Positions 1 to 64,000 of a stretch of DNA of 64,000 bases are shown here, in pieces. Position numbers and translations under genes: made by a program. The notes beneath the pieces were generated by a model. That model searched no databases. It saw only the letters and a program-made list of their open reading frames with translations, and was not told where the DNA came from. The stretch covers positions 62,001 to 126,000 of the forward strand of contig NZ_NQVN01000008.1 in the NCBI RefSeq assembly GCF_002770725.1, given 5' to 3'. Position 1 is the first letter of the stretch; each line of letters starts with the position of its first letter. Source of the stretch: Pleomorphomonas carboxyditropha. GTDB lineage: Bacteria > Pseudomonadota > Alphaproteobacteria > Rhizobiales > Pleomorphomonadaceae.

Positions 1-1
1 G

Positions 2-829
2 TTTATCGGTTCGGAGGGCACTCTGGGCATCGTCACGGCAGCGGCGTTGAAGCTTCGTCACCGCCCGCGCGGGCTGGCGGCGGCCTTCGTCTCGGTCGCC
101 TCGCCGGCGGCGGCGCTCGACCTGTTCGCACGCGCCCAGGCCGCGGCGAGCTTCGGCCTCACCGGCTTCGAATTGATGTCCGGCCTCGCCATGGAATTCG
201 CCCTGCGCCATCTTCCGGGCGCCCGCCTGCCGGCCGCCGCCGCGCCCTGGTACGTGCTGGTCGAGGTCGGTTCCGGCCGTTCCGATGCCGAGGCCGGCGC
301 GGTCATTCTCGACATTCTCGAAAGCGCCATGGCGGCGGGCGAGGCGCTCGACGCGGCGGTGGCGCAGTCGCTTTCCCAGGTCGACGATTTCTGGCGGCTT
401 CGCCACGGCATGAGCGAGGTGCAGAAGCACGAGGGCGGCTCCATCAAGCACGACGTTTCCGTGCCGATCGGCGACCTGCCGGCCTTCCTCGACGAGGCGA
501 TGGCCGCGGTGACGGCGGCCTTTCCCGGCTGCCGGCCGGTGCCGTTCGGCCACATGGGCGACGGCAACATCCATTTCAACGTCAGCCAGCCCGAGGGCGG
601 CGACCGCCAGGCGTTCCTCTCCCGCTGGGACGAGATGAACGCCGTCGTGCACGATGTGGTGCGAAAATACGATGGCTCGGTGGCGGCCGAGCATGGCGTC
701 GGCCGGCTCAAGGTCGACCTGCTGGCCGAAGTGAAGCCGTCGCTTGATCTGGAGCTGATGGGCCGCCTCAAGGATGCGCTCGATCCCGAGGGCATCCTCA
801 ATCCCGGCCGGGTCATTCGCCGGTCATGA
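2..829 (+). CDS. FAD-binding oxidase, C-terminal part (5' truncated by window edge)
   Basis: This is the C-terminal part of a FAD-linked oxidase of the GlcD / D-lactate dehydrogenase / D-2-hydroxyglutarate dehydrogenase family, which oxidises 2-hydroxy acids using FAD. The reading frame is open from base 2. The first residues (FIGSEGTLGIVTAA) are the end of the FAD-binding domain. The C-terminal domain carries the family motifs HMGDGNIHFN and AEHGVGRLK and ends in LDPEGILNPGRVI, as usual for these flavoenzymes. About half of a normal 460-480 residue protein is missing to the left. The substrate cannot be told from this part; D-2-hydroxyglutarate or D-lactate are the usual candidates. Its stop overlaps by 17 bases the tail of the convergent gene on the minus strand. 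Confidence 0.85.
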   Translation, partial: FIGSEGTLGIVTAAALKLRHRPRGLAAAFVSVASPAAALDLFARAQAAASFGLTGFELMSGLAMEFALRHLPGARLPAAAAPWYVLVEVGSGRSDAEAGAVILDILESAMAAGEALDAAVAQSLSQVDDFWRLRHGMSEVQKHEGGSIKHDVSVPIGDLPAFLDEAMAAVTAAFPGCRPVPFGHMGDGNIHFNVSQPEGGDRQAFLSRWDEMNAVVHDVVRKYDGSVAAEHGVGRLKVDLLAEVKPSLDLELMGRLKDALDPEGILNPGRVIRRS

Positions 830-1499
830 ACAGCAGCCAGCGGCCGTCGGCGGCGATCTCCAGGCGGTAGAACTCGTAGGAGCCGACCGCGCGCATTTCC
901 TCGAAATCGCCGGCCGTCAGCACGCGATAGACCTCGACGAGCTGGCGGCGATCGAGGGTGTCCGGCGGCAGCTCGGCGAAATAGGGCCAGACATAGCGGG
1001 CCTGTGGCGTGCCGTCGCCCTTCACCACCCAGCCGGCATCGAGCACGTCGAGCAGGATGGCCAGCACCTCGAGGCCGGCGGTATCGCCGGAGGCCGCCTT
1101 CAGGATGTCGATCGGATCGCCCTCGCCGGTCGAGGAGAACAGCGGCGGCGGGCTGGACAGGCCGATCACCGCCCGCATCTGCGTCTCGTCGCCGGATCGG
1201 GCGGCGGCGACGATCTTCTCGCGCATGGCCGCGACGGCCGGCGGCAGCGTCGAGAGATCGTAGCGCACCTCGGGGAGGGAAGCGGACGCCGCCTCGTCTG
1301 GAGGGGTCGCCAGGCCCGTACCGGTCCCGACGCCGGATCCGTCGTCCCCGGGAACGCTGAAGCCATAGCCGCTGCCCGGCGAGCGGCCGGTTTCCGGCGA
1401 CGACTGGAGGCCGAAGGCGAGGGCTGTCGACGCGGCGCATAGCGACAGGCTCACCGCGATCGCCGCGGCGAACAAGGGCGCTCCGATGGAAATCCGCAT
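813..1499 (-). CDS. hypothetical exported protein
   Basis: I do not recognise the family. The chosen start (MRISIGAPLFAA) gives an ideal signal peptide: a short basic end, a hydrophobic core rich in Ala, Leu and Val, and an ASTALA-type cleavage site near residue 27. An open frame continues 46 codons further upstream, but that extension is Arg-rich and would bury the signal peptide. The mature part has a Gly/Ser/Pro-rich linker (about residues 30-70) followed by a mixed alpha/beta region with the segment YVWPYFAELPPDTL, and it ends in WLLFMTGE. There are no Cys pairs or catalytic motifs. It is probably periplasmic, about 228 residues, with unknown function. Confidence 0.6.
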   Translation of the reverse strand: MRISIGAPLFAAAIAVSLSLCAASTALAFGLQSSPETGRSPGSGYGFSVPGDDGSGVGTGTGLATPPDEAASASLPEVRYDLSTLPPAVAAMREKIVAAARSGDETQMRAVIGLSSPPPLFSSTGEGDPIDILKAASGDTAGLEVLAILLDVLDAGWVVKGDGTPQARYVWPYFAELPPDTLDRRQLVEVYRVLTAGDFEEMRAVGSYEFYRLEIAADGRWLLFMTGE

Positions 1500-1536
1500 G
1501 TCGTCCCCCGGGCCTCGCGCGGCGGCCTGCCGCGCC

Positions 1537-1815
1537 TTACTGCAGGGTGCGCAGCAGCGTGTATCCGCCCGAGGAGATCTTCTCCGGCAGCTCGGCAACC
1601 AGCCGGGCCACGCTTTCCTCGCCGAAGCACTCGACAAGCGTCGTCAGGGCGGCGAACAGGGCCGCGTGGGCAACCGCGTCGACGGGAATGCCGTCGTCGT
1701 CGGCATCGTCGAAGGCGCGCTCCATGTGCGTCATGGCCCGATGCTTGAAATTATCGCCCACCGTGGCCTCGACCGGCTCAAGCAGTTCGTCCCGCATATC
1801 CGACATCGGCCCCAT
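1537..1815 (-). CDS. conserved small hypothetical protein
   Basis: This is a small acidic soluble protein of about 92 residues with no recognised domain. It runs through GDNFKHRAMTHMERAF to a C-terminus ending GGYTLLRTLQ. The frame is open another 33 codons upstream, but AGAAGG five bases before the ATG at 1815 supports this start (MGPMSDMRDELLEP). An in-frame ATG three codons later is the alternative. It lies 38 bases before the exported protein on the same strand, so the two may be co-transcribed. It has no signal peptide or membrane segment. Confidence 0.5.
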   Translation of the reverse strand: MGPMSDMRDELLEPVEATVGDNFKHRAMTHMERAFDDADDDGIPVDAVAHAALFAALTTLVECFGEESVARLVAELPEKISSGGYTLLRTLQ

Positions 1816-1968
1816 CCGCACCTTCTGGAATCGGTTCGCAGCACCAAGGCCGCCGCCGATCCGCATCATCGACGGGCGCCACACTATCATCGTTCCGCCA
1901 AGACGCAACGCCAACCGTTAAAGAGCGTTAACGAGTTTGAAGAAATGCGGTTAACGAACCGGTAACCA

Positions 1969-2373
1969 TCAGCGGGCGGGCGCGACGGGCGAATCGCCGG
2001 TGCGGCCGAAGCGCTGGTCGAGGCGTTCGGAGAGCTGCGCCCCCTCCGCGAAATAGCGCTGGAGTACGCCGCGCGTCGACGCCGTGCAGGTCCGGTGGGC
2101 CACCGCGAAGGTGCGCTGGCCGCGGTTGAAGGCCTCGACATAGGGGCGGCGCGCCGGCCCGTCGAGGCCCTGCGCATCGAGGAGCGCCACCATCTTGGCG
2201 CGCCAGTCGGCCGCCGATGGCCCGCCACAGAGGCCATCGAGATAGGCCGCCGCGCCGAGCACTTCGGACAGGCGCAGGATGTCAGCCTGATAGGGGGGAG
2301 GCGGCGTGGCGTCGGCGGCCAGGAGCGGCGTCGCCGAGGCAAGCGTCACGAACACGGCCAGAACCTTCAGCAA
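1969..2373 (-). CDS. TIGR02301 family exported protein
   Basis: This 134-residue protein has a clear signal peptide (MLKVLAVFVTLASATPLLAA, cleaved near residue 20). The mature domain contains LRLSEVLGAAAYLDGLCGG and two cysteines (in GLCGG and HRTCTAS). The pattern fits the TIGR02301 family of uncharacterised Rhizobiales proteins, which from memory usually sits beside a NUDIX gene; here it lies 69 bases downstream of one on the same strand. The two cysteines may form a disulphide in the periplasm. The function is unknown. Confidence 0.65.
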   Translation of the reverse strand: MLKVLAVFVTLASATPLLAADATPPPPYQADILRLSEVLGAAAYLDGLCGGPSAADWRAKMVALLDAQGLDGPARRPYVEAFNRGQRTFAVAHRTCTASTRGVLQRYFAEGAQLSERLDQRFGRTGDSPVAPAR

Positions 2374-2442
2374 GAGACGCCCCCTGTCGCGCCGAACCTT
2401 CGGCCATTCTGGACCGTCCGCCGAGACGGGGCAAGGATGGCG

Positions 2443-2880
2443 TCAGCCTTCGACGAGCGCCCTCGTGCGGTCGATGAATTCGGCAAGCTTCGGCGTCAAG
2501 CTGAATTCGGCAAGTTGTTCGGGCGGAACAAAACGGGCGGCCAGCGCGTCCGAGGCGGCCACCGGCTCGGCGTTGGCGGCGGCTTTCGCCGCAAAGACGA
2601 TCAGCACGTAATGGCGGAAGGTGCTGCCGTCGCCGCCCGACAGAATCACTTCGTGGACGAGCGGAACCCCGGCGAGCGTGATCCGCAGCCCGGTCTCCTC
2701 GAACACCTCGCGGCGGGCGGCGTCCTCGAGGGTTTCGCCCCATTCGAGATGGCCGCCGGGAAAGCTCCAGAGGCCGCCCGACGGGTCGCCGGAGCGCTCC
2801 ACCAACAGCACCTCGCCGCCGCGCCAGACGCCGACGCTGACACCGACACGAGGCTGGCGGAGGGAGGCGGGGGAGGGCAT
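2443..2880 (-). CDS. NUDIX hydrolase
   Basis: NUDIX enzymes hydrolyse a nucleoside diphosphate linked to another group, using Mg2+. The full Nudix box is present at about residues 42-64: GG, then E five residues on (GETLEDAA), then [10 protein letters not shown], which gives the metal-binding REUxEE core. The N-terminus ([21 protein letters not shown]) and the length of 145 residues fit a single-domain ADP-ribose/nucleotide type. The substrate cannot be predicted. It sits in a same-strand run with the TIGR02301 gene downstream and a conserved hypothetical gene 4 bases upstream, so the three are probably one transcript. Confidence 0.88.
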
Positions 2881-2884
2881 GGTC

Positions 2885-3445
2885 TCAGCCGAACAGCGCG
2901 TCGACGGCCGACTGGGCGTCGCCGGTGTCCTCGGTGACCATGGCGGCCACCGGCGCGCCGTTGATCAGGCCCATGGCGTGAGCCAGCAGCGGCTTGATGC
3001 GCATTTCCGACAGGTCGGTCAGCGCCTCGATCGGCAGCGCGTCCATCGGGGCGTCGATGATCATGCGCTGCAGGCCGGCCATGGCGGCGTCGATCCGGGC
3101 GACGGTATCGTCGAACGCCCGCCGGCGCTCCGGATCGCAAGCCTCGTAGGCGGCAATGGCGAGGTCGCGCTCCTTGAAATGCGACTGGCGGAAATGCTCG
3201 ACATAGGAGCAGGGCTGCCAGGCGACGACGTCCGGCGCGCAGTCCGGCATCATCGGCAGCATGTCGATCAGCATCACCACTTCATTGAAATGGTTGAGGT
3301 AGTCGGTGGCGAGCCAGGTGTCGGGGTGGATGTTGGCGGCGGCAAGACGGTCCGGAGAGAAAACGGTCTCCGGCCTCACGAGCTCTTCCGTGCCTGCCGT
3401 GCCCGCCAATTCATCCCCCGCCGAAAAATTCACTTTCGGAAACAT
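2885..3445 (-). CDS. conserved hypothetical protein
   Basis: This 186-residue soluble protein has no recognised domain. Notable segments are [30 protein letters not shown] and [17 protein letters not shown]. The spread of His, Asp and Glu residues suggests an alpha-helical fold but no known active site. It starts at ATG 3445 ([12 protein letters not shown]) and ends 4 bases before the NUDIX gene, so it is likely the first gene of that small operon. There is no signal peptide. I believe similar proteins occur in other Rhizobiales, but no role can be assigned. Confidence 0.55.
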
Positions 3446-3548
3446 ACCGTGGTCAAGGTTGCCAAATACCTTACGCCGGCATTTGTTTGGCGACGGGCGA
3501 AGCGGATATCATCGTCTTCGTCAGGCAGTCGGTTATCGGGGTCGGTGC

Positions 3549-4328
3549 ATGTGCGGTCGATTTGTGCTCATCGAGTCGCTAAGGGCAATGCAGAACCTGT
3601 TCGGCTATCGCATCGACGAGCGCTTTCCCGAGCGGCTCCTCGATGCCGGCCGTCGCTACAACATCGCGCCGACCCAACCGATCGTGGCCGTCGATGCCGG
3701 CCTCGACGGCGTCCGGCATGTCCGCCTCGTGCGGTGGGGCCTCATCCCCGCCTGGACGAAGGATGCCAGGACCCAATCGCTTCTCTTCAACGCCCGCTCC
3801 GAAACGGCGGCCGACAAGCCGTCGTTCCGGACGGCCATGCGCCACCGCCGCTGCCTCGTTCCCGCCTCCGGCTTCTATGAATGGCGGCGCATGGGGACGG
3901 CCAAGATGCCCTATTATATCCGCCCGCGCGACGGCTCGACCATGGCCTTCGCCGGTCTTACCGAGACCTGGCTCGGACCGGATGGCAGCGAGATCGACAC
4001 CGGCGCCATCCTCACCACGTCGGCCAACAGGCTGATGGCGATGCTGCACGACCGGATGCCGGTCATCCTGGATCCCGGGGATTGGGACGAGTGGCTCGAC
4101 TGCGGCAACCGCCGGCCGCGCGACGTCGCCCGCCTGCTGCGGCCGGCCGCCGACGATCTGCTCGAAGCCATCCCGGTCAGCGAGCGGGCGAACAGCGTGG
4201 CCAACGACGACGAGGCGCTGATCGCCCCGCTCGCCGAACCGCTCACCGTCGACGCCGAGCCGGAGGCGGAGAAGCCGGCCGACCCGACGCCCGACGACGA
4301 GCCGCCGGCGCAAGGCAGCCTGTTCTGA
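3549..4328 (+). CDS. yedK: SOS response-associated peptidase YedK/HMCES-type (SRAP)
   Basis: SRAP proteins shield abasic sites in single-stranded DNA by forming a covalent link with the N-terminal cysteine. The start chosen is the ATG giving MCGRF, so Cys2 becomes the N-terminal nucleophile after Met removal. The 81 codons open upstream would destroy this and are rejected. Other family residues are visible: Asn in FNARSET, Glu in GFYEW, and His in LHDRMP. The length of 259 residues is normal; the last 40 residues are Pro/Glu/Asp-rich and probably disordered. The upstream 100 bases contain no GAACN7GAAC or GTTCN7GTTC box, so SOS control is not evident here despite the family name. Confidence 0.92.
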   Translation: MCGRFVLIESLRAMQNLFGYRIDERFPERLLDAGRRYNIAPTQPIVAVDAGLDGVRHVRLVRWGLIPAWTKDARTQSLLFNARSETAADKPSFRTAMRHRRCLVPASGFYEWRRMGTAKMPYYIRPRDGSTMAFAGLTETWLGPDGSEIDTGAILTTSANRLMAMLHDRMPVILDPGDWDEWLDCGNRRPRDVARLLRPAADDLLEAIPVSERANSVANDDEALIAPLAEPLTVDAEPEAEKPADPTPDDEPPAQGSLF

Positions 4329-4363
4329 AGGGCTGTTGAGGCTGTGGCGGCGGTCTGCTATCA

Positions 4364-4384
4364 TGTATCTACATTATAGATACA
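4364..4384 (+). promoter_or_regulatory. mazEF operator palindrome
   Basis: TGTATCTA at 4364-4371 and TAGATACA at 4377-4384 form a perfect 8-base inverted repeat around a CATTA spacer, 10 bases before the mazE start. This AT-rich site stands out from its high-GC surroundings and overlaps possible -10 sequences (TACATT, TATAGA). AbrB/MazE antitoxins repress their own promoters through such palindromes, so it is the likely autoregulatory operator. Confidence 0.75.
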
Positions 4385-4394
4385 GGGGGAAGCC

Positions 4395-4634
4395 ATGCGC
4401 GCCACCGTCCGCAAATGGGGCAACAGCGCCGCCATCCGCATTCCTTCGCCGTTGCTCGAAGCGGCGAACCTGTCGCTTGATGTCGAGGTCGACATCACGG
4501 AGGAGAACGGTCGCATCGTCATCGAGCCGGTCCGCGCGGCTTTCGATCTCGGCACGCTGCTCTCCGCCATCACGCCCGACAACGTCCATGCGGAAGTGGA
4601 TAGCGGTGAGCCGACCGGTAAGGAACGTCTCTGA
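4395..4634 (+). CDS. mazE: MazE-type AbrB-family antitoxin
   Basis: This 79-residue antitoxin has the SpoVT/AbrB swapped-hairpin DNA-binding domain at its N-terminus: MRATVRKWGNSAAIRIPSPL is typical of MazE. The acidic C-terminal half should wrap around and block the toxin. It overlaps the toxin gene by one base (TGATG), which implies translational coupling. The upstream palindrome is the probable site for autoregulation by MazE and the MazEF complex. Confidence 0.9.
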   Translation: MRATVRKWGNSAAIRIPSPLLEAANLSLDVEVDITEENGRIVIEPVRAAFDLGTLLSAITPDNVHAEVDSGEPTGKERL

Positions 4635-4963
4635 TGGCCTGGGCGCCCGAGGCCGGCGACGTGGTCTGGCTGGAATTCTCGCCGCAGGCCGGACATGAGC
4701 AGGCCGGCCGCCGGCCCGCCGTGGTGCTCAGCCCATCCGCCTATAATCGTCTCACCGGGCTGATGCTGTGCTGTCCGCTGACGACGCGGGTAAAGGGCTA
4801 CCCCTTCGAGGTGCCGATCGCCGACACGCGCGGCAGCGTCGCCCTTGCCGACCAGGTGAAGAGCCTCGACTGGCAGGCGCGCAATGCCGAGCGCAAGGGC
4901 AGGGTGTCGGGGGCGGAACTCGTCGAGATCAGGGGAAAGGCGACGGCGCTGATCCGAGGATGA
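4634..4963 (+). CDS. mazF: MazF/PemK-type endoribonuclease toxin
   Basis: This 109-residue toxin of the MazF/ChpB/PemK family cleaves single-stranded RNA at short sequences. The N-terminus GDVVWLEFSPQAGHEQAGRR followed by PAVVLSPSAYN is the family signature, and LCCPLTTRVKGYPFEV and VKSLDWQARN complete the SH3-like fold. The reading frame is intact, so the toxin is probably active. It follows mazE with a one-base overlap and ends 5 bases from the convergent purN. The RNA sequence cut cannot be inferred. Confidence 0.92.
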   Translation: MAWAPEAGDVVWLEFSPQAGHEQAGRRPAVVLSPSAYNRLTGLMLCCPLTTRVKGYPFEVPIADTRGSVALADQVKSLDWQARNAERKGRVSGAELVEIRGKATALIRG

Positions 4964-4967
4964 TCCC

Positions 4968-5618
4968 TCACGCCGCCGAGAACAGCCGTGCCGTTTCGTC
5001 GACGGCGCCGGGCGCGATTTCCACCCTCTCGCCCGTGATCTTCGCCTTGCCTTCGGCGATCAGGCGGACGGCGAGGGGATAAAGGCGATGCTCGGCCGTC
5101 AGTATGCGGGCGGCGAGGCTGTCCGGCGTGTCGCCGGCCACCACCGGCACGGCTGCCTGGGCGACGATCGGTCCGGCGTCCATCTCGGCCCGCACGAAAT
5201 GCACCGTGCAGCCGGCGAGCTTGACGCCGTCGGCGATCGCCCGCTCGTGGGTATGAAGCCCCTTGTAGGACGGCAGCAGCGACGGGTGAATGTTGATCAG
5301 CCGGTTGTGCCAGCGCTCGATGAAGGCGGGGGAGACGATGCGCATGAAGCCGGCAAGGCAGACGAAGTCGACGCCGTGGGCGACAAGCGCGTCGATCACC
5401 GCCGCTTCGAACTCGGCCTTGGAGGCGTGGGCCTTGTGGTCGACGACAACGGCCGGAATGCCGCGCGCGCGGGCGAAGTCGAGCCCCTTGGCATCGGGGC
5501 GGTTGGAGAGGACGCAGCATATTTCGGCCGGAAAGGCCGGATCCTGCGCCGCCTCGACCAGCGCCGCCATGTTGGATCCGCGCCCGGAAATCAGAATGCC
5601 GACCTTGAGCTTGCCCAT
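4968..5618 (-). CDS. purN: phosphoribosylglycinamide formyltransferase
   Basis: PurN transfers a formyl group from 10-formyltetrahydrofolate to GAR, the third step of IMP synthesis. The 216-residue product starts MGKLKVGILISGRGSNMAAL (phosphate-binding GRGSN). It carries NIHPSLLPSYKGLHTH with the catalytic Asn/His, and HFVRAEMDAGPI with the essential Asp. The frame stays open far upstream only because of the purM shadow; the ATG at 5618 fits the family start. It lies 62 bases downstream of purM on the same strand, the usual purMN pair, in the cytosol. Confidence 0.95.
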   Translation of the reverse strand: MGKLKVGILISGRGSNMAALVEAAQDPAFPAEICCVLSNRPDAKGLDFARARGIPAVVVDHKAHASKAEFEAAVIDALVAHGVDFVCLAGFMRIVSPAFIERWHNRLINIHPSLLPSYKGLHTHERAIADGVKLAGCTVHFVRAEMDAGPIVAQAAVPVVAGDTPDSLAARILTAEHRLYPLAVRLIAEGKAKITGERVEIAPGAVDETARLFSAA

Positions 5619-5680
5619 CTTCCCCTGTCCCGCATGAAGGCCTTCGGCCTCACCCCTCTCTCCAGGAATTCGGCCGATTT

Positions 5681-6745
5681 TCACAGCGTCAGTTCCCCGT
5701 CGAACAGCGTGCGCGGCCCCTCGGGGTCGGCGATCATTTCGCCGAAGCGGACGACGTTCTCGCCGGCCGCCACGAGCGCGGCGGCAACCCGGTCGGTATC
5801 CTCGGGCGCCACCACGGCGATCATGCCGATGCCGCAATTGAACGTCCGCACCAGTTCCGCCTGATCGAGCCCGCCGACCTTGGCCAGCCAGCCGAACACC
5901 TTCGGCACCTTGACGGCCGAAAGGTCGACGCGCGCCGACAGGCCGGCCGGCAGCACGCGCGGAATGTTGTCGACGAAGCCGCCGCCGGTGATGTGGGCGA
6001 GCGCCTTGATGGCGCCGGTCTCCTTCTGGGCGACGAGCACCGGCTTCACGTAGATGCGGGTCGGCACCGTCAAGGCCGCGCCCAGCGTCTCGCCGTCCGA
6101 GAAGGGCGAGGGGGCGGCATAGGAAAGCCCCGAGTGCTCGACGATCTTCCTGACCAGCGAGAAGCCGTTGGAGTGCACGCCCGACGAGGCGATGCCGAGG
6201 ATGACGTCGCCGTCCCGCACGCTGTCGCGCGGCAATATGCCGTCGCGCTCGACAGCGCCGACGGCAAAGCCGGCGAGATCGTAGTCGCCATCCTTGTACA
6301 TGCCGGGCATCTCGGCCGTTTCGCCGCCGATCAGGGCGCAGCCGGCCATCTTGCAGCCTTCGGCGATGCCGGCCACCACCTCGGCGGCGGTATCGACGGA
6401 GAGGCGCCCGGTTGCGAAATAGTCGAGGAAGAACAGCGGCTCGGCGCCCTGGACCACCAGGTCGTTGACGCTCATCGCTACGAGGTCGATGCCGACGAAG
6501 CCGTGGATGCCCGCCTCGATGGCCACGGCGAGCTTGGTGCCGACGCCGTCGTTGGCCGCTACCAGCACCGGGTCGCGGAACTTGCAGGCGGCGAGGTCGA
6601 ACAGGCCGCCGAAGCCGCCGATGTCGGCGTCGGCGCCGATCCGGCGCGTTGCCTTGACCAGGGGTTTGATGCGATCGACGAGGGCGTTTCCGGCGTCGAT
6701 GTCGACGCCGGCGTCGCGATAGGTGAGCCCGTTCTTGCCGTTCAT
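5681..6745 (-). CDS. purM: phosphoribosylformylglycinamidine cyclo-ligase
   Basis: PurM (AIR synthetase) closes the imidazole ring using ATP. The 354-residue product begins [20 protein letters not shown], the standard PurM start. It contains [15 protein letters not shown] (ATP-binding region), [20 protein letters not shown], and [11 protein letters not shown]. An upstream extension of the open frame is rejected because it lies outside the family and runs into the divergent gene. It is transcribed with purN and faces the CDP-alcohol phosphotransferase gene across about 150 bases. I see no purine riboswitch or obvious operator there. Confidence 0.95.
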
Positions 6746-6898
6746 GGAGCCTCGCGCCTTCCCTGCAATGGATATCCGGCAAGAAGCCGAAACCGCGGAA
6801 AATGACAAGTCAAAACTGCGCCTTTCCCGCTTCCCTTGGCGGGAAAACGGCATGCATGGCCACAGGTCGGTCTTGGAAAGCGCGGCGGCGATGCTCAA

Positions 6899-7465
6899 AT
6901 GACCGACACGACCTTCCCTCGGGGACGCCTTTTGACCATACCCAACCTCATCACGCTGGCCCGCCTGATCGCCGTTCCCGCGGTCATCCTGCTGCTGCTC
7001 GACGGTGATTTCGGCTGGGCCTTCGCCGTGTTCGTGATCGCCGGCATTTCCGACGGCGTCGATGGCGCCATCGCCCGCCACGTGCCGGGGCAGGCGAGCG
7101 AACTCGGCCGCCTGCTCGATCCGGTGGCCGACAAGGCGCTGCTGGTCTCGATCTTCGTGGTGCTAGCGGCCACCGGGCACGCGCCGATGTGGCTCACCGT
7201 GCTGGTGGTCAGCCGCGACGTGCTGATCGTCGGTGGCGTCATCGTTTCCTGGCTGGCGTCGAAGCCGGTGCCGATCGTGCCGCTGATGATTTCCAAGGCC
7301 AACACGGCGGCGCAGATTCTTTATGCCGCCCTGTTGCTCGCCGATCTCGGCCTGGCATGGCGGTTGGAGCCGCTTGTGGATATCATGGGCTGGGTCGTGG
7401 CGGCCTTGACCCTGGTCTCCGCCGCCGCCTACGTCAGGGGCTGGCTTGCGTTCATGCAAGGGTGA
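6899..7465 (+). CDS. CDP-alcohol phosphatidyltransferase family protein
   Basis: This integral membrane enzyme moves a phosphatidyl group from CDP-diacylglycerol to an alcohol acceptor. The family motif D(x)2DG(x)2AR(x)8-9G(x)3D(x)3D is complete in the stretch from [10 protein letters not shown] to [11 protein letters not shown] (about residues 56-83 of the 188). Five to six hydrophobic segments follow the usual pattern. The start ATG at 6899 (MTDTTFPRG) is preferred over one 21 codons upstream. The acceptor (glycerophosphate, phosphatidylglycerol or other) is not determinable; it is smaller than most true PgsA. It is followed after 9 bases by the permease gene, so they are likely co-transcribed. 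Confidence 0.85.
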
Positions 7466-7474
7466 GGACTGCGC

Positions 7475-8596
7475 GTGAAGCTCAGGAATACGGTTCTCTT
7501 CTGGACTGGCGCGGCGCTGGCTTTCGGCCTGCTGCTTTACGTCTTTTCCTCGATCCTGCTGCCCTTCGTCGCCGGAATGGCGCTCGCCTATCTGCTCGAT
7601 CCGGTGGCCGACCGCCTCGAGCGGCTCGGCCTGTCGCGGGCGCTCGCCACCGCGCTGATCCTGGTCCTGTTCGTTCTGCTGGCTCTCCTGGCGGTGATGA
7701 TCATCGTGCCGGTGCTGGGCAGCCAGCTCCAGGGCCTGATCGCCAACATGCCGGCCTATCTCGACGCCGCCCAGCGCTGGCTGAGCCAGGAGGCGGGCTC
7801 GCGCCTGTTCCGGGCGTTGCGCATCTCGGCGACCGATATCCGCGGATCGCTCGGCGCGCTGTTCAGCAACGGCTCCTCCATCATGGCGGCGCTGCTCTCG
7901 TCGGTGTGGAACGGCGGCCAGACGCTGATCTCGGTCATTTCGCTGCTGGTGGTGACGCCGGTGGTCGCCTTCTACATGCTGCTCGACTGGGACCGCATGG
8001 TCGCGACCATCGACGACAACCTGCCGCGTCATCATCGCGAGACCATCCGGGCGCTGGCGCGGGAGATGAACGTCGGCGTTGCCAACTTCGTGCGCGGGCA
8101 GGTGTCGGTATCGGCGCTGCTCGGCCTGTTCTACGCCGTGTCGTTGTCGCTCGCCGGCCTGTCCTTCGGCCTGCTGATCGGCCTCGTCGCCGGCCTGATC
8201 AGCTTCATTCCCTATCTCGGGTCGATCGTCGGCGGCGGCCTTGCCATCGGCGTGGCGCTGTACCAGTTCTGGCCGGACTGGACGTGGATAGCCGTCATCG
8301 TCGGCATCTTCGTCATCGGCCAGTTCATCGAGGGCAACATCCTGCAGCCCAAGCTGATCGGCTCGTCGATCGGCCTGCATCCGGTCTGGCTGATGTTCGC
8401 CCTGTTCGCCTTCGGCACGCTGTTCGGCTTCGTCGGCCTTCTGGTCGCCGTGCCGGCCGCCGCGTCGGTGGCCGTGCTGGTCCGCTTCGCCTTCGCCAAG
8501 TATCGGGAGAGTCCGTTCTATAGTCTCGACCAAGGCGAGGCCGCCGATCCGGCCACAGACGAAATTGTTGTTCCACCCGAGGACGCTGCCCCATGA
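7475..8596 (+). CDS. AI-2E / PerM family membrane protein
   Basis: This 373-residue multi-pass membrane protein belongs to the AI-2E transporter (PerM/YhhT) family. The pairs of hydrophobic segments at the N-terminus (LLLYVFSSILLPFVAGMALA) and the C-terminal set including SFIPYLGSIVGGGLAIG and FVIGQFIEGNILQPKLIG are the family hallmarks. Members are proposed exporters of small molecules or Na+/H+ antiporters, and the substrate here is unknown. The start may be the GTG at 7475. Its stop overlaps the hdaA start in ATGA, which implies translational coupling. The order permease-hdaA-ppk is conserved in many Rhizobiales. Confidence 0.85.
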   Translation: MKLRNTVLFWTGAALAFGLLLYVFSSILLPFVAGMALAYLLDPVADRLERLGLSRALATALILVLFVLLALLAVMIIVPVLGSQLQGLIANMPAYLDAAQRWLSQEAGSRLFRALRISATDIRGSLGALFSNGSSIMAALLSSVWNGGQTLISVISLLVVTPVVAFYMLLDWDRMVATIDDNLPRHHRETIRALAREMNVGVANFVRGQVSVSALLGLFYAVSLSLAGLSFGLLIGLVAGLISFIPYLGSIVGGGLAIGVALYQFWPDWTWIAVIVGIFVIGQFIEGNILQPKLIGSSIGLHPVWLMFALFAFGTLFGFVGLLVAVPAAASVAVLVRFAFAKYRESPFYSLDQGEAADPATDEIVVPPEDAAP

Positions 8597-9276
8597 GCCG
8601 CATGAAACCGCGCCAGTTGCCGCTCGCCATGCCGCATCAGGCTGCGATGAGCCGCGAGGATTTCCTGGTCGGCGAGGGCAACCGCGAGGCGGCGGCCTTC
8701 ATCGACGCCTGGCCCGACTGGCCGGCGTCGGTGGTGCTGCTGATCGGCCCCAACGGCTCGGGCAAGACGCACCTCGTCAACATCTGGGCGGCCAAGAGCC
8801 GGGCCGCCGTCGTCGCCGCGGCCGACCTGTCGTCCGCCGACCCCACGGCGCTGATCGGCACCGGCGCCGTCGCCGTCGAGGACGCCGACGATCCCGCCCT
8901 CGACGAGAACGCGTTGTTCCACTTGCTCAACGCGGCGCGCGGGCGCGGCGCCTCGGTGCTGATCACCGCCCATTCCGTGCCGTCGGTCTGGGGAGTGACG
9001 CTTCCCGACCTCCTGTCGCGCCTTCGCGCCGCCCAGCCGGCCTTCCTCGGCCCGCCCGACGACGCGCTGCTCGAAAAGGTCATGATAAAGCTGCTCGCCG
9101 ACCGCCAGCTCGCCATCGACGCCGGCGTGCTCGACTATATCCTGCTCCGCATGGAGCGGTCGTGCGCGGCCGCCTGCGCGCTGGTCGAGGCGCTCGATCG
9201 CGAATCGCTGGCCCGCGGCCGCCGCATCACCAGGGCGATCGCCGCCGACGTGCTGTCGCCCGGCAGCGAAAGCTGA
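8593..9276 (+). CDS. hdaA: DnaA-related regulator HdaA
   Basis: HdaA stimulates ATP hydrolysis by DnaA after replication initiation (RIDA), which prevents re-initiation. The 227-residue product starts with the N-terminal segment RQLPLAMPHQAAMSREDFLV, containing the QLPLxMP-type motif expected to bind the beta clamp. Walker A is GPNGSGKTH (residues 52-60), with an AAA+ core after it. It lacks the DnaA DNA-binding domain. It is coupled to the upstream permease by a 4-base overlap and precedes ppk, the conserved alphaproteobacterial arrangement. Confidence 0.9.
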   Translation: MSRMKPRQLPLAMPHQAAMSREDFLVGEGNREAAAFIDAWPDWPASVVLLIGPNGSGKTHLVNIWAAKSRAAVVAAADLSSADPTALIGTGAVAVEDADDPALDENALFHLLNAARGRGASVLITAHSVPSVWGVTLPDLLSRLRAAQPAFLGPPDDALLEKVMIKLLADRQLAIDAGVLDYILLRMERSCAAACALVEALDRESLARGRRITRAIAADVLSPGSES

Positions 9277-9332
9277 GCCCGGGTACCAAGCCGACGAAGA
9301 GATTGTGGCCTCATCCCGAAGCCGTAGACAAA

Positions 9333-9351
9333 CTGTCACATAGCTGGTGCA
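9333..9351 (+). promoter_or_regulatory. possible Pho box half-site upstream of ppk
   Basis: CTGTCAC at 9333-9339 matches a Pho box repeat exactly. The next unit, 11 bases on (CTGGTGC), matches poorly. It lies about 100 bases before ppk, a gene under phosphate control in many bacteria. One good half-site can occur by chance, so this is tentative. Confidence 0.25.
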
Positions 9352-9441
9352 TGGATTTGGTCCGTAAGCTAGACTGACCGCAAGCGGCCGGTCCTGCCTG
9401 GAGCCTGGGCCCACCAGCCCCGCGAACCCGAGGTCGTGGAG

Positions 9442-11649
9442 ATGAGCGAGACGGATGCAGCCGTGAGCGAGACGATGGAGGCAGAGACCGGGCCCGCGCC
9501 GGCGATGACCATGGAATCGCCCGAACGGTTCGTGAATCGCGAGATCTCCTGGCTGGGCTTCAATCGCCGCGTCCTCGAGGAATCGGAGAACGCCAACCAT
9601 CCCCTGCTGGAGCGGCTGCGCTTCCTGTCGATCTCGGCGAGCAATCTCGACGAATTCTTCATGGTGCGCTTCGCCGGCATCAAGGGGCAGGTGCGCGAGC
9701 GCGTGACCACCCGCTCCGACGACGGCCTGACGCCCGCCGAACAGATGGCGGTGATCTCCGAAGCCGCCGCCCGGCTGGCCGATTCCCAGCAGGCGCGCTG
9801 GCGCAACCTGCGCACCGAGATCGAGAAGGCCGGCATCATTCTCGTCGAGCCGGGCAAGCTCAAGGCGGGCGACGAGGTCTGGCTCGAGGATTATTTCCTG
9901 TCGTCGATCTTCCCGGTGCTGACGCCGCTGGCCGTCGATCCGGCCCATCCGTTCCCCTTCATTCCCAATCTCGGCTTCTCGATCGTCCTCGACCTCGTCA
10001 GGGTGCGCGGCAACGAGAGCATGGTGGCGCTCATCCGCATGGCCGCCAAGATCGATCGTTTCGTCCGCCTGCCCGACGACGGCGCCCATTCCGGGACGAC
10101 GCGCTTCATCCTGCTGGAGCAGGTGGTGACCATGTTCATCGGCCGCCTGTTCCCCGGCTACACGGTGCGCGGCCAGGGCAGCTTCCGCATCCTGCGCGAC
10201 AGTGATCTCGAAGTGGAGGAAGAAGCCGAGGATCTGGTTCGCCTGTTCGAAAGCGCGCTGAAGCGTCGCCGCAAGGGCCTGGTCATCCGCGCCGAGTTCG
10301 AGCGCTCGACGCCGGTGGCGCTGCGTCAACTGGTCACCGAGTCGGTCGGCTGCATGCCCGACGAGGTGCAGCTTCTCGACGAACTGCTCGCCCTCAACGA
10401 CCTCGGCCAGCTCGTCGGCCTCGACCGGCCCGATCTGAAGTTCGAGCCTTACGCACCGCGCTACCCCGAGCGCATCCGCGAGCATGCCGGCGACGCCTTC
10501 GCGGCCATTCGCCAGAAGGACCTGATCGTTCACCATCCCTACGAGTCGTTCGACGTGGTGGTGCAGTTCCTGCGGCAGGCGGCGGCCGACCCGGAGGTGG
10601 TCGCCATCAAGCAGACGCTCTACCGCACGTCCAACGACAGCCCGATCGTCCGCGCGCTGATCGAGGCGGCCGACGCCGGCAAGTCGGTGACGGCGCTGGT
10701 CGAGCTCAAGGCCCGCTTCGACGAAGAAGCCAACATCCGCTGGGCGCGCGACCTCGAGCGGGCCGGCGTGCAGGTGGTGTTCGGCTTCTTCGAGCTGAAG
10801 ACCCACGCCAAGATGTCGCTGGTGGTGCGCCGCGAGGGGCAGCAGCTTACCTCCTACTGCCATCTCGGCACCGGCAACTATCACCCGATCACCGCCCGGA
10901 TCTACACCGACCTCAGCTATTTCACGGCCAACAAGACCATCGCCCAGGACGTGGCGCGCATCTTCAACTTCATCACCGGCTATGCCGAGCCGCAGTCGCT
11001 CAATGCGCTGGCCATGAGCCCGCTGACGCTGAGGAAGACCATCATCGACTGCATCGGCCGGGAGATCGAGCACGTCAGGGCCGGCCGCCCCGGCCAGATC
11101 TGGATGAAGATGAATTCGCTGGTCGATGCCGACATCATCGACGCGCTCTACGAGGCGAGCCAGGCGGGCGTGTCGATCGATCTGGTGGTGCGCGGCATCT
11201 GCTGCCTGCGGCCGCAGATCCCCGGCTTCTCCGACAACATCCGGGTGAAGTCGATCGTCGGCCGCTTCCTCGAGCACAGCCGCATCTTCTGTTTCGGCAA
11301 CGGCCAGTCGTTGCCCAACCCGCGCGCCACGGTCTACATCGGCTCCGCCGACATGATGCCGCGCAACCTCGACCGCCGCGTCGAGGTGCTGGTGCCCCTG
11401 ACCACGGAGACCGTGCACGCCCAGACCGTCGACCAGATCATGGTGGCTAACCTCCGCGACAACCAGCAGAGCTGGCGCCTGCTGCCCGACGGAGGCCACG
11501 AACGCATCGTGCCGGAGCCGGGCGAGGAGCCTTTCAACGCGCACCGCTACTTCATGACCCATCCATCTCTATCGGGACGTGGACACTCGCTTGAAAAAGA
11601 CGCACCCAAGTCTATTGCCGGACGGCACGAAAAGCACCTGCCGGTGTGA
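9442..11649 (+). CDS. ppk: polyphosphate kinase 1
   Basis: PPK1 reversibly polymerises the gamma-phosphate of ATP into polyphosphate. The 735-residue protein has the four-domain PPK1 layout: N-terminal helical domain ([20 protein letters not shown]), head domain, and two phospholipase D-like domains. The phospho-accepting His is in [16 protein letters not shown] and the second conserved His in [15 protein letters not shown]-contacting residues appear in [18 protein letters not shown] 9442 is preferred over the GTG six bases earlier because GAGG sits eight bases before it. The 3' end overlaps ppx by 71 bases, an unusually long overlap suggesting coupled synthesis of the opposing enzymes. Confidence 0.96.
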
Positions 11650-13153
11650 AGCCCCCGGCCGGCTGCCGGGCTACGGCCCGGTATCGGTCATCGACATCGG
11701 CTCCAACTCCGTCCGCCTCGTCGTCTACGAGCGCCTGTCGCGGGCGCCGACCATGCTGTTCAACGAAAAGATGCTCGCCGGCCTCGGCAAGGGACTGGCC
11801 GCAACCGGCCGGATGAACCGGGACTCGGTGAACCAGGCGCTCGGCGCCATCCGCCGCTTCAAGCTCCTGGCCGAGCAGAGCGGCTCGGTGGAGCTCTACA
11901 TCCTGGCCACCGCCGCCGCCCGCGACGCGGCCAACGGCCCGGAATTCCTGGCGGCCGTCAAGGAGATCTGCGGCGTCGAGGTCAATCTCCTGTCGGGTAC
12001 CGACGAAGCGCGGCTTTCGGCGCTCGGCGTCATGTCCGGCATGAACAGGCCGGCGGGCATCGTCGGCGATCTCGGCGGCGGCAGCCTGGAGCTCATCCGC
12101 ATCGAGAACGACATGGTCGGCACCGGCCGCACCTATCCGCTCGGCGGCATCCGCCTGCTGGAAGCCTCGGAGGGCTCCATCCGCAAGGCCGAGAAGATCG
12201 TGGCCGACGCGCTGGAACCGGCCATCGTGCAGATGCCTTGCGCCGGACTGCCGTTCTTCGCGGTGGGCGGCACCTGGCGCTCGCTGGCCCTTCTCCACAT
12301 GTACGAGACCGGCTACCCGCTGCACGTGATGCACAACTACTCGATCCGGGCCGAGGAGGCGCTGGAATTCGCCCGGGTCGTCGCCCGCCGCGATCCCGAC
12401 AGCATCGACCAGATCGAGGTGGTCTCGCGCTCCCGCCGCGGTTTGCTTCCTTACGGCGCCCTGGTGCTGGAGCAGGTGATCCGGGCGATCCGCCCGTCGC
12501 ATGTGGTGATTTCCGCCCTGGGTGTCCGCGAGGGCTATCTCTACGAGCGCCTCTCCGGCGACGAGCGCACCAAGGACCCGCTGCTCGAGGCGGCGTCGGA
12601 ACTCAACTGGGTGCGCTCGCGCTCGCCGCGCCATGCCAAGGAACTGGTCGCCTGGTCGGAAGCGGCCTTCTCGCTGCTCGGCATCGAGGAGACCGAGGAC
12701 GAGAAGCGCCTGCGCGCGGCGGCCTGCCTCGTCTCCGACATCGGCTGGCGCGCCCATCCCGACTATCGCGGCGAGCAGAGCCTCGGCATCCTCTCCAACG
12801 CCTCCTTCGTCGGCATCGATCATCCGGGACGCGCCTACCTGGCGCTCGCCGTCTTCTACCGGCACGTCGGCCTTGTCGACGACGCGGTATCCCCGCGCAT
12901 CCGCGAGCTGGCCTCGACCCGCCTCAAGGAACGCGCCCGGACATTGGGCGCCGTGCTGCGCGTCGCCTATCTCGTCACGGCGTCCATGCCGGACGTACTG
13001 CCGCGCACCGGACTGTCGATCGACGGCGACCGGCTGGTCCTCAACCTTCCGGGCGATCTCGGCGATCTCGCCGGCGACCGTCTCCTGAAGCGTCTCGTTC
13101 AGCTCGCCAAGGTCGGCGGCCTCAAGGACGGCGTGATCCGCGTCGCGGGGTAG
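11579..13153 (+). CDS. ppx: exopolyphosphatase / Ppx-GppA family
   Basis: Ppx removes terminal phosphates from polyphosphate, and some members hydrolyse pppGpp. The ASKHA phosphate-1 motif is [16 protein letters not shown] and the phosphate-2 motif is [16 protein letters not shown]-terminal HD-like helical domain follows (from about residue 330, [20 protein letters not shown]). The start is uncertain. GTG 11579 gives 524 residues and lies inside ppk; TTG 11591 is an alternative. No in-frame start codon lies between ppk's stop and the conserved motif, so overlap is unavoidable. The pair is followed by a toxin-antitoxin module. Confidence 0.92.
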
Positions 13154-13235
13154 GGGGAGGCGATTTCCGCGGCACACCGGGCCGGTTCTGCCAAAGCGCG
13201 GCGGCAATGGACGGAACGGCCGGGACGGGCTACAC

Positions 13236-13260
13236 TATCACCAGGTATTACCCGGTGATA
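13236..13260 (+). promoter_or_regulatory. 25-bp palindromic operator of the ParD/ParE-like pair
   Basis: The sequence from TATCACC (13236) to GGTGATA (13260) is a near-perfect 25-base palindrome with one mismatched pair apart from the centre base. It lies 11 bases before the antitoxin ATG and straddles the promoter area. Ribbon-helix-helix antitoxins bind such sites to repress their own operon. Confidence 0.7.
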
Positions 13261-13271
13261 AGAGGCGCGCC

Positions 13272-13544
13272 ATGGCAACATCCCTCAAGATCGGCGACGG
13301 TCTGAAAAGCCGCGTCCAGCAGCTTGCCGACCGGCGTCGGCGCTCCGCGCACTGGATCATGCTCGAAGCGATCGAGCAGTATGTGCAGCGCGAGGAGGCC
13401 CGTGAAAGCTTCAGGCAGGAAGCCTTGGCGTCCTGGGAGGCTTATCGGGAGACGGGCCGGCATCTGACCGGCGAGGAAGTCCGCGCTTGGCTGAACACTT
13501 GGGGCACCGATGACGAGAAGACGGTGCCGGAATGCCACGGGTAA
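13272..13544 (+). CDS. ribbon-helix-helix antitoxin (CopG/ParD-like)
   Basis: This 90-residue antitoxin has an N-terminal ribbon-helix-helix domain (SLKIGDGLKSRVQQLADRRR, then SAHWIMLEAIEQYVQREEAR) and a charged C-terminal tail that should bind the toxin. AGAGG eight bases before the ATG supports the start. It overlaps the toxin gene by 13 bases. It likely represses its own promoter through the palindrome just upstream. Confidence 0.85.
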   Translation: MATSLKIGDGLKSRVQQLADRRRRSAHWIMLEAIEQYVQREEARESFRQEALASWEAYRETGRHLTGEEVRAWLNTWGTDDEKTVPECHG

Positions 13545-13825
13545 TCGTCACGGAAGGCGGGGCCGCGGGTTTGGAGCGCTGCCGCCGGTTGTTGGCTGCC
13601 AAAGCGCCTGAAGTGGCCAGGCGGGCAGGACAGGCCATCGAGCGGCAATTCCTGCTCCTGGAACGGATGCCGGACATGGGCCGGCCGCTTCCCGATCTGC
13701 CGGATCTGCGCGAACTGGTGATCGCGTTTGGAGAGTCCGGCTACGTCGCGCTCTATCGCCATGAACCGGCCGACGACGCGGTGTATATCCTGGCCTTCCG
13801 CCATCAAAGAGAAGCTGGCTACTAG
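13532..13825 (+). CDS. RelE/ParE superfamily toxin
   Basis: This 97-residue protein has the RelE/ParE fold: an alpha-helical hairpin (LERCRRLLAAKAPEVARRAG, then QAIERQFLLLERMPDMGRPL), followed by the beta sheet with LRELVIAFGESGYVALYRHE and the C-terminal strand AVYILAFRHQREAGY. That last motif, with the conserved Arg, is typical of ParE. ParE toxins inhibit DNA gyrase and RelE toxins cut ribosome-bound mRNA; sequence alone does not decide between them. The stop codon lies at the edge of a strong hairpin. Confidence 0.85.
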   Translation: MPRVIVTEGGAAGLERCRRLLAAKAPEVARRAGQAIERQFLLLERMPDMGRPLPDLPDLRELVIAFGESGYVALYRHEPADDAVYILAFRHQREAGY

Positions 13826-13859
13826 ATATTTCCGCGTTTCATGGAAACACGGAAATATC
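13825..13859. terminator. hairpin between the toxin gene and rnd
   Basis: Arms 13825-13840 and 13844-13859 (GATATTTCCG...CGGAAATATC) pair over 16 bases with one mismatch around an ATG loop. There is no long T run, but the position between two convergent genes suggests a bidirectional terminator. Confidence 0.55.
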
Positions 13860-13911
13860 CCTATCTTGTTGAGTTGAAGCTCCGCCGGGCCGTTTGAAGC
13901 CTTGTATTTCT

Positions 13912-15060
13912 TCACCGCTCGATGGCGATGATCTTCTTGCCGTCGAAGGTGATGGCCAGCCGGCCGCGCTTCAGCTTGAGCGCCTGCTCGCCGAACATCT
14001 CCCGCCGCCAGCCGCGCATCGCCGGAACGTCGGCCTCGTCGGAGACGGCGATATCCTCGAGGTCGTCGGTGGTGGCGATCACCTTGGCGGCGACGCCCTC
14101 GGCCTCGGACACCAGCTTGAGCAGCACCTTCATCAGGTCGACGGCGGCACCCGTCCCCTCGGGAAGCTGGCGATGGCGCGGCAGCTTCGGCCAATCCTCC
14201 TTGGGCGTTTCGAGGGCGCGGCGCACGGCGGCGAGGATTTCCTCGCCGGAGCGGGAGCGTTCCCAGCCCTTCGGAATGGTGCGGAGCTGGCCGAGCGCCT
14301 CGGGCGTCGTCGGCGCCTGCGTGGCGACCTCGTAGATGCAGTCGTCCTTGATGACGCGCGAACGCGGCACGTCGCGGCCCTGCGCCTCGCGCTCGCGCCA
14401 GGCGGCGACTTCCTTCAGGATGATCAGCTCGCGCGGCTTCTTGACGCGCATCTTGAGCCGCTGCCACGCCTCGTCGGGATCGGTGCGATAGGTATCCTCG
14501 GAGGTCAGCACGCGCATTTCCTCGGCCACCCAGTCGGCGCGGCCGGCCTTGGCGAGGCTGTCCCTGAGATGGCGATAGACGTCGCGGAGATGGGTGACGT
14601 CGGCCTCGGCGTAGTCGACCTGGCTCTGGCTGAGCGGCCGGCGCGACCAGTCGGTGAAGCGGTTCGACTTGTCGAGCACGACGCCGGTCACCCGCGCCAC
14701 CAACTGGTCGTAGGAGATGGAATCGCCGAAGCCGCAGACCATCGCCGCCACCTGGGTGTCGAACAACGGCGCCGGCACGAAGCCGCCGAGATGCCAGACG
14801 ATCTCGATGTCCTGTCGGGCGGCGTGGAACACCTTCAGCACCGCCGGATTGCCCATCAGCTCGAAGAAGGGCGCAAGGTCGAGGCCGGGCGCCAGCGCGT
14901 CGACCACGAACACCTCGTCGGGACTGGCGAGCTGCACGACGCACAGCTTCGGCCAGAACGTGCTTTCCCGGAGAAATTCGGTATCGACGGTGACGAAGTC
15001 GAAACGGGCGAGGTGAGCGCAGGCGTCGGCCAGCGCGGAAGTGGTGGTGATCATCGACAT
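13912..15060 (-). CDS. rnd: ribonuclease D
   Basis: RNase D trims the 3' end of tRNA precursors. The DEDDy exonuclease motifs are visible: [13 protein letters not shown] (ExoI), [15 protein letters not shown] (ExoII) and [16 protein letters not shown] (ExoIII with its Tyr). An HRDC domain follows. The 382-residue length fits alphaproteobacterial RNase D. The start could be GTG 15066, ATG 15060 or ATG 15054; I use 15060 and see no strong ribosome-binding site. The gene order ppk-ppx-rnd is conserved in Rhizobiales, although here a toxin-antitoxin pair separates ppx from rnd and rnd is convergent. Confidence 0.93.
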
Positions 15061-15135
15061 GAGCACCGTCTATAGCGCAGGCAAAACGCTTTGTCGCCCG
15101 CCCCGCCTTACGAAATGCAACCGATCCACGACGGT

Positions 15136-16575
15136 TTATCGACGCTCCGCAAAGGCGGCGAGGGCGCGCTTTCGTCCCTCTTCATGATCGACGATCGGCG
15201 ACGGGTAGATGGCGGACGGCGGACGCAGCAGCGGCGGCGCCTCCCACGGCCGATGAAGGAAGCGGTTGGGCAGGCCGGCGACCTCCGGTACGAAGCGGCG
15301 GACGTAGGCGCCATCGGGATCGAATTTTTCGCCCTGCGCCACGGGATTGAAAACCCGGAAATATGGCGCGGCATCGGCGCCGGTTCCCGCCACCCACTGC
15401 CAGCCGAACGGGTTGGAGGCGGCATCGGCGTCGACCAGCGTGTCCCAGAACCATTGCTCGCCCTGCCGCCAGTCGATCAAGAGATGCTTGACGAGGAAGG
15501 AAGCGGCGATCATCCGCAGGCGGTTGTGCATGAAGCCGGTTTGCCAGAGTTGGCGCATGCCGGCATCGACGATCGGGTAGCCGGTGCGGCCGGTCGACCA
15601 GGCCCGGAAGTCCGTGGCGTCCGTCCGCCAGGCAAAATGCTCGAAGCCAGTTTGAAAGTTGCGCGTCGCAAGGTCGGGAAAGCTCGACAGCAGATGCCAG
15701 GCGAATTCCCGCCAGCCGATTTCGGCGAGGAACTTTTCCGCCGCCTCGACCGGCACCGAGCCGGCGGCTTCCGCCTTCATCACCTCGTGGACGACGCGCG
15801 CCACGGCGATCTCGCCGAACCGCAGATGCGGCGACAGCGAGGACGAGGCGTCGGCGGCGGGAAAGTCGCGCTCGCCGGCATAACGAGGCAGACCGGTGTC
15901 GAGGAAGGCGAGGAGCCGCGCCTTGGCGCCGGCTTCGCCCGGCGCCCAGCTTTCCGCGAGGCCGCCCGACCAATCGGGATGCGTCGGGTGCAGGCCCAAG
16001 GAAGCGAGCGGTTCGGAAGCGATCCTGTCCCCGAAGAAGGACATGGCCTCGGGCCGGCGATAAAGCCGGGCTCGCGGGGCGAGATGCGGCCGGTGGGCCT
16101 TCCAGAATGGTGTGAAGACGCGGAACGGCGTGCCGGTCTTCGTCCGGAGCGTGCCCGGCTCGAACAGCAGCCAGCCGGGATGATCGGCGACTGTCGTTCC
16201 AAGCCGGCGCAGCTCGGCCGCGACCGTTTCGTCGATCTCCCGGCCGTCGCGATCGTAACGGCGGTTGAAATGCAGTTCGGCGGCACGGGTGCTCGCCGCA
16301 AGCTCCGGCAGGATATGGCGAGGGTCGCCCCGCCTGACTGTCAACCGGCCGCCCAATTGCCGCAGATTGCCATCGAGGGCGGCCAAGCTCTTGTCGAGCC
16401 ACCAGCGGGCGGCGGCGCCGGACGGCCGCCGCTCGGTGCCTTGTTCCAGCACGAACAGGCAGAGCACCGGCCGGCCCGACGCGTTGGCCGCCTCGAGCGC
16501 CGGATGGTCGGCCAATCGCAAATCGTCGCGGAACCAGACGATTGCCGGGCCGGCGGTGGTTTCGTCCTGCCTCAC
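15136..16575 (-). CDS. phrB: deoxyribodipyrimidine photolyase
   Basis: Photolyase repairs UV-induced pyrimidine dimers with blue light and FADH-. The protein has the N-terminal antenna domain (AIVWFRDDLRLADHPAL) and the FAD domain: ASSSLSPHLRFGEIAVARV, FLAEIGWREFAWHLL, and the class I signature SNPFGWQWVAGTGADAAPYF. The GTG at 16575 (VRQDETTAG) is chosen because AAGGA lies seven bases before it. An ATG at 16623 is possible but would abut the divergent sdaA reading frame. The length of 479 residues is normal for class I CPD photolyases. It shares a short divergent promoter region with sdaA. Confidence 0.93.
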   Translation of the reverse strand: MRQDETTAGPAIVWFRDDLRLADHPALEAANASGRPVLCLFVLEQGTERRPSGAAARWWLDKSLAALDGNLRQLGGRLTVRRGDPRHILPELAASTRAAELHFNRRYDRDGREIDETVAAELRRLGTTVADHPGWLLFEPGTLRTKTGTPFRVFTPFWKAHRPHLAPRARLYRRPEAMSFFGDRIASEPLASLGLHPTHPDWSGGLAESWAPGEAGAKARLLAFLDTGLPRYAGERDFPAADASSSLSPHLRFGEIAVARVVHEVMKAEAAGSVPVEAAEKFLAEIGWREFAWHLLSSFPDLATRNFQTGFEHFAWRTDATDFRAWSTGRTGYPIVDAGMRQLWQTGFMHNRLRMIAASFLVKHLLIDWRQGEQWFWDTLVDADAASNPFGWQWVAGTGADAAPYFRVFNPVAQGEKFDPDGAYVRRFVPEVAGLPNRFLHRPWEAPPLLRPPSAIYPSPIVDHEEGRKRALAAFAERR

Positions 16576-16677
16576 GTCGCTTCCTTTTGGTCGCTCTTGC
16601 CAGCCGGCGGCAAACCATTCCATATGGCGTGGAATTTCCGGGCACCGCAAGGTGCTGAACGGAGGAGACCGCCGGCC

Positions 16678-18084
16678 TTGCTCTCGCCATCCGACATCCT
16701 GCCGGCTGCCGCCGACGATCGTCAGCCGGCCGCCTTCGGCGAGCTGTTCAAGATCGGCATAGGTCCGTCGTCCTCGCACACCGTCGGGCCGATGCGCGCC
16801 GCCTTCGCTTTTCGGCAGCATCTGCAGCCGAGGCTTTCCGAGGTCGCCCGCCTGACGGCGACCGCCTTCGGCTCGCTCGCCTGGACGGGCAAGGGGCACG
16901 CCACCGACAAGGCGCTGATCCTCGGCCTCGCCGGCTGCCGTCCCGACGACATCGACCCCGATCTCGCCGACGACCGGCTGGCCGGCATCGTCGCGGCGCG
17001 ATGCCTGCCGCTTCCGGGCGGCCGATCCATCGCCTTCGATCCCGACCGCGACATCGTCTTCGATTGCGTCGCCAGCTTCGAGCGCCATCCCAACGCCATG
17101 CGGTTTGCCGCCCACGACGCGACCGGCGCGGAGCTTCACGCCGAAGTCTGGTACTCGATCGGCGGCGGCTTCGTGCTGCGCGAGGGCGAGATGGAGACAG
17201 ATGCGGGAAAGGCCGTGTTGCCCTGGCGCTATGGCACCGCCGCCGAATTGCTGGCTCTTTCGGCCGCCACCGGCTGCTCGTTCGCCGACATCGCCCTCGG
17301 CAACGAGCGGGCCCGCAAGCCGGGCGAGGACTGCCTTGCCGCCGTCGACCATATCGCCGAGGCCATGTTCGCCTGCATCGACCGGGGCCTCGAACGCGAC
17401 GGCGAGCTTGCCGGCGGTCTCGGCGTGCGCCGGCGGGCGCGCCAGCTTCATGAGCGTATCCGGGCCCGCGAGGCCGGCAACGACCGCTCGCCGATGGTGG
17501 TGATGGACTACGTCTCCTGCTTTGCCATCGCCGTCAACGAGGAGAACGCCGCCGGCGGCCGCATCGTCACCGCGCCGACCAATGGCGCCGCCGGCGTGGT
17601 GCCGGCCGTTCTGCGCTATTATCGCGATTTCTGTGGCGGCGAGCGCGACGGCATCCGCTGCTTCCTGCTGACGGCGGCGGCGATCGGCGGCCTCATCAAG
17701 CGCAACGCGTCGATCTCCGGCGCCGAGGTCGGCTGCCAGGGCGAGGTGGGATCGGCGGCGGCCATGGCGGCGGCCGGCCTGTGCGCCGCCCTCGGCGGCA
17801 GCCCGGCCCAGGTGGAGAACGCCGCCGAGATCGCCATCGAGCATCACCTCGGCATGACCTGCGATCCGGTCGGCGGCCTCGTGCAGATCCCCTGCATCGA
17901 GCGCAACGCCTTCGGCGCCATCAAGGCGATCAATGCCGCTTCGCTGGCGCTCAACGGCGACGGTCGCCACGTCGTCAGCCTCGACGCGGCGCTCGAGACC
18001 ATGCGCCAGACCGGCCTCGACATGCAGTCGAAATACAAGGAAACCTCGCTCGGCGGCCTCGCCGTCAACGTCACGGCCTGCTGA
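16678..18084 (+). CDS. sdaA: L-serine ammonia-lyase (iron-sulphur type)
   Basis: This enzyme deaminates L-serine to pyruvate using a 4Fe-4S cluster. The beta domain begins [20 protein letters not shown], and the catalytic domain has [40 protein letters not shown], and [19 protein letters not shown]. The last residue is Cys (NVTAC). In the Legionella type 2 enzyme a C-terminal Cys is the fourth cluster ligand and blocks the active site until serine enters, so the same tail-in-mouth control is likely here. The TTG at 16678 is preceded by GGAGGAG about ten bases away; ATG 16624 is the alternative. About 468 residues. Confidence 0.92.
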
Positions 18085-18191
18085 TCCTGCCGGGGACTTT
18101 GACCGGCCGCCTCGCCGAAGGAGGGCGGCAACGCCGCGCGCGGTGTCGCGCTCCGGGAACGCGAAAGACGGCGGGCGCGACGTCGGGGCGG

Positions 18192-18665
18192 TCAAGACTC
18201 GGCGATGGATGGTCCACCGGCAATGGTGTCAGCGAACTTGCGCATCAGCCGTACAAGCTCGTCGAATTCCTCCGCCTCCCAGCTCTCGAAGATCGTCCTG
18301 CCGATGCGCTCGCGCGCCGCGTCGAGGAGATCGGTGGTCGCCTTGCCTTTTTCCGTCACCACCGCCTCGCGGACCCGCCGGTCGGCGGCGCTGGCGCGGC
18401 GCGTCACCAGCCCGAGGCTTTCGAGCTTGGCCACCTGCCGGCTGACGGTGGTGTAGTCGCGGCCGGCCCGGTCGGCGAGATCGACGACGCCGATCGGCCC
18501 GAAGCGCTCGATGCCGACCAGAAGCGGGAACAGCGCTCGGTCGAGCGGAATGGCCGCTTCGCGGATCAGCGCCTCGTCGCGCTGCGGCCGGTTCATGGTG
18601 CTGATGATGTCGAGCAGGGCGACATGCAGCCGCCGTAGCTGCTCGGAATTGGGTGTATTTTGCAC
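18192..18665 (-). CDS. MarR family transcriptional regulator
   Basis: This 157-residue winged-helix regulator contains FGPIGVVDLADRAGRDYTTV (helix-turn-helix), SRQVAKLESLGLVTRRAS and the wing ADRRVREAVVTEKG, in the typical MarR order. The frame has no ATG near the expected start; GTG 18665 (VQNTPNSEQ) is used. It is divergent from the membrane protein and quinone-reductase-like genes and shares a promoter region with them, so it probably represses both itself and that pair. The inducing ligand is unknown. Confidence 0.87.
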   Translation of the reverse strand: MQNTPNSEQLRRLHVALLDIISTMNRPQRDEALIREAAIPLDRALFPLLVGIERFGPIGVVDLADRAGRDYTTVSRQVAKLESLGLVTRRASAADRRVREAVVTEKGKATTDLLDAARERIGRTIFESWEAEEFDELVRLMRKFADTIAGGPSIAES

Positions 18666-18672
18666 TCTTTTC

Positions 18673-18710
18673 TTGACTGCCTCTCCGAAGCCGGATATAT
18701 GCGCATTATA
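18673..18710. promoter_or_regulatory. overlapping divergent promoters with MarR operator candidate
   Basis: On the plus strand TTGACT (18673-18678) and TATATG (18696-18701) are 17 bases apart. On the minus strand a perfect TATAAT lies at 18710-18705. The 8-base palindrome ATGCGCAT at 18699-18706 covers both -10 boxes, a position where a MarR dimer would block both promoters. The assignment is inferred from position. Confidence 0.4.
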
Positions 18711-18737
18711 CACATAACTGGCGACGAAAGGAATGCC

Positions 18738-19241
18738 ATGATCGGCGCCGCTGCCTTTCCCCTGCGCCGCTGGGCGACGCCGCTCGTCATCGGCGCCTTC
18801 CTGCTGATGGCGGTGACCGGCATCCTGATGTTCTTCGAGATCGACGTCGGCCTCGTCGCCGTGGCCCATCAATGGTTCTCCTGGATCTTTCTGATCGGCG
18901 CCGGCGGCCACGTCGTCCTGAACGTTCGATCGTTTCGCAACCACCTCAAATCCCTCTGGGGCCGGATGGGCATCGCCGCCGGCGCGGCGCTGACGATCGC
19001 CGCGCTGTTTTCCTGGGGGCAAATCACCGGCCCGCAGATCAAGCGGCCGATCGAGGCGGCGCTGGTGGAGGCCCCGATCGCCGCGTTGGCGGCGGTGACG
19101 CGCAACGCGCCGGACACGCTGATCGATCGCCTCGCCGGCCAGGGCATCGCCGCCGATGGCGGCGACAGCATCCGCGATATCGCTCTCAGAAGCGGCGTCG
19201 ACGAGAACCGCTTGCTGGCGACCGTCTTCTTTCTCGACTGA
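18738..19241 (+). CDS. DUF4405-like membrane protein
   Basis: This 167-residue protein has three N-terminal membrane segments (RRWATPLVIGAFLLMAVTGI, then VAHQWFSWIFLIGAGGHVVL, and GIAAGAALTIAALFSW) with His residues in or near the membrane (AVAHQWF, GGHVVLN). This is the pattern of DUF4405/cytochrome b-like small membrane proteins. A soluble C-terminal tail contains DTLIDRLAGQGIAADGGD. AAAGGA six bases before the ATG at 18738 supports the start. It lies 25 bases before the oxidoreductase gene and is probably under the MarR regulator. Confidence 0.65.
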   Translation: MIGAAAFPLRRWATPLVIGAFLLMAVTGILMFFEIDVGLVAVAHQWFSWIFLIGAGGHVVLNVRSFRNHLKSLWGRMGIAAGAALTIAALFSWGQITGPQIKRPIEAALVEAPIAALAAVTRNAPDTLIDRLAGQGIAADGGDSIRDIALRSGVDENRLLATVFFLD

Positions 19242-19266
19242 ATCCCGACCGGCAGGAGAAGCCGCC

Positions 19267-20211
19267 ATGAAAGCCGCCATCGTCCGCGCCCCCGGAGCGA
19301 CGCCCGTCTACGGCGATTTCGCCGAGCCGCAGCCGGCCGACAGGCTGATCCGCGTCACCGTTATCGCCGCCGCGCTCAGTCCGGTCACTCGCGCCCGCGC
19401 CGCCGGCCGCCACTACAGCTCGTCGGGTGCCTTTCCCCTGGTGCCCGGCATTGACGGCGTCGGCCTTACCGACGACGGCCGGCGCGTCTACTTTGTCCTG
19501 CCGGAGGCGCCGCACGGCGCGTTGGCCGAGCAGACGCTGGTGCGGGCGGACCACTGCATCGACCTGCCGGACGGCCTTGACGGCGTCGTGGCCGCGGCGA
19601 TCGCCAATCCCGGCATGTCGTCCTGGGTCGCGCTGACCGAACGGGCCGGGCTGAAGCCGGGCGAGACGGTGCTGGTCAACGGCGCCACCGGCGCCGCCGG
19701 CCGTCTGGCGGCGAAGATCGCAAGGCATCTCGGCGCCGGCCGGGTGATCGCCACCGGCCGCAACGCCGCCACCTTGGCCGAGGTCGGCGCTGACGATGCC
19801 ATCGTTATCGGCAGCGACGCCGACGCGCTGGAACGGCGGTTCATGCAGGTGTTTGCCGAGGGCGTCGACGTGGTGATCGACTATCTCTGGGGCATCAGCG
19901 CCGAGCGGCTGCTGATCGCCGCCGCCAAGGCCGGCCGCGACGCCGTGCCGCTCCGCTTCGTCGAGGTCGGTTCGGTGAGCGGGGAGACGATCGCCCTGCC
20001 GAGCGCCGTGCTGCGCGCCTCGGCGATCGAGCTGATGGGAAGCGGCGTCGGTTCGGTGCCCTTCGACCGGTTGATAGCGGCGGCCGGCACCTTGCTGCGC
20101 ACGGCCGTGCCGGTCGGCTTGACCGTTGCCGTGCGGCCGGTGCCGCTGTCGGCCGTCGAGCGGACGTGGGAGACGCCCGACGACGGCCGTCGCGTCGTAT
20201 TCACCCCCTGA
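19267..20211 (+). CDS. quinone oxidoreductase-like MDR family protein
   Basis: This 314-residue medium-chain dehydrogenase/reductase has no structural zinc loop. The nucleotide-binding motif is VLVNGATGAAGRLAAKIA (AxxGxxG type of quinone reductases), and the catalytic fold begins MKAAIVRAPGATPVYGDF. It likely reduces a quinone or reactive carbonyl with NADPH. It follows the DUF4405-like gene after 25 bases and overlaps the tail of the convergent permease gene by 11 bases. With the adjacent MarR regulator, a role in response to an electrophile or phenolic compound is plausible but unproven. Confidence 0.8.
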   Translation: MKAAIVRAPGATPVYGDFAEPQPADRLIRVTVIAAALSPVTRARAAGRHYSSSGAFPLVPGIDGVGLTDDGRRVYFVLPEAPHGALAEQTLVRADHCIDLPDGLDGVVAAAIANPGMSSWVALTERAGLKPGETVLVNGATGAAGRLAAKIARHLGAGRVIATGRNAATLAEVGADDAIVIGSDADALERRFMQVFAEGVDVVIDYLWGISAERLLIAAAKAGRDAVPLRFVEVGSVSGETIALPSAVLRASAIELMGSGVGSVPFDRLIAAAGTLLRTAVPVGLTVAVRPVPLSAVERTWETPDDGRRVVFTP

Positions 20212-21466
20212 GTGCCTCGACCGGCGACTGGCGGTAGGCGAGAGCGGCCGGCAGCGCCGCCATCAGCGCCGCGACGATCAGGAAGGTGACGGCCAGCACG
20301 CCGTCGGCGGCCGTGAATTCCACCGGCAGGCGGACGCCGCTTTGCGCGGTGAACAGGCCGGCCATGAACTCGGCAGCGCCGTAGCCGACGCCGAAGCCGG
20401 CGCCGACGCCGATCGCCACCAGCAGCAGCAATTCCAGCCAGACGATGCCGAACACCGCAAGGCGCGGCGCGCCGAAGGCCCTGAGGGCGCCGATCTGCCT
20501 GCGCCGCTGGGCGACGTGGATGACGGCGATCAGCATCAGCGCCGCCGCCACCAGCGCCTGCGCGCCATAGGCGACATACATCAGCACGGTGCGGGCGTCG
20601 CCGAGCGTCGCGTAAAGCGAGGTCAGCACCTCGGCTGGGAAGATGGCGCGCGTCGCGCCGTCGGCGCGATATTCCTGCCTGAGCTTGTAGGCGTCGGCGA
20701 TGGTCTTCGGCTTGACCAGCACGGCCGGCAGGCCCGGCACGTCATGGTCGAAGTCCTCGACGAGCGGCGCGTCGGCGTCGATGCGGCCGTGGTGGTGATG
20801 CTCCTCCTCGCCGGCTTCGTCGTGATGCTCCTCGGCCTCATGCGCCTCGTCTTCGTGCTCCTCGCCGAGGCCGTGGATGTGCCAGACCGCCTGGATCGGA
20901 ACGAGGATCGCCCGGTCCCAGGCGGTGCCGGTCGGCTGGACCTTGCCGACCACGGTGTAGGTGCTGTCGGCGTGCGTCTCGCCGCCTTCGCCGGCGGCGC
21001 CGTGCATCGGCTTCACCTCGGCGCCGAGCGGCAGGTCGACGCCGGAGCCGACCACCGCCTCGCCCTCGAGGGCGAACATGCGGCCTTCCGTGAAGCCGGC
21101 GGTGGTGCCCGACACCAGCGCCGTGGTGGTGCCGACAATGGGAAATCCCTGGAAATTGTCGCCGAAGCCGATCGGCGCCGCCCAGGCGACGCGCGGGTCG
21201 GCGGCGAGCTTGGTCAGCACCTCGCCGGGCATCAGCGGCAGGGCCGCCGGCTGCAGGAACACCGAGGACAGCACGAGCTGCGTTTCCGAGCCCGGCGCGC
21301 CGACGATCAGGTCGAACTTGTCGGCGGCCCGCGCCGAGCCGAGGCGCAACGCCCGTTCCTGCAGCGTGACGGCCACGCCGAGGGCGGTGGCGAGCGCCAC
21401 CAGCAGCACGATGACCAGCGAGACGGCCCACAGGCGGCGGAGGTCGGCGAGAACGAAGCGGATCAT
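20201..21466 (-). CDS. FtsX/MacB-type ABC transporter permease with His-rich loop
   Basis: This 421-residue permease has one N-terminal membrane helix (RLWAVSLVIVLLVALATALG), a long periplasmic domain and three C-terminal helices ending in AYRQSPVEALRG, the FtsX/MacB type VII ABC arrangement. The periplasmic part contains an acidic, His-rich stretch (about residues 202-230, including EEHHDEAGEEEHHHHGRID) expected to bind metal ions such as zinc. It overlaps the ATPase gene by four bases (ATGA). The unit resembles the zinc-regulated permease/ATPase set of Pseudomonas (PA4063-4066 type) by organisation; that comparison is from memory. Confidence 0.82.
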   Translation of the reverse strand: MIRFVLADLRRLWAVSLVIVLLVALATALGVAVTLQERALRLGSARAADKFDLIVGAPGSETQLVLSSVFLQPAALPLMPGEVLTKLAADPRVAWAAPIGFGDNFQGFPIVGTTTALVSGTTAGFTEGRMFALEGEAVVGSGVDLPLGAEVKPMHGAAGEGGETHADSTYTVVGKVQPTGTAWDRAILVPIQAVWHIHGLGEEHEDEAHEAEEHHDEAGEEEHHHHGRIDADAPLVEDFDHDVPGLPAVLVKPKTIADAYKLRQEYRADGATRAIFPAEVLTSLYATLGDARTVLMYVAYGAQALVAAALMLIAVIHVAQRRRQIGALRAFGAPRLAVFGIVWLELLLLVAIGVGAGFGVGYGAAEFMAGLFTAQSGVRLPVEFTAADGVLAVTFLIVAALMAALPAALAYRQSPVEALRG

Positions 21467-22155
21467 GACGAGGCCTCCGGGGCGGTGTCGGCGACGATGC
21501 GGCCGGCGGCGAGCCGGATGCGCCGGTCGAGCCGTTCGGTCAGCCGCTCGTCATGGCTGATGACGATCAGCGTGGCGCCCTCCTGCTCGGCGAGCTCGAT
21601 GAGCAGCCGGCCGACCTCGGCGCCGGCCTCGGCGTCGAGGCTGGCGGTCGGCTCGTCGGCGATGATGACGCCGGGGCGGCGCAGCAGGGCGCGCGCCACG
21701 GCGACGCGCTGCATCTCGCCGCGCGACATGGTCTCGACCGACTGGCCCGGCCGCGGGAGACCGACGCGGGACAGAAGCGCGAGGGCGCGCGCCTTCACCT
21801 CGGCGGTGGCGGCGTGGGCGAGGCGGGCCGGCAGCAGCACGTTGTCGACGGCGGCAAGGCCGGCGAACAGGTGAAAATCCTGCATGACCAGGCCGACGTT
21901 CGCCGCCCGCCAGCGGTCGCGGCGGCTTTCCGACAGCGTCGTGATGTCGGTGTCCTGCCAGCGGATGACGCCGCTGTCGGGCCGTTCGAGGCCGGAGACG
22001 AGGTTGACGAAGGTGCTCTTGCCCGAGCCGGAAGCGCCGGTGACGGCGAGCCGGCCGCCGGCCGGCAGCGTCAGGCGATCGATGGTGAGCACCGGTTCGG
22101 CAAGGCCGGCAAAGGAAATGGCGAGGCCGGAAAGGGCAAGCGGCAGCATGGTCAC
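21463..22155 (-). CDS. ABC transporter ATP-binding protein
   Basis: This 230-residue ATPase of the LolD/MacB class has Walker A GASGSGKST, Q-loop VMQDFHLF, Walker B VIIADEPTASLD, and switch His in VISHDERL. The signature motif reads MSRGEMQR instead of LSGGQ, a mild deviation that keeps the Gly and Gln-like position. GTG 22155 overlaps the upstream stop (GTGA); ATG 22149 is the alternative start. It forms the energy-coupling subunit for the His-rich permease downstream. Confidence 0.9.
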   Translation of the reverse strand: MTMLPLALSGLAISFAGLAEPVLTIDRLTLPAGGRLAVTGASGSGKSTFVNLVSGLERPDSGVIRWQDTDITTLSESRRDRWRAANVGLVMQDFHLFAGLAAVDNVLLPARLAHAATAEVKARALALLSRVGLPRPGQSVETMSRGEMQRVAVARALLRRPGVIIADEPTASLDAEAGAEVGRLLIELAEQEGATLIVISHDERLTERLDRRIRLAAGRIVADTAPEASS

Positions 22156-22607
22156 ACCGTCTCGAAGGAGGAATGGACGAGGCGCAGCAGGCTGACGAAT
22201 CCGGTTTCCGGATCGGTCCAGGAGCCGACCTCCAGCGTGCCGGTCACCTCGATCAGCTTCGACGGCGGCACGAAGGTGGTTTTCTCGTCGATGTAGACGA
22301 CGACGATGTTGCTGGGCCAGTCGGCGTCCGACGAGCAGAACGGGCAGAGCGCCATCGGGATCTCGGTGAGCACGAAGAACTTCGCCTCCGCCTTGAGCGG
22401 CGGCGCCATGAAGCCGCGCATCGACACCGTCTTGCCGTCGAGCGCCTTCACCTTGTCGGAGAAGGCGAGGCCGAGGACGGATACCTTGCCGTAGAGCTCG
22501 TCGAAGGTCAGGGTATCGCCGGCCCGCACGACGCCGGTGCAGGAGAGGGCGGCGAGCCCGGCGAGAAACGTCCGGCGGCTGACCGCAAGGGCTGTCGTCC
22601 GAGCCAT
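22152..22607 (-). CDS. Tat-exported protein of the ABC unit
   Basis: This 151-residue protein has a twin-arginine signal (SRRTFLAGLAAL) and a mature domain of beta type (DGKTVSMRGFMAPPLKAEAK, LTEIPMALCPFCSSDADW, then VTGTLEVGSW). The CPFC motif could bind a metal or form a disulphide. Export in folded form by Tat fits a cofactor- or metal-bearing protein. It is the first gene of a tightly overlapping three-gene operon with the ATPase and the His-rich permease. No recognised catalytic domain; a link to DUF3299-type proteins is possible. Confidence 0.7.
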   Translation of the reverse strand: MARTTALAVSRRTFLAGLAALSCTGVVRAGDTLTFDELYGKVSVLGLAFSDKVKALDGKTVSMRGFMAPPLKAEAKFFVLTEIPMALCPFCSSDADWPSNIVVVYIDEKTTFVPPSKLIEVTGTLEVGSWTDPETGFVSLLRLVHSSFETV

Positions 22608-22635
22608 GGAAGTCTCCGCATGCGGGAAAAGGGGT

Positions 22636-22668
22636 GCGGGCCGGACGGCCGTCGACCGTCCGGCCCGC
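22636..22668 (-). terminator. strong hairpin downstream of the alkaline phosphatase gene
   Basis: GCGGGCCGGACGG (22636-22648) pairs perfectly with 22656-22668 over 13 bases around a 7-base loop, 20 bases after the alkaline phosphatase stop. There is no T run. It probably ends or stabilises the phosphatase transcript and may allow some read-through into the ABC operon. Confidence 0.6.
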
Positions 22669-22687
22669 GATGGTCGTCGCGGGATGC

Positions 22688-24433
22688 TTACTGCTTCACG
22701 CCGATGGCGAAGGTGTCGGCGAGCACGCGGTAGACGTCGCTCTGCTCCATGTAGCCCTTGAACTCCTCGGCGCCGGGGCCGGCGGCCTGCAGCACCACGT
22801 CATCGACGGCGTGCACGCCGGTATCGCCGTCGCGGGGGATGTTGCCTTCGACGAAGACGGCGCCCGGCACGTCCTTGTAGGCCTCGTTGGCGACGTAGAT
22901 GCCGTCCTGGGTCTTGACGGCCGGCTCGAACGGGCCGTCCAGCTTCGGCCGGAAGGTCTCGTAGTGGTCGGGACCGTTGTTGGCGAAGATGGCGAGGCGG
23001 CGGGAAACGTCCACCCGGTCCGGATAGCCGTCGCCGTCGGCATCCTGGTAGTTCGGGAAGCCGGCCGCATCGTAGGTGCCGACCTTCTCGCGCATGTCGG
23101 TGCCCGGCTTGTCGTCATCGATGGTGCCGATGATGGAGACGCCATGGGTGTGGTCGCCGGTGACGACGACCAGCGTGTCGGGATTGTTGGCCTGGAACTC
23201 GCGGGCAACGGCGATCGCCTGGTCGAACTCGATGGTGTCGTACACGGCGCGATCCCAGTCGAGCGGATGGCTGGCCTTGTCGATCGAGGCGCCTTCGACC
23301 ATCAGGAAGAAGCCCTCGGGGTTCTTCGACAAGCTGTCGAGGGCGACCTTGGTCATTTCGACGAGGCCCGGCTGGTTCGGGAACTTGTCGACGGTGCCCT
23401 TCTTGAGCTGCAGGCGATCGAGCGCATAATCCATGTTGCCGGTGTGGAACAGGCCGAGGATCTTGTCGGCGCTGGCGGCGGCTTCGAGCTCGGTCTTGTC
23501 GGTGGCCAGCTTGTAGCCGGCCTCCTGGAACAGCTTGATGTAGTCCTTGTCGTCCTTGCGCTTGGAGCCGGGCACGTCCTTCGACAGGAAATAGGCCGAG
23601 CCGCCGCCGAGTACGACTTCCGGCTTGACGTTCCAGAACATGTCGACGATCTCGGGCTTGTCGGCGCGCTTGCGGGTATGGGAGACGACGGCGGCCGGCG
23701 TGGCGTCCTCGAGCTCGGCGGTGGAGATGACGCCGACCGACTTCTTGGTGGTGCGGCGCAGCGCCTCGGCGAAGGTCTCGACCTTCGGGTCGTCGAAGGA
23801 ATCCGGCGTGCGGTCGGCATAGACGCCGAGGGCGTTCACGGCCGACTTGTGGCCGGTCATGTAGGCCGACATGGTGTTGGCGCTGTCGGTGGCGATGGAG
23901 CCGGTCGACGAGGTGCCGATGAAGGCCATGTGGTCAAGGTCGTCCATGGCGAGACGGCCGTTGGCCTTGCCTTCGGTCATGCCCTTGGACATCAGCCGGG
24001 CGGCCGTGCGGTGGGAGACGGAGAGGCCGTCGCCGAGCAGGAAGATGATGTTCTTGGCCTTGGGAGCCTCGCCGGTGGCATAGACGTCCCAGGTGACCGA
24101 CTTCTTCTCGTCGCCGGCCGAAACTTCCACCGTGTAGGCGCCGGCCTTGTCGATCTTGACGCCGCGCAGCAGCACGGCCGAGCCGAGGGCCGCGTCGTCC
24201 TTGCCTTTTTCGGAAGCGACGAACTCCACTTCGCTGCCGAGCGCGGCCTTGTAGTCGCCGCCGTTGACGACGATCTTGACGTCCTCGGCCTTTACCTGGC
24301 CGTCGAACTCCACCTTGAAGTCGAAGGGAGAGCCGGCGAGGATGGTCGCCCGGTCGAGCGGATAGACGGTGGCGGCGCCGGCCGTGCCGATCAAGGCTGT
24401 GCTGGCGGCGAGTGCCAGAAGAAGAGTGCGCAT
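22688..24433 (-). CDS. phoA: alkaline phosphatase (PhoA family) with extra N-terminal domain
   Basis: This periplasmic enzyme releases phosphate from monoesters using two Zn2+ and one Mg2+. A signal peptide (residues 1-20) precedes a beta domain of about 100 residues not found in E. coli PhoA. The catalytic domain follows with IIFLLGDGLSVSHR (metal Asp135), nucleophile Ser184 in ATDSANTMSAYMTGHKS, FFLMVEGASIDKASH and VVTGDHTHGVS (metal ligands). A Ca-binding-like loop DADGDGYPD is also present. Length 581 residues, against about 470 in E. coli. A four-unit Pho box lies 64 bases before the start, so PhoB should activate it under phosphate starvation. Confidence 0.92.
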   Translation of the reverse strand: MRTLLLALAASTALIGTAGAATVYPLDRATILAGSPFDFKVEFDGQVKAEDVKIVVNGGDYKAALGSEVEFVASEKGKDDAALGSAVLLRGVKIDKAGAYTVEVSAGDEKKSVTWDVYATGEAPKAKNIIFLLGDGLSVSHRTAARLMSKGMTEGKANGRLAMDDLDHMAFIGTSSTGSIATDSANTMSAYMTGHKSAVNALGVYADRTPDSFDDPKVETFAEALRRTTKKSVGVISTAELEDATPAAVVSHTRKRADKPEIVDMFWNVKPEVVLGGGSAYFLSKDVPGSKRKDDKDYIKLFQEAGYKLATDKTELEAAASADKILGLFHTGNMDYALDRLQLKKGTVDKFPNQPGLVEMTKVALDSLSKNPEGFFLMVEGASIDKASHPLDWDRAVYDTIEFDQAIAVAREFQANNPDTLVVVTGDHTHGVSIIGTIDDDKPGTDMREKVGTYDAAGFPNYQDADGDGYPDRVDVSRRLAIFANNGPDHYETFRPKLDGPFEPAVKTQDGIYVANEAYKDVPGAVFVEGNIPRDGDTGVHAVDDVVLQAAGPGAEEFKGYMEQSDVYRVLADTFAIGVKQ

Positions 24434-24495
24434 AATCCTGCCCCTTGAAGAATGGATCGCGTCGAAAAGAGCGCGCGTTCCTTGGTAGGCAGGGG

Positions 24496-24537
24496 GTATG
24501 ACGCGGGCGTGACAGTCGCATGAAGGCCATGTGACAT
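24496..24537 (-). promoter_or_regulatory. Pho box array (four half-sites, 11-bp period)
   Basis: On the minus strand, GTCAC, TTCAT, CTGTCAC and CGTCAT occur with their TCA cores exactly 11 bases apart (plus-strand TGA at 24499, 24510, 24521 and 24532). PhoB binds CTGTCAT repeats with an 11-base period as head-to-tail dimers, so this is a tandem pair of Pho boxes just upstream of phoA. Confidence 0.8.
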
Positions 24538-24616
24538 GTAAGCGGCTGAAAATATTTGTAATTCATCGAGAAGGTTAGCCGCCGATCGAAGATCCGTCCG
24601 ACCGGCGGCGCCTTGG

Positions 24617-25588
24617 TCAGAACTGCTCGCCGACCAGTTCCTCGCTTTTCGCCCACAGCGCCCGGGCGCGATCGGGATCGAGCGCGTAGGAGCGAACGCC
24701 TTCGGCGACCGGGTTGATCACCCCGTCGGTGACCTCCGAAACATGGCAGTTCTCGCAATAGCGGCCGCCCACCTCGTCGGCGTCGGCGACCACGCCGGCC
24801 CAGACCGACGTCGCCGCGCCCTGCGGAACAGTCTTCCAGCTATAGGGCGGCTTGCCGGCGGCGGCGAGTTCGGCGTTGATGCGTTCGATCATCGCCTTGA
24901 GCGCGTCGGCGCCGACATGCCGGCCGAGTTCGGTATTGATGCCGCCCGGATGCACCGCGGCCGCCCGGATGCCGCGCGCCCGGTGCCGGCGGTCGAACTC
25001 CACGGCGAACAGGGCGTTGGCGGTCTTCGAATGGCCATAGGCGATCCAGGGATCGTAGGGCGTGCGCTCGAAGTTCGGATCGTCGAGATCGACATCGGCG
25101 AAGCGATGACCGGACGAGGAGAGGACGACGAGGCGACCGCCCGGCGCGATCAGCCCGGCGATCCGGTTGACGAACAGGAAATGGCCGAGGTGGTTGGTGC
25201 CGAACTGCGTCTCGAAGCCGTCGGCCGTGCGACCGAACGGCGCCGCCATGACGCCGGCGTTGGCGATGACGACGTCGAACGGCCTGTTATCGGCGACGAG
25301 CCGGTCGGCGGCCGCGCGAATGCTGGCGAACGAGGCGAGGTCGAGCTCGATGAGATCGAAGGCGCCGTTGCCGCCGGCCGCGGCGGCGCGCACCGGCGCC
25401 GTCGCCGCCTCGGCCTTCCCGAGATCGCGCGCCGCGCCGACGACCGAGGCGCCATGGGCCACGAGGGCCCGCGCCGTCTCCACGCCGAGGCCGGCCGATA
25501 CGCCGGTGACGAGGATGCGCTTGCCGGAAAGATCGATGCCGGCGAGCACGTCGTCGGTGGTCGAGGTCGCGCCGAAGGATGTGGTCAT
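24617..25588 (-). CDS. short-chain dehydrogenase/reductase
   Basis: This 323-residue SDR oxidoreductase has the Rossmann motif RILVTGVSAGLG (TGxSxGxG), the NAG motif VIANAGVMA and the active-site pair YGHSK (YxxxK) after LSSSGHR. The length and the C-terminal Cys pair (YCENCHVSE) match the retinol-dehydrogenase-like SDR subgroup common in proteobacteria. The substrate is unknown. It is divergent from a TetR regulator, with two matching palindromes between them, so the regulator very likely controls this gene. Confidence 0.9.
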   Translation of the reverse strand: MTTSFGATSTTDDVLAGIDLSGKRILVTGVSAGLGVETARALVAHGASVVGAARDLGKAEAATAPVRAAAAGGNGAFDLIELDLASFASIRAAADRLVADNRPFDVVIANAGVMAAPFGRTADGFETQFGTNHLGHFLFVNRIAGLIAPGGRLVVLSSSGHRFADVDLDDPNFERTPYDPWIAYGHSKTANALFAVEFDRRHRARGIRAAAVHPGGINTELGRHVGADALKAMIERINAELAAAGKPPYSWKTVPQGAATSVWAGVVADADEVGGRYCENCHVSEVTDGVINPVAEGVRSYALDPDRARALWAKSEELVGEQF

Positions 25589-25662
25589 GTCTGTCTCCCT
25601 GTGCCGAGATCATCCCGCCGCGCCGGGCGAGCCATTGCCGGCCGGCCGGTTTCGGAATAAAA

Positions 25663-25701
25663 GGAGGATGTCTCCGCTTTGAAATACGGAGGTGCCCTCC
25701 G
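25663..25701. promoter_or_regulatory. two-copy TetR operator between the SDR and TetR genes
   Basis: GGAGGATGTCTCCG (25663-25676) and GGAGGTGCCCTCCG (25688-25701) share the form GGAGGNNNNCTCCG with centres 25 bases apart. The second extends to a 7-base perfect inverted repeat (ACGGAGG/CCTCCGT). The pair lies between divergent genes, as expected for a TetR operator. Confidence 0.65.
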
Positions 25702-25724
25702 TTTATCAAGAGGTTCACGCGGAC

Positions 25725-26315
25725 GTGATCGACAATGCCGGAAAGCCGACCCGCAAGCCGCGCGCCGATGCCGCGCGCAATCGCGCCCGGCTGCTCGACG
25801 CCGCCAAGGCGGTCTTCGCGGAGAGGGGAGGCGCCGCCAGCCTCGAGGAAGTCGCGCGGACGGCGGGAGTCGGCATCGGCACGCTCTACCGCCATTTTCC
25901 GACGCGCGACGCGCTGATCGAGGCGGTCTATCGCAACGAGAGCGACCAGTTGGTGCGGGCCGCTTCCGAGCTTGCCGCCAGCCGGCCGCCGGTCGAGGCG
26001 CTCAGGGAATGGATGCGCCTGTTCTTCAATTACATGTCCGTCAAGCACGGCATGATGGAGCTTTTGGATTCGCTCGCCGACGGCAAGTCGTCGCTCTACG
26101 CCGCGTCCGGCGCCGAGACCAAGCGGACGATCGACTTCCTGGTGAAGAATGCCGTCTCGGCAGGCGAAATCGCCGTCGATATCGAACCGCTCGATTTGCT
26201 GCGGGCCCTGGGCGGCATGGTCCAGTACGGCGGCGGCCGCGACGACGAGGAAGCCGCCGCCCACGCCCTCATCGACATTATGATTGCCGGGTTGCAGGCG
26301 AAGCGGCCGCGCTGA
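25725..26315 (+). CDS. TetR family transcriptional regulator
   Basis: This TetR-type repressor has the helix-turn-helix segment SLEEVARTAGVGIGTLYRHF followed by PTRDALIEAVYRNE, and a helical ligand domain. The open frame reaches GTG 25692, but that codon lies inside the second operator palindrome with GGAG directly against it. GTG 25725 (VIDNAGKPTRKPRADAARNR) fits the usual N-terminus of such regulators better, giving 196 residues. The ligand is unknown. It ends 6 bases before the convergent sugar ATPase gene. Confidence 0.85.
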   Translation: MIDNAGKPTRKPRADAARNRARLLDAAKAVFAERGGAASLEEVARTAGVGIGTLYRHFPTRDALIEAVYRNESDQLVRAASELAASRPPVEALREWMRLFFNYMSVKHGMMELLDSLADGKSSLYAASGAETKRTIDFLVKNAVSAGEIAVDIEPLDLLRALGGMVQYGGGRDDEEAAAHALIDIMIAGLQAKRPR

Positions 26316-26320
26316 TCGAG

Positions 26321-27415
26321 CTAAATTCGCCGCTCGCTTTCGGCATCGAACAGCGACAGGCGGCCGAGATCGAAGCCGACCGTGACCGGCTCCCCGAGCT
26401 TCGGCAGCATGTCGGTGGGAAACTTGCCGACGATCTCCTCATCGCCCATGGCCAGCACCACGAGATTGTCCGAGCCGGTGTGCTCGATCAGCGTCGGCCT
26501 GAGCGTCAGCGTAAAGGCGCCGCCGCCCGACGTCAGGCCGGAGATCGGCTGGATGGATTCGGGGCGCAGACCGACCACCACGGCCTGTCCGTCGGCCGGC
26601 GCCGCCTCGAAGGCGTAGCCGTCGAGCGGCAGGATCGCGGCGCCGATGTCGGCCGAGATGTGGCCGCCATCGAGGCGGATATGCCCGCGCATGAAGTTCA
26701 TGCCGGGGTTGCCGAGGAAGTCGGCGACGAACAGGTTGACCGGCCGGTGGTAGACCTCCTCCGGCTTGCCGACCTGCTGGATCTCGCCGGCCTTCATCAC
26801 CACCATGCGGCTGGCGAGCGTCATCGCCTCTAATTGGTCGTGGGTGACGTAGATCGCCGTCGTACCCAGCGACTGGTGCAGCTTCTTGATCTCGGTGCGC
26901 ATGCTGGCGCGCAGCTTGGCGTCAAGGTTGGAAAGCGGCTCGTCGAACAGGAACACGCGTGGATCGCGCACCAGCGCCCGGCCGATGGCGACGCGCTGCC
27001 GCTGGCCGCCGGACAGTTGCGACGGCCGCCGGTCGAGCAGGTGGTCGATGTGCAGCATGCGCGCCTTTTCCTCGACCAAGGGCCGGATCTCCGCCATCGG
27101 CTTGCCGCGCATCCGGAGGCCGAACTCCATGTTACTGCGCACGCTCATGGTCGGATAGAGCGCGTAGGACTGGAACACCATGGCGATGTCGCGGTCCTTG
27201 GGCTCGACGTCGGTGACGTCGCGGCCGCCGATCTCGATCGCTCCCGAGGTCAGCCGGTCGAGGCCGGCGACGATATGCAACAGCGTCGACTTGCCGCAGC
27301 CCGACGGCCCCAACAGCACGATGAACTCGCCGCGCTCGATCTCGAGGTTGATGTCCTTCAGCACCCGCAGCGAGCCGTAGTTCTTGTTGCAGTTGGAAAT
27401 CCGGATGTCGATCAT
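26321..27415 (-). CDS. sugar ABC transporter ATPase (UgpC/MalK type)
   Basis: This 364-residue ATPase powers sugar uptake. Walker A is LLGPSGCGKST, the signature LSGGQRQR, Walker B VFLFDEPLSNLDAKLR and the switch His VTHDQLEAM. The C-terminal TOBE/regulatory domain from about residue 235 is of MalK type. It is the last gene of the beta-glucosidase/ABC operon, 5 bases after the inner permease gene. The ATPase type is shared by many CUT1 transporters, so it does not itself indicate the sugar. Confidence 0.94.
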   Translation of the reverse strand: MIDIRISNCNKNYGSLRVLKDINLEIERGEFIVLLGPSGCGKSTLLHIVAGLDRLTSGAIEIGGRDVTDVEPKDRDIAMVFQSYALYPTMSVRSNMEFGLRMRGKPMAEIRPLVEEKARMLHIDHLLDRRPSQLSGGQRQRVAIGRALVRDPRVFLFDEPLSNLDAKLRASMRTEIKKLHQSLGTTAIYVTHDQLEAMTLASRMVVMKAGEIQQVGKPEEVYHRPVNLFVADFLGNPGMNFMRGHIRLDGGHISADIGAAILPLDGYAFEAAPADGQAVVVGLRPESIQPISGLTSGGGAFTLTLRPTLIEHTGSDNLVVLAMGDEEIVGKFPTDMLPKLGEPVTVGFDLGRLSLFDAESERRI

Positions 27416-27420
27416 GACGG

Positions 27421-28335
27421 TCAACCCTTGACGGCCCCGGCGGTCATGCCGCGCAGGAAGTAGCGGCCCAGCAGGATGTAGAGGATGAGGGTGGGGGCGG
27501 CGGCGATCACCGTCGCCGCCATGTGGACGTTGTATTCCTTCACCCCGAAGTTGGAGTTGACCAGGTTGTTGAGGGCGACGGTCATCGGCGCGCTCGACGG
27601 ATTGGAGAAGGAAACGGCGAACAGGAAGTCGTTCCAGATGCCGGTGAACTGCAGGATCAGCGCCACCACGATCACCGACGGCGACAGCGGCAGCACGATG
27701 CGGAAGAAGATCCAGAAGAAGCCGGCGCCGTCGATGCGCGCCGCCTTGATCAGGTCGTTGGGCACCGACAGGAAGAAATTGCGGAACAGCATGGTGGTGA
27801 TGGGTATGCCGTAGATCACGTGGATCAGGATCAGCCCTTCCACCGAGCCGAACAGGCCGAGCGTGCGCAGCGTCACCGACACCGGCGCCAGCACCACCTG
27901 GAACGGCACGAAGTTGCCGGCAACCAGCGCGGCGAACACGAAGCGGGCGCCGGGGAACGGCCATTTGGCCAGCGCATAGCCGTTGATGGCGCCGATCATC
28001 ACCGAGATCAGCACGGCGGGGATGGCCATCACCATCGAGTTGCCGAAATAGCCCTTGAGGCCGCCGCAGGTGATGCCGATGCAGGCTTCGCCCCAGGCGG
28101 TGACCCACGGCTGGACCGTCGGCTCGTGCGGCAGCGCCATCAGCCCGCCCGCCTGTATCTCCGGCATCGTCTTGAACGACGTGCTGAGCAGGATGTAGAG
28201 CGGGCCGGCGAAGAAAAAGGCGACCACGGCGAGCAGCAGGTAGAGCACGGCCCGCTTCAGCATGGCCTTGCTCCGCCGGGGCGTCAGCCAGCCGGACCGC
28301 GCGGGCCGGGGCGTTGCGTCTGTCGGGGCCGGCAT
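27421..28335 (-). CDS. CUT1 sugar ABC transporter permease (second subunit)
   Basis: This 304-residue inner-membrane permease has six hydrophobic segments, starting with VLYLLLAVVAFFFAGPLYIL. The EAA loop contacting the ATPase lies in DLIKAARIDGAGFFWIFFRI and continues VLPLSPSVIVVALI. It starts at ATG 28335, which shares a base with the stop of the partner permease (TGATG overlap), so the two are translationally coupled. It corresponds to the MalG/GtsC-type subunit. Confidence 0.93.
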   Translation of the reverse strand: MPAPTDATPRPARSGWLTPRRSKAMLKRAVLYLLLAVVAFFFAGPLYILLSTSFKTMPEIQAGGLMALPHEPTVQPWVTAWGEACIGITCGGLKGYFGNSMVMAIPAVLISVMIGAINGYALAKWPFPGARFVFAALVAGNFVPFQVVLAPVSVTLRTLGLFGSVEGLILIHVIYGIPITTMLFRNFFLSVPNDLIKAARIDGAGFFWIFFRIVLPLSPSVIVVALILQFTGIWNDFLFAVSFSNPSSAPMTVALNNLVNSNFGVKEYNVHMAATVIAAAPTLILYILLGRYFLRGMTAGAVKG

Positions 28336-29207
28336 CAGGCGCGCTCCCTCGTTTCGACGTAGAGATAGGGGATCAGGATCGCCAGCACGGTGCCGAGCAT
28401 CACCACCGCCGAGGCGGCCGACAGGCCGAGGTTGGTGCGGCGGAAGGCCATGTCGAACATGAATACCGAGGGCAGGTCGGACGATACGCCGGGGCCGCCG
28501 TTGGTCAGCGCCACCACCAGGTCGAAGGCGCGGACGATCGACAGCGACAAGAGCACCACGACGGTGAGGAACACCGGCGCCAGCATCGGGATGACGATGA
28601 ACACGTAGACCCGCCAGGCGGGAATGCCGTCGACCGCCGCCGCCTTCCAGATGTCCTCGTCGATGCCGCGCAGGCCGGCGAGGAACAGCGCCATGACGAG
28701 GCCGCAGCCCTGCCAGAAGGCGGCGACCACCAGCGCCCAGATGACGGTATCCGGGTTGGTCAGCCAGTCGAGGCGGAAGCTCGTGAAACCGAGCTGATGC
28801 ACCATCACCTCGATACCGAGGGTGGGATTGAGCAGCCACTGCCAGATGATGCCGGTCACCACGAAGGACATGGCCATCGGATACATGACGATCGACCGGA
28901 AGAAGCTCTCGGCGCGGATGCGCTGGTCGATCAGGATGGCGATCAAAAGCCCGAGCAAGATGGTGATCAGCAGGAACAGCCCGCCGAACAGGAACATGTT
29001 GGTGAAGGCGACGTGCCAGCGCGGGGTATGGAACAGTCGCCAGTATTGCTCGAGGCCGACGAAATTGTCGAAGCGGGGGAAGGCCTTGCTGTTGGTGGTG
29101 GAGACGGCCGCCGTGTAGGCGATGAAGCCGTAGAGGAAGATCGCGATCAGCGCCAGCGACGGCGATAGGGCGACCTGCGACACGTGCCGCTGGAGGAATC
29201 TGCGCAT
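28335..29207 (-). CDS. CUT1 sugar ABC transporter permease (first subunit)
   Basis: This 290-residue inner-membrane permease of the MalF/GtsB type has membrane segments from SPSLALIAIFLYGFIAYTAA onward and an EAA loop at IDEDIWKAAAVDGIPAWRVY. The ATG at 29207 (MRRFLQRHVSQ) is preferred over one 20 codons upstream that would add a Pro/Ala-rich tail. It follows the binding-protein gene by 75 bases and overlaps the next permease by one base. Confidence 0.93.
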   Translation of the reverse strand: MRRFLQRHVSQVALSPSLALIAIFLYGFIAYTAAVSTTNSKAFPRFDNFVGLEQYWRLFHTPRWHVAFTNMFLFGGLFLLITILLGLLIAILIDQRIRAESFFRSIVMYPMAMSFVVTGIIWQWLLNPTLGIEVMVHQLGFTSFRLDWLTNPDTVIWALVVAAFWQGCGLVMALFLAGLRGIDEDIWKAAAVDGIPAWRVYVFIVIPMLAPVFLTVVVLLSLSIVRAFDLVVALTNGGPGVSSDLPSVFMFDMAFRRTNLGLSAASAVVMLGTVLAILIPYLYVETRERA

Positions 29208-29282
29208 GTTCGGAGCCTTCGCTTCACGGATCGGAGGTGCGCCGGCGGCGGGGAACCGCCGGCGCATCTTGTCGATATCCCG

Positions 29283-30509
29283 TCAGCGGGTCGCCGCCAC
29301 GGCGTCGGCCATCGCCGTCACGCCTTCCTGCGGCGTCATCTTGCTGTGCAGGAAGGTGGTCATCTGGTCGACCAGGGCGCCGATGCCGGTGGCGTCGGCG
29401 ACGTTGTCCGGAACGAGGAACAGGTGACCCTCGGCCGCTTCGCCCATGGCGATCTGGGCGCAGGCGTCGAAGCCGGTCTTGTCGACGTCGAGGCGTGGCG
29501 GGATCGAGCCCTTGCGCAGGCTGAATTCCTTCTGCACCACCGGGTCCATGATGGTCTTGGCCAGGGCGAGCTGGGCGTCGCGGGTCGCCTCGTCCTTGAC
29601 GGCGGTCATGGCGAAGGCGTCGGTGCCGAACACCAGCGTCTTGCCGCCGGCCGGGAACACCTCGCAGGCGATGTCCTTGCCCGGCACCTTGTTGGCGGCC
29701 ACGAACTCGCCCTTCAGCCAGTCGCCCATGATCATGTAGGCCGCCTTGCCGTTGATCAACAGGCCGCCGGTGATGTTCCAGTCGCGGCTCGGGCTGCCGG
29801 GGTCGACGAGGTCGCGCACCTTGGCGAAGATCTCGAAGGCCTTCAGCATCTCCGGGCTGCGCAGCGCGGCGTCGTCGAGGTCATAGGTGACCTTGGTCAG
29901 GAAATCGCGGCCGCCGACGTCGATCAGGATGCTTTCGAACACGAAGATTTCCTGCCAGGACTGGCCGCCGAGGGCCAGCGGGATATAGCCCTTGGCGCGG
30001 ATCTTGTCGGCGGAGGCGATCAGCTCTTCCCAGGTCTTCGGCATGGCAATGCCGACGTCGTCGAGCACCGCCTGGTTGCCCCACAACCAGTTGTGGCCGT
30101 GAATGTCGATCGGCGCGGTGACGTACTTGCCCTGGAACTTGGCATTGTCGGCGATCACCTTGGGCAACAGCTTGTCCCAGTCCTGGGCCACCGCGTCGAT
30201 GTCGTTGAGCTGGCCTTCCTCGGCCAGCGCCATCAGCGGCGCGCCGACCTGCCACTGCATGGAGGTCGGCGGGTCGCCGCCGAGGATGCGCGTGCGCGCC
30301 ACCATGCGCGCCGACTCGCCGCCGGCCACCGGATTGTCCTTCCAAGTGTTGCCGGTCTTCTCATAGGCGTCGACGAGGATCTTCAGCGCTGCCGCCTCGC
30401 CGCCGGTGGTCCACCAGTGAATGACCTCGGCGGTGCCGGCGAACACCGGCGTGGTCGTCGTCAGGGCAAGGGCCATCGCCGAGCCCAGCACTCCAAGCTT
30501 CGTGAACAT
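29283..30509 (-). CDS. periplasmic sugar-binding protein (GtsA-like)
   Basis: This 408-residue solute-binding protein has a signal peptide cleaved after residue 24 (TTTTPVFA-G). The N-terminal segment VIHWWTTGGEAAALKILVDA and GGDPPTSMQWQVG are characteristic of the glucose/mannose-binding GtsA/GltB group of CUT1 transporters, so glucose or a small glucoside is the likely ligand (inference). AAGGAGGAGAG before the ATG gives a strong ribosome-binding site, fitting the high level needed for a binding protein. The gene lies between the beta-glucosidase and the permeases. Confidence 0.9.
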   Translation of the reverse strand: MFTKLGVLGSAMALALTTTTPVFAGTAEVIHWWTTGGEAAALKILVDAYEKTGNTWKDNPVAGGESARMVARTRILGGDPPTSMQWQVGAPLMALAEEGQLNDIDAVAQDWDKLLPKVIADNAKFQGKYVTAPIDIHGHNWLWGNQAVLDDVGIAMPKTWEELIASADKIRAKGYIPLALGGQSWQEIFVFESILIDVGGRDFLTKVTYDLDDAALRSPEMLKAFEIFAKVRDLVDPGSPSRDWNITGGLLINGKAAYMIMGDWLKGEFVAANKVPGKDIACEVFPAGGKTLVFGTDAFAMTAVKDEATRDAQLALAKTIMDPVVQKEFSLRKGSIPPRLDVDKTGFDACAQIAMGEAAEGHLFLVPDNVADATGIGALVDQMTTFLHSKMTPQEGVTAMADAVAATR

Positions 30510-30528
30510 GTCTCTCCTCCTTCATGCC

Positions 30529-30552
30529 GACCCGATGCTCTCCCTTCGGGTC
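30529..30552 (-). other. stem-loop between bglA and the binding-protein gene
   Basis: GACCCGA (30529-30535) pairs with TCGGGTC (30546-30552) around a 10-base loop, just ahead of the strong ribosome-binding site of the binding-protein gene. It may protect the downstream mRNA and raise binding-protein yield relative to bglA. Confidence 0.45.
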
Positions 30553-30605
30553 CCTCCAATATCATCAGCCCATCCGTCGGGGATGGGAAACGCCTCCGTT
30601 TCCGG

Positions 30606-31943
30606 TCATCCCTTCAAAAAGTCGGCGAACCAGCGGCCGCTCTGCTTCAGGGTCCGCTTCTGCGTTGCGAAATCGACGTGAACCAGGCCGAACCGCTTGG
30701 AATAGCCTTCGGCCCATTCGAAGTTGTCGAGCAGGCTCCAGACGAAATAGCCGGCGAGATCGACGCCGCCGTCCATCGCCACGCGCAGCGCGTCGATATG
30801 GCGGTGGATGTAGACGGCGCGCCGCCCGTCGTGAATGGCGCCATCCGCGCCGATCTCGTCGGGGTAGGTGGCGCCGTTCTCGGTGATGGCGATCGGTCCC
30901 GGCCGGTAGTCGCGCTGGACGCGCAAAAGCAGCTCGGTCAGGCCTTCGGGATAGACCTCCCAGCCGAAGCCGGTGACGTCGGAGGTCTCGGCCTCGACGA
31001 CGCGCGACCGCATCGGCCCGCCCTCGGGATCGTCGGCGACGATCTCGCGGAAATAATAGTTGATGCCGAGGAAGTCTGTCCGGCCGGCGATGGTCGCGAG
31101 GTCGCCGTCGCTGACCGTCGGCGCGGCGGCGCCGAGCGCGCGTAGGACATCCTCCGGATAGCCGCGGCCGTGCAGCGGATCGAGGAACCAGCGGTTCCTC
31201 AGGCCGTCGTGGCGGATGGCGGCGAGCCGGTCGGCCTCGGAGCCGGACGCCGTGTGGATCGGATGCAGGCTGAGCGCGATGCCGCAGCGGGCGTCGGCGA
31301 CATTGGCCCTGAGCACCGGCAAGGCCAGCCCATGCGACAGCAGAACGTGGTGGGTGGCCTGCATCGCCGCCGCGAGGTCGCGCTTGCCGGGCGCGAACTC
31401 GCCCTCATAATAGCCCTTGACGGTGCTGCACCACGGTTCGTTGTGGGTGATCCAGCGCTTGACGCGATCGCCGAGCCGGCGGGACACCACGTCGGCGAAA
31501 CCGGCGAAGGCGAGGGCGGTGTCCCGGCGCGGCCAGCCGCCGGCATCCTCGAGCGGTTGCGGCAGGTCCCAGTGATAGAGCGTCAGCCAGGGCTCGATGC
31601 CGCGCTCCAGCAGCCCGTCGACCAGGCGATCGTAGAAGGCGAGGCCGGCCTTGTTCACCGCGCCGGTCCCCGTCGGCAGGATGCGCGGCCAGGACACGGA
31701 AAAGCGGTAGGCGCCGACGCCGAGCGCCTTTACGAGATCAAGGTCTTCTTCCCAGTGATGATAGTGATCACAAGCCACGGCAGGCGTATCGCCATTGCGG
31801 ATATGGCCGGGTTCGGTGGCAAACGTGTCCCACACCGATGGACGACGGCCATCGGCATCCGTTCCACCTTCGATCTGCAGAGCGGAGGTGGAGACGCCCC
31901 ACCGGAAATCCTCGGGAAACTGGGCGCGCGTGGAACGAGGCAT
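30606..31943 (-). CDS. bglA: GH1 beta-glucosidase
   Basis: This cytosolic retaining beta-glycosidase of family GH1 probably releases glucose from cellobiose or other beta-glucosides brought in by the adjacent transporter. The 445-residue barrel starts FPEDFRWGVSTSALQIEGG. The acid/base Glu169 is in WITHNEPW, the nucleophile Glu355 in AITENGATY, and the sugar-binding segment is LLDNFEWAEGYSKRFGL. It has no signal peptide. It is the first gene of the operon with the ABC transporter and has an operator-overlapped promoter facing the ROK repressor. Confidence 0.95.
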   Translation of the reverse strand: MPRSTRAQFPEDFRWGVSTSALQIEGGTDADGRRPSVWDTFATEPGHIRNGDTPAVACDHYHHWEEDLDLVKALGVGAYRFSVSWPRILPTGTGAVNKAGLAFYDRLVDGLLERGIEPWLTLYHWDLPQPLEDAGGWPRRDTALAFAGFADVVSRRLGDRVKRWITHNEPWCSTVKGYYEGEFAPGKRDLAAAMQATHHVLLSHGLALPVLRANVADARCGIALSLHPIHTASGSEADRLAAIRHDGLRNRWFLDPLHGRGYPEDVLRALGAAAPTVSDGDLATIAGRTDFLGINYYFREIVADDPEGGPMRSRVVEAETSDVTGFGWEVYPEGLTELLLRVQRDYRPGPIAITENGATYPDEIGADGAIHDGRRAVYIHRHIDALRVAMDGGVDLAGYFVWSLLDNFEWAEGYSKRFGLVHVDFATQKRTLKQSGRWFADFLKG

Positions 31944-31973
31944 GCCGATGACCGCCGTTGCTGACCGGATGTT

Positions 31974-32009
31974 GCTTCAATTAATTAAATGAAACATAAG
32001 GCGAGTCAA
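31974..32009 (-). promoter_or_regulatory. bglA promoter with ROK operator (site A)
   Basis: On the minus strand the -35 box TTGACT (plus 32004-32009) is 17 bases from a -10 box AATTAA (plus 31981-31986). The -10 sits inside a near-palindrome, TTTCATTTAATTAATTGAA on the minus strand, within plus 31974-31995, and 31 bases before the bglA ATG. The same motif, in the same place relative to -10, occurs at the ROK promoter. Confidence 0.7.
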
Positions 32010-32016
32010 GTGACAT

Positions 32017-32035
32017 AATTTCGGCTTCCGAAATT
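32017..32035. promoter_or_regulatory. second palindrome in the bglA-ROK intergenic region
   Basis: AATTTCGG (32017-32024) and CCGAAATT (32028-32035) are a perfect 8-base inverted repeat around CTT. It lies upstream of the bglA -35 box and differs from the ROK operator, so it could be the site of another regulator or a small hairpin. Confidence 0.4.
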
Positions 32036-32169
32036 TATTGGACAATCGGGATCCTATACGGAAAAGATCATCGGGAAACGGCGCGATTCCCCTAATTTTT
32101 GTTGGTAGCTGTCTTGCCGAGCAAGGCACCAAAAGGCGAGGTGGATGCCGCAAGGAAACAACCGGGCTG

Positions 32170-32204
32170 TTGAAATCAGCCGTCTTTCATTTCTATAAGT
32201 GAAA
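32170..32204 (+). promoter_or_regulatory. ROK gene promoter with operator (site B)
   Basis: TTGAAA (32170-32175) and CTATAA (32193-32198) are 17 bases apart, 40 bases before the ROK start. The -10 lies inside TTTCATTTCTATAAGTGAAA (32185-32204), which matches site A at TTTCATTT, TAA and TGAA. Repressor bound here would block polymerase, giving autoregulation. Confidence 0.7.
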
Positions 32205-32244
32205 CGAGCGGAGTTCCAATGCTCCATGTAACGGAAGCGTCTTC

Positions 32245-33405
32245 ATGCCCTCGCTGAAGGGAAACCAGAGCACTTCGCGCACTCTCAATCGGTTGCTGCT
32301 GCTCAATCATTTGCGCCGCCACGGCCCGACGGCGCGCTCGGACATCGCCGCGGCCACCGGGCTCAGCCCGGCGGCGATTTCCTACGTGTCGTCCGAGCTC
32401 CTGGAGCAGCAGGTGATCGCCGAGCTCGACGCCGTGGCTGATGGCGGCCGGCGCCGGATGACGCGACTCGATCTCAATTACGCCGGTCACGTGGCGCTGG
32501 GCGTCAAGCTGATGGAGCGCAGCCTCCGGGCGACGCTCGTCGATCTCGGCACCAACGTCATCGACACCCTGACGGCCGACGTCGACGCACGTTCGCCGGC
32601 AGCGGTGGCGCGGGCGACCGCCGATGCGCTCGCCGACCTTCTCGAACGGTCCGGAGAACACAGACAGCGGCTGATCGGCATCGGCCTTGCCATGCCCGGC
32701 CAGCACGACGCCGAGCGCGGCGTCTGCTTGCGCTGCGACCGGTTCGGCTGGAAGGACGTGCCGATCGCCGCGCTGATCGCCGACCTGGCCGGCGTTCCCG
32801 TCTGGGTCGACAACGACGTCAACGCCTTCGCGCTTGCCGAACACCTGTTCGGCGCCGGCCGGCAGGCGTCGTCGCTGGCGGTATTCTCCTTCGGCCGCGG
32901 CATCGGCGCGGCGATGATCGTCGACGGCCAGCTTCTGCGCGGCCGCTACGGCGGGGCGGGCGAGATCGGTCATCTCACCGTGGTGGAGGATGGCCCGCGC
33001 TGTGAATGCGGCCGGCTCGGCTGCCTCGAGGCGGTCACCTCGCTGCCGGCCATCCTCAACGCCTACGGCATCGTCCGGCCATCCGATCGTAGCATCGATC
33101 CCGCCGCCCTGGCGACGCTGGCGGGGGAGGGCGACCCGGTGGCGCGCGAGATCCTCGATACCGCCGGCCGCCGGCTCGGCGCGGCGGCGGCGACCTTCGC
33201 CAGCCTGTTCGATCCGGAGACCATGGTGATCGGCGGCGAGGGCGTGCTGTTCGGCCCGGCGCTGCTCGATCCGCTGGTGGCGACGCTCAAGGAAAAGAAC
33301 TTCCAGCGCAACACCGAGGTGTTCGTCGAGTTCTGGAACGACGACGCCTGGGCGCGCGGCGCGGCGGCGCTCGCCATCGACAGCTTCTTTTCGCTGCCGT
33401 CGTGA
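32245..33405 (+). CDS. ROK family transcriptional repressor
   Basis: This 386-residue regulator has an N-terminal winged helix (LLLLNHLRRHGPTARSDIAA, then ATGLSPAAISYVSSELLEQQ) and a ROK sugar-kinase-like domain with GIGLAMPGQHD, VDNDVNAFALAEHLFG and the zinc site CECGRLGCLEA. ROK repressors (NagC, Mlc, XylR type) release DNA when a sugar or sugar phosphate binds. It faces bglA and the ABC operon, and matching operators occur at both promoters, so it most likely represses that operon and itself. GGAAG seven bases before the ATG supports the start. Confidence 0.92.
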   Translation: MPSLKGNQSTSRTLNRLLLLNHLRRHGPTARSDIAAATGLSPAAISYVSSELLEQQVIAELDAVADGGRRRMTRLDLNYAGHVALGVKLMERSLRATLVDLGTNVIDTLTADVDARSPAAVARATADALADLLERSGEHRQRLIGIGLAMPGQHDAERGVCLRCDRFGWKDVPIAALIADLAGVPVWVDNDVNAFALAEHLFGAGRQASSLAVFSFGRGIGAAMIVDGQLLRGRYGGAGEIGHLTVVEDGPRCECGRLGCLEAVTSLPAILNAYGIVRPSDRSIDPAALATLAGEGDPVAREILDTAGRRLGAAAATFASLFDPETMVIGGEGVLFGPALLDPLVATLKEKNFQRNTEVFVEFWNDDAWARGAAALAIDSFFSLPS

Positions 33406-33430
33406 GCGGATCCGGCGGGCCGGATTGAAA

Positions 33431-33449
33431 TGGACTAGATGATGGTCTA
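33431..33449 (+). promoter_or_regulatory. direct repeat upstream of phd-vapC
   Basis: TGGACTA (33431-33437) and TGGTCTA (33443-33449) are direct repeats separated by five bases, and TAGATGATGGTCTA has palindromic ends. The site is about 40 bases before the antitoxin ATG, a plausible place for Phd binding. Confidence 0.4.
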
Positions 33450-33489
33450 AATTTCGGAGGCTTCGAATGGGCTCGGCAGGAGCGTGGTC

Positions 33490-33756
33490 ATGCAAATATC
33501 GGTCACGGAAGCCAAAGGTCAGCTGACCGAGTTGATGCGGCGTGCGGAACGGGGAGATGAAATCATCCTGACCCGCCATGGCCATGCTGCCGTACGGCTC
33601 GTTCCGGTCAAACCGGTGGCCGACGCGAAATCCCGCAAGCTGCTGCTCGATGCGGTTCGGGCTTCCGCCGCCGAAAAGGTGGCGGGCGGCCCGAGCGCCG
33701 CGCGCAGCCAGGATTTTCTCTACGACGAGAATGGCCTTCCCGATGATCGCCGTTGA
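33490..33756 (+). CDS. Phd/YefM-family antitoxin
   Basis: This 88-residue antitoxin starts MQISVTEAKGQLTELMRRAE and continues RGDEIILTRHGHAAVRLVPV, the standard Phd/YefM DNA-binding fold. The C-terminal tail with FLYDENGLPDD is typical of Phd proteins that pair with PIN toxins. ATG 33490, with AGGAG seven bases before it, is preferred over GTG 33484. It overlaps the toxin gene by 14 bases. Confidence 0.87.
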   Translation: MQISVTEAKGQLTELMRRAERGDEIILTRHGHAAVRLVPVKPVADAKSRKLLLDAVRASAAEKVAGGPSAARSQDFLYDENGLPDDRR

Positions 33757-34126
33757 TACGTCGGCGCTGATGGCAATCCTTTTGGGCGAGCCGGAGGCCG
33801 ATGCATGCGCCGCGGCGCTCGAAGTGGAGGATCGTCTGCTGATTTCCGCCGGTACGGTGGCCGAAGCGCTGATCGTCGGCGAGCGGCGCAATACCGGCGA
33901 GGAAATGGAGCGGCTGATCGATGGGCTCGGCTTCGAGATCGTCAGCGTGACGCCGGCTTCGGCCCGCCGCATTGCCGAATTCTACCGGAAATGGGGCAAG
34001 GGCGTTCACCCGGCCGCCCTGAATTTCGGCGATTGCTTCTCCTACGAGGTGGCGAACGAATACGGATGTCCGCTGCTTTATGTCGGCGATGATTTCGCGC
34101 GGACCGATATAAAGCCTGTCCTGTAG
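33743..34126 (+). CDS. vapC: VapC-type PIN-domain ribonuclease toxin
   Basis: This 127-residue PIN domain begins MIAVDTSALMAILLGEPEAD. The acidic metal-binding residues are visible: Asp in VDTSA, Glu in GTVAEALIVGE, and Asp in LNFGDCFSYEVA with Asp in YVGDDFARTDI. VapC toxins cleave tRNA or rRNA. ATG 33731 would add four residues. It is coupled to the antitoxin by overlap. Pairing a Phd-type antitoxin with VapC is common. Confidence 0.9.
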   Translation: MIAVDTSALMAILLGEPEADACAAALEVEDRLLISAGTVAEALIVGERRNTGEEMERLIDGLGFEIVSVTPASARRIAEFYRKWGKGVHPAALNFGDCFSYEVANEYGCPLLYVGDDFARTDIKPVL

Positions 34127-34230
34127 CGCCGCGCCGCAAGGCTCTTCACGAGGCGCCGAACGACGCATATGCGACAGCCTCGCGGCACGGCGCAAATAGA
34201 TCTATCATACTGATTTCATTGGGAAACCGA

Positions 34231-34306
34231 TGGCTCCGCGAGTAGGACTCGAACCTACGACCCGGTGATTAACAGTCACCTGCTCTACCAACTGAGCTAT
34301 CGCGGA
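34231..34306 (-). tRNA. tRNA-Asn (GTT)
   Basis: Read on the minus strand this 76-base gene folds into a cloverleaf: acceptor TCCGCGA pairs with TCGCGGA, followed by encoded CCA. The D arm is GCTCAGTTGGTAGAGC, the anticodon loop CTGTTAA gives GTT (Asn), and the T arm contains GGTTCGAGTCC. Confidence 0.97.
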
Positions 34307-34566
34307 ACAGCTTCGGTGGCGGTGCGTATAACAAAGCTGTTCCGGTTTGCAAAGCCCCCTCGGCAAGGAAAATGCGAGCGCGGTGCGAAAAGGCCGGAGA
34401 GGGTGGATATCCGGCGGCTAACGGTATGAGCCGGCAAGGCTTTTCCGTTCGCCGCGCCAGTGTTTTCCCGCACGTCCGGGCGGCGGCCTTTGAAAAGGGA
34501 CAAGCGCTTTCCTATCTGTCCGGGACCGGTTTTTGCCGGAAAGCCGACGGCGATGAAAGGCGATCC

Positions 34567-34821
34567 ATGTCGAAGATGAAGCTCTGGGGACGGACGGTGC
34601 GATTGCCAAGGAGCCGGCTTCTCCGCGTCGTCATGGGCTTCGCCTTCGTCGGCATGGGGCTGGTCGGCTTCCTGCCCGTCGTCGGCTTCTGGATGATTCC
34701 GGTCGGCCTCGCCATTCTCTCGGTGGATTCGCCTCTGGCTCGCCGGTTCCGGCGGCGGGCCGAGGTCTGGGTGCTCCGCCGCTACAATCGCTGGAAAGGG
34801 CGCGGCGTTGGTTCCGCCTAG
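34567..34821 (+). CDS. small two-helix membrane protein
   Basis: This 84-residue protein has a basic N-terminus, two hydrophobic segments (LRVVMGFAFVGMGLVGFLPV and GFWMIPVGLAILSVDSP) and a strongly basic C-terminal tail (ARRFRRRAEVWVLRRYNRWKG). It resembles PGPGW-type small membrane proteins but lacks that exact motif. The start MSKMKLWGRTVRL at 34567 excludes a long low-quality upstream extension. The function is unknown. Confidence 0.6.
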   Translation: MSKMKLWGRTVRLPRSRLLRVVMGFAFVGMGLVGFLPVVGFWMIPVGLAILSVDSPLARRFRRRAEVWVLRRYNRWKGRGVGSA

Positions 34822-35079
34822 GCTAACGACCGAGCTTCACGCCGGTTGAGCGTTTCTCGGGAATCACTTCACGCGATTGTGCCCGACTTTGATATTTCGT
34901 TTCTGGAGTGCCGTCTCCACTTGTGGCAGGTTGAATACAGGACAGGCGCGATGGCACCGCGATGTCGTCAGGACGCGACAATCAGTCAAATCGGACGATG
35001 TCACATTTCGGTCGTTGTTGATCAGTATCGGTTTGTCCCAGAGAGAAATGCTCTCTCGTTCTTGGGAAAGGAGGTCAGA

Positions 35080-35187
35080 ATGACAAATATTTCGCTCACG
35101 CGGATCGCGCGCACGAATGTATGCCGTTCGACGATCCGCCCCAATCATCTTGGCTCGAAACGCCAATGGCGAATGTGTCTTTGCTAA
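35080..35187 (+). CDS. possible small basic protein or leader peptide
   Basis: This is a 35-codon frame starting MTNISLTRIARTNVCRS and rich in Arg and Cys. Its main support is an AAAGGAGG ribosome-binding site six bases before the ATG, stronger than most in the window, preceded by a GAGAG/CTCTC hairpin at 35041-35057. The surrounding region (34822-35266) is lower in GC than its neighbours and has no other credible gene. It could be a short regulatory frame for the next gene, a small toxin-like peptide, or chance. No homology is recognised. Confidence 0.3.
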   Translation: MTNISLTRIARTNVCRSTIRPNHLGSKRQWRMCLC

Positions 35188-35266
35188 GCATCTGACACTT
35201 TTCACGAAAAACGTAATCGACAGGATGATGGTCTCGCCACCGGCGCAAGACCAGGAGAGCAATATT

Positions 35267-35503
35267 ATGTCCAAGCCAATTGTCATCGAAGCGGCCGGAA
35301 AGGCCGTCGCCGTTGCCGCCCCCGCCGGGGATCAGGTGCGTTTCGTTGCCGTCAAGTATGACGTCTGGGATCTCGACGGCGAGCTCTACGGCTCGGTTGC
35401 CGAGGCCGAGCGGGCGGCCGAGCGTCATCTCGCCAGCCGCAGCACGGTGGATCAGCCGTTTGGCCGGGTCGCCTTCCCCGCCGAACTGGCGGTCGCCATC
35501 TGA
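35267..35503 (+). CDS. small hypothetical protein
   Basis: This 78-residue soluble protein begins MSKPIVIEAAGKAVAVAAPA and contains VKYDVWDLDGELYGSVAEAE followed by a helical AERAAERHLASRS. AGGAG nine bases before the ATG supports the start. It has no known domain, signal or membrane segment. It is isolated between the low-GC stretch and the convergent GH1 gene. Confidence 0.5.
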   Translation: MSKPIVIEAAGKAVAVAAPAGDQVRFVAVKYDVWDLDGELYGSVAEAERAAERHLASRSTVDQPFGRVAFPAELAVAI

Positions 35504-35546
35504 ATGATGGTCGCCGCTCGCATGAAACCCTCGCACAAAACGGCCG

Positions 35547-37223
<1,677 letters not shown>

Positions 37224-37261
37224 CTACGCCGCCGCGCTCGCTTATGAAGCCTTCCCCATGG

Positions 37262-37335
37262 GGCCACGTGGCGGAGTGGTTACGCAGCGGATTGCAAATC
37301 CGTGTACGGGGGTTCGATTCCCTCCGTGGCCTCCA
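37262..37335 (+). tRNA. tRNA-Cys (GCA)
   Basis: This 74-base cloverleaf has acceptor GGCCACG paired with CGTGGCC, discriminator T and encoded CCA. The anticodon loop within GGATTGCAAATCC gives GCA (Cys), and the T arm contains GGTTCGATTCC. A short CCCGC/GCGGG hairpin follows about 30 bases downstream. Confidence 0.97.
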
Positions 37336-37548
37336 GTTTCCGGAAAATACATTGGATTTCCCGCCTTCGCGGGATGCGGTCTTGCCTTGAGCGTCGCGCC
37401 GGCCGGCTGTATGGGCGAGCCGCTCCGCCTTTTCGCGGGCGATCCCTGTCCGGTCACTCCGCAAAGCTGCGTAGAAGCCCTTGTTTCGGATGAGGGGGGC
37501 GGCTATTGGAGGAACCGGCAGAGAATTCCGGCAGGGGACTTGCGATCC

Positions 37549-38205
37549 ATGATCGATTTTCCGGCGTTGCGCACCAAGATGGTCGATGGCCAGGTGAGGC
37601 CGAACGACGTCACCGATCTCCGCATCATCGACGCGATGGGCGAGGTGGCGCGCGAGGACTTCGCGCCGGAGGATCAGAAGCCGCTTGCCTATCTCGATCG
37701 CGACCTGCCGCTCGGCGAAGGCCGCGCGGCGCGCGTCCTGATCCAGCCGATGGTGCTGGCTCGCCTGCTGCAATATGCGGGCATCAAGCCGACCGACAAG
37801 GTGCTGGAAGTCGGCAGCGCCTCCGGCTATGGCGCCGCCGTGCTGGCCCGCCTTGCCGGATCGGTGGTGGCGCTGGAGCAGGATCCGGATCTGGCGGCCA
37901 TCGCCCGTCGCCGGCTGGCCGGCCTCGCCAACGTCGCGGTCGTCGAGGCGCCGCTCGTCAAGGGCGTGGCGGACGCCGCGCCGTTCGATGTCATCCTGTT
38001 CAACGGTGCCGTTGCCACGTTCCCGGAAACCGTCGCCGGCCAGCTCGCCAAGGGCGGCCGGCTGCTTTTCGTCGAGGAAGGCGGCAGCGCTCCCAAGGCC
38101 AAGCTCTATACGCGTGGCGACGCCGGCGTTTCCGGCCGCGCGCTGTTCAATGCATCGGTTCCCGTGCTGCCGGGATTTCAGGCGGCCGAGACTTTTGCTT
38201 TCTAG
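37549..38205 (+). CDS. pcm: protein-L-isoaspartate O-methyltransferase
   Basis: This methyltransferase uses S-adenosylmethionine to methylate isoaspartyl residues in damaged proteins so that they can revert. The 218-residue product contains MVDGQVRPNDVTD, LIQPMVLARLLQYAG and the SAM motif [20 protein letters not shown]. The glycine loop reads GSASGYG rather than the usual GTGSGYQ, as in the Rhizobiales branch. The start at 37549 follows the family. It precedes tolC, and pcm-tolC-popZ is a conserved Rhizobiales order. A palindromic repeat overlaps its stop. Confidence 0.88.
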   Translation: MIDFPALRTKMVDGQVRPNDVTDLRIIDAMGEVAREDFAPEDQKPLAYLDRDLPLGEGRAARVLIQPMVLARLLQYAGIKPTDKVLEVGSASGYGAAVLARLAGSVVALEQDPDLAAIARRRLAGLANVAVVEAPLVKGVADAAPFDVILFNGAVATFPETVAGQLAKGGRLLFVEEGGSAPKAKLYTRGDAGVSGRALFNASVPVLPGFQAAETFAF

Positions 38206-38307
38206 AGCATCGGATCGAAAAGTGGACTCCGGTTTTCGGAAAATCCGATGCGACAACAAGAAACTAGATCGTCACTTTGCGTCCGTTAGGACGCACGACG
38301 GTCTAGT
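38203..38307. repeat. two-hairpin intergenic repeat, family A copy 1
   Basis: The core 38207-38251 (GCATCGGAT...ATCCGATGC, inner CGAAAA/TTTTCG) is followed by a second hairpin (ACTAGATCGTC...GACGGTCTAGT with inner GCGTCC-GTTA-GGACGC). A close relative is at 41282-41380 and a partial one at 54557-54604. It resembles the palindromic elements known from Rhizobiales genomes. The remaining bases up to tolC (38308-38580) hold no gene that I can support. Confidence 0.8.
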
Positions 38308-38580
38308 CCGCGCTGTAACGGTACGATTCATACGACCGTAGCCTTCCTCCGCCAGCGTAAAGCCGCGCGGTTGGTCTTGGCTGGCGGCTGTGATTTCTGT
38401 GCATCGATTTGACTGAATTCGCCGCCGCGCCGCCGGCCGCGCTTCCGTTCGTCCGCTCATCGGCTATAGTCCGTCGCCAGCGGTTAACTTTTTGTTAGCG
38501 AATGTGGCGATCGGCCGGCGTCCTCGCGCAGGCGTGAGAAGACCAGGCTTCGATGGCCGGCTATATCGCAAGGGTCGGCG

Positions 38581-40011
38581 ATGAAAATGAGGTGTGTCGT
38601 GGCGTTCCGTCCCTCCCTGTATCTGTCGGCCGCCTTTGGCCTCCTTGTCGCCATGTCCGGCGTCGCCTCGGCGGAATCGTTGCAGGAGGCGATGTCGGCC
38701 GCCTACGCCAACAACCCCGATCTCAACGCCCAGCGGGCCGGAACGCGCGCCGCCGACGAATACGTGCCCCAGGCGCTCGCCCAGGGGCGGCCGACCATCA
38801 CCGGCCAGATATCCGCCTCGTACAATGCCAGCGATACCCGCTACCGGTTTCGCCCTTATACCGACTGGGCGAGCACCTATACCGATACCGGCGCCGTCCA
38901 GAGCCAGATCACCATCATCCAGCCGCTTTACGCCGGTGGTCGCATCGAGAACGGCGTCAACCGGGCGGAAGCGGCGGTAAAGGCGTCGCGCGAGCAGCTT
39001 CGCTCCAAGGAGCAGTCGACGCTGCTCGACACCGCGTCGGCCTACATGCAGGTCATCATGTACGGACAGGTGCTGGAGCTTCGCAAGTCCAACGTCGCCT
39101 TCCTCAAGGAACAGGTGCGCGCCGCCAACGACCGCTTCTCGGTGGGCGAGGGTACGCGCACCGACGTGTCGCAGGCGGAGGCGGCGATGGCCGCCGCGAC
39201 GTCGGCCGTCAGCGTGGCGCAGGCCGACCTGCTCACCGCCCAGGCCAATTACGTCAAGGTCGTCGGCCACGCGCCGAAGAGCCTTCGCGATCCCGGCCCC
39301 GTCACCAAGCTGATGCCGGCCAAGCTGTCGGCGGCTGTCGATGCCTCGCGTAGGGAGCATCCGGCCATCCGGGCGGCGATCCACAACGCCGATACCGCCG
39401 CCTACAATGTCGAGATCGAGGAAGGCGCGCTGCTGCCCACGCTGTCCCTGCAGGGATCGCTCGGCCATACGCTGACTTCGAGTTCGACCAATTCCTCCGA
39501 TACCCCGGACAAGTCGCGTACGCTCGATGCGTCGATCGGCGCCGTGCTGTCCATTCCGATCTACCAGGGCGGCGGCGAATATTCCTCCGTCCGCCAGGCC
39601 AAGGAAGAGCTCGGTCAGGCCAAATTGCAGGTCGACGTGGCCCGCATGTCGGTCGACGCGGCGCTCACCCAGGCCTGGAGCACGCTCGAATCGGCCAAGG
39701 CCCAGATCGTGGCGGCCCAGGCATCGGTCGAGGCAAGCCGATTGGCGCTGGAAGGGGTCGTCGAGGAGCAGAAGGTCGGTCAACGCACGACGCTCGACGT
39801 CCTCAATGCCCAGAGCACGCTGATCGATGCGCGGTTGTCGGAGGTCAGTGCCAGGGCGCAGCTTGTCGTGGCGAGCTACAGCGTCGTCGCCGCCATGGGG
39901 CGCCTCGATCGCGAACGGCTCGGCCTCAAGATAGCCGCCTACCGCCCCGAGCATCATTACGAGCAGGTCCGCGACAAGTGGATCGGGCTGCGCACGCCGG
40001 ATGGCCGCTGA
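38581..40011 (+). CDS. tolC: TolC family outer membrane efflux protein
   Basis: TolC trimers form the outer-membrane channel for type I secretion and RND efflux. The 476-residue product has a signal peptide cleaved near residue 31 (SGVASA-ES). The two repeated coiled-coil halves follow: LQEAMSAAYANNPDLNAQRA starts the first, and VSQAEAAMAAATSAVSVAQA and LSEVSARAQLVVASYSVVAA lie in helices. The length fits the family. It sits between pcm and popZ. Confidence 0.92.
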   Translation: MKMRCVVAFRPSLYLSAAFGLLVAMSGVASAESLQEAMSAAYANNPDLNAQRAGTRAADEYVPQALAQGRPTITGQISASYNASDTRYRFRPYTDWASTYTDTGAVQSQITIIQPLYAGGRIENGVNRAEAAVKASREQLRSKEQSTLLDTASAYMQVIMYGQVLELRKSNVAFLKEQVRAANDRFSVGEGTRTDVSQAEAAMAAATSAVSVAQADLLTAQANYVKVVGHAPKSLRDPGPVTKLMPAKLSAAVDASRREHPAIRAAIHNADTAAYNVEIEEGALLPTLSLQGSLGHTLTSSSTNSSDTPDKSRTLDASIGAVLSIPIYQGGGEYSSVRQAKEELGQAKLQVDVARMSVDAALTQAWSTLESAKAQIVAAQASVEASRLALEGVVEEQKVGQRTTLDVLNAQSTLIDARLSEVSARAQLVVASYSVVAAMGRLDRERLGLKIAAYRPEHHYEQVRDKWIGLRTPDGR

Positions 40012-40268
40012 TCTTCCAAAGGCGGGGGCATCGGGGATAACCGCCGCATTTCCGGCGCAAACCGTTTTCAGCGGCGTTAACTAATCTATACTTCAGGGGT
40101 CGAATCAGGCTGTTGCCGGCACCCGGCCGGCTGACCGGCACGTTTGCCGGCGTTCGGGTGTCGCCGCAAAAGGGCGGTCGGGAGCCGATCCACCCGGGCA
40201 TCGCGCCGGAGCAGGCTGTGACCGACGGTGTAGCAGGTGGTGGGGCGACCCACTCGGAGTAGAGACCC

Positions 40269-40946
40269 ATGGCCAAGGCAGCTGCGTCCGCCGAACCTTC
40301 AATGGAAGAGATCCTGGCTTCCATCCGGCGGATCATTGCCGACGAACCCGAGGGCAAGGAGGCGGCGGCGCCCAAGCCCGCGCCGGCCAAGGCGGCTGCT
40401 CCCAAGCGGGAGGTCGAGACCATGGCCAAGCCGGCGCTCGAGGACGAGCATATTTCCGAGGAAGATCTCGACAAGCTGTTCGCCCAGTCCGGCGACGACG
40501 AGGACGAGCCGGAGATGGACGTCGACGACGCCGACGACGGCGACGAGCCGGAAGTGCTCGACCTCGCGGATGTCGCCACGGTCGACGAAGCCGCGGCGCT
40601 CGAGTTGGTGGAAGGATTGAAGGACGACGAGGCCGAGGTTGCCTTTGCCGAGCCGGATTCGGAGCCGCTCCCGTCCGAGCCGCCGAAGGCGGCAGCGCCG
40701 CGCGCCCGTCCGGCTCCCGAGCCCGAAGTCGAGGAGCCGTTGGTCTCCGCCGCGGCCAGCGCCACCGTCCAGTCCGCCTTCGGCCAGTTGAGCCATACCG
40801 TGCTCGCCGCCAACGCGCGGACGCTCGACGATCTCGTCAAGGAGATGCTGCGGCCGATGCTGCGCGCCTGGCTCGACGAGAACCTGCCGGTGATCGTCGA
40901 ACGGCTGGTGCGCGCCGAGATCGAGCGCGTGTCGCGCGGGCGCTGA
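40269..40946 (+). CDS. popZ: polar organising protein PopZ (DUF2497)
   Basis: PopZ forms a polar scaffold that holds the chromosome origin through ParB and recruits cell-cycle proteins. The 225-residue product has the N-terminal helix [19 protein letters not shown], a long acidic Pro/Glu/Asp-rich disordered middle (about residues 30-150), and the C-terminal oligomerisation helices [20 protein letters not shown] and [18 protein letters not shown]. This three-part layout is diagnostic. A GAATC (GANTC) site lies in its upstream region at 40102. It is followed 5 bases later by a ynfA-like gene. Confidence 0.92.
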
Positions 40947-40951
40947 GCGCC

Positions 40952-41284
40952 GTGAAGTCCCTCCTTCTTCAGCTATTGGCGGCTTTTTTCGAAATCGCCG
41001 GCTGCTTCGCTTTCTGGGCCTGGCTGCGCCTTGGTAAGTCCATGTTGTGGACATTGCCGGGCCTGCTGTCGCTCGTCCTGTTCGCGCTGGTGCTGACGCG
41101 CATCGACAGCGCCGCCGCCGGCCGCGTCTTCGCCGCTTATGGCGGCGTCTACATCGCCGCCTCGCTGGTCTGGCTGTGGGCGGTGGAGCGGCAGGTGCCG
41201 GATCGCTGGGATCTCACGGGCGCGGCGATCTGCCTTGTCGGCGCGGCGATCATTCTCCTCGGGCCGCGGGCGACAGCCGGCTAG
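40952..41284 (+). CDS. YnfA/UPF0060 family membrane protein
   Basis: This 110-residue protein has four membrane segments beginning [20 protein letters not shown] and the motif [20 protein letters not shown] typical of UPF0060 (YnfA), a small SMR-like family. Its transport role is not settled. It starts 5 bases after popZ, so it may be co-transcribed. It is the first of four genes that separate popZ from valS here. Confidence 0.9.
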
Positions 41285-41380
41285 AGCATCGGACCGAAAA
41301 GTGGAATCCGGTTTTCGGAACATCCGATGCGATAACAAAAGACGAGATCGCTCTGCGTCCTGACGGACGCAGAGCGATCT
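41282..41380. repeat. two-hairpin intergenic repeat, family A copy 2
   Basis: The core 41286-41330 matches copy 1 closely. The second hairpin is perfect: 16-base arms (41345-41360 and 41365-41380) with a TGAC loop, containing GCGTCC/GGACGC as in copy 1. It lies between the convergent ynfA-like and Ser-rich genes and may serve as a terminator for both. Confidence 0.85.
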
Positions 41381-41389
41381 AAGTTGCTG

Positions 41390-42061
41390 TCAGGCGGCGA
41401 CGCCGGCCGAGTTCATGACGGCGGCGCCGTTGGCGACGCTCGCATAGAGATTGCTCACCGTCTGCGACAGGCTGGCGCTGCTCGCCGCGCCGTTTCCGGC
41501 GCCCAGGCTGTAGGGCAGGCTTGTCTTCGACGAGTCGGAACCGGAGGCCGACTGGCCCTGGCCGCCGGTGGTCGTCACGCTGGTCGAGCCGTCGGAATAG
41601 CTGACGGTGATGGTCGTGCTGCCGTCGGGATTGTCGAGGTAGGTGGTGCTGACCACCTCCTTGCTCTCGCCGGTGCCGGAGGCGCCGGACGCGCCGCCGC
41701 TCGCGGACGAGGAGCCGTCGGCGGTCGACGCGGTCGAATCGGTGGTCGATGTCGTGCCGGAGGCGGTGTCGGTGCTGTCCGAATCCGCCGCCGTTTCCGG
41801 CGGGGGAGGCGGTGGCGGCGGCATGGCGCCGTCGGTGCCGCCCATGTCCTCCTGCAACGACAGAAGGGCCGACTGCATGTCGCCGCCGAGCGACGAGAAG
41901 GCGCTGCCGGACGACAGCGTGCCGGATGTCGACCCGCCATCCTGCTGGTCGGAAGGTTGGGACGCAAAGGCGGTGGCGGCCGATGTTCCCTTGCTGCTCG
42001 ACGACCCGAAAAGGGCGGCAAGGCTGCTGGTATTGCTGGTCAGGGCCGAAAGGGACGACAT
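41390..42061 (-). CDS. Ser/Thr/Gly-rich hypothetical protein
   Basis: This 223-residue low-complexity protein has no recognised domain. Long Ser/Thr/Gly/Ala runs alternate with a run of eight prolines (about residues 80-87) and one ordered-looking beta segment (STTYLDNPDGSTTITVSYSD). The N-terminus MSSLSALTSNTSSLAALFGS has no standard signal peptide. Such composition suits a surface, secreted (possibly type I) or structural protein. The codon pattern and the matched shadow frames support a real gene, but the role is unknown. Confidence 0.55.
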   Translation of the reverse strand: MSSLSALTSNTSSLAALFGSSSSKGTSAATAFASQPSDQQDGGSTSGTLSSGSAFSSLGGDMQSALLSLQEDMGGTDGAMPPPPPPPPETAADSDSTDTASGTTSTTDSTASTADGSSSASGGASGASGTGESKEVVSTTYLDNPDGSTTITVSYSDGSTSVTTTGGQGQSASGSDSSKTSLPYSLGAGNGAASSASLSQTVSNLYASVANGAAVMNSAGVAA

Positions 42062-42182
42062 CTGCTGCCTCCGGGAAAAACTCCCTCTGCAGCTTTAGAC
42101 GTGGCATTTTGCAAAACCAGGCGCGGAAATCTCAGGAAAATGAGGTTAACGAGCCGGGGCGTTTTGTTAACGAAGCGATCCG

Positions 42183-43079
42183 TTACAGCGGGTGCCTTTC
42201 GATGTCCTGCAATAGCCAGTCGCGGAAGGCGCGGATCTTCGGCTGGCTGCGGCGGCTCTCCGGATAAACCAGCCAATAGGCGGATTGGTCGCTGCACACG
42301 AGGTCGAACGGCATGACCAGCCGGCCGCTCGCCAGCTCCTCGCGGTAGAAGGCCGGCGTCAGGATGGCGACGCCGTGGCCGGCGATCGCCGAGCTTGCCT
42401 CCAGCGTCTGCGAGCCGAACAGGTTGCGCTGTCGTCCCTCGAGATCGGCGTCGGGCACGCCGGCGGCGTCGAACCAGAGCCGCCACCAGGGGTCGCCGGG
42501 GTCGATGATCTTGCATTTGAGGAGGTCGCGCGGGCTGTCGAGCGGCTTCACCCAGTCGAGCAGCGTCGGGCTGAGCATCGGCGCGCATTCGACCTCCATC
42601 AGGTGGTGCGCGACGAGGCCCGGCCAGTCGCCCTTGCCGAAGCGGATGGCGACGTCGCCGGGGTCGCGGCTGAAATCCATCGGGGCGTTGTCGGTGATCA
42701 GCCGCACGGCGATATGCGGCGCCCCGAGCTGGAAGTTGCCGATGCGGCGGGCCAGCCAGTGGGCGGCAAAGGTCGGCGTGGTGCTGATGACCAGTTGCTC
42801 GTCGACCGCCGTCCGGGCCGCCGCCATGGCTTCCTCGAGCAGCGCGAAGGCCTCGCCGACCTTCGGCATCAGGCGTTCGCCGGCTTCGGTCAGCTCGATG
42901 CGCCGCGGCCGCCGGCGGAACAGCAACTCGCCCAGCAGGCCCTCCAGTTGCTTCACCTGATAGCTCACCGCCGTCTGCGTCATGCCGAGCTCCTCGCCGG
43001 CGCGGGTGAAGCTCATCAGGCGCGATACCGCCTCGAACACCCGGAGCGCGTTGAGCGGCATCTGTCGGCCCTGCTTCAT
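42183..43079 (-). CDS. LysR family transcriptional regulator (GcvA-like)
   Basis: This 298-residue regulator has the N-terminal helix-turn-helix (LPLNALRVFEAVSRLMSFTR-type start, then AGEELGMTQTAVSYQVKQLE) and a periplasmic-binding-like ligand domain. MPLNALRVFEAV and the spacing match the GcvA/AmpR branch. ATG 43079 (MKQGRQMPLN) is preferred over an upstream extension. No divergent target is obvious except the small DUF1127 gene, 100 bases away on the other strand. Confidence 0.9.
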   Translation of the reverse strand: MKQGRQMPLNALRVFEAVSRLMSFTRAGEELGMTQTAVSYQVKQLEGLLGELLFRRRPRRIELTEAGERLMPKVGEAFALLEEAMAAARTAVDEQLVISTTPTFAAHWLARRIGNFQLGAPHIAVRLITDNAPMDFSRDPGDVAIRFGKGDWPGLVAHHLMEVECAPMLSPTLLDWVKPLDSPRDLLKCKIIDPGDPWWRLWFDAAGVPDADLEGRQRNLFGSQTLEASSAIAGHGVAILTPAFYREELASGRLVMPFDLVCSDQSAYWLVYPESRRSQPKIRAFRDWLLQDIERHPL

Positions 43080-43181
43080 GGATAAGCTCTCTTTATGGGT
43101 AGAGACGAAGGTTCGATTGGAAACATTCGGCTTTCCGGCAGAGATTGCTCCCACCGCATCAACGGATCAAGGGATATGACA

Positions 43182-43412
43182 ATGACTTGCGTGGATCAGC
43201 CCATGGTCCGGCGCCACCGCGGGCGCGCCATCTTTCTTCCGCTTTTGGCGGCGCTGGCCGACAGCTTCGGCTCTTTCCAGCGGTGGCGAAACGGAAAGGT
43301 CGAGGACCTCAACGACCACATGCTGCGGGACATCGGGCTTGCCGATGGCCGGGCGACCGAGGCGGCGATGCGGCGGGCGGCCGGGCATCGGGGTGGAATG
43401 GACCGGTTTTGA
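43182..43412 (+). CDS. DUF1127 small protein
   Basis: This 76-residue protein ends with the DUF1127 motif (WRNGKVEDLNDHMLRDIGLA, then DGRATEAAMRRAAG). Short DUF1127 proteins in alphaproteobacteria bind RNA and affect small-RNA turnover and stress or phosphate responses; the longer N-terminus here (RGRAIFLPLLAALADSF) is hydrophobic. ATG 43182 has AAGGG eight bases before it; ATG 43176 is too close to that site. It is divergent from the LysR gene. Confidence 0.8.
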   Translation: MTCVDQPMVRRHRGRAIFLPLLAALADSFGSFQRWRNGKVEDLNDHMLRDIGLADGRATEAAMRRAAGHRGGMDRF

Positions 43413-43500
43413 CGGCGGAAAGGGCGCTTCTTGTTGATTTTCGGGGGCGCAGCGGCTAACCGTCGCTCACCCCAAGACGACAGGAAAAAGACGTCGGATC

Positions 43501-46272
43501 ATGCTGGAAAAGACATTCGAAGCGGCGGACGTCGAGCCGCGCATCGCCAAGGCCTGGGAAGATGCGAAGGCGTTCGCCGCCGGCGCCGGCAAAAAGCCGG
43601 GCAAGGACACCTTCACCATCGTCATTCCGCCGCCGAACGTCACCGGCTCGCTGCACATGGGCCACGCGCTCAACAACACGCTGCAGGATATCCTCGTGCG
43701 CCTGCAGCGCATGCGCGGCCTCGACGTGCTCTGGCAGCCCGGCCTCGACCACGCCGGCATCGCCACGCAGATGGTGGTGGAGCGGCAGCTGGCCGAAAGG
43801 CAGATCCATCGCCGGCAGATCGGCCGGGAGGAATTCGTCAAGCGGGTCTGGGAGTGGAAGGCCGAGTCGGGCGGCACCATCGTCGGCCAGTTGAAGCGCC
43901 TCGGCGCCTCCTGCGACTGGTCGCGCGAGCGCTTCACCATGGACGCCGGGCTTTCCAAGGCCGTGTTGAAGGTGTTCGTCCAGCTCTATCGCGAAGGGCT
44001 GATCTACAAGGACAAGCGTCTCGTCAACTGGGACCCCAAGCTGCTCACCGCCATCTCCGACCTCGAGGTCGTGCAGACCGAGCTGAAGGGCAATCTCTGG
44101 CACTTCCGCTATCCGCTGGCGGATGGCGTCACCTATCAGCACCCGATCGCCTTCGACGAAGCCGGCAAGCCGACCGAGTTCGAGACGCGCGACTATATCG
44201 TCGTCGCCACCACCCGGCCCGAGACCATGCTGGGCGATACGGCCGTTGCCGTGCATCCGACCGACGAGCGCTACAGGGCGATCGTCGGCAAGTCGGTGAA
44301 GCTGCCGCTGGTCGGCCGCCTGATCCCGATCGTCGCCGACGAGTATTCGGACCCGACCAAGGGCACCGGCGCGGTGAAGATCACCCCGGCGCACGACTTC
44401 AACGACTTCGAGGTGGGCAGGCGGCATGGCCTGAAGCCGATCAGCATTCTGGATGTCGAAGCGTCCGTGACGCTGAAGGGCAACGCCGATTTCTTGATTG
44501 GTGTTCCCGATGATCCAGAGGCTCGCGCTGAAGCCGCGTCGGCCATGATTCTTTATCATGGGCTGGACCGTTTCGACGCTCGGAAAAAGATTGTCGAAGC
44601 CTTCGAGATGGCTGGACTTCTCGACAGGATCGAGCCGCACGTCCATCAAGTGCCGCACGGCGACCGGGGCGGCGTGCCCATCGAACCCTTCCTGACCGAC
44701 CAGTGGTACGTCAACGCCAAGGTGCTGGCCGAGCCGGCGCTGGCTTCCGTCAAGGAAGGCCGCACCACCTTTGTGCCGAAGAACTGGGAAAAGACCTATT
44801 ACGATTGGATGGAGAACATCCAGCCCTGGTGCATCTCGCGCCAACTCTGGTGGGGTCACCAGATCCCGGCCTGGTACGGACCGGACGGCAAGGTGTTCGT
44901 CGCCGAGAGCGAGGCCGCCGCCGCCGAGGAGGCCAGGGCCCATTACGGCGAGGCGGTTGACCTGAAGCGCGACGAGGATGTGCTCGACACCTGGTTCTCG
45001 TCGGCGCTGTGGCCGTTCTCGACGCTCGGCTGGCCGGACGAGACGCCGGAACTGAAGCGCTACTATCCGACCAACGTGCTGATCACCGGCTTCGACATCA
45101 TCTTCTTCTGGGTCGCCCGGATGATGATGATGGGCAAGCACTTCATGGGCACCGAGCCCTTCAGGGACGTCTACATCCACGCTCTCGTCCGCGACGAGAA
45201 GGGCGCCAAGATGTCGAAGTCCAAGGGCAACGTCATCGATCCGCTCAACCTGATCGACGAATTCGGCGCCGACGCCCTGCGCTTCACGCTGGCCGCCATG
45301 GCCGCCCAGGGGCGCGACATCAAGCTCGCCACCAGCCGCGTCGGCGGCTATCGCAACTTCGCCACCAAGCTGTGGAACGCCGTCCGCTTCGCCGAGATGA
45401 ACGGCTGCGTCCGCGTCGCCGGCTTCGATCCCGACAAGGCGATCGAGACGCTCAACCGCTGGATCGTCACCGAGGTGCGCAAAACGCAAGCAGAGGTGTC
45501 GGAAGCGCTCGACGCCTACCGCTTCAACGACGCGGCCGGCGCCATCTACCGCTTCGTCTGGAACTCGTTCTGCGACTGGTATCTCGAGTTCACCAAGCCG
45601 GTGCTGACCGGCGACGACGGCCCGGCCAAGGACGAGACGCGCGCCGCCTGCGCCTGGGTGATGGACGAGATCCTGAAGGTGCTGCATCCCTTCATGCCGT
45701 TCATCACCGAGGAGCTGTGGGCGCAGACCGGCGAGACCGGCCCGGCCCGCGACAACCTGCTGGTGCTGACCGCCTGGCCTGAGGGCAGCCGCGAGACGAC
45801 CGATGCCGCCGACGAGATCAACTGGCTGATCGGCGTCATCACCGAGATCCGCTCGGTGCGCGCCGAGATGAACGTCGCACCGGCAACGCTCTTGCCGCTG
45901 GTGCTGGTCGGCGCGTCCGAAAAGGTGAAGAGCTGGCTCGCCACCCACACGCCGGCCATCCTGCGCCTCGCCCGTGTGTCGGAGGCCTCCACCGCCGACG
46001 TGGCGCCCGGCCAGTCGGCCCAGATCGTTACCGCCGACGGCGTCATCGCCCTGCCGCTCTCCGGCGTGGTCGACCTCGACGGCGAGCGCGCCCGCCTCGG
46101 CAAGGAGGAGGGCAAGCTGGTGGGCGAGATCGAGCGCATCGACAAGAAGCTCGGCAACGCCGCCTTCGTCGCCAAGGCGCCGGAAGAGGTGGTCGAGGAA
46201 GAGAAGGCCAAGCGCGAAGGCTATGCCGAGCGGCTCGCCAAGGTACGCGAGGCATTGGCGCGGCTCGCCTGA
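43501..46272 (+). CDS. valS: valyl-tRNA synthetase
   Basis: ValS charges tRNA-Val with valine. The 923-residue product has the HIGH-type motif PPPNVTGSLHMGHALN, the editing domain (TTRPETMLGDTAVAVHPTDE), DWMENIQPWCISRQLWWGHQ, the KMSKSKGN motif, and a C-terminal coiled-coil arm (LGKEEGKLVGEIERIDKKLG). All key motifs are intact. In other Rhizobiales it usually follows popZ; here about 2.5 kb of other genes intervene. A strong terminator follows. Confidence 0.97.
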   Translation: MLEKTFEAADVEPRIAKAWEDAKAFAAGAGKKPGKDTFTIVIPPPNVTGSLHMGHALNNTLQDILVRLQRMRGLDVLWQPGLDHAGIATQMVVERQLAERQIHRRQIGREEFVKRVWEWKAESGGTIVGQLKRLGASCDWSRERFTMDAGLSKAVLKVFVQLYREGLIYKDKRLVNWDPKLLTAISDLEVVQTELKGNLWHFRYPLADGVTYQHPIAFDEAGKPTEFETRDYIVVATTRPETMLGDTAVAVHPTDERYRAIVGKSVKLPLVGRLIPIVADEYSDPTKGTGAVKITPAHDFNDFEVGRRHGLKPISILDVEASVTLKGNADFLIGVPDDPEARAEAASAMILYHGLDRFDARKKIVEAFEMAGLLDRIEPHVHQVPHGDRGGVPIEPFLTDQWYVNAKVLAEPALASVKEGRTTFVPKNWEKTYYDWMENIQPWCISRQLWWGHQIPAWYGPDGKVFVAESEAAAAEEARAHYGEAVDLKRDEDVLDTWFSSALWPFSTLGWPDETPELKRYYPTNVLITGFDIIFFWVARMMMMGKHFMGTEPFRDVYIHALVRDEKGAKMSKSKGNVIDPLNLIDEFGADALRFTLAAMAAQGRDIKLATSRVGGYRNFATKLWNAVRFAEMNGCVRVAGFDPDKAIETLNRWIVTEVRKTQAEVSEALDAYRFNDAAGAIYRFVWNSFCDWYLEFTKPVLTGDDGPAKDETRAACAWVMDEILKVLHPFMPFITEELWAQTGETGPARDNLLVLTAWPEGSRETTDAADEINWLIGVITEIRSVRAEMNVAPATLLPLVLVGASEKVKSWLATHTPAILRLARVSEASTADVAPGQSAQIVTADGVIALPLSGVVDLDGERARLGKEEGKLVGEIERIDKKLGNAAFVAKAPEEVVEEEKAKREGYAERLAKVREALARLA

Positions 46273-46300
46273 GCATTAGCGCGTATGAGACGATCGATTG

Positions 46301-46339
46301 TGGGCCCCATCGCGATGCGTGGGGCCCATTTCGGTTTCT
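46301..46339 (+). terminator. terminator downstream of valS
   Basis: TGGGCCCCA (46301-46309) pairs perfectly with TGGGGCCCA (46320-46328) across a 10-base loop and is followed by the T-rich TTTCGGTTTCT. It sits 29 bases after the valS stop. Confidence 0.8.
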
Positions 46340-46372
46340 GGACCGACCACAAGGCTTTGTTTTTGTTGGGTT

Positions 46373-46510
46373 ACCCCTCTCTCCAACTCTCTCCCCACAA
46401 GGAGGAGAGGGCGCGGTGTGGTTCCGTTCAGAGCTTATCAGTTTGAAAGTTCACGTCATTCGGCTCGACGAACCCTCTCCCCCACAAGGGGGAGAGTTGG
46501 AGAGAGGGGT
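46373..46510. repeat. inverted repeat of CTCTCC type, family C
   Basis: ACCCCTCTCTCCAACTCTC (from 46373) is repeated in inverted form at 46488-46510 with one mismatch over 23 bases. Each arm continues into a CTCTCCCCC-ACAA-GGGGGAGAG hairpin. About 90 bases lie between the arms, with no gene. This looks like a dispersed noncoding palindromic element. Confidence 0.7.
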
Positions 46511-46551
46511 CGAATCCGCTAAGGATTGCGAACAATTCTCAGGACGCTTTC

Positions 46552-47298
46552 ATGCGCATCGCCATCCTCTCCGACATCCACGGCAACGCCGACGCGCTGG
46601 CCGCCGTGCTCGACGATCTCGCGGGCCGTTCGGTGGACGCCACCATCTGCCTCGGCGACCATCTTTCGGGACCGCTGGAGGCGCGGCGAACCGCCGACAT
46701 GCTGATGGCCTCGCCGATCGCCTGCATCGCCGGCAATCACGACCGGGCGCTGGTCACCACGCCGCGCTCCGAGATGGGGCCGTCGGACGGCCACGCCTAC
46801 GACCAGCTCTCCGGCGCGCATGTCGCCTGGCTGAAGGGACTGCCGGCCTCGCTGTCGGTCGGGCCGGTGATCGCCTGGCACGGCACGCCGGCATCCGACG
46901 TCGAATACTGGCTGGAGACGGTGGAGGGCGGCCGCATGCGGCTCGCCGATCGCGATCTTGTCGAGGCGCGGGCCTGCACGCCGGCCGCAGCCATCGGCCC
47001 ATCGAACCTGCTGCTCTGCGGCCACACCCATATGCCGCGCGTCGTCCGCCTGAAATCCGGCGCCATAGTGGTCAACCCCGGCAGCGTCGGCCTGCAAGGC
47101 TACACCGACGACGCGCCGGTGCACATCATGCAGGTCGGCGCGCCGGAAGCCCGCTATGCCGTCGCCGAGAAACGATGCGCCGGCTGGGCCGTGGTGCACC
47201 ACACCGTGCCCTACGACACCGCCAATGTCATTCGCCTCGCCCGCGAGGCCGGCCGGCCGGAGTGGGCGTCGGCTCTCGAAAGCGGCTGGATCGCCTGA
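46552..47298 (+). CDS. metallophosphoesterase (YfcE-like)
   Basis: This 248-residue calcineurin-like phosphoesterase has all metal motifs: ILSDIHGN (Asp, His), CLGDHLSG (Asp), IAGNHDRAL (Asn, His), and LLCGHTHMPRV (His, His). NPGSVGLQG after the last motif is typical of the YfcE/MJ0936 phosphodiesterase group. The substrate is probably a phosphodiester or nucleotide, not specified by sequence. It stands alone between valS and the convergent folate operon. Confidence 0.9.
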   Translation: MRIAILSDIHGNADALAAVLDDLAGRSVDATICLGDHLSGPLEARRTADMLMASPIACIAGNHDRALVTTPRSEMGPSDGHAYDQLSGAHVAWLKGLPASLSVGPVIAWHGTPASDVEYWLETVEGGRMRLADRDLVEARACTPAAAIGPSNLLLCGHTHMPRVVRLKSGAIVVNPGSVGLQGYTDDAPVHIMQVGAPEARYAVAEKRCAGWAVVHHTVPYDTANVIRLAREAGRPEWASALESGWIA

Positions 47299-47350
47299 GC
47301 CCCGGCCATCTCGCTCGTCTCAGCGAGTTTCGGGCAAGGCTCCGCACGTC

Positions 47351-48034
47351 TCAGGCCTCGGGCGCTGTGTGGGCGGCGTGGATGGCGAAGGCGGCGGCGA
47401 CGGCGCGGATGCGCGCCGGATCGATCGGCTTCGCCGGATTTTCGTTCTCCGATACGGCGGCGCGGAAGCCGAGATGGTCGGGCCGGAGCGGCAGCAGCGT
47501 GCCGACATCGACGACACGCAGACCGCCGGAGAGGGACACGGTCAGTTTCGATCGGCGGGCGGCGGCGATGAAGCGGGCGATGTCGGCGATCTTGACCGCC
47601 TTGGTCAGGCCATCGGACGCCTCGGGGGCCACGAGCCAGACGCCGGAAAAGCCGGCAATGGCCGCCACCGGCATGAGATCGAAGTCCGGCCCCGCCTCGG
47701 GCGGAAAGGCGGCGATCAGCCTGACGCTGGTTGCCAGCGATCGGCCGATCCGCGACAGCAGCGCCGCGCCGGCGTCCCCCTCCGGCACCGGCAGCACCAG
47801 CGCCGCGACACCGGTCGCCGCCAGGTCGGCGAGGCCGTCGGGCGTGAGACCGCCGGCGGCGGCCGCCACCTCCGCCCGCTCGCCGGCCACCGCCAGGATG
47901 GCGCGCAACGCATCGGCCGACAGGGGGGACGGCAGTCCGTCGGCACGGCCGGCGGCGAACAGCGCCGTCACGCCGGCGGCAAGGGCGGCCCGCGCCTCGT
48001 CGGCCGTGGCGACGGTCACCTGAAGAGCGGTCAT
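47351..48034 (-). CDS. DUF556/MfnB-like protein with degenerate active site
   Basis: This 227-residue TIM-barrel-type protein resembles (5-formylfuran-3-yl)methyl phosphate synthase (MfnB), which makes the furan ring of methanofuran from two glyceraldehyde 3-phosphates. The match is clearest at the end (VSLSGGLRVVDVGTLLPLRP, then DHLGFRAAVSE). Aligned by eye with the Methanocaldococcus enzyme, Lys27, Lys85 and Lys155 correspond to Ala28, Val80 and Ser140, so Schiff-base chemistry seems lost. It lies 17 bases after folK on the same strand, as the last gene of the folP-folB-folK run. A regulatory, scaffolding or new catalytic role is possible. The family call is from memory. Confidence 0.65.
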   Translation of the reverse strand: MTALQVTVATADEARAALAAGVTALFAAGRADGLPSPLSADALRAILAVAGERAEVAAAAGGLTPDGLADLAATGVAALVLPVPEGDAGAALLSRIGRSLATSVRLIAAFPPEAGPDFDLMPVAAIAGFSGVWLVAPEASDGLTKAVKIADIARFIAAARRSKLTVSLSGGLRVVDVGTLLPLRPDHLGFRAAVSENENPAKPIDPARIRAVAAAFAIHAAHTAPEA

Positions 48035-48051
48035 GGCGGGTCTCCGGCGTG

Positions 48052-48522
48052 TCAGAGCTTTTCGATCGGATCGTTGGCGAATCGGGCCGCCAGTTCGGCG
48101 ACGGTCCTGTCGCCAATCAAGAGGTCCGGCGCGATCTCGGCAAGCGGTATTAGGACGAAGCCGCGCTCATGGGCGTGGCGATGCGGCAGCGTCAGCTCGG
48201 GCGTGTCCATGCGCACGCCGTCATAGGTGATGAGGTCGATGTCGATGACGCGCGGCCCCCAGCGCTCGTGGCGGACGCGGCCGAGCCGGCGCTCCACCTC
48301 GAGGCAGGTGGCGAGCAGCTCGGTCGGGGAAAGGGCGGTCTCCACGACGGCCGAGACGTTGGTGAAATCCGGCTGGTCGGTCTTGCCCCAGGGGCGGGTG
48401 CGATAGTCCGACGAGCGGGCGACCACATGCACGCCGGCCGCCTCCAGCAGGTGCAGCGCGCCGGCAATGGTGGCGCGCACGTCGCCGATGTTGCCGCCGA
48501 GGCTGAGCGCCGCCCTAGCCAT
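48052..48522 (-). CDS. folK: 6-hydroxymethyl-7,8-dihydropterin pyrophosphokinase
   Basis: FolK transfers pyrophosphate from ATP to hydroxymethyldihydropterin, the step before dihydropteroate synthase. The 156-residue product starts ARAALSLGGNIGDVRATI and holds the signature GPRVIDIDLITYDGVRMD (Asp pair for Mg2+) and LTLPHRHAHERGFVLIPLAE. It overlaps folB by eight bases, in the order folP-folB-folK. Confidence 0.95.
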   Translation of the reverse strand: MARAALSLGGNIGDVRATIAGALHLLEAAGVHVVARSSDYRTRPWGKTDQPDFTNVSAVVETALSPTELLATCLEVERRLGRVRHERWGPRVIDIDLITYDGVRMDTPELTLPHRHAHERGFVLIPLAEIAPDLLIGDRTVAELAARFANDPIEKL

Positions 48523-48886
48523 CGGCGCGGCTCCGGGTGATCTCCACCGACACGCTGTCGAGCACGTGCGGCACCGGCGCCGACGGCTTGTCGATACGGA
48601 CGGTGATCGCCTCGACCAGCGGAAAGCCGGCGAGAATGTCGGTGGCGATCGCCTCGGCCAGCGCTTCCAGGAGGTTGAAGCGGCGCGCCGTGGCGATGCC
48701 GACGGCGACGTCGGCCATGTCGGCGTAGGATACCGACTTCGTCAGGTCGTCGCTGGCGCCGGCGGCGCGGGTATCGACGGCCGCGTCGAGCGAGATGAAG
48801 AAGCGCTGGCCGATCGCCGCCTCTTCCGGCAGCACGCCGTGGCGGGCGAAGACGGCGAGCCGGTGGACGCGGATATGGTCGCTCAT
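48515..48886 (-). CDS. folB: dihydroneopterin aldolase
   Basis: FolB cleaves dihydroneopterin to hydroxymethyldihydropterin and glycolaldehyde. The 123-residue product has RLAVFARHGVLPEEAAIGQR (active-site Glu), KSVSYADMADVAVGIA and FNLLEALAEAIATDIL, then IRIDKPSAPVPH-type C-terminus (here VRIDKPSAPVPHV with the catalytic Lys). Its ATG overlaps the folP stop in ATGA. Confidence 0.94.
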   Translation of the reverse strand: MSDHIRVHRLAVFARHGVLPEEAAIGQRFFISLDAAVDTRAAGASDDLTKSVSYADMADVAVGIATARRFNLLEALAEAIATDILAGFPLVEAITVRIDKPSAPVPHVLDSVSVEITRSRADG

Positions 48887-49707
48887 CGCATCTCCTTCCT
48901 GATGGCGTCGGCAACGGCGGCGGCATCGCGGTGGGCGGCGACGTCGTGGACGCGGACGATGTCGGCACCGGCCAGGATGGCGGCGACGTTGGAGGCGACG
49001 GTGCCGTGGAGCCGCTCGGCGACCGGCCGGTCGGGGCCGATCAGCGCGCCGATCATCCGCTTGCGCGACGTGCCCATCAGCACGGGATAGCCGAGCGCCT
49101 TGAGCTCGCCGACGCGCGCCACCGCCTGGAGGTTCTGCTCGAACGTCTTGCCGAAGCCGACGCCGGGATCGAGGATGACATGGTCGTCGGCAATGCCGGC
49201 CTTGCCGGCGATGTCCAGCGAGCGCCCGAAGAAGGCCTTCATGTCCTCGATGATGTCGATCGCCGGGTCGATGTCGGCTCGGTTGTGCATGACGATCACC
49301 GGCGCGCCGTGGGCGGCGGCGGCAAGCGCGATGTCCGGCTCGCGCTGCAGGCCCCAGACGTCGTTGACGATGGCCGCGCCGGCCTCGAGGGCCGCCTCCG
49401 CCGTCGCCGCCTTGTAGGTGTCGATCGACAGCGGTGGAAATGTGCCCGCGGCGAGGCGCTCGATCACCGGCACCACGCGGCCGATCTCCTCCTCGGCCGA
49501 CACCTCGCTGGCGCCCGGCCGCGTCGACTCGCCGCCGATGTCGAGAATGTCGGCGCCATCGTCGGTCATGCGGCGGGCATGGGCCAGCGCCGTATCGACC
49601 GTCGCGAAGCGGCCGCCGTCGGAAAAGCTGTCGGGCGTGACGTTGAGGATGCCCATCACCAGCGTGCGCTTGCCGAGGTCGGGCAGGAGGGAAAGGACCA
49701 TGGGCAT
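48883..49707 (-). CDS. folP: dihydropteroate synthase
   Basis: DHPS joins p-aminobenzoate to the pterin pyrophosphate and is the sulphonamide target. The 274-residue product carries VMGILNVTPDSFSDGG, DILDIGGESTRPGASEV, VDTYKA-type ISIDTYKAATAEAAL (here LSIDTYKA), DPGVGFGKTFEQNL and GTSRKRMIG. ATG 49707 (MPMVLSLLPDLGKRTL) gives the family length; a further 41 codons upstream are open but lie within the AT-rich GANTC-bearing leader. It is the first gene of folP-folB-folK-DUF556. Confidence 0.94.
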   Translation of the reverse strand: MPMVLSLLPDLGKRTLVMGILNVTPDSFSDGGRFATVDTALAHARRMTDDGADILDIGGESTRPGASEVSAEEEIGRVVPVIERLAAGTFPPLSIDTYKAATAEAALEAGAAIVNDVWGLQREPDIALAAAAHGAPVIVMHNRADIDPAIDIIEDMKAFFGRSLDIAGKAGIADDHVILDPGVGFGKTFEQNLQAVARVGELKALGYPVLMGTSRKRMIGALIGPDRPVAERLHGTVASNVAAILAGADIVRVHDVAAHRDAAAVADAIRKEMR

Positions 49708-49796
49708 GCTCGCGTCTGGGGGCCGGGCTTCTGAGGTAGACCGCGCGCCGGTCGCTGGCAAGCGGCCGTTCGACCACGGTGTCCGAAGGACTTCAT

Positions 49797-49857
49797 CCTG
49801 ATTCAGATTATGAGGATCGACCTGATTCAATTTGTGAAGACAGGCTCGCTTGAATCA
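49797..49857. promoter_or_regulatory. cluster of three GANTC (CcrM) sites upstream of folP
   Basis: CCTGATTCA occurs at 49797-49805 and 49821-49829 with a 24-base period, and the inverse TGAATCA at 49851-49857. Each contains GANTC, so three CcrM methylation sites fall within about 57 bases, in a stretch of lower GC directly upstream of folP. GANTC-bearing promoters can respond to methylation through GcrA. The rest of 49708-50014 holds no gene. Confidence 0.5.
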
Positions 49858-50014
49858 ATACATGAAGGTCTTAAAAATGATATAAAATCAATGAGTTATC
49901 GGATTTTCCGGACTCTCTTGCAGAACCTCGCCGGCTCCGCGGCGGCGAACGTCAACCCCTTCGATCCCGCCGGCAAGCGATGGCCGGCCGGCGGGAAGGA
50001 TTCGTCCGGGGTGG

Positions 50015-52927
<2,913 letters not shown>

Positions 52928-53168
52928 GTCTGTCGTCGTCCTTGTCGCATCTCCCGGGGAGGGCGGGAGGCGGAAAATATGTTGCCCAGGAGGCGTGAGC
53001 CGGTGGTCATCGGGCGCGCCACGCTAGTCCGGGCCTGCTGACGCATCCTGTCAGGATCGGCCGGCGACCTGCAAGGCGCCGGCATGCGCATCTGCCATGT
53101 CGGCGATCCTGGAGAAGAAAGCGCGGAAAATCTCGGAATTCGGTTGCGACATCCTCATGAAACGTCTA

Positions 53169-53183
53169 GAACGTATCAGGAAC
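53169..53183. promoter_or_regulatory. SOS (LexA) box between uvrA and ssb
   Basis: GAAC (53169-53172), seven bases (GTATCAG), then GAAC (53180-53183) exactly fits the alphaproteobacterial LexA box GAACN7GAAC. It lies between the divergent uvrA and ssb genes, both classic SOS targets. The rest of 52928-53357 holds only promoters and leader and no gene. Confidence 0.85.
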
Positions 53184-53357
53184 ACAATCCCGGCGCCAGC
53201 CCTTTTCTCACTGTGGAAAAGGAGCAAGGGCGATCGGGGCGGGGTATCCCGGGGTCGGCGTCGGCGTTAACGTGTCACCGTGTTGCCGGGCGCAAGCCCC
53301 GGCCGGCCGAACGCGCCGGTGCGCGGCCGAAGGTAGCGAGTTTGAGGGAAGAAAGCC

Positions 53358-53879
53358 ATGGCAGGCAGCGTCAACAAGGTCATCCTGATCGGCAATCTCG
53401 GTCGTGATCCCGAGGTGAGACGGATGGGGTCGGGCGATGCCGTGGTCAACCTGCGTATCGCCACCTCCGAAAACTGGCGCGATCGCCAGAGCGGCGAGCG
53501 CAAGGAACGCACCGAATGGCATTCGGTGGTGATCTTCAACGAAAACCTGGCCAAGGTCGCCGAGCAGTATCTGAAGAAGGGCTCCAAGGTCTACATCGAG
53601 GGCCAGTTGCAGACCCGCAAGTGGACCGACCAGTCCGGCCAGGAGCGCTATACCACGGAAGTGGTGCTGCAGCGCTTCCGTGGCGAGCTGACCCTTCTCG
53701 ACAGCCGTGGCGAGGGCGGCGGCCGCGGCGAGGGCGACTTCGGCGGCGAGGGCGGTTCGGACTACGGCTCGTCCGGTCCGATGGAGCGCGCTCCCGCCCG
53801 CTCGGGTGGCGGCCGCGCCCAGGGCGGCGCCCCGGCCTCCAACTTCTCGTCGGATCTCGACGACGACATCCCGTTCTGA
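53358..53879 (+). CDS. ssb: single-stranded DNA-binding protein
   Basis: SSB coats single-stranded DNA in replication, repair and recombination. The 173-residue product has an N-terminal OB fold ([20 protein letters not shown], then [20 protein letters not shown] and [20 protein letters not shown]). A Gly/Arg/Ser-rich linker (about residues 115-160) follows, and the acidic tip DLDDDIPF binds partner proteins. It is probably SOS-inducible through the box 175 bases upstream that it shares with uvrA. Confidence 0.97.
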
Positions 53880-54041
53880 GCATTGACGGATGAAGCTCGT
53901 TTCCCTTTTCCGATTTGACACTGCGGGTTGAGCCGCGTCCGGGCCGTTGGTTCCGGGTTTGGCTCGTTCCGGCATATCGTCGGCGCATGGCTGCCGTGAC
54001 GGCGGTCGTGCGGTGGTGTCCTGCAATCGGAAAAGAAGAAG

Positions 54042-54551
54042 ATGAGCTTTGTCATCCGCACTGAAGCGGCGGCCGATCACGCCGCCATCGGCGAGCTGAC
54101 CACGGCCGCCTTCCTGACGGCCGCCCACGCCAGCGGCCGCGAGGCGGCGATCGTCCGCGACCTCAGGGCCGCCGGTGCGCTGGTCCTGTCGCTGGTCGCC
54201 GTCGATGCCGCCGGGGAGGTCATCGGTCACGCCGGTTTCTCGCCCGTCGAGACGGACATGCCCGGCCGCTGGTTCGGCCTGGGGCCGCTGTCGGTGAAGC
54301 CGGAGCGACAGCGCGCCGGTGTCGGCTCGGCGCTGGTCCGGGCCGGCCTTGCGCAACTCGCGGAGATGGGAGCGGCCGGCGTCGTATTGGTCGGCGAGCC
54401 GGCCTATTACGGCCGCTTCGGCTTCGCCGCCCGGCCGGGCCTTGCCTGCGAAGGCGTACCGGACCGTTACGTGCAGGCGCTCGCCTTGGGAGCACCGCCG
54501 CCGGCTTGGCGACCCATTGCCTTCCATCCGGCTTTCTTCACGGCGAAATAG
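54042..54551 (+). CDS. GNAT family N-acetyltransferase
   Basis: This 169-residue protein begins FVIRTEAAADHAAIGELTTA and has the acetyl-CoA loop in LSVKPERQRAGVGSALVRAG (Q/RxxGxG/A). AYYGRFGFAARPGLACEGVP and AFHPAFF fit the YhbS-like subgroup, whose substrates are mostly unknown. It lies between ssb and repeat elements and has no clear operon partner. Confidence 0.9.
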   Translation: MSFVIRTEAAADHAAIGELTTAAFLTAAHASGREAAIVRDLRAAGALVLSLVAVDAAGEVIGHAGFSPVETDMPGRWFGLGPLSVKPERQRAGVGSALVRAGLAQLAEMGAAGVVLVGEPAYYGRFGFAARPGLACEGVPDRYVQALALGAPPPAWRPIAFHPAFFTAK

Positions 54552-54556
54552 CCACC

Positions 54557-54604
54557 AGAGCGTCGGACCGAAAAGTGGAATCCGGTTTTCGGAAAATCCG
54601 GTAT
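54557..54604. repeat. intergenic repeat, family A copy 3 (partial)
   Basis: GAGCGTCGGACCGAAAAGTG and the following bases through 54604 match the first hairpin of the two copies near 38.2 and 41.3 kb, with changes in the outer stem. The second hairpin (GCGTCC/GGACGC) is absent. It is followed within 80 bases by a family B element. Neither contains a gene. Confidence 0.7.
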
Positions 54605-54679
54605 GCCCACAAAGACCGAGAGTGGCGGCCCGGATACCAGTTTGCCGACCTATCCCTGTGTTCCCCATATATATAATTC

Positions 54680-54813
54680 TGTCATCCTCGCGCAGGCGAG
54701 GACCTCAGGCAGAACAAAGCTCAACGCAGATATAGCGCTCCAGCAACGCAAGGCGCCTGATATGCCCCTCGTCACCTTTTCGTCCCGAGGTCCTCGCCTT
54801 CGCGAGGATGACA
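54680..54813. repeat. inverted-repeat element, family B copy 1
   Basis: Two 27-base arms, 54680-54706 (TGTCATCCTCGCG...GAGGACCTC) and 54787-54813, are inverted copies with one mismatch around about 80 bases. TATATATAATTC stands just before it. A second copy occurs at 57667-57762. The rest of 54814-55002 shows only unsupported short frames. Confidence 0.75.
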
Positions 54814-55002
54814 ATCCATGGGAGGCGATGCGCTCGGCGACGACGGCGTGATGGGAACGTTCGCGTATCCGGGCAGATTTCCGGGCCAAGCCGAGAAACT
54901 CTGGCTTAATCTCGCATATGCGAGACCAGAAATATTGCGCCAGCGTGCCCGGGAATTTGTCCCCAGGTGCGGCGGCCCGGATATGTTCGGGTGTCCGCCG
55001 CT

Positions 55003-56046
55003 CTAGCCGAAACGGGTGATGACGTTGATGCCGGTCTCCTGCGACCGGTCCATGCCGATGAGCAGGTCGATCGCCTCGTCGAGGCCGACGTGGCGGTTGA
55101 TCAGCTTCTGCGGCGCCAGCTTGCCGGCGGCGATCATCGAGAGCATGTCGTCGTAGCGCCAGGCCTGCATGCCGTGGCTGCCGTAGACCTCCAGCTCCCA
55201 GCCGATGACGCGCGCCATGGGGATCGGCGCCTCGGCGTCGTCGCCGAGCATCAGGCCGACCTGCACGTGGCGGCCGCGCCGCTTGAGGCCGAGGATGGAG
55301 TTGCGCGCCGTCACGCGGTGGCCGAGCGCGTCGATGGAGAGATGGGCGCCGCCGCCCGTCAGGTCGCGGATGGCGCCGGCGACGTCCGGCGTGGTCCGGC
55401 CGTTGACCACCGCCGTGGCGCCGATGGTTCTGGCGAACGCCAGCTTGTCGTCGGCGATGTCGACGGCAATCACGTTGGCGCCCATCGCCGCGGCGATCAT
55501 GATGGCCGACAGGCCGACGCCGCCGCAACCGTGCACCGCCACCCATTCGCCGCCGCGCACCCGGCCCTGGTCGACCACGGCGCGGAAGGAGGTGGCGAAC
55601 CGGCAGCCGAGGCTGGCGGCCGTCGCGAAATCGATGTCGTCGGGCAGTGCCACCACGTTGTCGTCGGCGTTGTGCACGCCGACATATTCGGCGAACGAGC
55701 CCCAGTGGGTGAAGCCGGGCTGCGTCTGGTTGCGGCAGACCTGCTGGTTGCCCGAGCCGCATTCCGGGCAGCGGCCGCAACCGGCGACGAAGGGCATGGT
55801 GACGCGATCGCCTATCCGGAAGCGGCGGACGTCGCGGCCGACGGCGACGACGCGGCCGGCGAACTCGTGTCCGGGCACGTGCGGCAGGGCGATGTCCGGA
55901 TCGTGGCCCATCCAGCCGTGCCAATCCGAGCGGCAGATGCCGGACGCCTCGACCTTCAGCACCAGGCCGTGCGGCTCGGGCGTCGGATCGGCCAGGGTGC
56001 GAATCTCCGGCCGCTGGCCGAACAGCTCGTAGAAAATGGCGCGCAT
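55003..56046 (-). CDS. zinc-dependent alcohol dehydrogenase
   Basis: This 347-residue medium-chain zinc dehydrogenase has catalytic zinc ligands Cys in [14 protein letters not shown] and His in [14 protein letters not shown]. The structural zinc cysteines are in [15 protein letters not shown], and the NAD site is [20 protein letters not shown]. The layout fits the alcohol / threonine-dehydrogenase-like group. The substrate is unspecified. It lies about 120 bases from the upstream MBL-protein gene on the same strand. Confidence 0.92.
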
Positions 56047-56168
56047 GCTTCAATCCCCCGGAACGGCGACCCGCTGGTCCGCCCGGCGATAGCACGGACG
56101 TTGCGAGCGAAAAAGCATGAGATTGCCGATGCAAGACCTTTAAGCACGAGGGGCATCCGAGCGTGGCC

Positions 56169-57041
56169 TCAGAGCCCGGCCGCCGCGAGCGCTGCGACGT
56201 TGGCGCGGTGCACCGCCTCGTAGGGCTCGAAATAGCCGATCCGGCCGGCCGCCACGTCGTCGGCGACGAAGGCGGAAAGCGGCGTGCCGTCACGCCCCTC
56301 GCCGGCGAGAAGCCGCATCAGGTAATCGCGATTGGCGCCAACGAGGCCCGCATCATAGCCGCCGGCGGCGATCCGGTCGGGCGCGCCATGGGCCGGCAGG
56401 ATGCGGTGGAAGACCAGTCCGGCGAGCCGGTCGAGTTCGGCGATGTGCACCGCCGTATGCTCGGCCTCGGAGATATAGGTGACGGTATCCTCGACCACGT
56501 CACCGGCGAGCAGAAGCCCGGCGTCGGGCAATCGCAGCACGACGCCGTCGGCGCTGTGGATGGCGAAATGCATGGCCTCGACGCTGCGGCCGCCGACGGT
56601 GAGCGCCAGTTTGTCGTCGAAGGTCTCCGTCGGCAGCACCAGCGGCCGGATCGGCGGATCGCCGTTCTCCAGCCTGTCGCGATTGGCGACGAGCGCTTCA
56701 CGCGTCAGGCGCTGGGCGACGATCGGCCCGTCGGCAAAGATGGCGTTGCCGGCGACGTGGTCGTCGTGCCAGTGGCTGAGCACCAGCGTGAAGCGGCTGA
56801 CGCCGAGCCCTTCGAGATGGCGACGAACGGCACGGGCGTGGTCGAGCGAGATGTGGCTGTCGAAGACGATCGCCTCGTCATCGCCGACGATGGCGTAGGA
56901 GGCGATGCCGAGGCGGTAGGCGCCGTCGTCGAGCCAGTTCGCGGCCGGCGAATGCAGCCGCACGCCGGGGACGCGTCCGTCGTAATAGGCGAACACGCCC
57001 GGCGCCGGCTCCAGAATGCGCAGGGTGCGCGTGTCGGTCAC
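56169..57041 (-). CDS. MBL-fold metallo-hydrolase
   Basis: This 290-residue metallo-beta-lactamase-fold protein has the zinc motif LVLSHWHDDHVAGN (HxHxDH), His in MHFAIHSADG, the metal Asp in LLLAGDVVEDT, and His in ILPAHGAPD. Substrates of this subgroup vary (thioesters, lactones, RNA). It overlaps the zincin gene by four bases (ATGA), implying they are co-expressed. Confidence 0.88.
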   Translation of the reverse strand: MTDTRTLRILEPAPGVFAYYDGRVPGVRLHSPAANWLDDGAYRLGIASYAIVGDDEAIVFDSHISLDHARAVRRHLEGLGVSRFTLVLSHWHDDHVAGNAIFADGPIVAQRLTREALVANRDRLENGDPPIRPLVLPTETFDDKLALTVGGRSVEAMHFAIHSADGVVLRLPDAGLLLAGDVVEDTVTYISEAEHTAVHIAELDRLAGLVFHRILPAHGAPDRIAAGGYDAGLVGANRDYLMRLLAGEGRDGTPLSAFVADDVAAGRIGYFEPYEAVHRANVAALAAAGL

Positions 57042-57469
57042 GGCGTATTGTCCTCGATGCCGTACATGTCGTCGTCGCTCAGGCCGAAATGGTGGCCGAT
57101 CTCGTGGACGAGCACATGGCTGACGATGTCGCCCAGCGTCTCGTCATGCTCGGCCCAATAGTCGAGGATGGGACGGCGATAGAGCCAGACGCGGTTGGGC
57201 AGCCGGCCGGTCTCCGGCACGGCGGCATCGTGGGCGACGCCGACGCCGGAGAACAGGCCGAGGATGTCGAAATCGCTTTCGAGTTCCATCTCCTTGACGA
57301 CGTCCTCGTCGGGAAAATCGGAAACGCGGATCTCGATCTCGCCGGTCATCGCCCGGAAATCGGCCGGCAGGGCGGCATAGGCTTCGGCGGCCATCGCCTC
57401 GAAGTCGTCGAGCTCCGGCGCCTTCAGGCCCTTCCAGTCGAATTTCGCGCCACCGCCGAAGAGTTTCAT
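57038..57469 (-). CDS. zincin-like metallopeptidase family protein
   Basis: This 143-residue protein contains HVLVHEIGHHFGLSDDDMY, the HExxHxxGxxD metzincin-type motif, near its C-terminus. It belongs to the small DUF1025-like zincin family found in many bacteria; the natural target is unknown. It has no signal peptide. Its ATG lies at 57469, and its stop overlaps the MBL gene start. Confidence 0.88.
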   Translation of the reverse strand: MKLFGGGAKFDWKGLKAPELDDFEAMAAEAYAALPADFRAMTGEIEIRVSDFPDEDVVKEMELESDFDILGLFSGVGVAHDAAVPETGRLPNRVWLYRRPILDYWAEHDETLGDIVSHVLVHEIGHHFGLSDDDMYGIEDNTP

Positions 57470-57666
57470 CCTCGTCTCCCGCCGATCCTTCCATCAAGCT
57501 TCAGAAGTGTCGGCGACGGGGGAGGGCGTCAAGGGGCATGGGCCTTCCGCCGCCCCATGCCAGTAGTGTTCAGCATGTCCCCGAACAGGTGTTCACTAGG
57601 TCTCCGGTCTATACAAGGGGGCAGGGATAGCGGTGAAAGCCCTATATCCGCCGCCCGCTTTTTCCT

Positions 57667-57762
57667 GCCCGAGGTCCTACGCCTTCGCGCAGGAAGACAA
57701 TCTATGTATATGTTTCTTATATATAATTCTGTCATCCTGCGCGAAGGCGTAGGACCTCGGGC
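57667..57762. repeat. long-hairpin element, family B copy 2
   Basis: 33-base arms (57667-57699, from GCCCGAGGTCCTACGCCTTC, and 57730-57762) form an inverted repeat with one mismatch and an AT-rich 30-base loop. The right arm begins TGTCATCCTG, like copy 1, and is preceded by the same TATATATAATTC. The rest of 57470-57840 holds no gene. Confidence 0.8.
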
Positions 57763-57840
57763 CGAAAGAGGCGCGAAGGCGAATATGGGACTCCCCTGCC
57801 GGGGATGGCCTCATGAGATCGCCCCGCCATTCTTCTCCCG

Positions 57841-58968
57841 TCAGAACAAACTGAGCTGGACGCCGCCGTTGCCCGGCTTCAGGAATTTCTCCGTGTCGAG
57901 CTTCACCCGGTGCTTGTTGAGGCCGAGGCGCTTGGCGGTCAGCTCGAATCTCCGGCCGATCTGCCAGGCGTAGGGACCGGTGCCGCGCATGCGCTTGCCC
58001 CACTCGGCGTCGTAATCCTTGCCGCCGCGCATCGACTTCAAAACGTTCATGACGTGCCGGTAGCGGTCGGGCAGCTCGCGCAGCAGGAATTCGCGGAAGA
58101 TTTCCGATACTTCCAGCGGCAGGCGCAACAGCACGTAGCCGGCCTCGCGGGCGCCGAAGGTATGGGCCGCCTCGAGGATGCGCTCGATCTCGCTGTCGGT
58201 GACCGCCGGAATGATCGGCGCCAGCATGACGCCAACCGGGATGCCGGCCGCCGTCAGCTTCTGGACGGTCTCGAGGCGCCGCTGCGGGCTGGAGGCGCGC
58301 GGCTCCATGGCACGGGCGAGACGCCGGTCGAGCGTGGTGATGGAAACCGCCACCTTGACGAGGCCCTCGGCGGCCATCGGCTGGAGAATGTCGATATCGC
58401 GCAGCACCAGCGCCGACTTGGTGATGATCAGCGCCGGATGCCGGGTCTTGGCCAGCACCTCCAGCACCCGCCGGGTGATCTTCTGCTCCTTCTCGATCGG
58501 CTGGTAGGCGTCGGTCGCCGTGCCGATGGCGATCACCTTCGGCTGGTAGGACGGCGCGCCGAGCTGGCGCTCCAGCACCTCGGCGGCGTTGGTCTTGGCG
58601 TAGAGCTGGGTCTCGAAGTCGAGCCCCGGCGACAGGCCGAGGTAGGCGTGGTTCGGCCGGGCGTAGCAGTAGACGCAGCCATGCTCGCAACCACGGTAGG
58701 GGTTGAGCGAACGGTCGAAGGCGATGTCCGGGCTGTCGTTGCGGGTGATGACCGAACGCGCCGGCTCGACCTGCACCGTCGTCTTGAACGGCGGCAGTTC
58801 GTCGCCGTCGCTCCAGCCGTCGTCGAAGACGGTACGGCCATAGGCCTCGAACCGGCCCGAGGGATTGATGCCGGCGCCTCGGCCGCGCCGACGCCCGGCG
58901 GTGACCGCCGTGTCGGCGATCTCCGGCGCCGGGGTGGGCTCGATGAGAGGATGACAGGCGATGTTCAT
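57841..58968 (-). CDS. PA0069-type radical SAM protein (SplB-like)
   Basis: This 375-residue radical SAM protein has the cluster motif NPYRGCEHGCVYCYARPNHA (CxxxCxxC), and downstream IAIGTATDAYQPIEKEQKIT and GVMLAPIIPAVTDSEIERI. The family is related to spore photoproduct lyase in its core. Its function outside spores is unknown; a DNA repair role is conceivable but not shown. It starts MNIACHPLIEPTPAP and has a basic linker GRRRGRGAGINPSGRFE before the core. Confidence 0.9.
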   Translation of the reverse strand: MNIACHPLIEPTPAPEIADTAVTAGRRRGRGAGINPSGRFEAYGRTVFDDGWSDGDELPPFKTTVQVEPARSVITRNDSPDIAFDRSLNPYRGCEHGCVYCYARPNHAYLGLSPGLDFETQLYAKTNAAEVLERQLGAPSYQPKVIAIGTATDAYQPIEKEQKITRRVLEVLAKTRHPALIITKSALVLRDIDILQPMAAEGLVKVAVSITTLDRRLARAMEPRASSPQRRLETVQKLTAAGIPVGVMLAPIIPAVTDSEIERILEAAHTFGAREAGYVLLRLPLEVSEIFREFLLRELPDRYRHVMNVLKSMRGGKDYDAEWGKRMRGTGPYAWQIGRRFELTAKRLGLNKHRVKLDTEKFLKPGNGGVQLSLF

Positions 58969-59184
58969 GATTTGATCTTATGCGGGAACGGGAACAGGTC
59001 AAGAACATTCTTCGGGTCATCCACCGCCGGGCCCGAGTTCGGAGCGTCGAGCGCCGACCGCGCCACGCGCGGGAAAGCCGGGTGCGGAGGCCCGCCGGTG
59101 CCTCGGGGGAGGAAACTGGAAGCGATCGGAAGTCCGCGTTCGGACGGGCTCGCGCTTGCCCGGAAAACCCGCTAGAACGAAAGT

Positions 59185-59877
59185 ATGATCTCGGTCGTCA
59201 TACCTACCAAGAACAGCGAGGAAGCCCTCGTCCGCACGCTTTCGACGCTGGTCACCGGCGCCGCCGACGGCACGGTGCGCGAAGTGTTGGTGGTCGACGG
59301 CGGCTCGGAGGACCAGACGCGCCTCGTCGCCGAGGGGACGGGCTGCGATCTCGTTTCCGGCGCCGGCGGCGCCTGGGCGCGCTGCGCCATCGGGGCGGCG
59401 GCGGCCCAGCGCGGCGAGTTCCTGATGTTCCTACGCCCCGGCGTGCTGCTCGATCCCGGCTGGGAGAGCGATTTTCAGGCAGCGGCCGAGCGGCGTCTCC
59501 GGCAGGGCGACAGCCGTTTCGCCGCCGTCTTCCGCCTCGCCTCCGACGACGACACGCTGGCCGGCAGCCTCAGGCATTATCTGCAGCGCCTGTTCGGCCG
59601 TTGCGCCGGCGTGACGCACCCCGACCAGGGGCTGATCATCTCCCGCGGCTATTTCCGTGAACTCGGCGGTTTCAGCCGGCGCGACGGCTTGGCCGGCGTC
59701 GATCTCGTCCGCCGCGTCGGCCATCGTCGTCTCGTCCGCCTGAGGTCTCCGGCGGTGCGGGTGATCGCCGACGGCCAAGACGATGCCGTGGCCGGCGGCG
59801 GCGCGCTGGCCGCCCTGTTGCTCGTCTTCCGTCTGCCCGTCGGCATCGTCGCCGGGCTTACCGGCCGCAGAGCCTGA
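59185..59877 (+). CDS. family 2-like glycosyltransferase
   Basis: This 230-residue protein has the GT-A start MISVVIPTKNSEEALVRTLS and VLVVDGGSEDQTRLVAEG (nucleotide-sugar region). The second acidic motif is weaker (FLMFLRPGVLLDPGW takes the DxD position). The C-terminus has a hydrophobic stretch (ALAALLLVFRLPVGIVAGLT) that may anchor it to the membrane. The donor and acceptor are unknown. It is divergent from the radical SAM gene across about 215 bases. Confidence 0.82.
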   Translation: MISVVIPTKNSEEALVRTLSTLVTGAADGTVREVLVVDGGSEDQTRLVAEGTGCDLVSGAGGAWARCAIGAAAAQRGEFLMFLRPGVLLDPGWESDFQAAAERRLRQGDSRFAAVFRLASDDDTLAGSLRHYLQRLFGRCAGVTHPDQGLIISRGYFRELGGFSRRDGLAGVDLVRRVGHRRLVRLRSPAVRVIADGQDDAVAGGGALAALLLVFRLPVGIVAGLTGRRA

Positions 59878-59981
59878 CAAACTCTCCGAGAGTTGACTGG
59901 TCCGGTCGGCAGCCTGCGGCTAAAGAGGCGCGGCAGAGCAGGGACGCCATTGGAAGCGCCCCGCCAGCCGGAAGGAATCCC

Positions 59982-60488
59982 ATGACCATCGAGCTTCATG
60001 CCATCGCGGCGCCGGTCTTCACGGCCCGTCTCAAAGCCCTCGTCCATCTCCTGAAGATCGGCGAGAGCGAAGGCCGGGCGCGCGGCCTTTCCGAGGAAGC
60101 GGTGCTCGGCGCCCGACTCGCCCCGGACATGTTCGAGCTGAAGCGCCAGGTCCAGATCGCCACCGATCACGTCAAGGGGGCGATGGCGCGCCTCGCCGGC
60201 CTCGAGGCGCCCTCCTTCCCCGACAACGAGCAGACCTTCGCCGAGCTCTACGCCCGCATCGACAGGACGCTCGCCTTCGTTGCATCGGTGCCGGCCGCTG
60301 CGGTCAATGGCCGCGAGGAGACGATCGTCACGCTGAAGCTCCGCCAGGAAACCATGGAGCTCACGGCAATCGACTATCTTCAGGGCTTCGCCATCCCCAA
60401 TTTCTATTTCCACCTGACCACCGCCTACGACATCCTGCGCCATCTCGGCATGCCCTTGGGCAAGCGCGATTTCCTGTGGCGGCAGTGA
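59982..60488 (+). CDS. DUF1993 domain protein
   Basis: This 168-residue protein with a four-helix DinB/DUF1993-like pattern has LAPDMFELKRQVQIATDHVK near the middle and FAIPNFYFHLTTAYDILRHL near the end. The His residues in HVKG, FYFHLTTAY and RHLG could bind a metal. GGAAGGAA before the ATG is a good ribosome-binding site. The function is unknown. It lies 176 bases before ccrM. Confidence 0.85.
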   Translation: MTIELHAIAAPVFTARLKALVHLLKIGESEGRARGLSEEAVLGARLAPDMFELKRQVQIATDHVKGAMARLAGLEAPSFPDNEQTFAELYARIDRTLAFVASVPAAAVNGREETIVTLKLRQETMELTAIDYLQGFAIPNFYFHLTTAYDILRHLGMPLGKRDFLWRQ

Positions 60489-60528
60489 GGGCAGGGCGGC
60501 AGGGTTTTCGCCCCGATCGCTTGCATGG

Positions 60529-61825
<1,297 letters not shown>

Positions 61826-61850
61826 ACGAGCCCTGTTCCATACAAAAGAA

Positions 61851-61883
61851 GGCTCTCCGAACGATCGGAGAGCCATTTCTTTA
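61851..61883 (+). terminator. terminator downstream of ccrM
   Basis: GGCTCTCCGA (61851-61860) pairs perfectly with TCGGAGAGCC (61865-61874) around an ACGA loop, followed by ATTTCTTTA. It is 25 bases after the ccrM stop. Confidence 0.85.
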
Positions 61884-62098
61884 TCGGCGCTCAGTTTTCA
61901 AACCCGTGCCGTTCGGCATGCGGGCTGGCCTGCCCTCAAAATCTATGTCGCCCAACCGTATCGCGCCAGATTAGCCCAACCCGGCGCTGGTCGATCAAAT
62001 GACTATCGGGCCATGCCCCAATGGCAACCATTATCGCACCCGCGCCGTTCATCACCAAGTAACCCCCGATGCGACCATGGTCGCAAAACGACGGGGTC

Positions 62099-63211
62099 TT
62101 ACCGATCAAAGATTGTCCTTTTCGGCGCGAGCACGTTCCGGGCGTGCCGGCTTTGCCGTCGCGCCGGCCGGTCAGTCGCCGCCTCCACCACCTTGCGCAT
62201 GACGGAGGGCAGCGCCTCGCCGGCGACGGCGGCGGCGTCGAGCCAGAAACAGCCGGCAGGTGGCGGCCGGTCGCCGACCTCGGCCATCTTGACCGACAGC
62301 ACGAGATGAAAATGCGTGAAGGTGTGCTCGACCTCGCCGGCGGTCTTCCAGTCGGCGGGGAATGGCGGGGCGGCTTCGGGCGGTGCGCCTTCCCGCCAGT
62401 CGCCGCCGGGCACCTCCAGCATGCCGCCGAGCAGCCCCTTGTCGGGGCGACGGCGCACCAGCAGCGCATCGTCGTGCCGGCGGGCGACGAAGGCGACGCC
62501 GTAGCGCGTCGGCCGCTCCGCCTTGGCCCGCCGGCGCGGTAAGGTCTCGGCGTCGCCGCGGCGGCGGGCGAGGCAGGGTGCCGACCACGGGCAGAGGGCG
62601 CAGGCCGGCCGCTTCGGCGTGCAGATGGTGGCGCCGAGGTCCATCATCGCCTGGGCGAAATCGCCGGGGCGCTGTTGCGGCGTCAGCGTCGCGGTCAGGC
62701 GGCGGATCTCCGGCTTGACGTCGGGCAGCGGCGTTTCCAGCGCGAACAGCCGGGCCACCACCCGCTCGACGTTGCCGTCGACGACGGCGGCCGGCACGTC
62801 GAAGGCGATGGCGGCAATGGCCGCCGCCGTGTAGGGGCCGATGCCGGGCAGGGCGGCAAGGCCCTCGACCGTGTCGGGAAAGCGGCCGCCGTGGTCGCGC
62901 GCCACGGCTTCGGCGCAGGCCTTGAGGTTGCGGGCGCGCGAATAGTAGCCGAGGCCGGCCCAGGCGGCCATCACGTCGTCGCGCGGCGCGGCGGCGAGCG
63001 CCGGCAATGTCGGCCAGCGGGCGAGGAAATCGAGGAAATAGCTTTTGACGGCCGCCACCGTCGTCTGTTGCAGCATCACCTCGGAAAGCCAGACGCGGTA
63101 GGGATCGGGCAGCACGCCCAGCGCCCGATCCTCCGGCGGCACCCGCCAGGGCAGGCGGCGGGCATGGACGTCGTACCAGTCGAGAAGGGCGGTGGCGGAC
63201 GGCGCCGGCAT
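62099..63211 (-). CDS. mutY: A/G-specific adenine glycosylase
   Basis: MutY removes adenine mispaired with 8-oxoguanine. The 370-residue product has LSEVMLQQTTVAAV (catalytic Glu), the helix-hairpin-helix LPGIGPYTAAAIAAIAF, VDGNVERVVAR (catalytic Asp), and the iron-sulphur loop CTPKRPACALCPWSAPC (C-x6-C-x2-C-x5-C). A C-terminal NUDIX-like domain reads 8-oxoG. ATG 63211 is 48 bases from the divergent DciA-like gene. All cluster cysteines are kept. Confidence 0.95.
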   Translation of the reverse strand: MPAPSATALLDWYDVHARRLPWRVPPEDRALGVLPDPYRVWLSEVMLQQTTVAAVKSYFLDFLARWPTLPALAAAPRDDVMAAWAGLGYYSRARNLKACAEAVARDHGGRFPDTVEGLAALPGIGPYTAAAIAAIAFDVPAAVVDGNVERVVARLFALETPLPDVKPEIRRLTATLTPQQRPGDFAQAMMDLGATICTPKRPACALCPWSAPCLARRRGDAETLPRRRAKAERPTRYGVAFVARRHDDALLVRRRPDKGLLGGMLEVPGGDWREGAPPEAAPPFPADWKTAGEVEHTFTHFHLVLSVKMAEVGDRPPPAGCFWLDAAAVAGEALPSVMRKVVEAATDRPARRQSRHARNVLAPKRTIFDR

Positions 63212-63259
63212 GTGGGATAACCTCGGCTGGAGAACGGAACGCTGGAGGTTCCATAGCAG

Positions 63260-63787
63260 ATGGCGCGTCTGAGAAAACCGGCTTTCGTCTACAAGGGGGT
63301 GCGGCCGCTCGCCGACATCATCGCCGCGCCGCTCAGTGCCGCCTGCCGCAAGCGCGGCTTCGCCACGCTCGACCTCGTCGCCCACTGGCCGGACATCGTC
63401 GGTCCCGCCTATGCCGAGACGACGGCGCCCGACCAGTTGTCCTGGCCGCGCCGGCCGAAGGGGCTGATCGCCGAGGAGGAGCACGAGCCGGCGGTGCTCA
63501 CCGTGCGCTGCTCGGGCGCGGCGGCCATGCGCCTGACGCTCGAGGCACCGCAGGTGATCGAGCGCATCAACACCTTTTTCGGCTATCGGGTCGTCGGCCG
63601 CCTGAGGCCGCTGCAACTGCCGCCGGTCAGGATCGGCCCGCGGCCGCGCCCTCGGCCGGTGCAGCTTTCGCCGGAGGCGGAGGCCAGGGTGCGGGCGCTG
63701 GCCGCCGGCATCGACGACGACGGCCTCAAGGCGGCGGTGGAGCGGCTGGGGCGGGCGGTCGGCGGCGACAGTCGCGGCCGGCGTTGA
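63260..63787 (+). CDS. DciA-like DUF721 protein
   Basis: This 175-residue protein has RPLADIIAAPLSAACRKRGF, LVAHWPDIVGPAYAE and LTVRCSGAAAMRLTLEAPQV, the DUF721 core shared with DciA, which helps load the replicative helicase in bacteria lacking DnaC. A Pro/Arg-rich stretch (PPVRIGPRPRPRPVQLSPEA) follows. Whether it acts as helicase loader here is inference. It is divergent from mutY, as in other Rhizobiales. Confidence 0.85.
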   Translation: MARLRKPAFVYKGVRPLADIIAAPLSAACRKRGFATLDLVAHWPDIVGPAYAETTAPDQLSWPRRPKGLIAEEEHEPAVLTVRCSGAAAMRLTLEAPQVIERINTFFGYRVVGRLRPLQLPPVRIGPRPRPRPVQLSPEAEARVRALAAGIDDDGLKAAVERLGRAVGGDSRGRR

Positions 63788-63941
63788 AGCTGCGGGCGAT
63801 CGGTCTTCAGTGCGATGCTTCCGGGAGCCGAAGTATCCTGCCGCGGATTGGCAAACGCATCCTCTTCCCAATGACGTGGGCTTGCCATAATTTGCCGTCA
63901 ATGACTTGCCCGGTAGGGCCGGTTATCCGAAAGGGAACGAC

Positions 63942-64000
63942 ATGTTGACTCGCCGCCGCTTTCTCGTGACCACTGCAATTGCCGCGGCCGGGTTCGCCGT
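63942..64000 (+). CDS. start of a Tat-exported protein, probably DsbA-like (3' truncated)
   Basis: Only 19 codons are present: MLTRRRFLVTTAIAAAGFA, a twin-arginine signal peptide (RRRFL) followed by a hydrophobic Ala-rich core. AAGGGAA lies before the ATG. In many Rhizobiales the gene after mutY and DUF721 encodes a DsbA-family thiol-disulphide exchange protein, so that is the expected identity from order alone. The window ends inside the signal. Confidence 0.5.
   Translation, partial: MLTRRRFLVTTAIAAAGFA

Follow-up and report, generated by a model that had tools for sequence, protein, structure and literature searches.

How is a beta-glucosidase and sugar-uptake operon of Pleomorphomonas carboxyditropha kept off and switched on, and is the switch held by the ROK-family regulator that is encoded back to back with it? 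The question arises in a stretch of 64,000 nucleotides (the window, i.e., the whole stretch of DNA that was analysed), where an intergenic region of 301 bp lies between bglA on the minus strand and the ROK gene on the plus strand. The genes concerned, with positions counted in the window, are the following.

26321-27400, minus strand: ATPase of the sugar ABC transporter, of the MalK/UgpC type (452.7 bits against PRK11650 of NCBIfam, cut-off 432)
27421-28305, minus strand: ABC sugar permease 2 (Pfam BPD_transp_1)
28335-29267, minus strand: ABC sugar permease 1 (Pfam BPD_transp_1)
29283-30509, minus strand: ABC solute-binding protein, glucose-binding type (best PDB entries 5dvf, 5xpj, 8hqq and 4r2b)
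30606-31943, minus strand: bglA, which opens the divergent operon and encodes a GH1 beta-glucosidase (608.9 bits against TIGR03356 of NCBIfam, cut-off 478.5)
32245-33405, plus strand: ROK-family transcriptional regulator of 386 aa (Pfam ROK PF00480, 1.1e-51, 176.5 bits)

That the regulator adopts the ROK fold is clear from its sequence. CxCGxxGCxE is the zinc motif of ROK proteins and ExGH their sugar motif, and the protein keeps ND at residues 190-191, GEIGH at 239 and CECGRLGCLE at 253. The ATP/phosphate motif of the ROK kinases, DxGGT, is absent, the protein reading GVKLMERSLRATLVD at residues 86-100. For the helix-turn-helix, the Pfam HTH_24 score of 20.8 bits lies below the cut-off of 21.9, and from residue 5 onward the protein aligns to the N-terminal region of Lmo0178 (5f7p, 5f7r), which heads the closest solved chains ahead of 1z05 and Mlc (3bp8, 1z6r). 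Membership in the NagC or Mlc families was considered and rejected, as the NCBIfam scores were 185.4 against a cut-off of 650 (NagC) and 167.8 against 530 (Mlc). NagC and Mlc carry a linker of the GRP type, where the Pleomorphomonas protein reads GGRRRM, and their operator half-site differs from that of the candidate operators in Pleomorphomonas. Eight close matches were found in named records, six from Pleomorphomonas and two from Proteobacteria MAGs. Outside the genus, no close orthologue was seen in three samples, of 150 genomes (12 candidates scored in each), 385 genomes (5 in each) and 397 genomes (4 in each), so that an orthologue may be missed; the next relatives are at most 43% identical.

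The intergenic region contains the following elements, of which the operators are candidates and the promoter boxes predictions.

31975-31994, minus strand: operator A, covering the -10 region of bglA (minus strand, TTTCATTTAATTAATTGAAG)
31980-31985, minus strand: predicted bglA -10 box, ATTAAT (4/6), 18-bp spacing
32004-32009, minus strand: predicted bglA -35 box, TTGACT (6/6 columns invariant)
32017-32035, no strand assigned: imperfect inverted repeat AATTTCGGcttCCGAAATT, directly upstream of the bglA -35 box
32170-32175, plus strand: predicted rok -35 box, TTGAAA (5/6 columns invariant)
32185-32204, plus strand: operator B, covering the -10 region of rok (TTTCATTTCTATAAGTGAAA)
32194-32199, plus strand: predicted rok -10 box, TATAAG (5/6), 18-bp spacing

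A scan of the window for TTTCATTTnnnTAAnTGAA gave exact matches at 31976-31994 (minus strand) and 32185-32203 (plus strand). With up to three mismatches allowed the same two places alone were found, each with an opposite-strand match at two mismatches, at a tolerance for which 0.04 matches are expected in the window by chance (100 shuffles). Extended along their dyads, the sites become the 20-mers 31975-31994 (minus strand) and 32185-32204 (plus strand), near-palindromes of the form TTTCAyTT-N4-AArTGAAA from which operator A departs by one end base. As the pattern had been derived from the sites themselves, we added a pattern-free test that ranks pairs of 20-mers from the 301-bp intergenic region by a joint score of mutual similarity and palindromy and takes the best. 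The pair it chose is the one to which the initial annotation had pointed, and its joint score of 31 was reached in none of 1000 dinucleotide shuffles (mean 23.3, maximum 28). The twin-site observation is thereby confirmed, and the earlier claim of matching candidate operators on both divergent promoters stands. Both targets show the layout of a ROK-type operator, a palindrome with a T-rich left and an A-rich right half; according to the accessible text of PMC4856308, this arrangement is that of ROK sites generally, including those of NagC/Mlc.

The same annotation had proposed a comparison of related strains, for which we built an alignment of the intergenic region from the 11 genomes, among 14 of Pleomorphomonas, that carry a ROK orthologue (87-94% identical in the 10 other genomes). 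Both sites are kept in all 11. Counting columns on the window's own bases, with a gap taken as a change, we found 19/20 invariant columns in operator A and 15/20 in operator B; together this makes 34/40, against 27/227 in the remaining intergenic region, a remainder that excludes the -35 boxes and the inverted repeat (Fisher p 2e-20, relatedness ignored). TTTCATTTnnnTAAnTGAA is exact at site A in 11/11 genomes and at site B in 8/11, the other three (G004, G005 and G013) having TTCG in place of TTCA. The distance from the -35 box to the operator is likewise constant, in 11/11 genomes at site A and 10/11 at site B, with one additional base in G012. Since these genomes belong to one genus and their ROK proteins are so similar, the conservation is partly shared descent. 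As for the three genomes outside the alignment, G006 and G007 yielded zero ROK matches (E 1e-50) and zero operator sites at up to one mismatch, and orthologues of bglA and of the binding protein are absent from both (relatives of 48% and 37% only in G006, none at the cut-offs used in G007). In G008, which has neither a ROK match nor a site at up to one mismatch, the contig ends inside the bglA orthologue and the intergenic region lies off the contig.

Could the two sites be mere conserved promoter sequence, resembling each other because -10 regions are rich in A+T? They do contain the -10 boxes, and their mutual similarity alone, 15/20, was equalled in 167 of the 1000 shuffles and is not significant, so that the case rests on palindromy and conservation. 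On precisely these two counts such a reading becomes extremely improbable: the sites are 20-bp near-palindromes with a joint score that no shuffle attained, and their invariant columns, above all at site A, reach far past a -10 hexamer.

Regarding promoter geometry, the initial annotation had placed the operators over the -10 boxes, equally far from TTGA -35 boxes at a spacing of 17 bases. The equal placement holds, the TTGA -35 box being equidistant from the operator at both promoters, and a spacing of 18 bp appears the better choice, since the 17-bp alternatives, CTATAA (rok) and AATTAA (bglA), fit more poorly. A strict sigma-70 scan of 31900-32300 reported zero promoters; its -10 rule demands an A as the second base and a T as the sixth, and it passes over both predicted promoters because ATTAAT breaks the former demand and TATAAG the latter. 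As judged from these letters, both promoters are likely rather than proven, and the bglA -10 box is weak. The common register of the sites also bears on the sign of control. ROK regulators can activate, as the accessible text of PMC9599254 records, and the protein might accordingly be an activator, or a repressor at one promoter and an activator at the other. We consider this very unlikely, as both sites lie over the predicted -10 boxes in the same register, where a bound protein generally blocks polymerase. In the same paper, as far as its accessible text goes, 10 of the 11 operators of NagR, a bifidobacterial ROK protein, overlap the -10 or -35 box, which is there taken to suggest repression.

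How far would such control extend? A whole-genome motif scan, also suggested in the initial annotation, found only two exact TTTCATTTnnnTAAnTGAA matches in the 5.88-Mb genome, both in the bglA-ROK intergenic region, i.e., the two operators. At up to two mismatches the genome has 11 matches against 0 for the reversed control pattern; four of these are the two operators read on both strands, two are one palindrome on C80, and five are single places at the two-mismatch level (C3, C9, C11, C16 and C44). Across the 14 Pleomorphomonas genomes, a single match at up to one mismatch falls outside the bglA-ROK region (G010:C184), and a pattern derived from operator B gave no further place at zero or one mismatch and scattered places, G006 included, at two. 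A wider regulon was rejected, as no place beyond the bglA-ROK region recurs at up to one mismatch in these 14 genomes and no recurring third target exists there at this level. A weak third target at the two-mismatch level, where the inspection of neighbouring ORFs covered L003 and L010, may nonetheless be conceived. From the near-absence of other close matches in Pleomorphomonas, the system looks like a local switch controlling two promoters. Outside the genus, 27 of 136 genomes match at up to one mismatch, and the reversed control also matches in some.

Downstream of the ROK gene, the window holds several further genes. A Phd/YefM-type antitoxin gene and then a PIN-domain toxin-like gene (33484-34126) follow it directly, and a tRNA-Asn gene (34231-34306, minus strand) separates this toxin-antitoxin-like pair from a second GH1 beta-glucosidase gene (35547-37184, minus strand), near which lies a tRNA-Cys gene (37262-37335). 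The second GH1 gene has no operator site at up to three mismatches, and within Pleomorphomonas a match to it near the ROK gene (E 1e-100) occurs in G000 and G012 only.

The bglA side carries one more conserved element, the inverted repeat AATTTCGGcttCCGAAATT, whose centre lies about 19 bp from that of the bglA -35 box. Within the stretch 32016-32037, 10 of 22 columns are invariant (11 genomes), and the repeat is one base short mid-element in G004, G005 and G013; the missing middle base in three genomes argues against a strict dimer site at 32017-32035. The repeat could be the site of a second regulator or an UP-like element. At up to three mismatches its pattern had 83 matches in the 14 Pleomorphomonas genomes, of which 13 are the bglA locus, against 52 for the reversed control, numbers from which no clear regulon emerges; all seven matches with zero or one mismatch are the bglA locus, from which the pattern had been written. 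Near copies of ATAATTTGAGGGTCGAAATTTA occur elsewhere in 7 of the 14 Pleomorphomonas genomes (at L084, L097, L099, L101 and others), and the ORFs listed around three of them (L097, L084 and L099) offer no explanation.

The presence of this second conserved inverted repeat lends some substance to another view of the locus, namely that a regulator encoded elsewhere binds both 20-bp sites and that the ROK protein has a different target, for instance the repeat at 32017-32035. This view seems unlikely to us. In the genome, exact copies of the 20-bp sites occur at this locus alone, and all ROK-bearing Pleomorphomonas genomes keep the sites; the repeat, as a site for the ROK protein, would serve the bglA side only, with 10 invariant columns in 22 and a base missing in three genomes.

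Further evidence on the pairing of regulator and site comes from a ROK paralogue in the same genome (L032, G000:C2:137390-138535; 42% identical). Directly before its start stands a candidate operator, AGTTAATTTaagAAATAAACT, unlike the operators of the window and kept in six aligned Pleomorphomonas genomes, with the last base altered in G010 and G013. The paralogue, its copies in the genus and four relatives from other families share a pre-start palindrome of another type, e.g., AGTTAATTTaagAAATAAACT and AATTAATTTacaAAATTAAG; before the 42%-identical relatives it takes the form TTAATTT-N3-AAATWAA, as opposed to TTTCAyTT-N4-AArTGAAA at the window ROK gene. The patterns TTTCA-N10-TGAAA and TTCAnTT-N4-AAnTGAA are absent from all eight loci searched (L185, L186, L187, L023, L188, L189, L190 and L032), and the latter pattern, as a positive control, recovers both window operators. 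The start-region readings cover the non-genus loci other than L188 and L189, and a more distant relative (L190, 34% identical) has no such pre-start palindrome. The proteins differ in parallel: the recognition helix reads SPAAISYV in the window ROK and SPAAVTFV or SPAAVTFVI in the paralogue and relatives, the linker reads GGRRRM as against GRRP, and the glutamate of GEIGH is replaced by K or R in the three relatives aligned. Such differences of candidate operator and pocket between the groups are what one would predict were each palindrome bound by the neighbouring ROK protein. It is tempting, albeit as a tentative idea that is more doubtful than probable, to suppose that operator, recognition helix and linker changed together in a genus-specific ROK protein, insulating the operators of the two paralogues from each other, and that a second regulator of bglA acts at 32017-32035.

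What sugar, then, would the switch sense? The binding protein of the operon has 5dvf/5dvi as its best solved relative, with 159 of 380 aligned positions identical to 5dvf, and 2b3b, called a glucose-binding protein, ranks lower. 5DVI is the glucose-binding protein of P. putida CSV86 (PMC7232493, accessible text), and the available part of PMC7927077 lists twelve glucose-contact residues of GltB from that strain. Eight of the twelve are kept in the Pleomorphomonas protein (numbering transferred with a paper-to-chain offset of 2, set by a WW pair); the changed ones are E, Q, G and D for G68, K92, N301 and H379, the last of them in a gapped stretch. It is possible that the operon imports glucose, a glucose disaccharide, or both. 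With a binding protein of the glucose type and 4/12 contacts changed, the inducer may be glucose or a beta-glucoside.

Taken together, we favour a sugar-responsive repressor that acts locally through two operators, by which the ROK protein would repress its own gene and the bglA-ABC operon, and we put the probability of this reading at roughly 0.8. Autorepression along with repression of the beta-glucosidase/ABC operon is also what the initial annotation had proposed, and the proposal gains support from sites that are conserved in 11/11 genomes, lie over both predicted -10 regions and have no recurring third place. As to binding by the ROK protein, its oligomeric state, repression, operon structure and inducer, we infer the following course of events. 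An oligomer of the ROK protein would bind both 20-bp near-palindromes over the -10 regions and so exclude RNA polymerase from the bglA-ABC and rok promoters. A glucose-type sugar, be it cellobiose, another beta-glucoside or glucose released by BglA, would fill the pocket of the ROK protein and cause its release. Both promoters would then become active and raise uptake, hydrolysis and repressor jointly, and the repressor would cap its own level.

The locus is a clear but ordinary case of a familiar gene switch, and it leaves knowledge of the switch mechanism unchanged. What it offers for a ROK protein of the order Rhizobiales is a candidate operator that is concrete and conserved and a proposed regulon of two promoters, together with a pair of ROK paralogues with distinct candidate operators in one genome, which is usable for learning how ROK proteins choose their DNA. 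A literature search, for which most subscription papers were beyond reach, found no paper joining Pleomorphomonas with the ROK family and none joining Pleomorphomonas, beta-glucosidase and cellobiose.

Among known systems, the glucose transporter GltB/GtsA of Pseudomonas has a related binding protein, which in Pleomorphomonas is linked to a GH1 enzyme. The closest solved chain to the regulator, Listeria Lmo0178 (5f7p, 5f7q, 5f7r), aligns over residues 5-385 (E 2.2e-50) and has K-N where the Pleomorphomonas protein has N190-D191. NagC and Mlc of E. coli, global regulators where the Pleomorphomonas ROK protein looks local, also belong to the ROK family; their T-rich/A-rich operator layout is similar (PMC4856308, accessible text). 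A parallel in gene content is BglR of Thermotoga, a ROK protein that controls a beta-glucosidase/ABC operon with cellobiose and glucose as effectors; in T. maritima this operon is bglREFGKL-TM0026-bglB-lamA (PMC3750489, accessible text). There the regulator gene lies inside the operon, a laminarinase is included and the phylum is a distant one, whereas the ROK gene of Pleomorphomonas is divergent. The context in Pleomorphomonas is of the BglR type, a ROK gene beside a beta-glucosidase/ABC operon with shared candidate operators that would place both under its control. BglR may thus be regarded as a functional analogue, likened on gene content and control logic.
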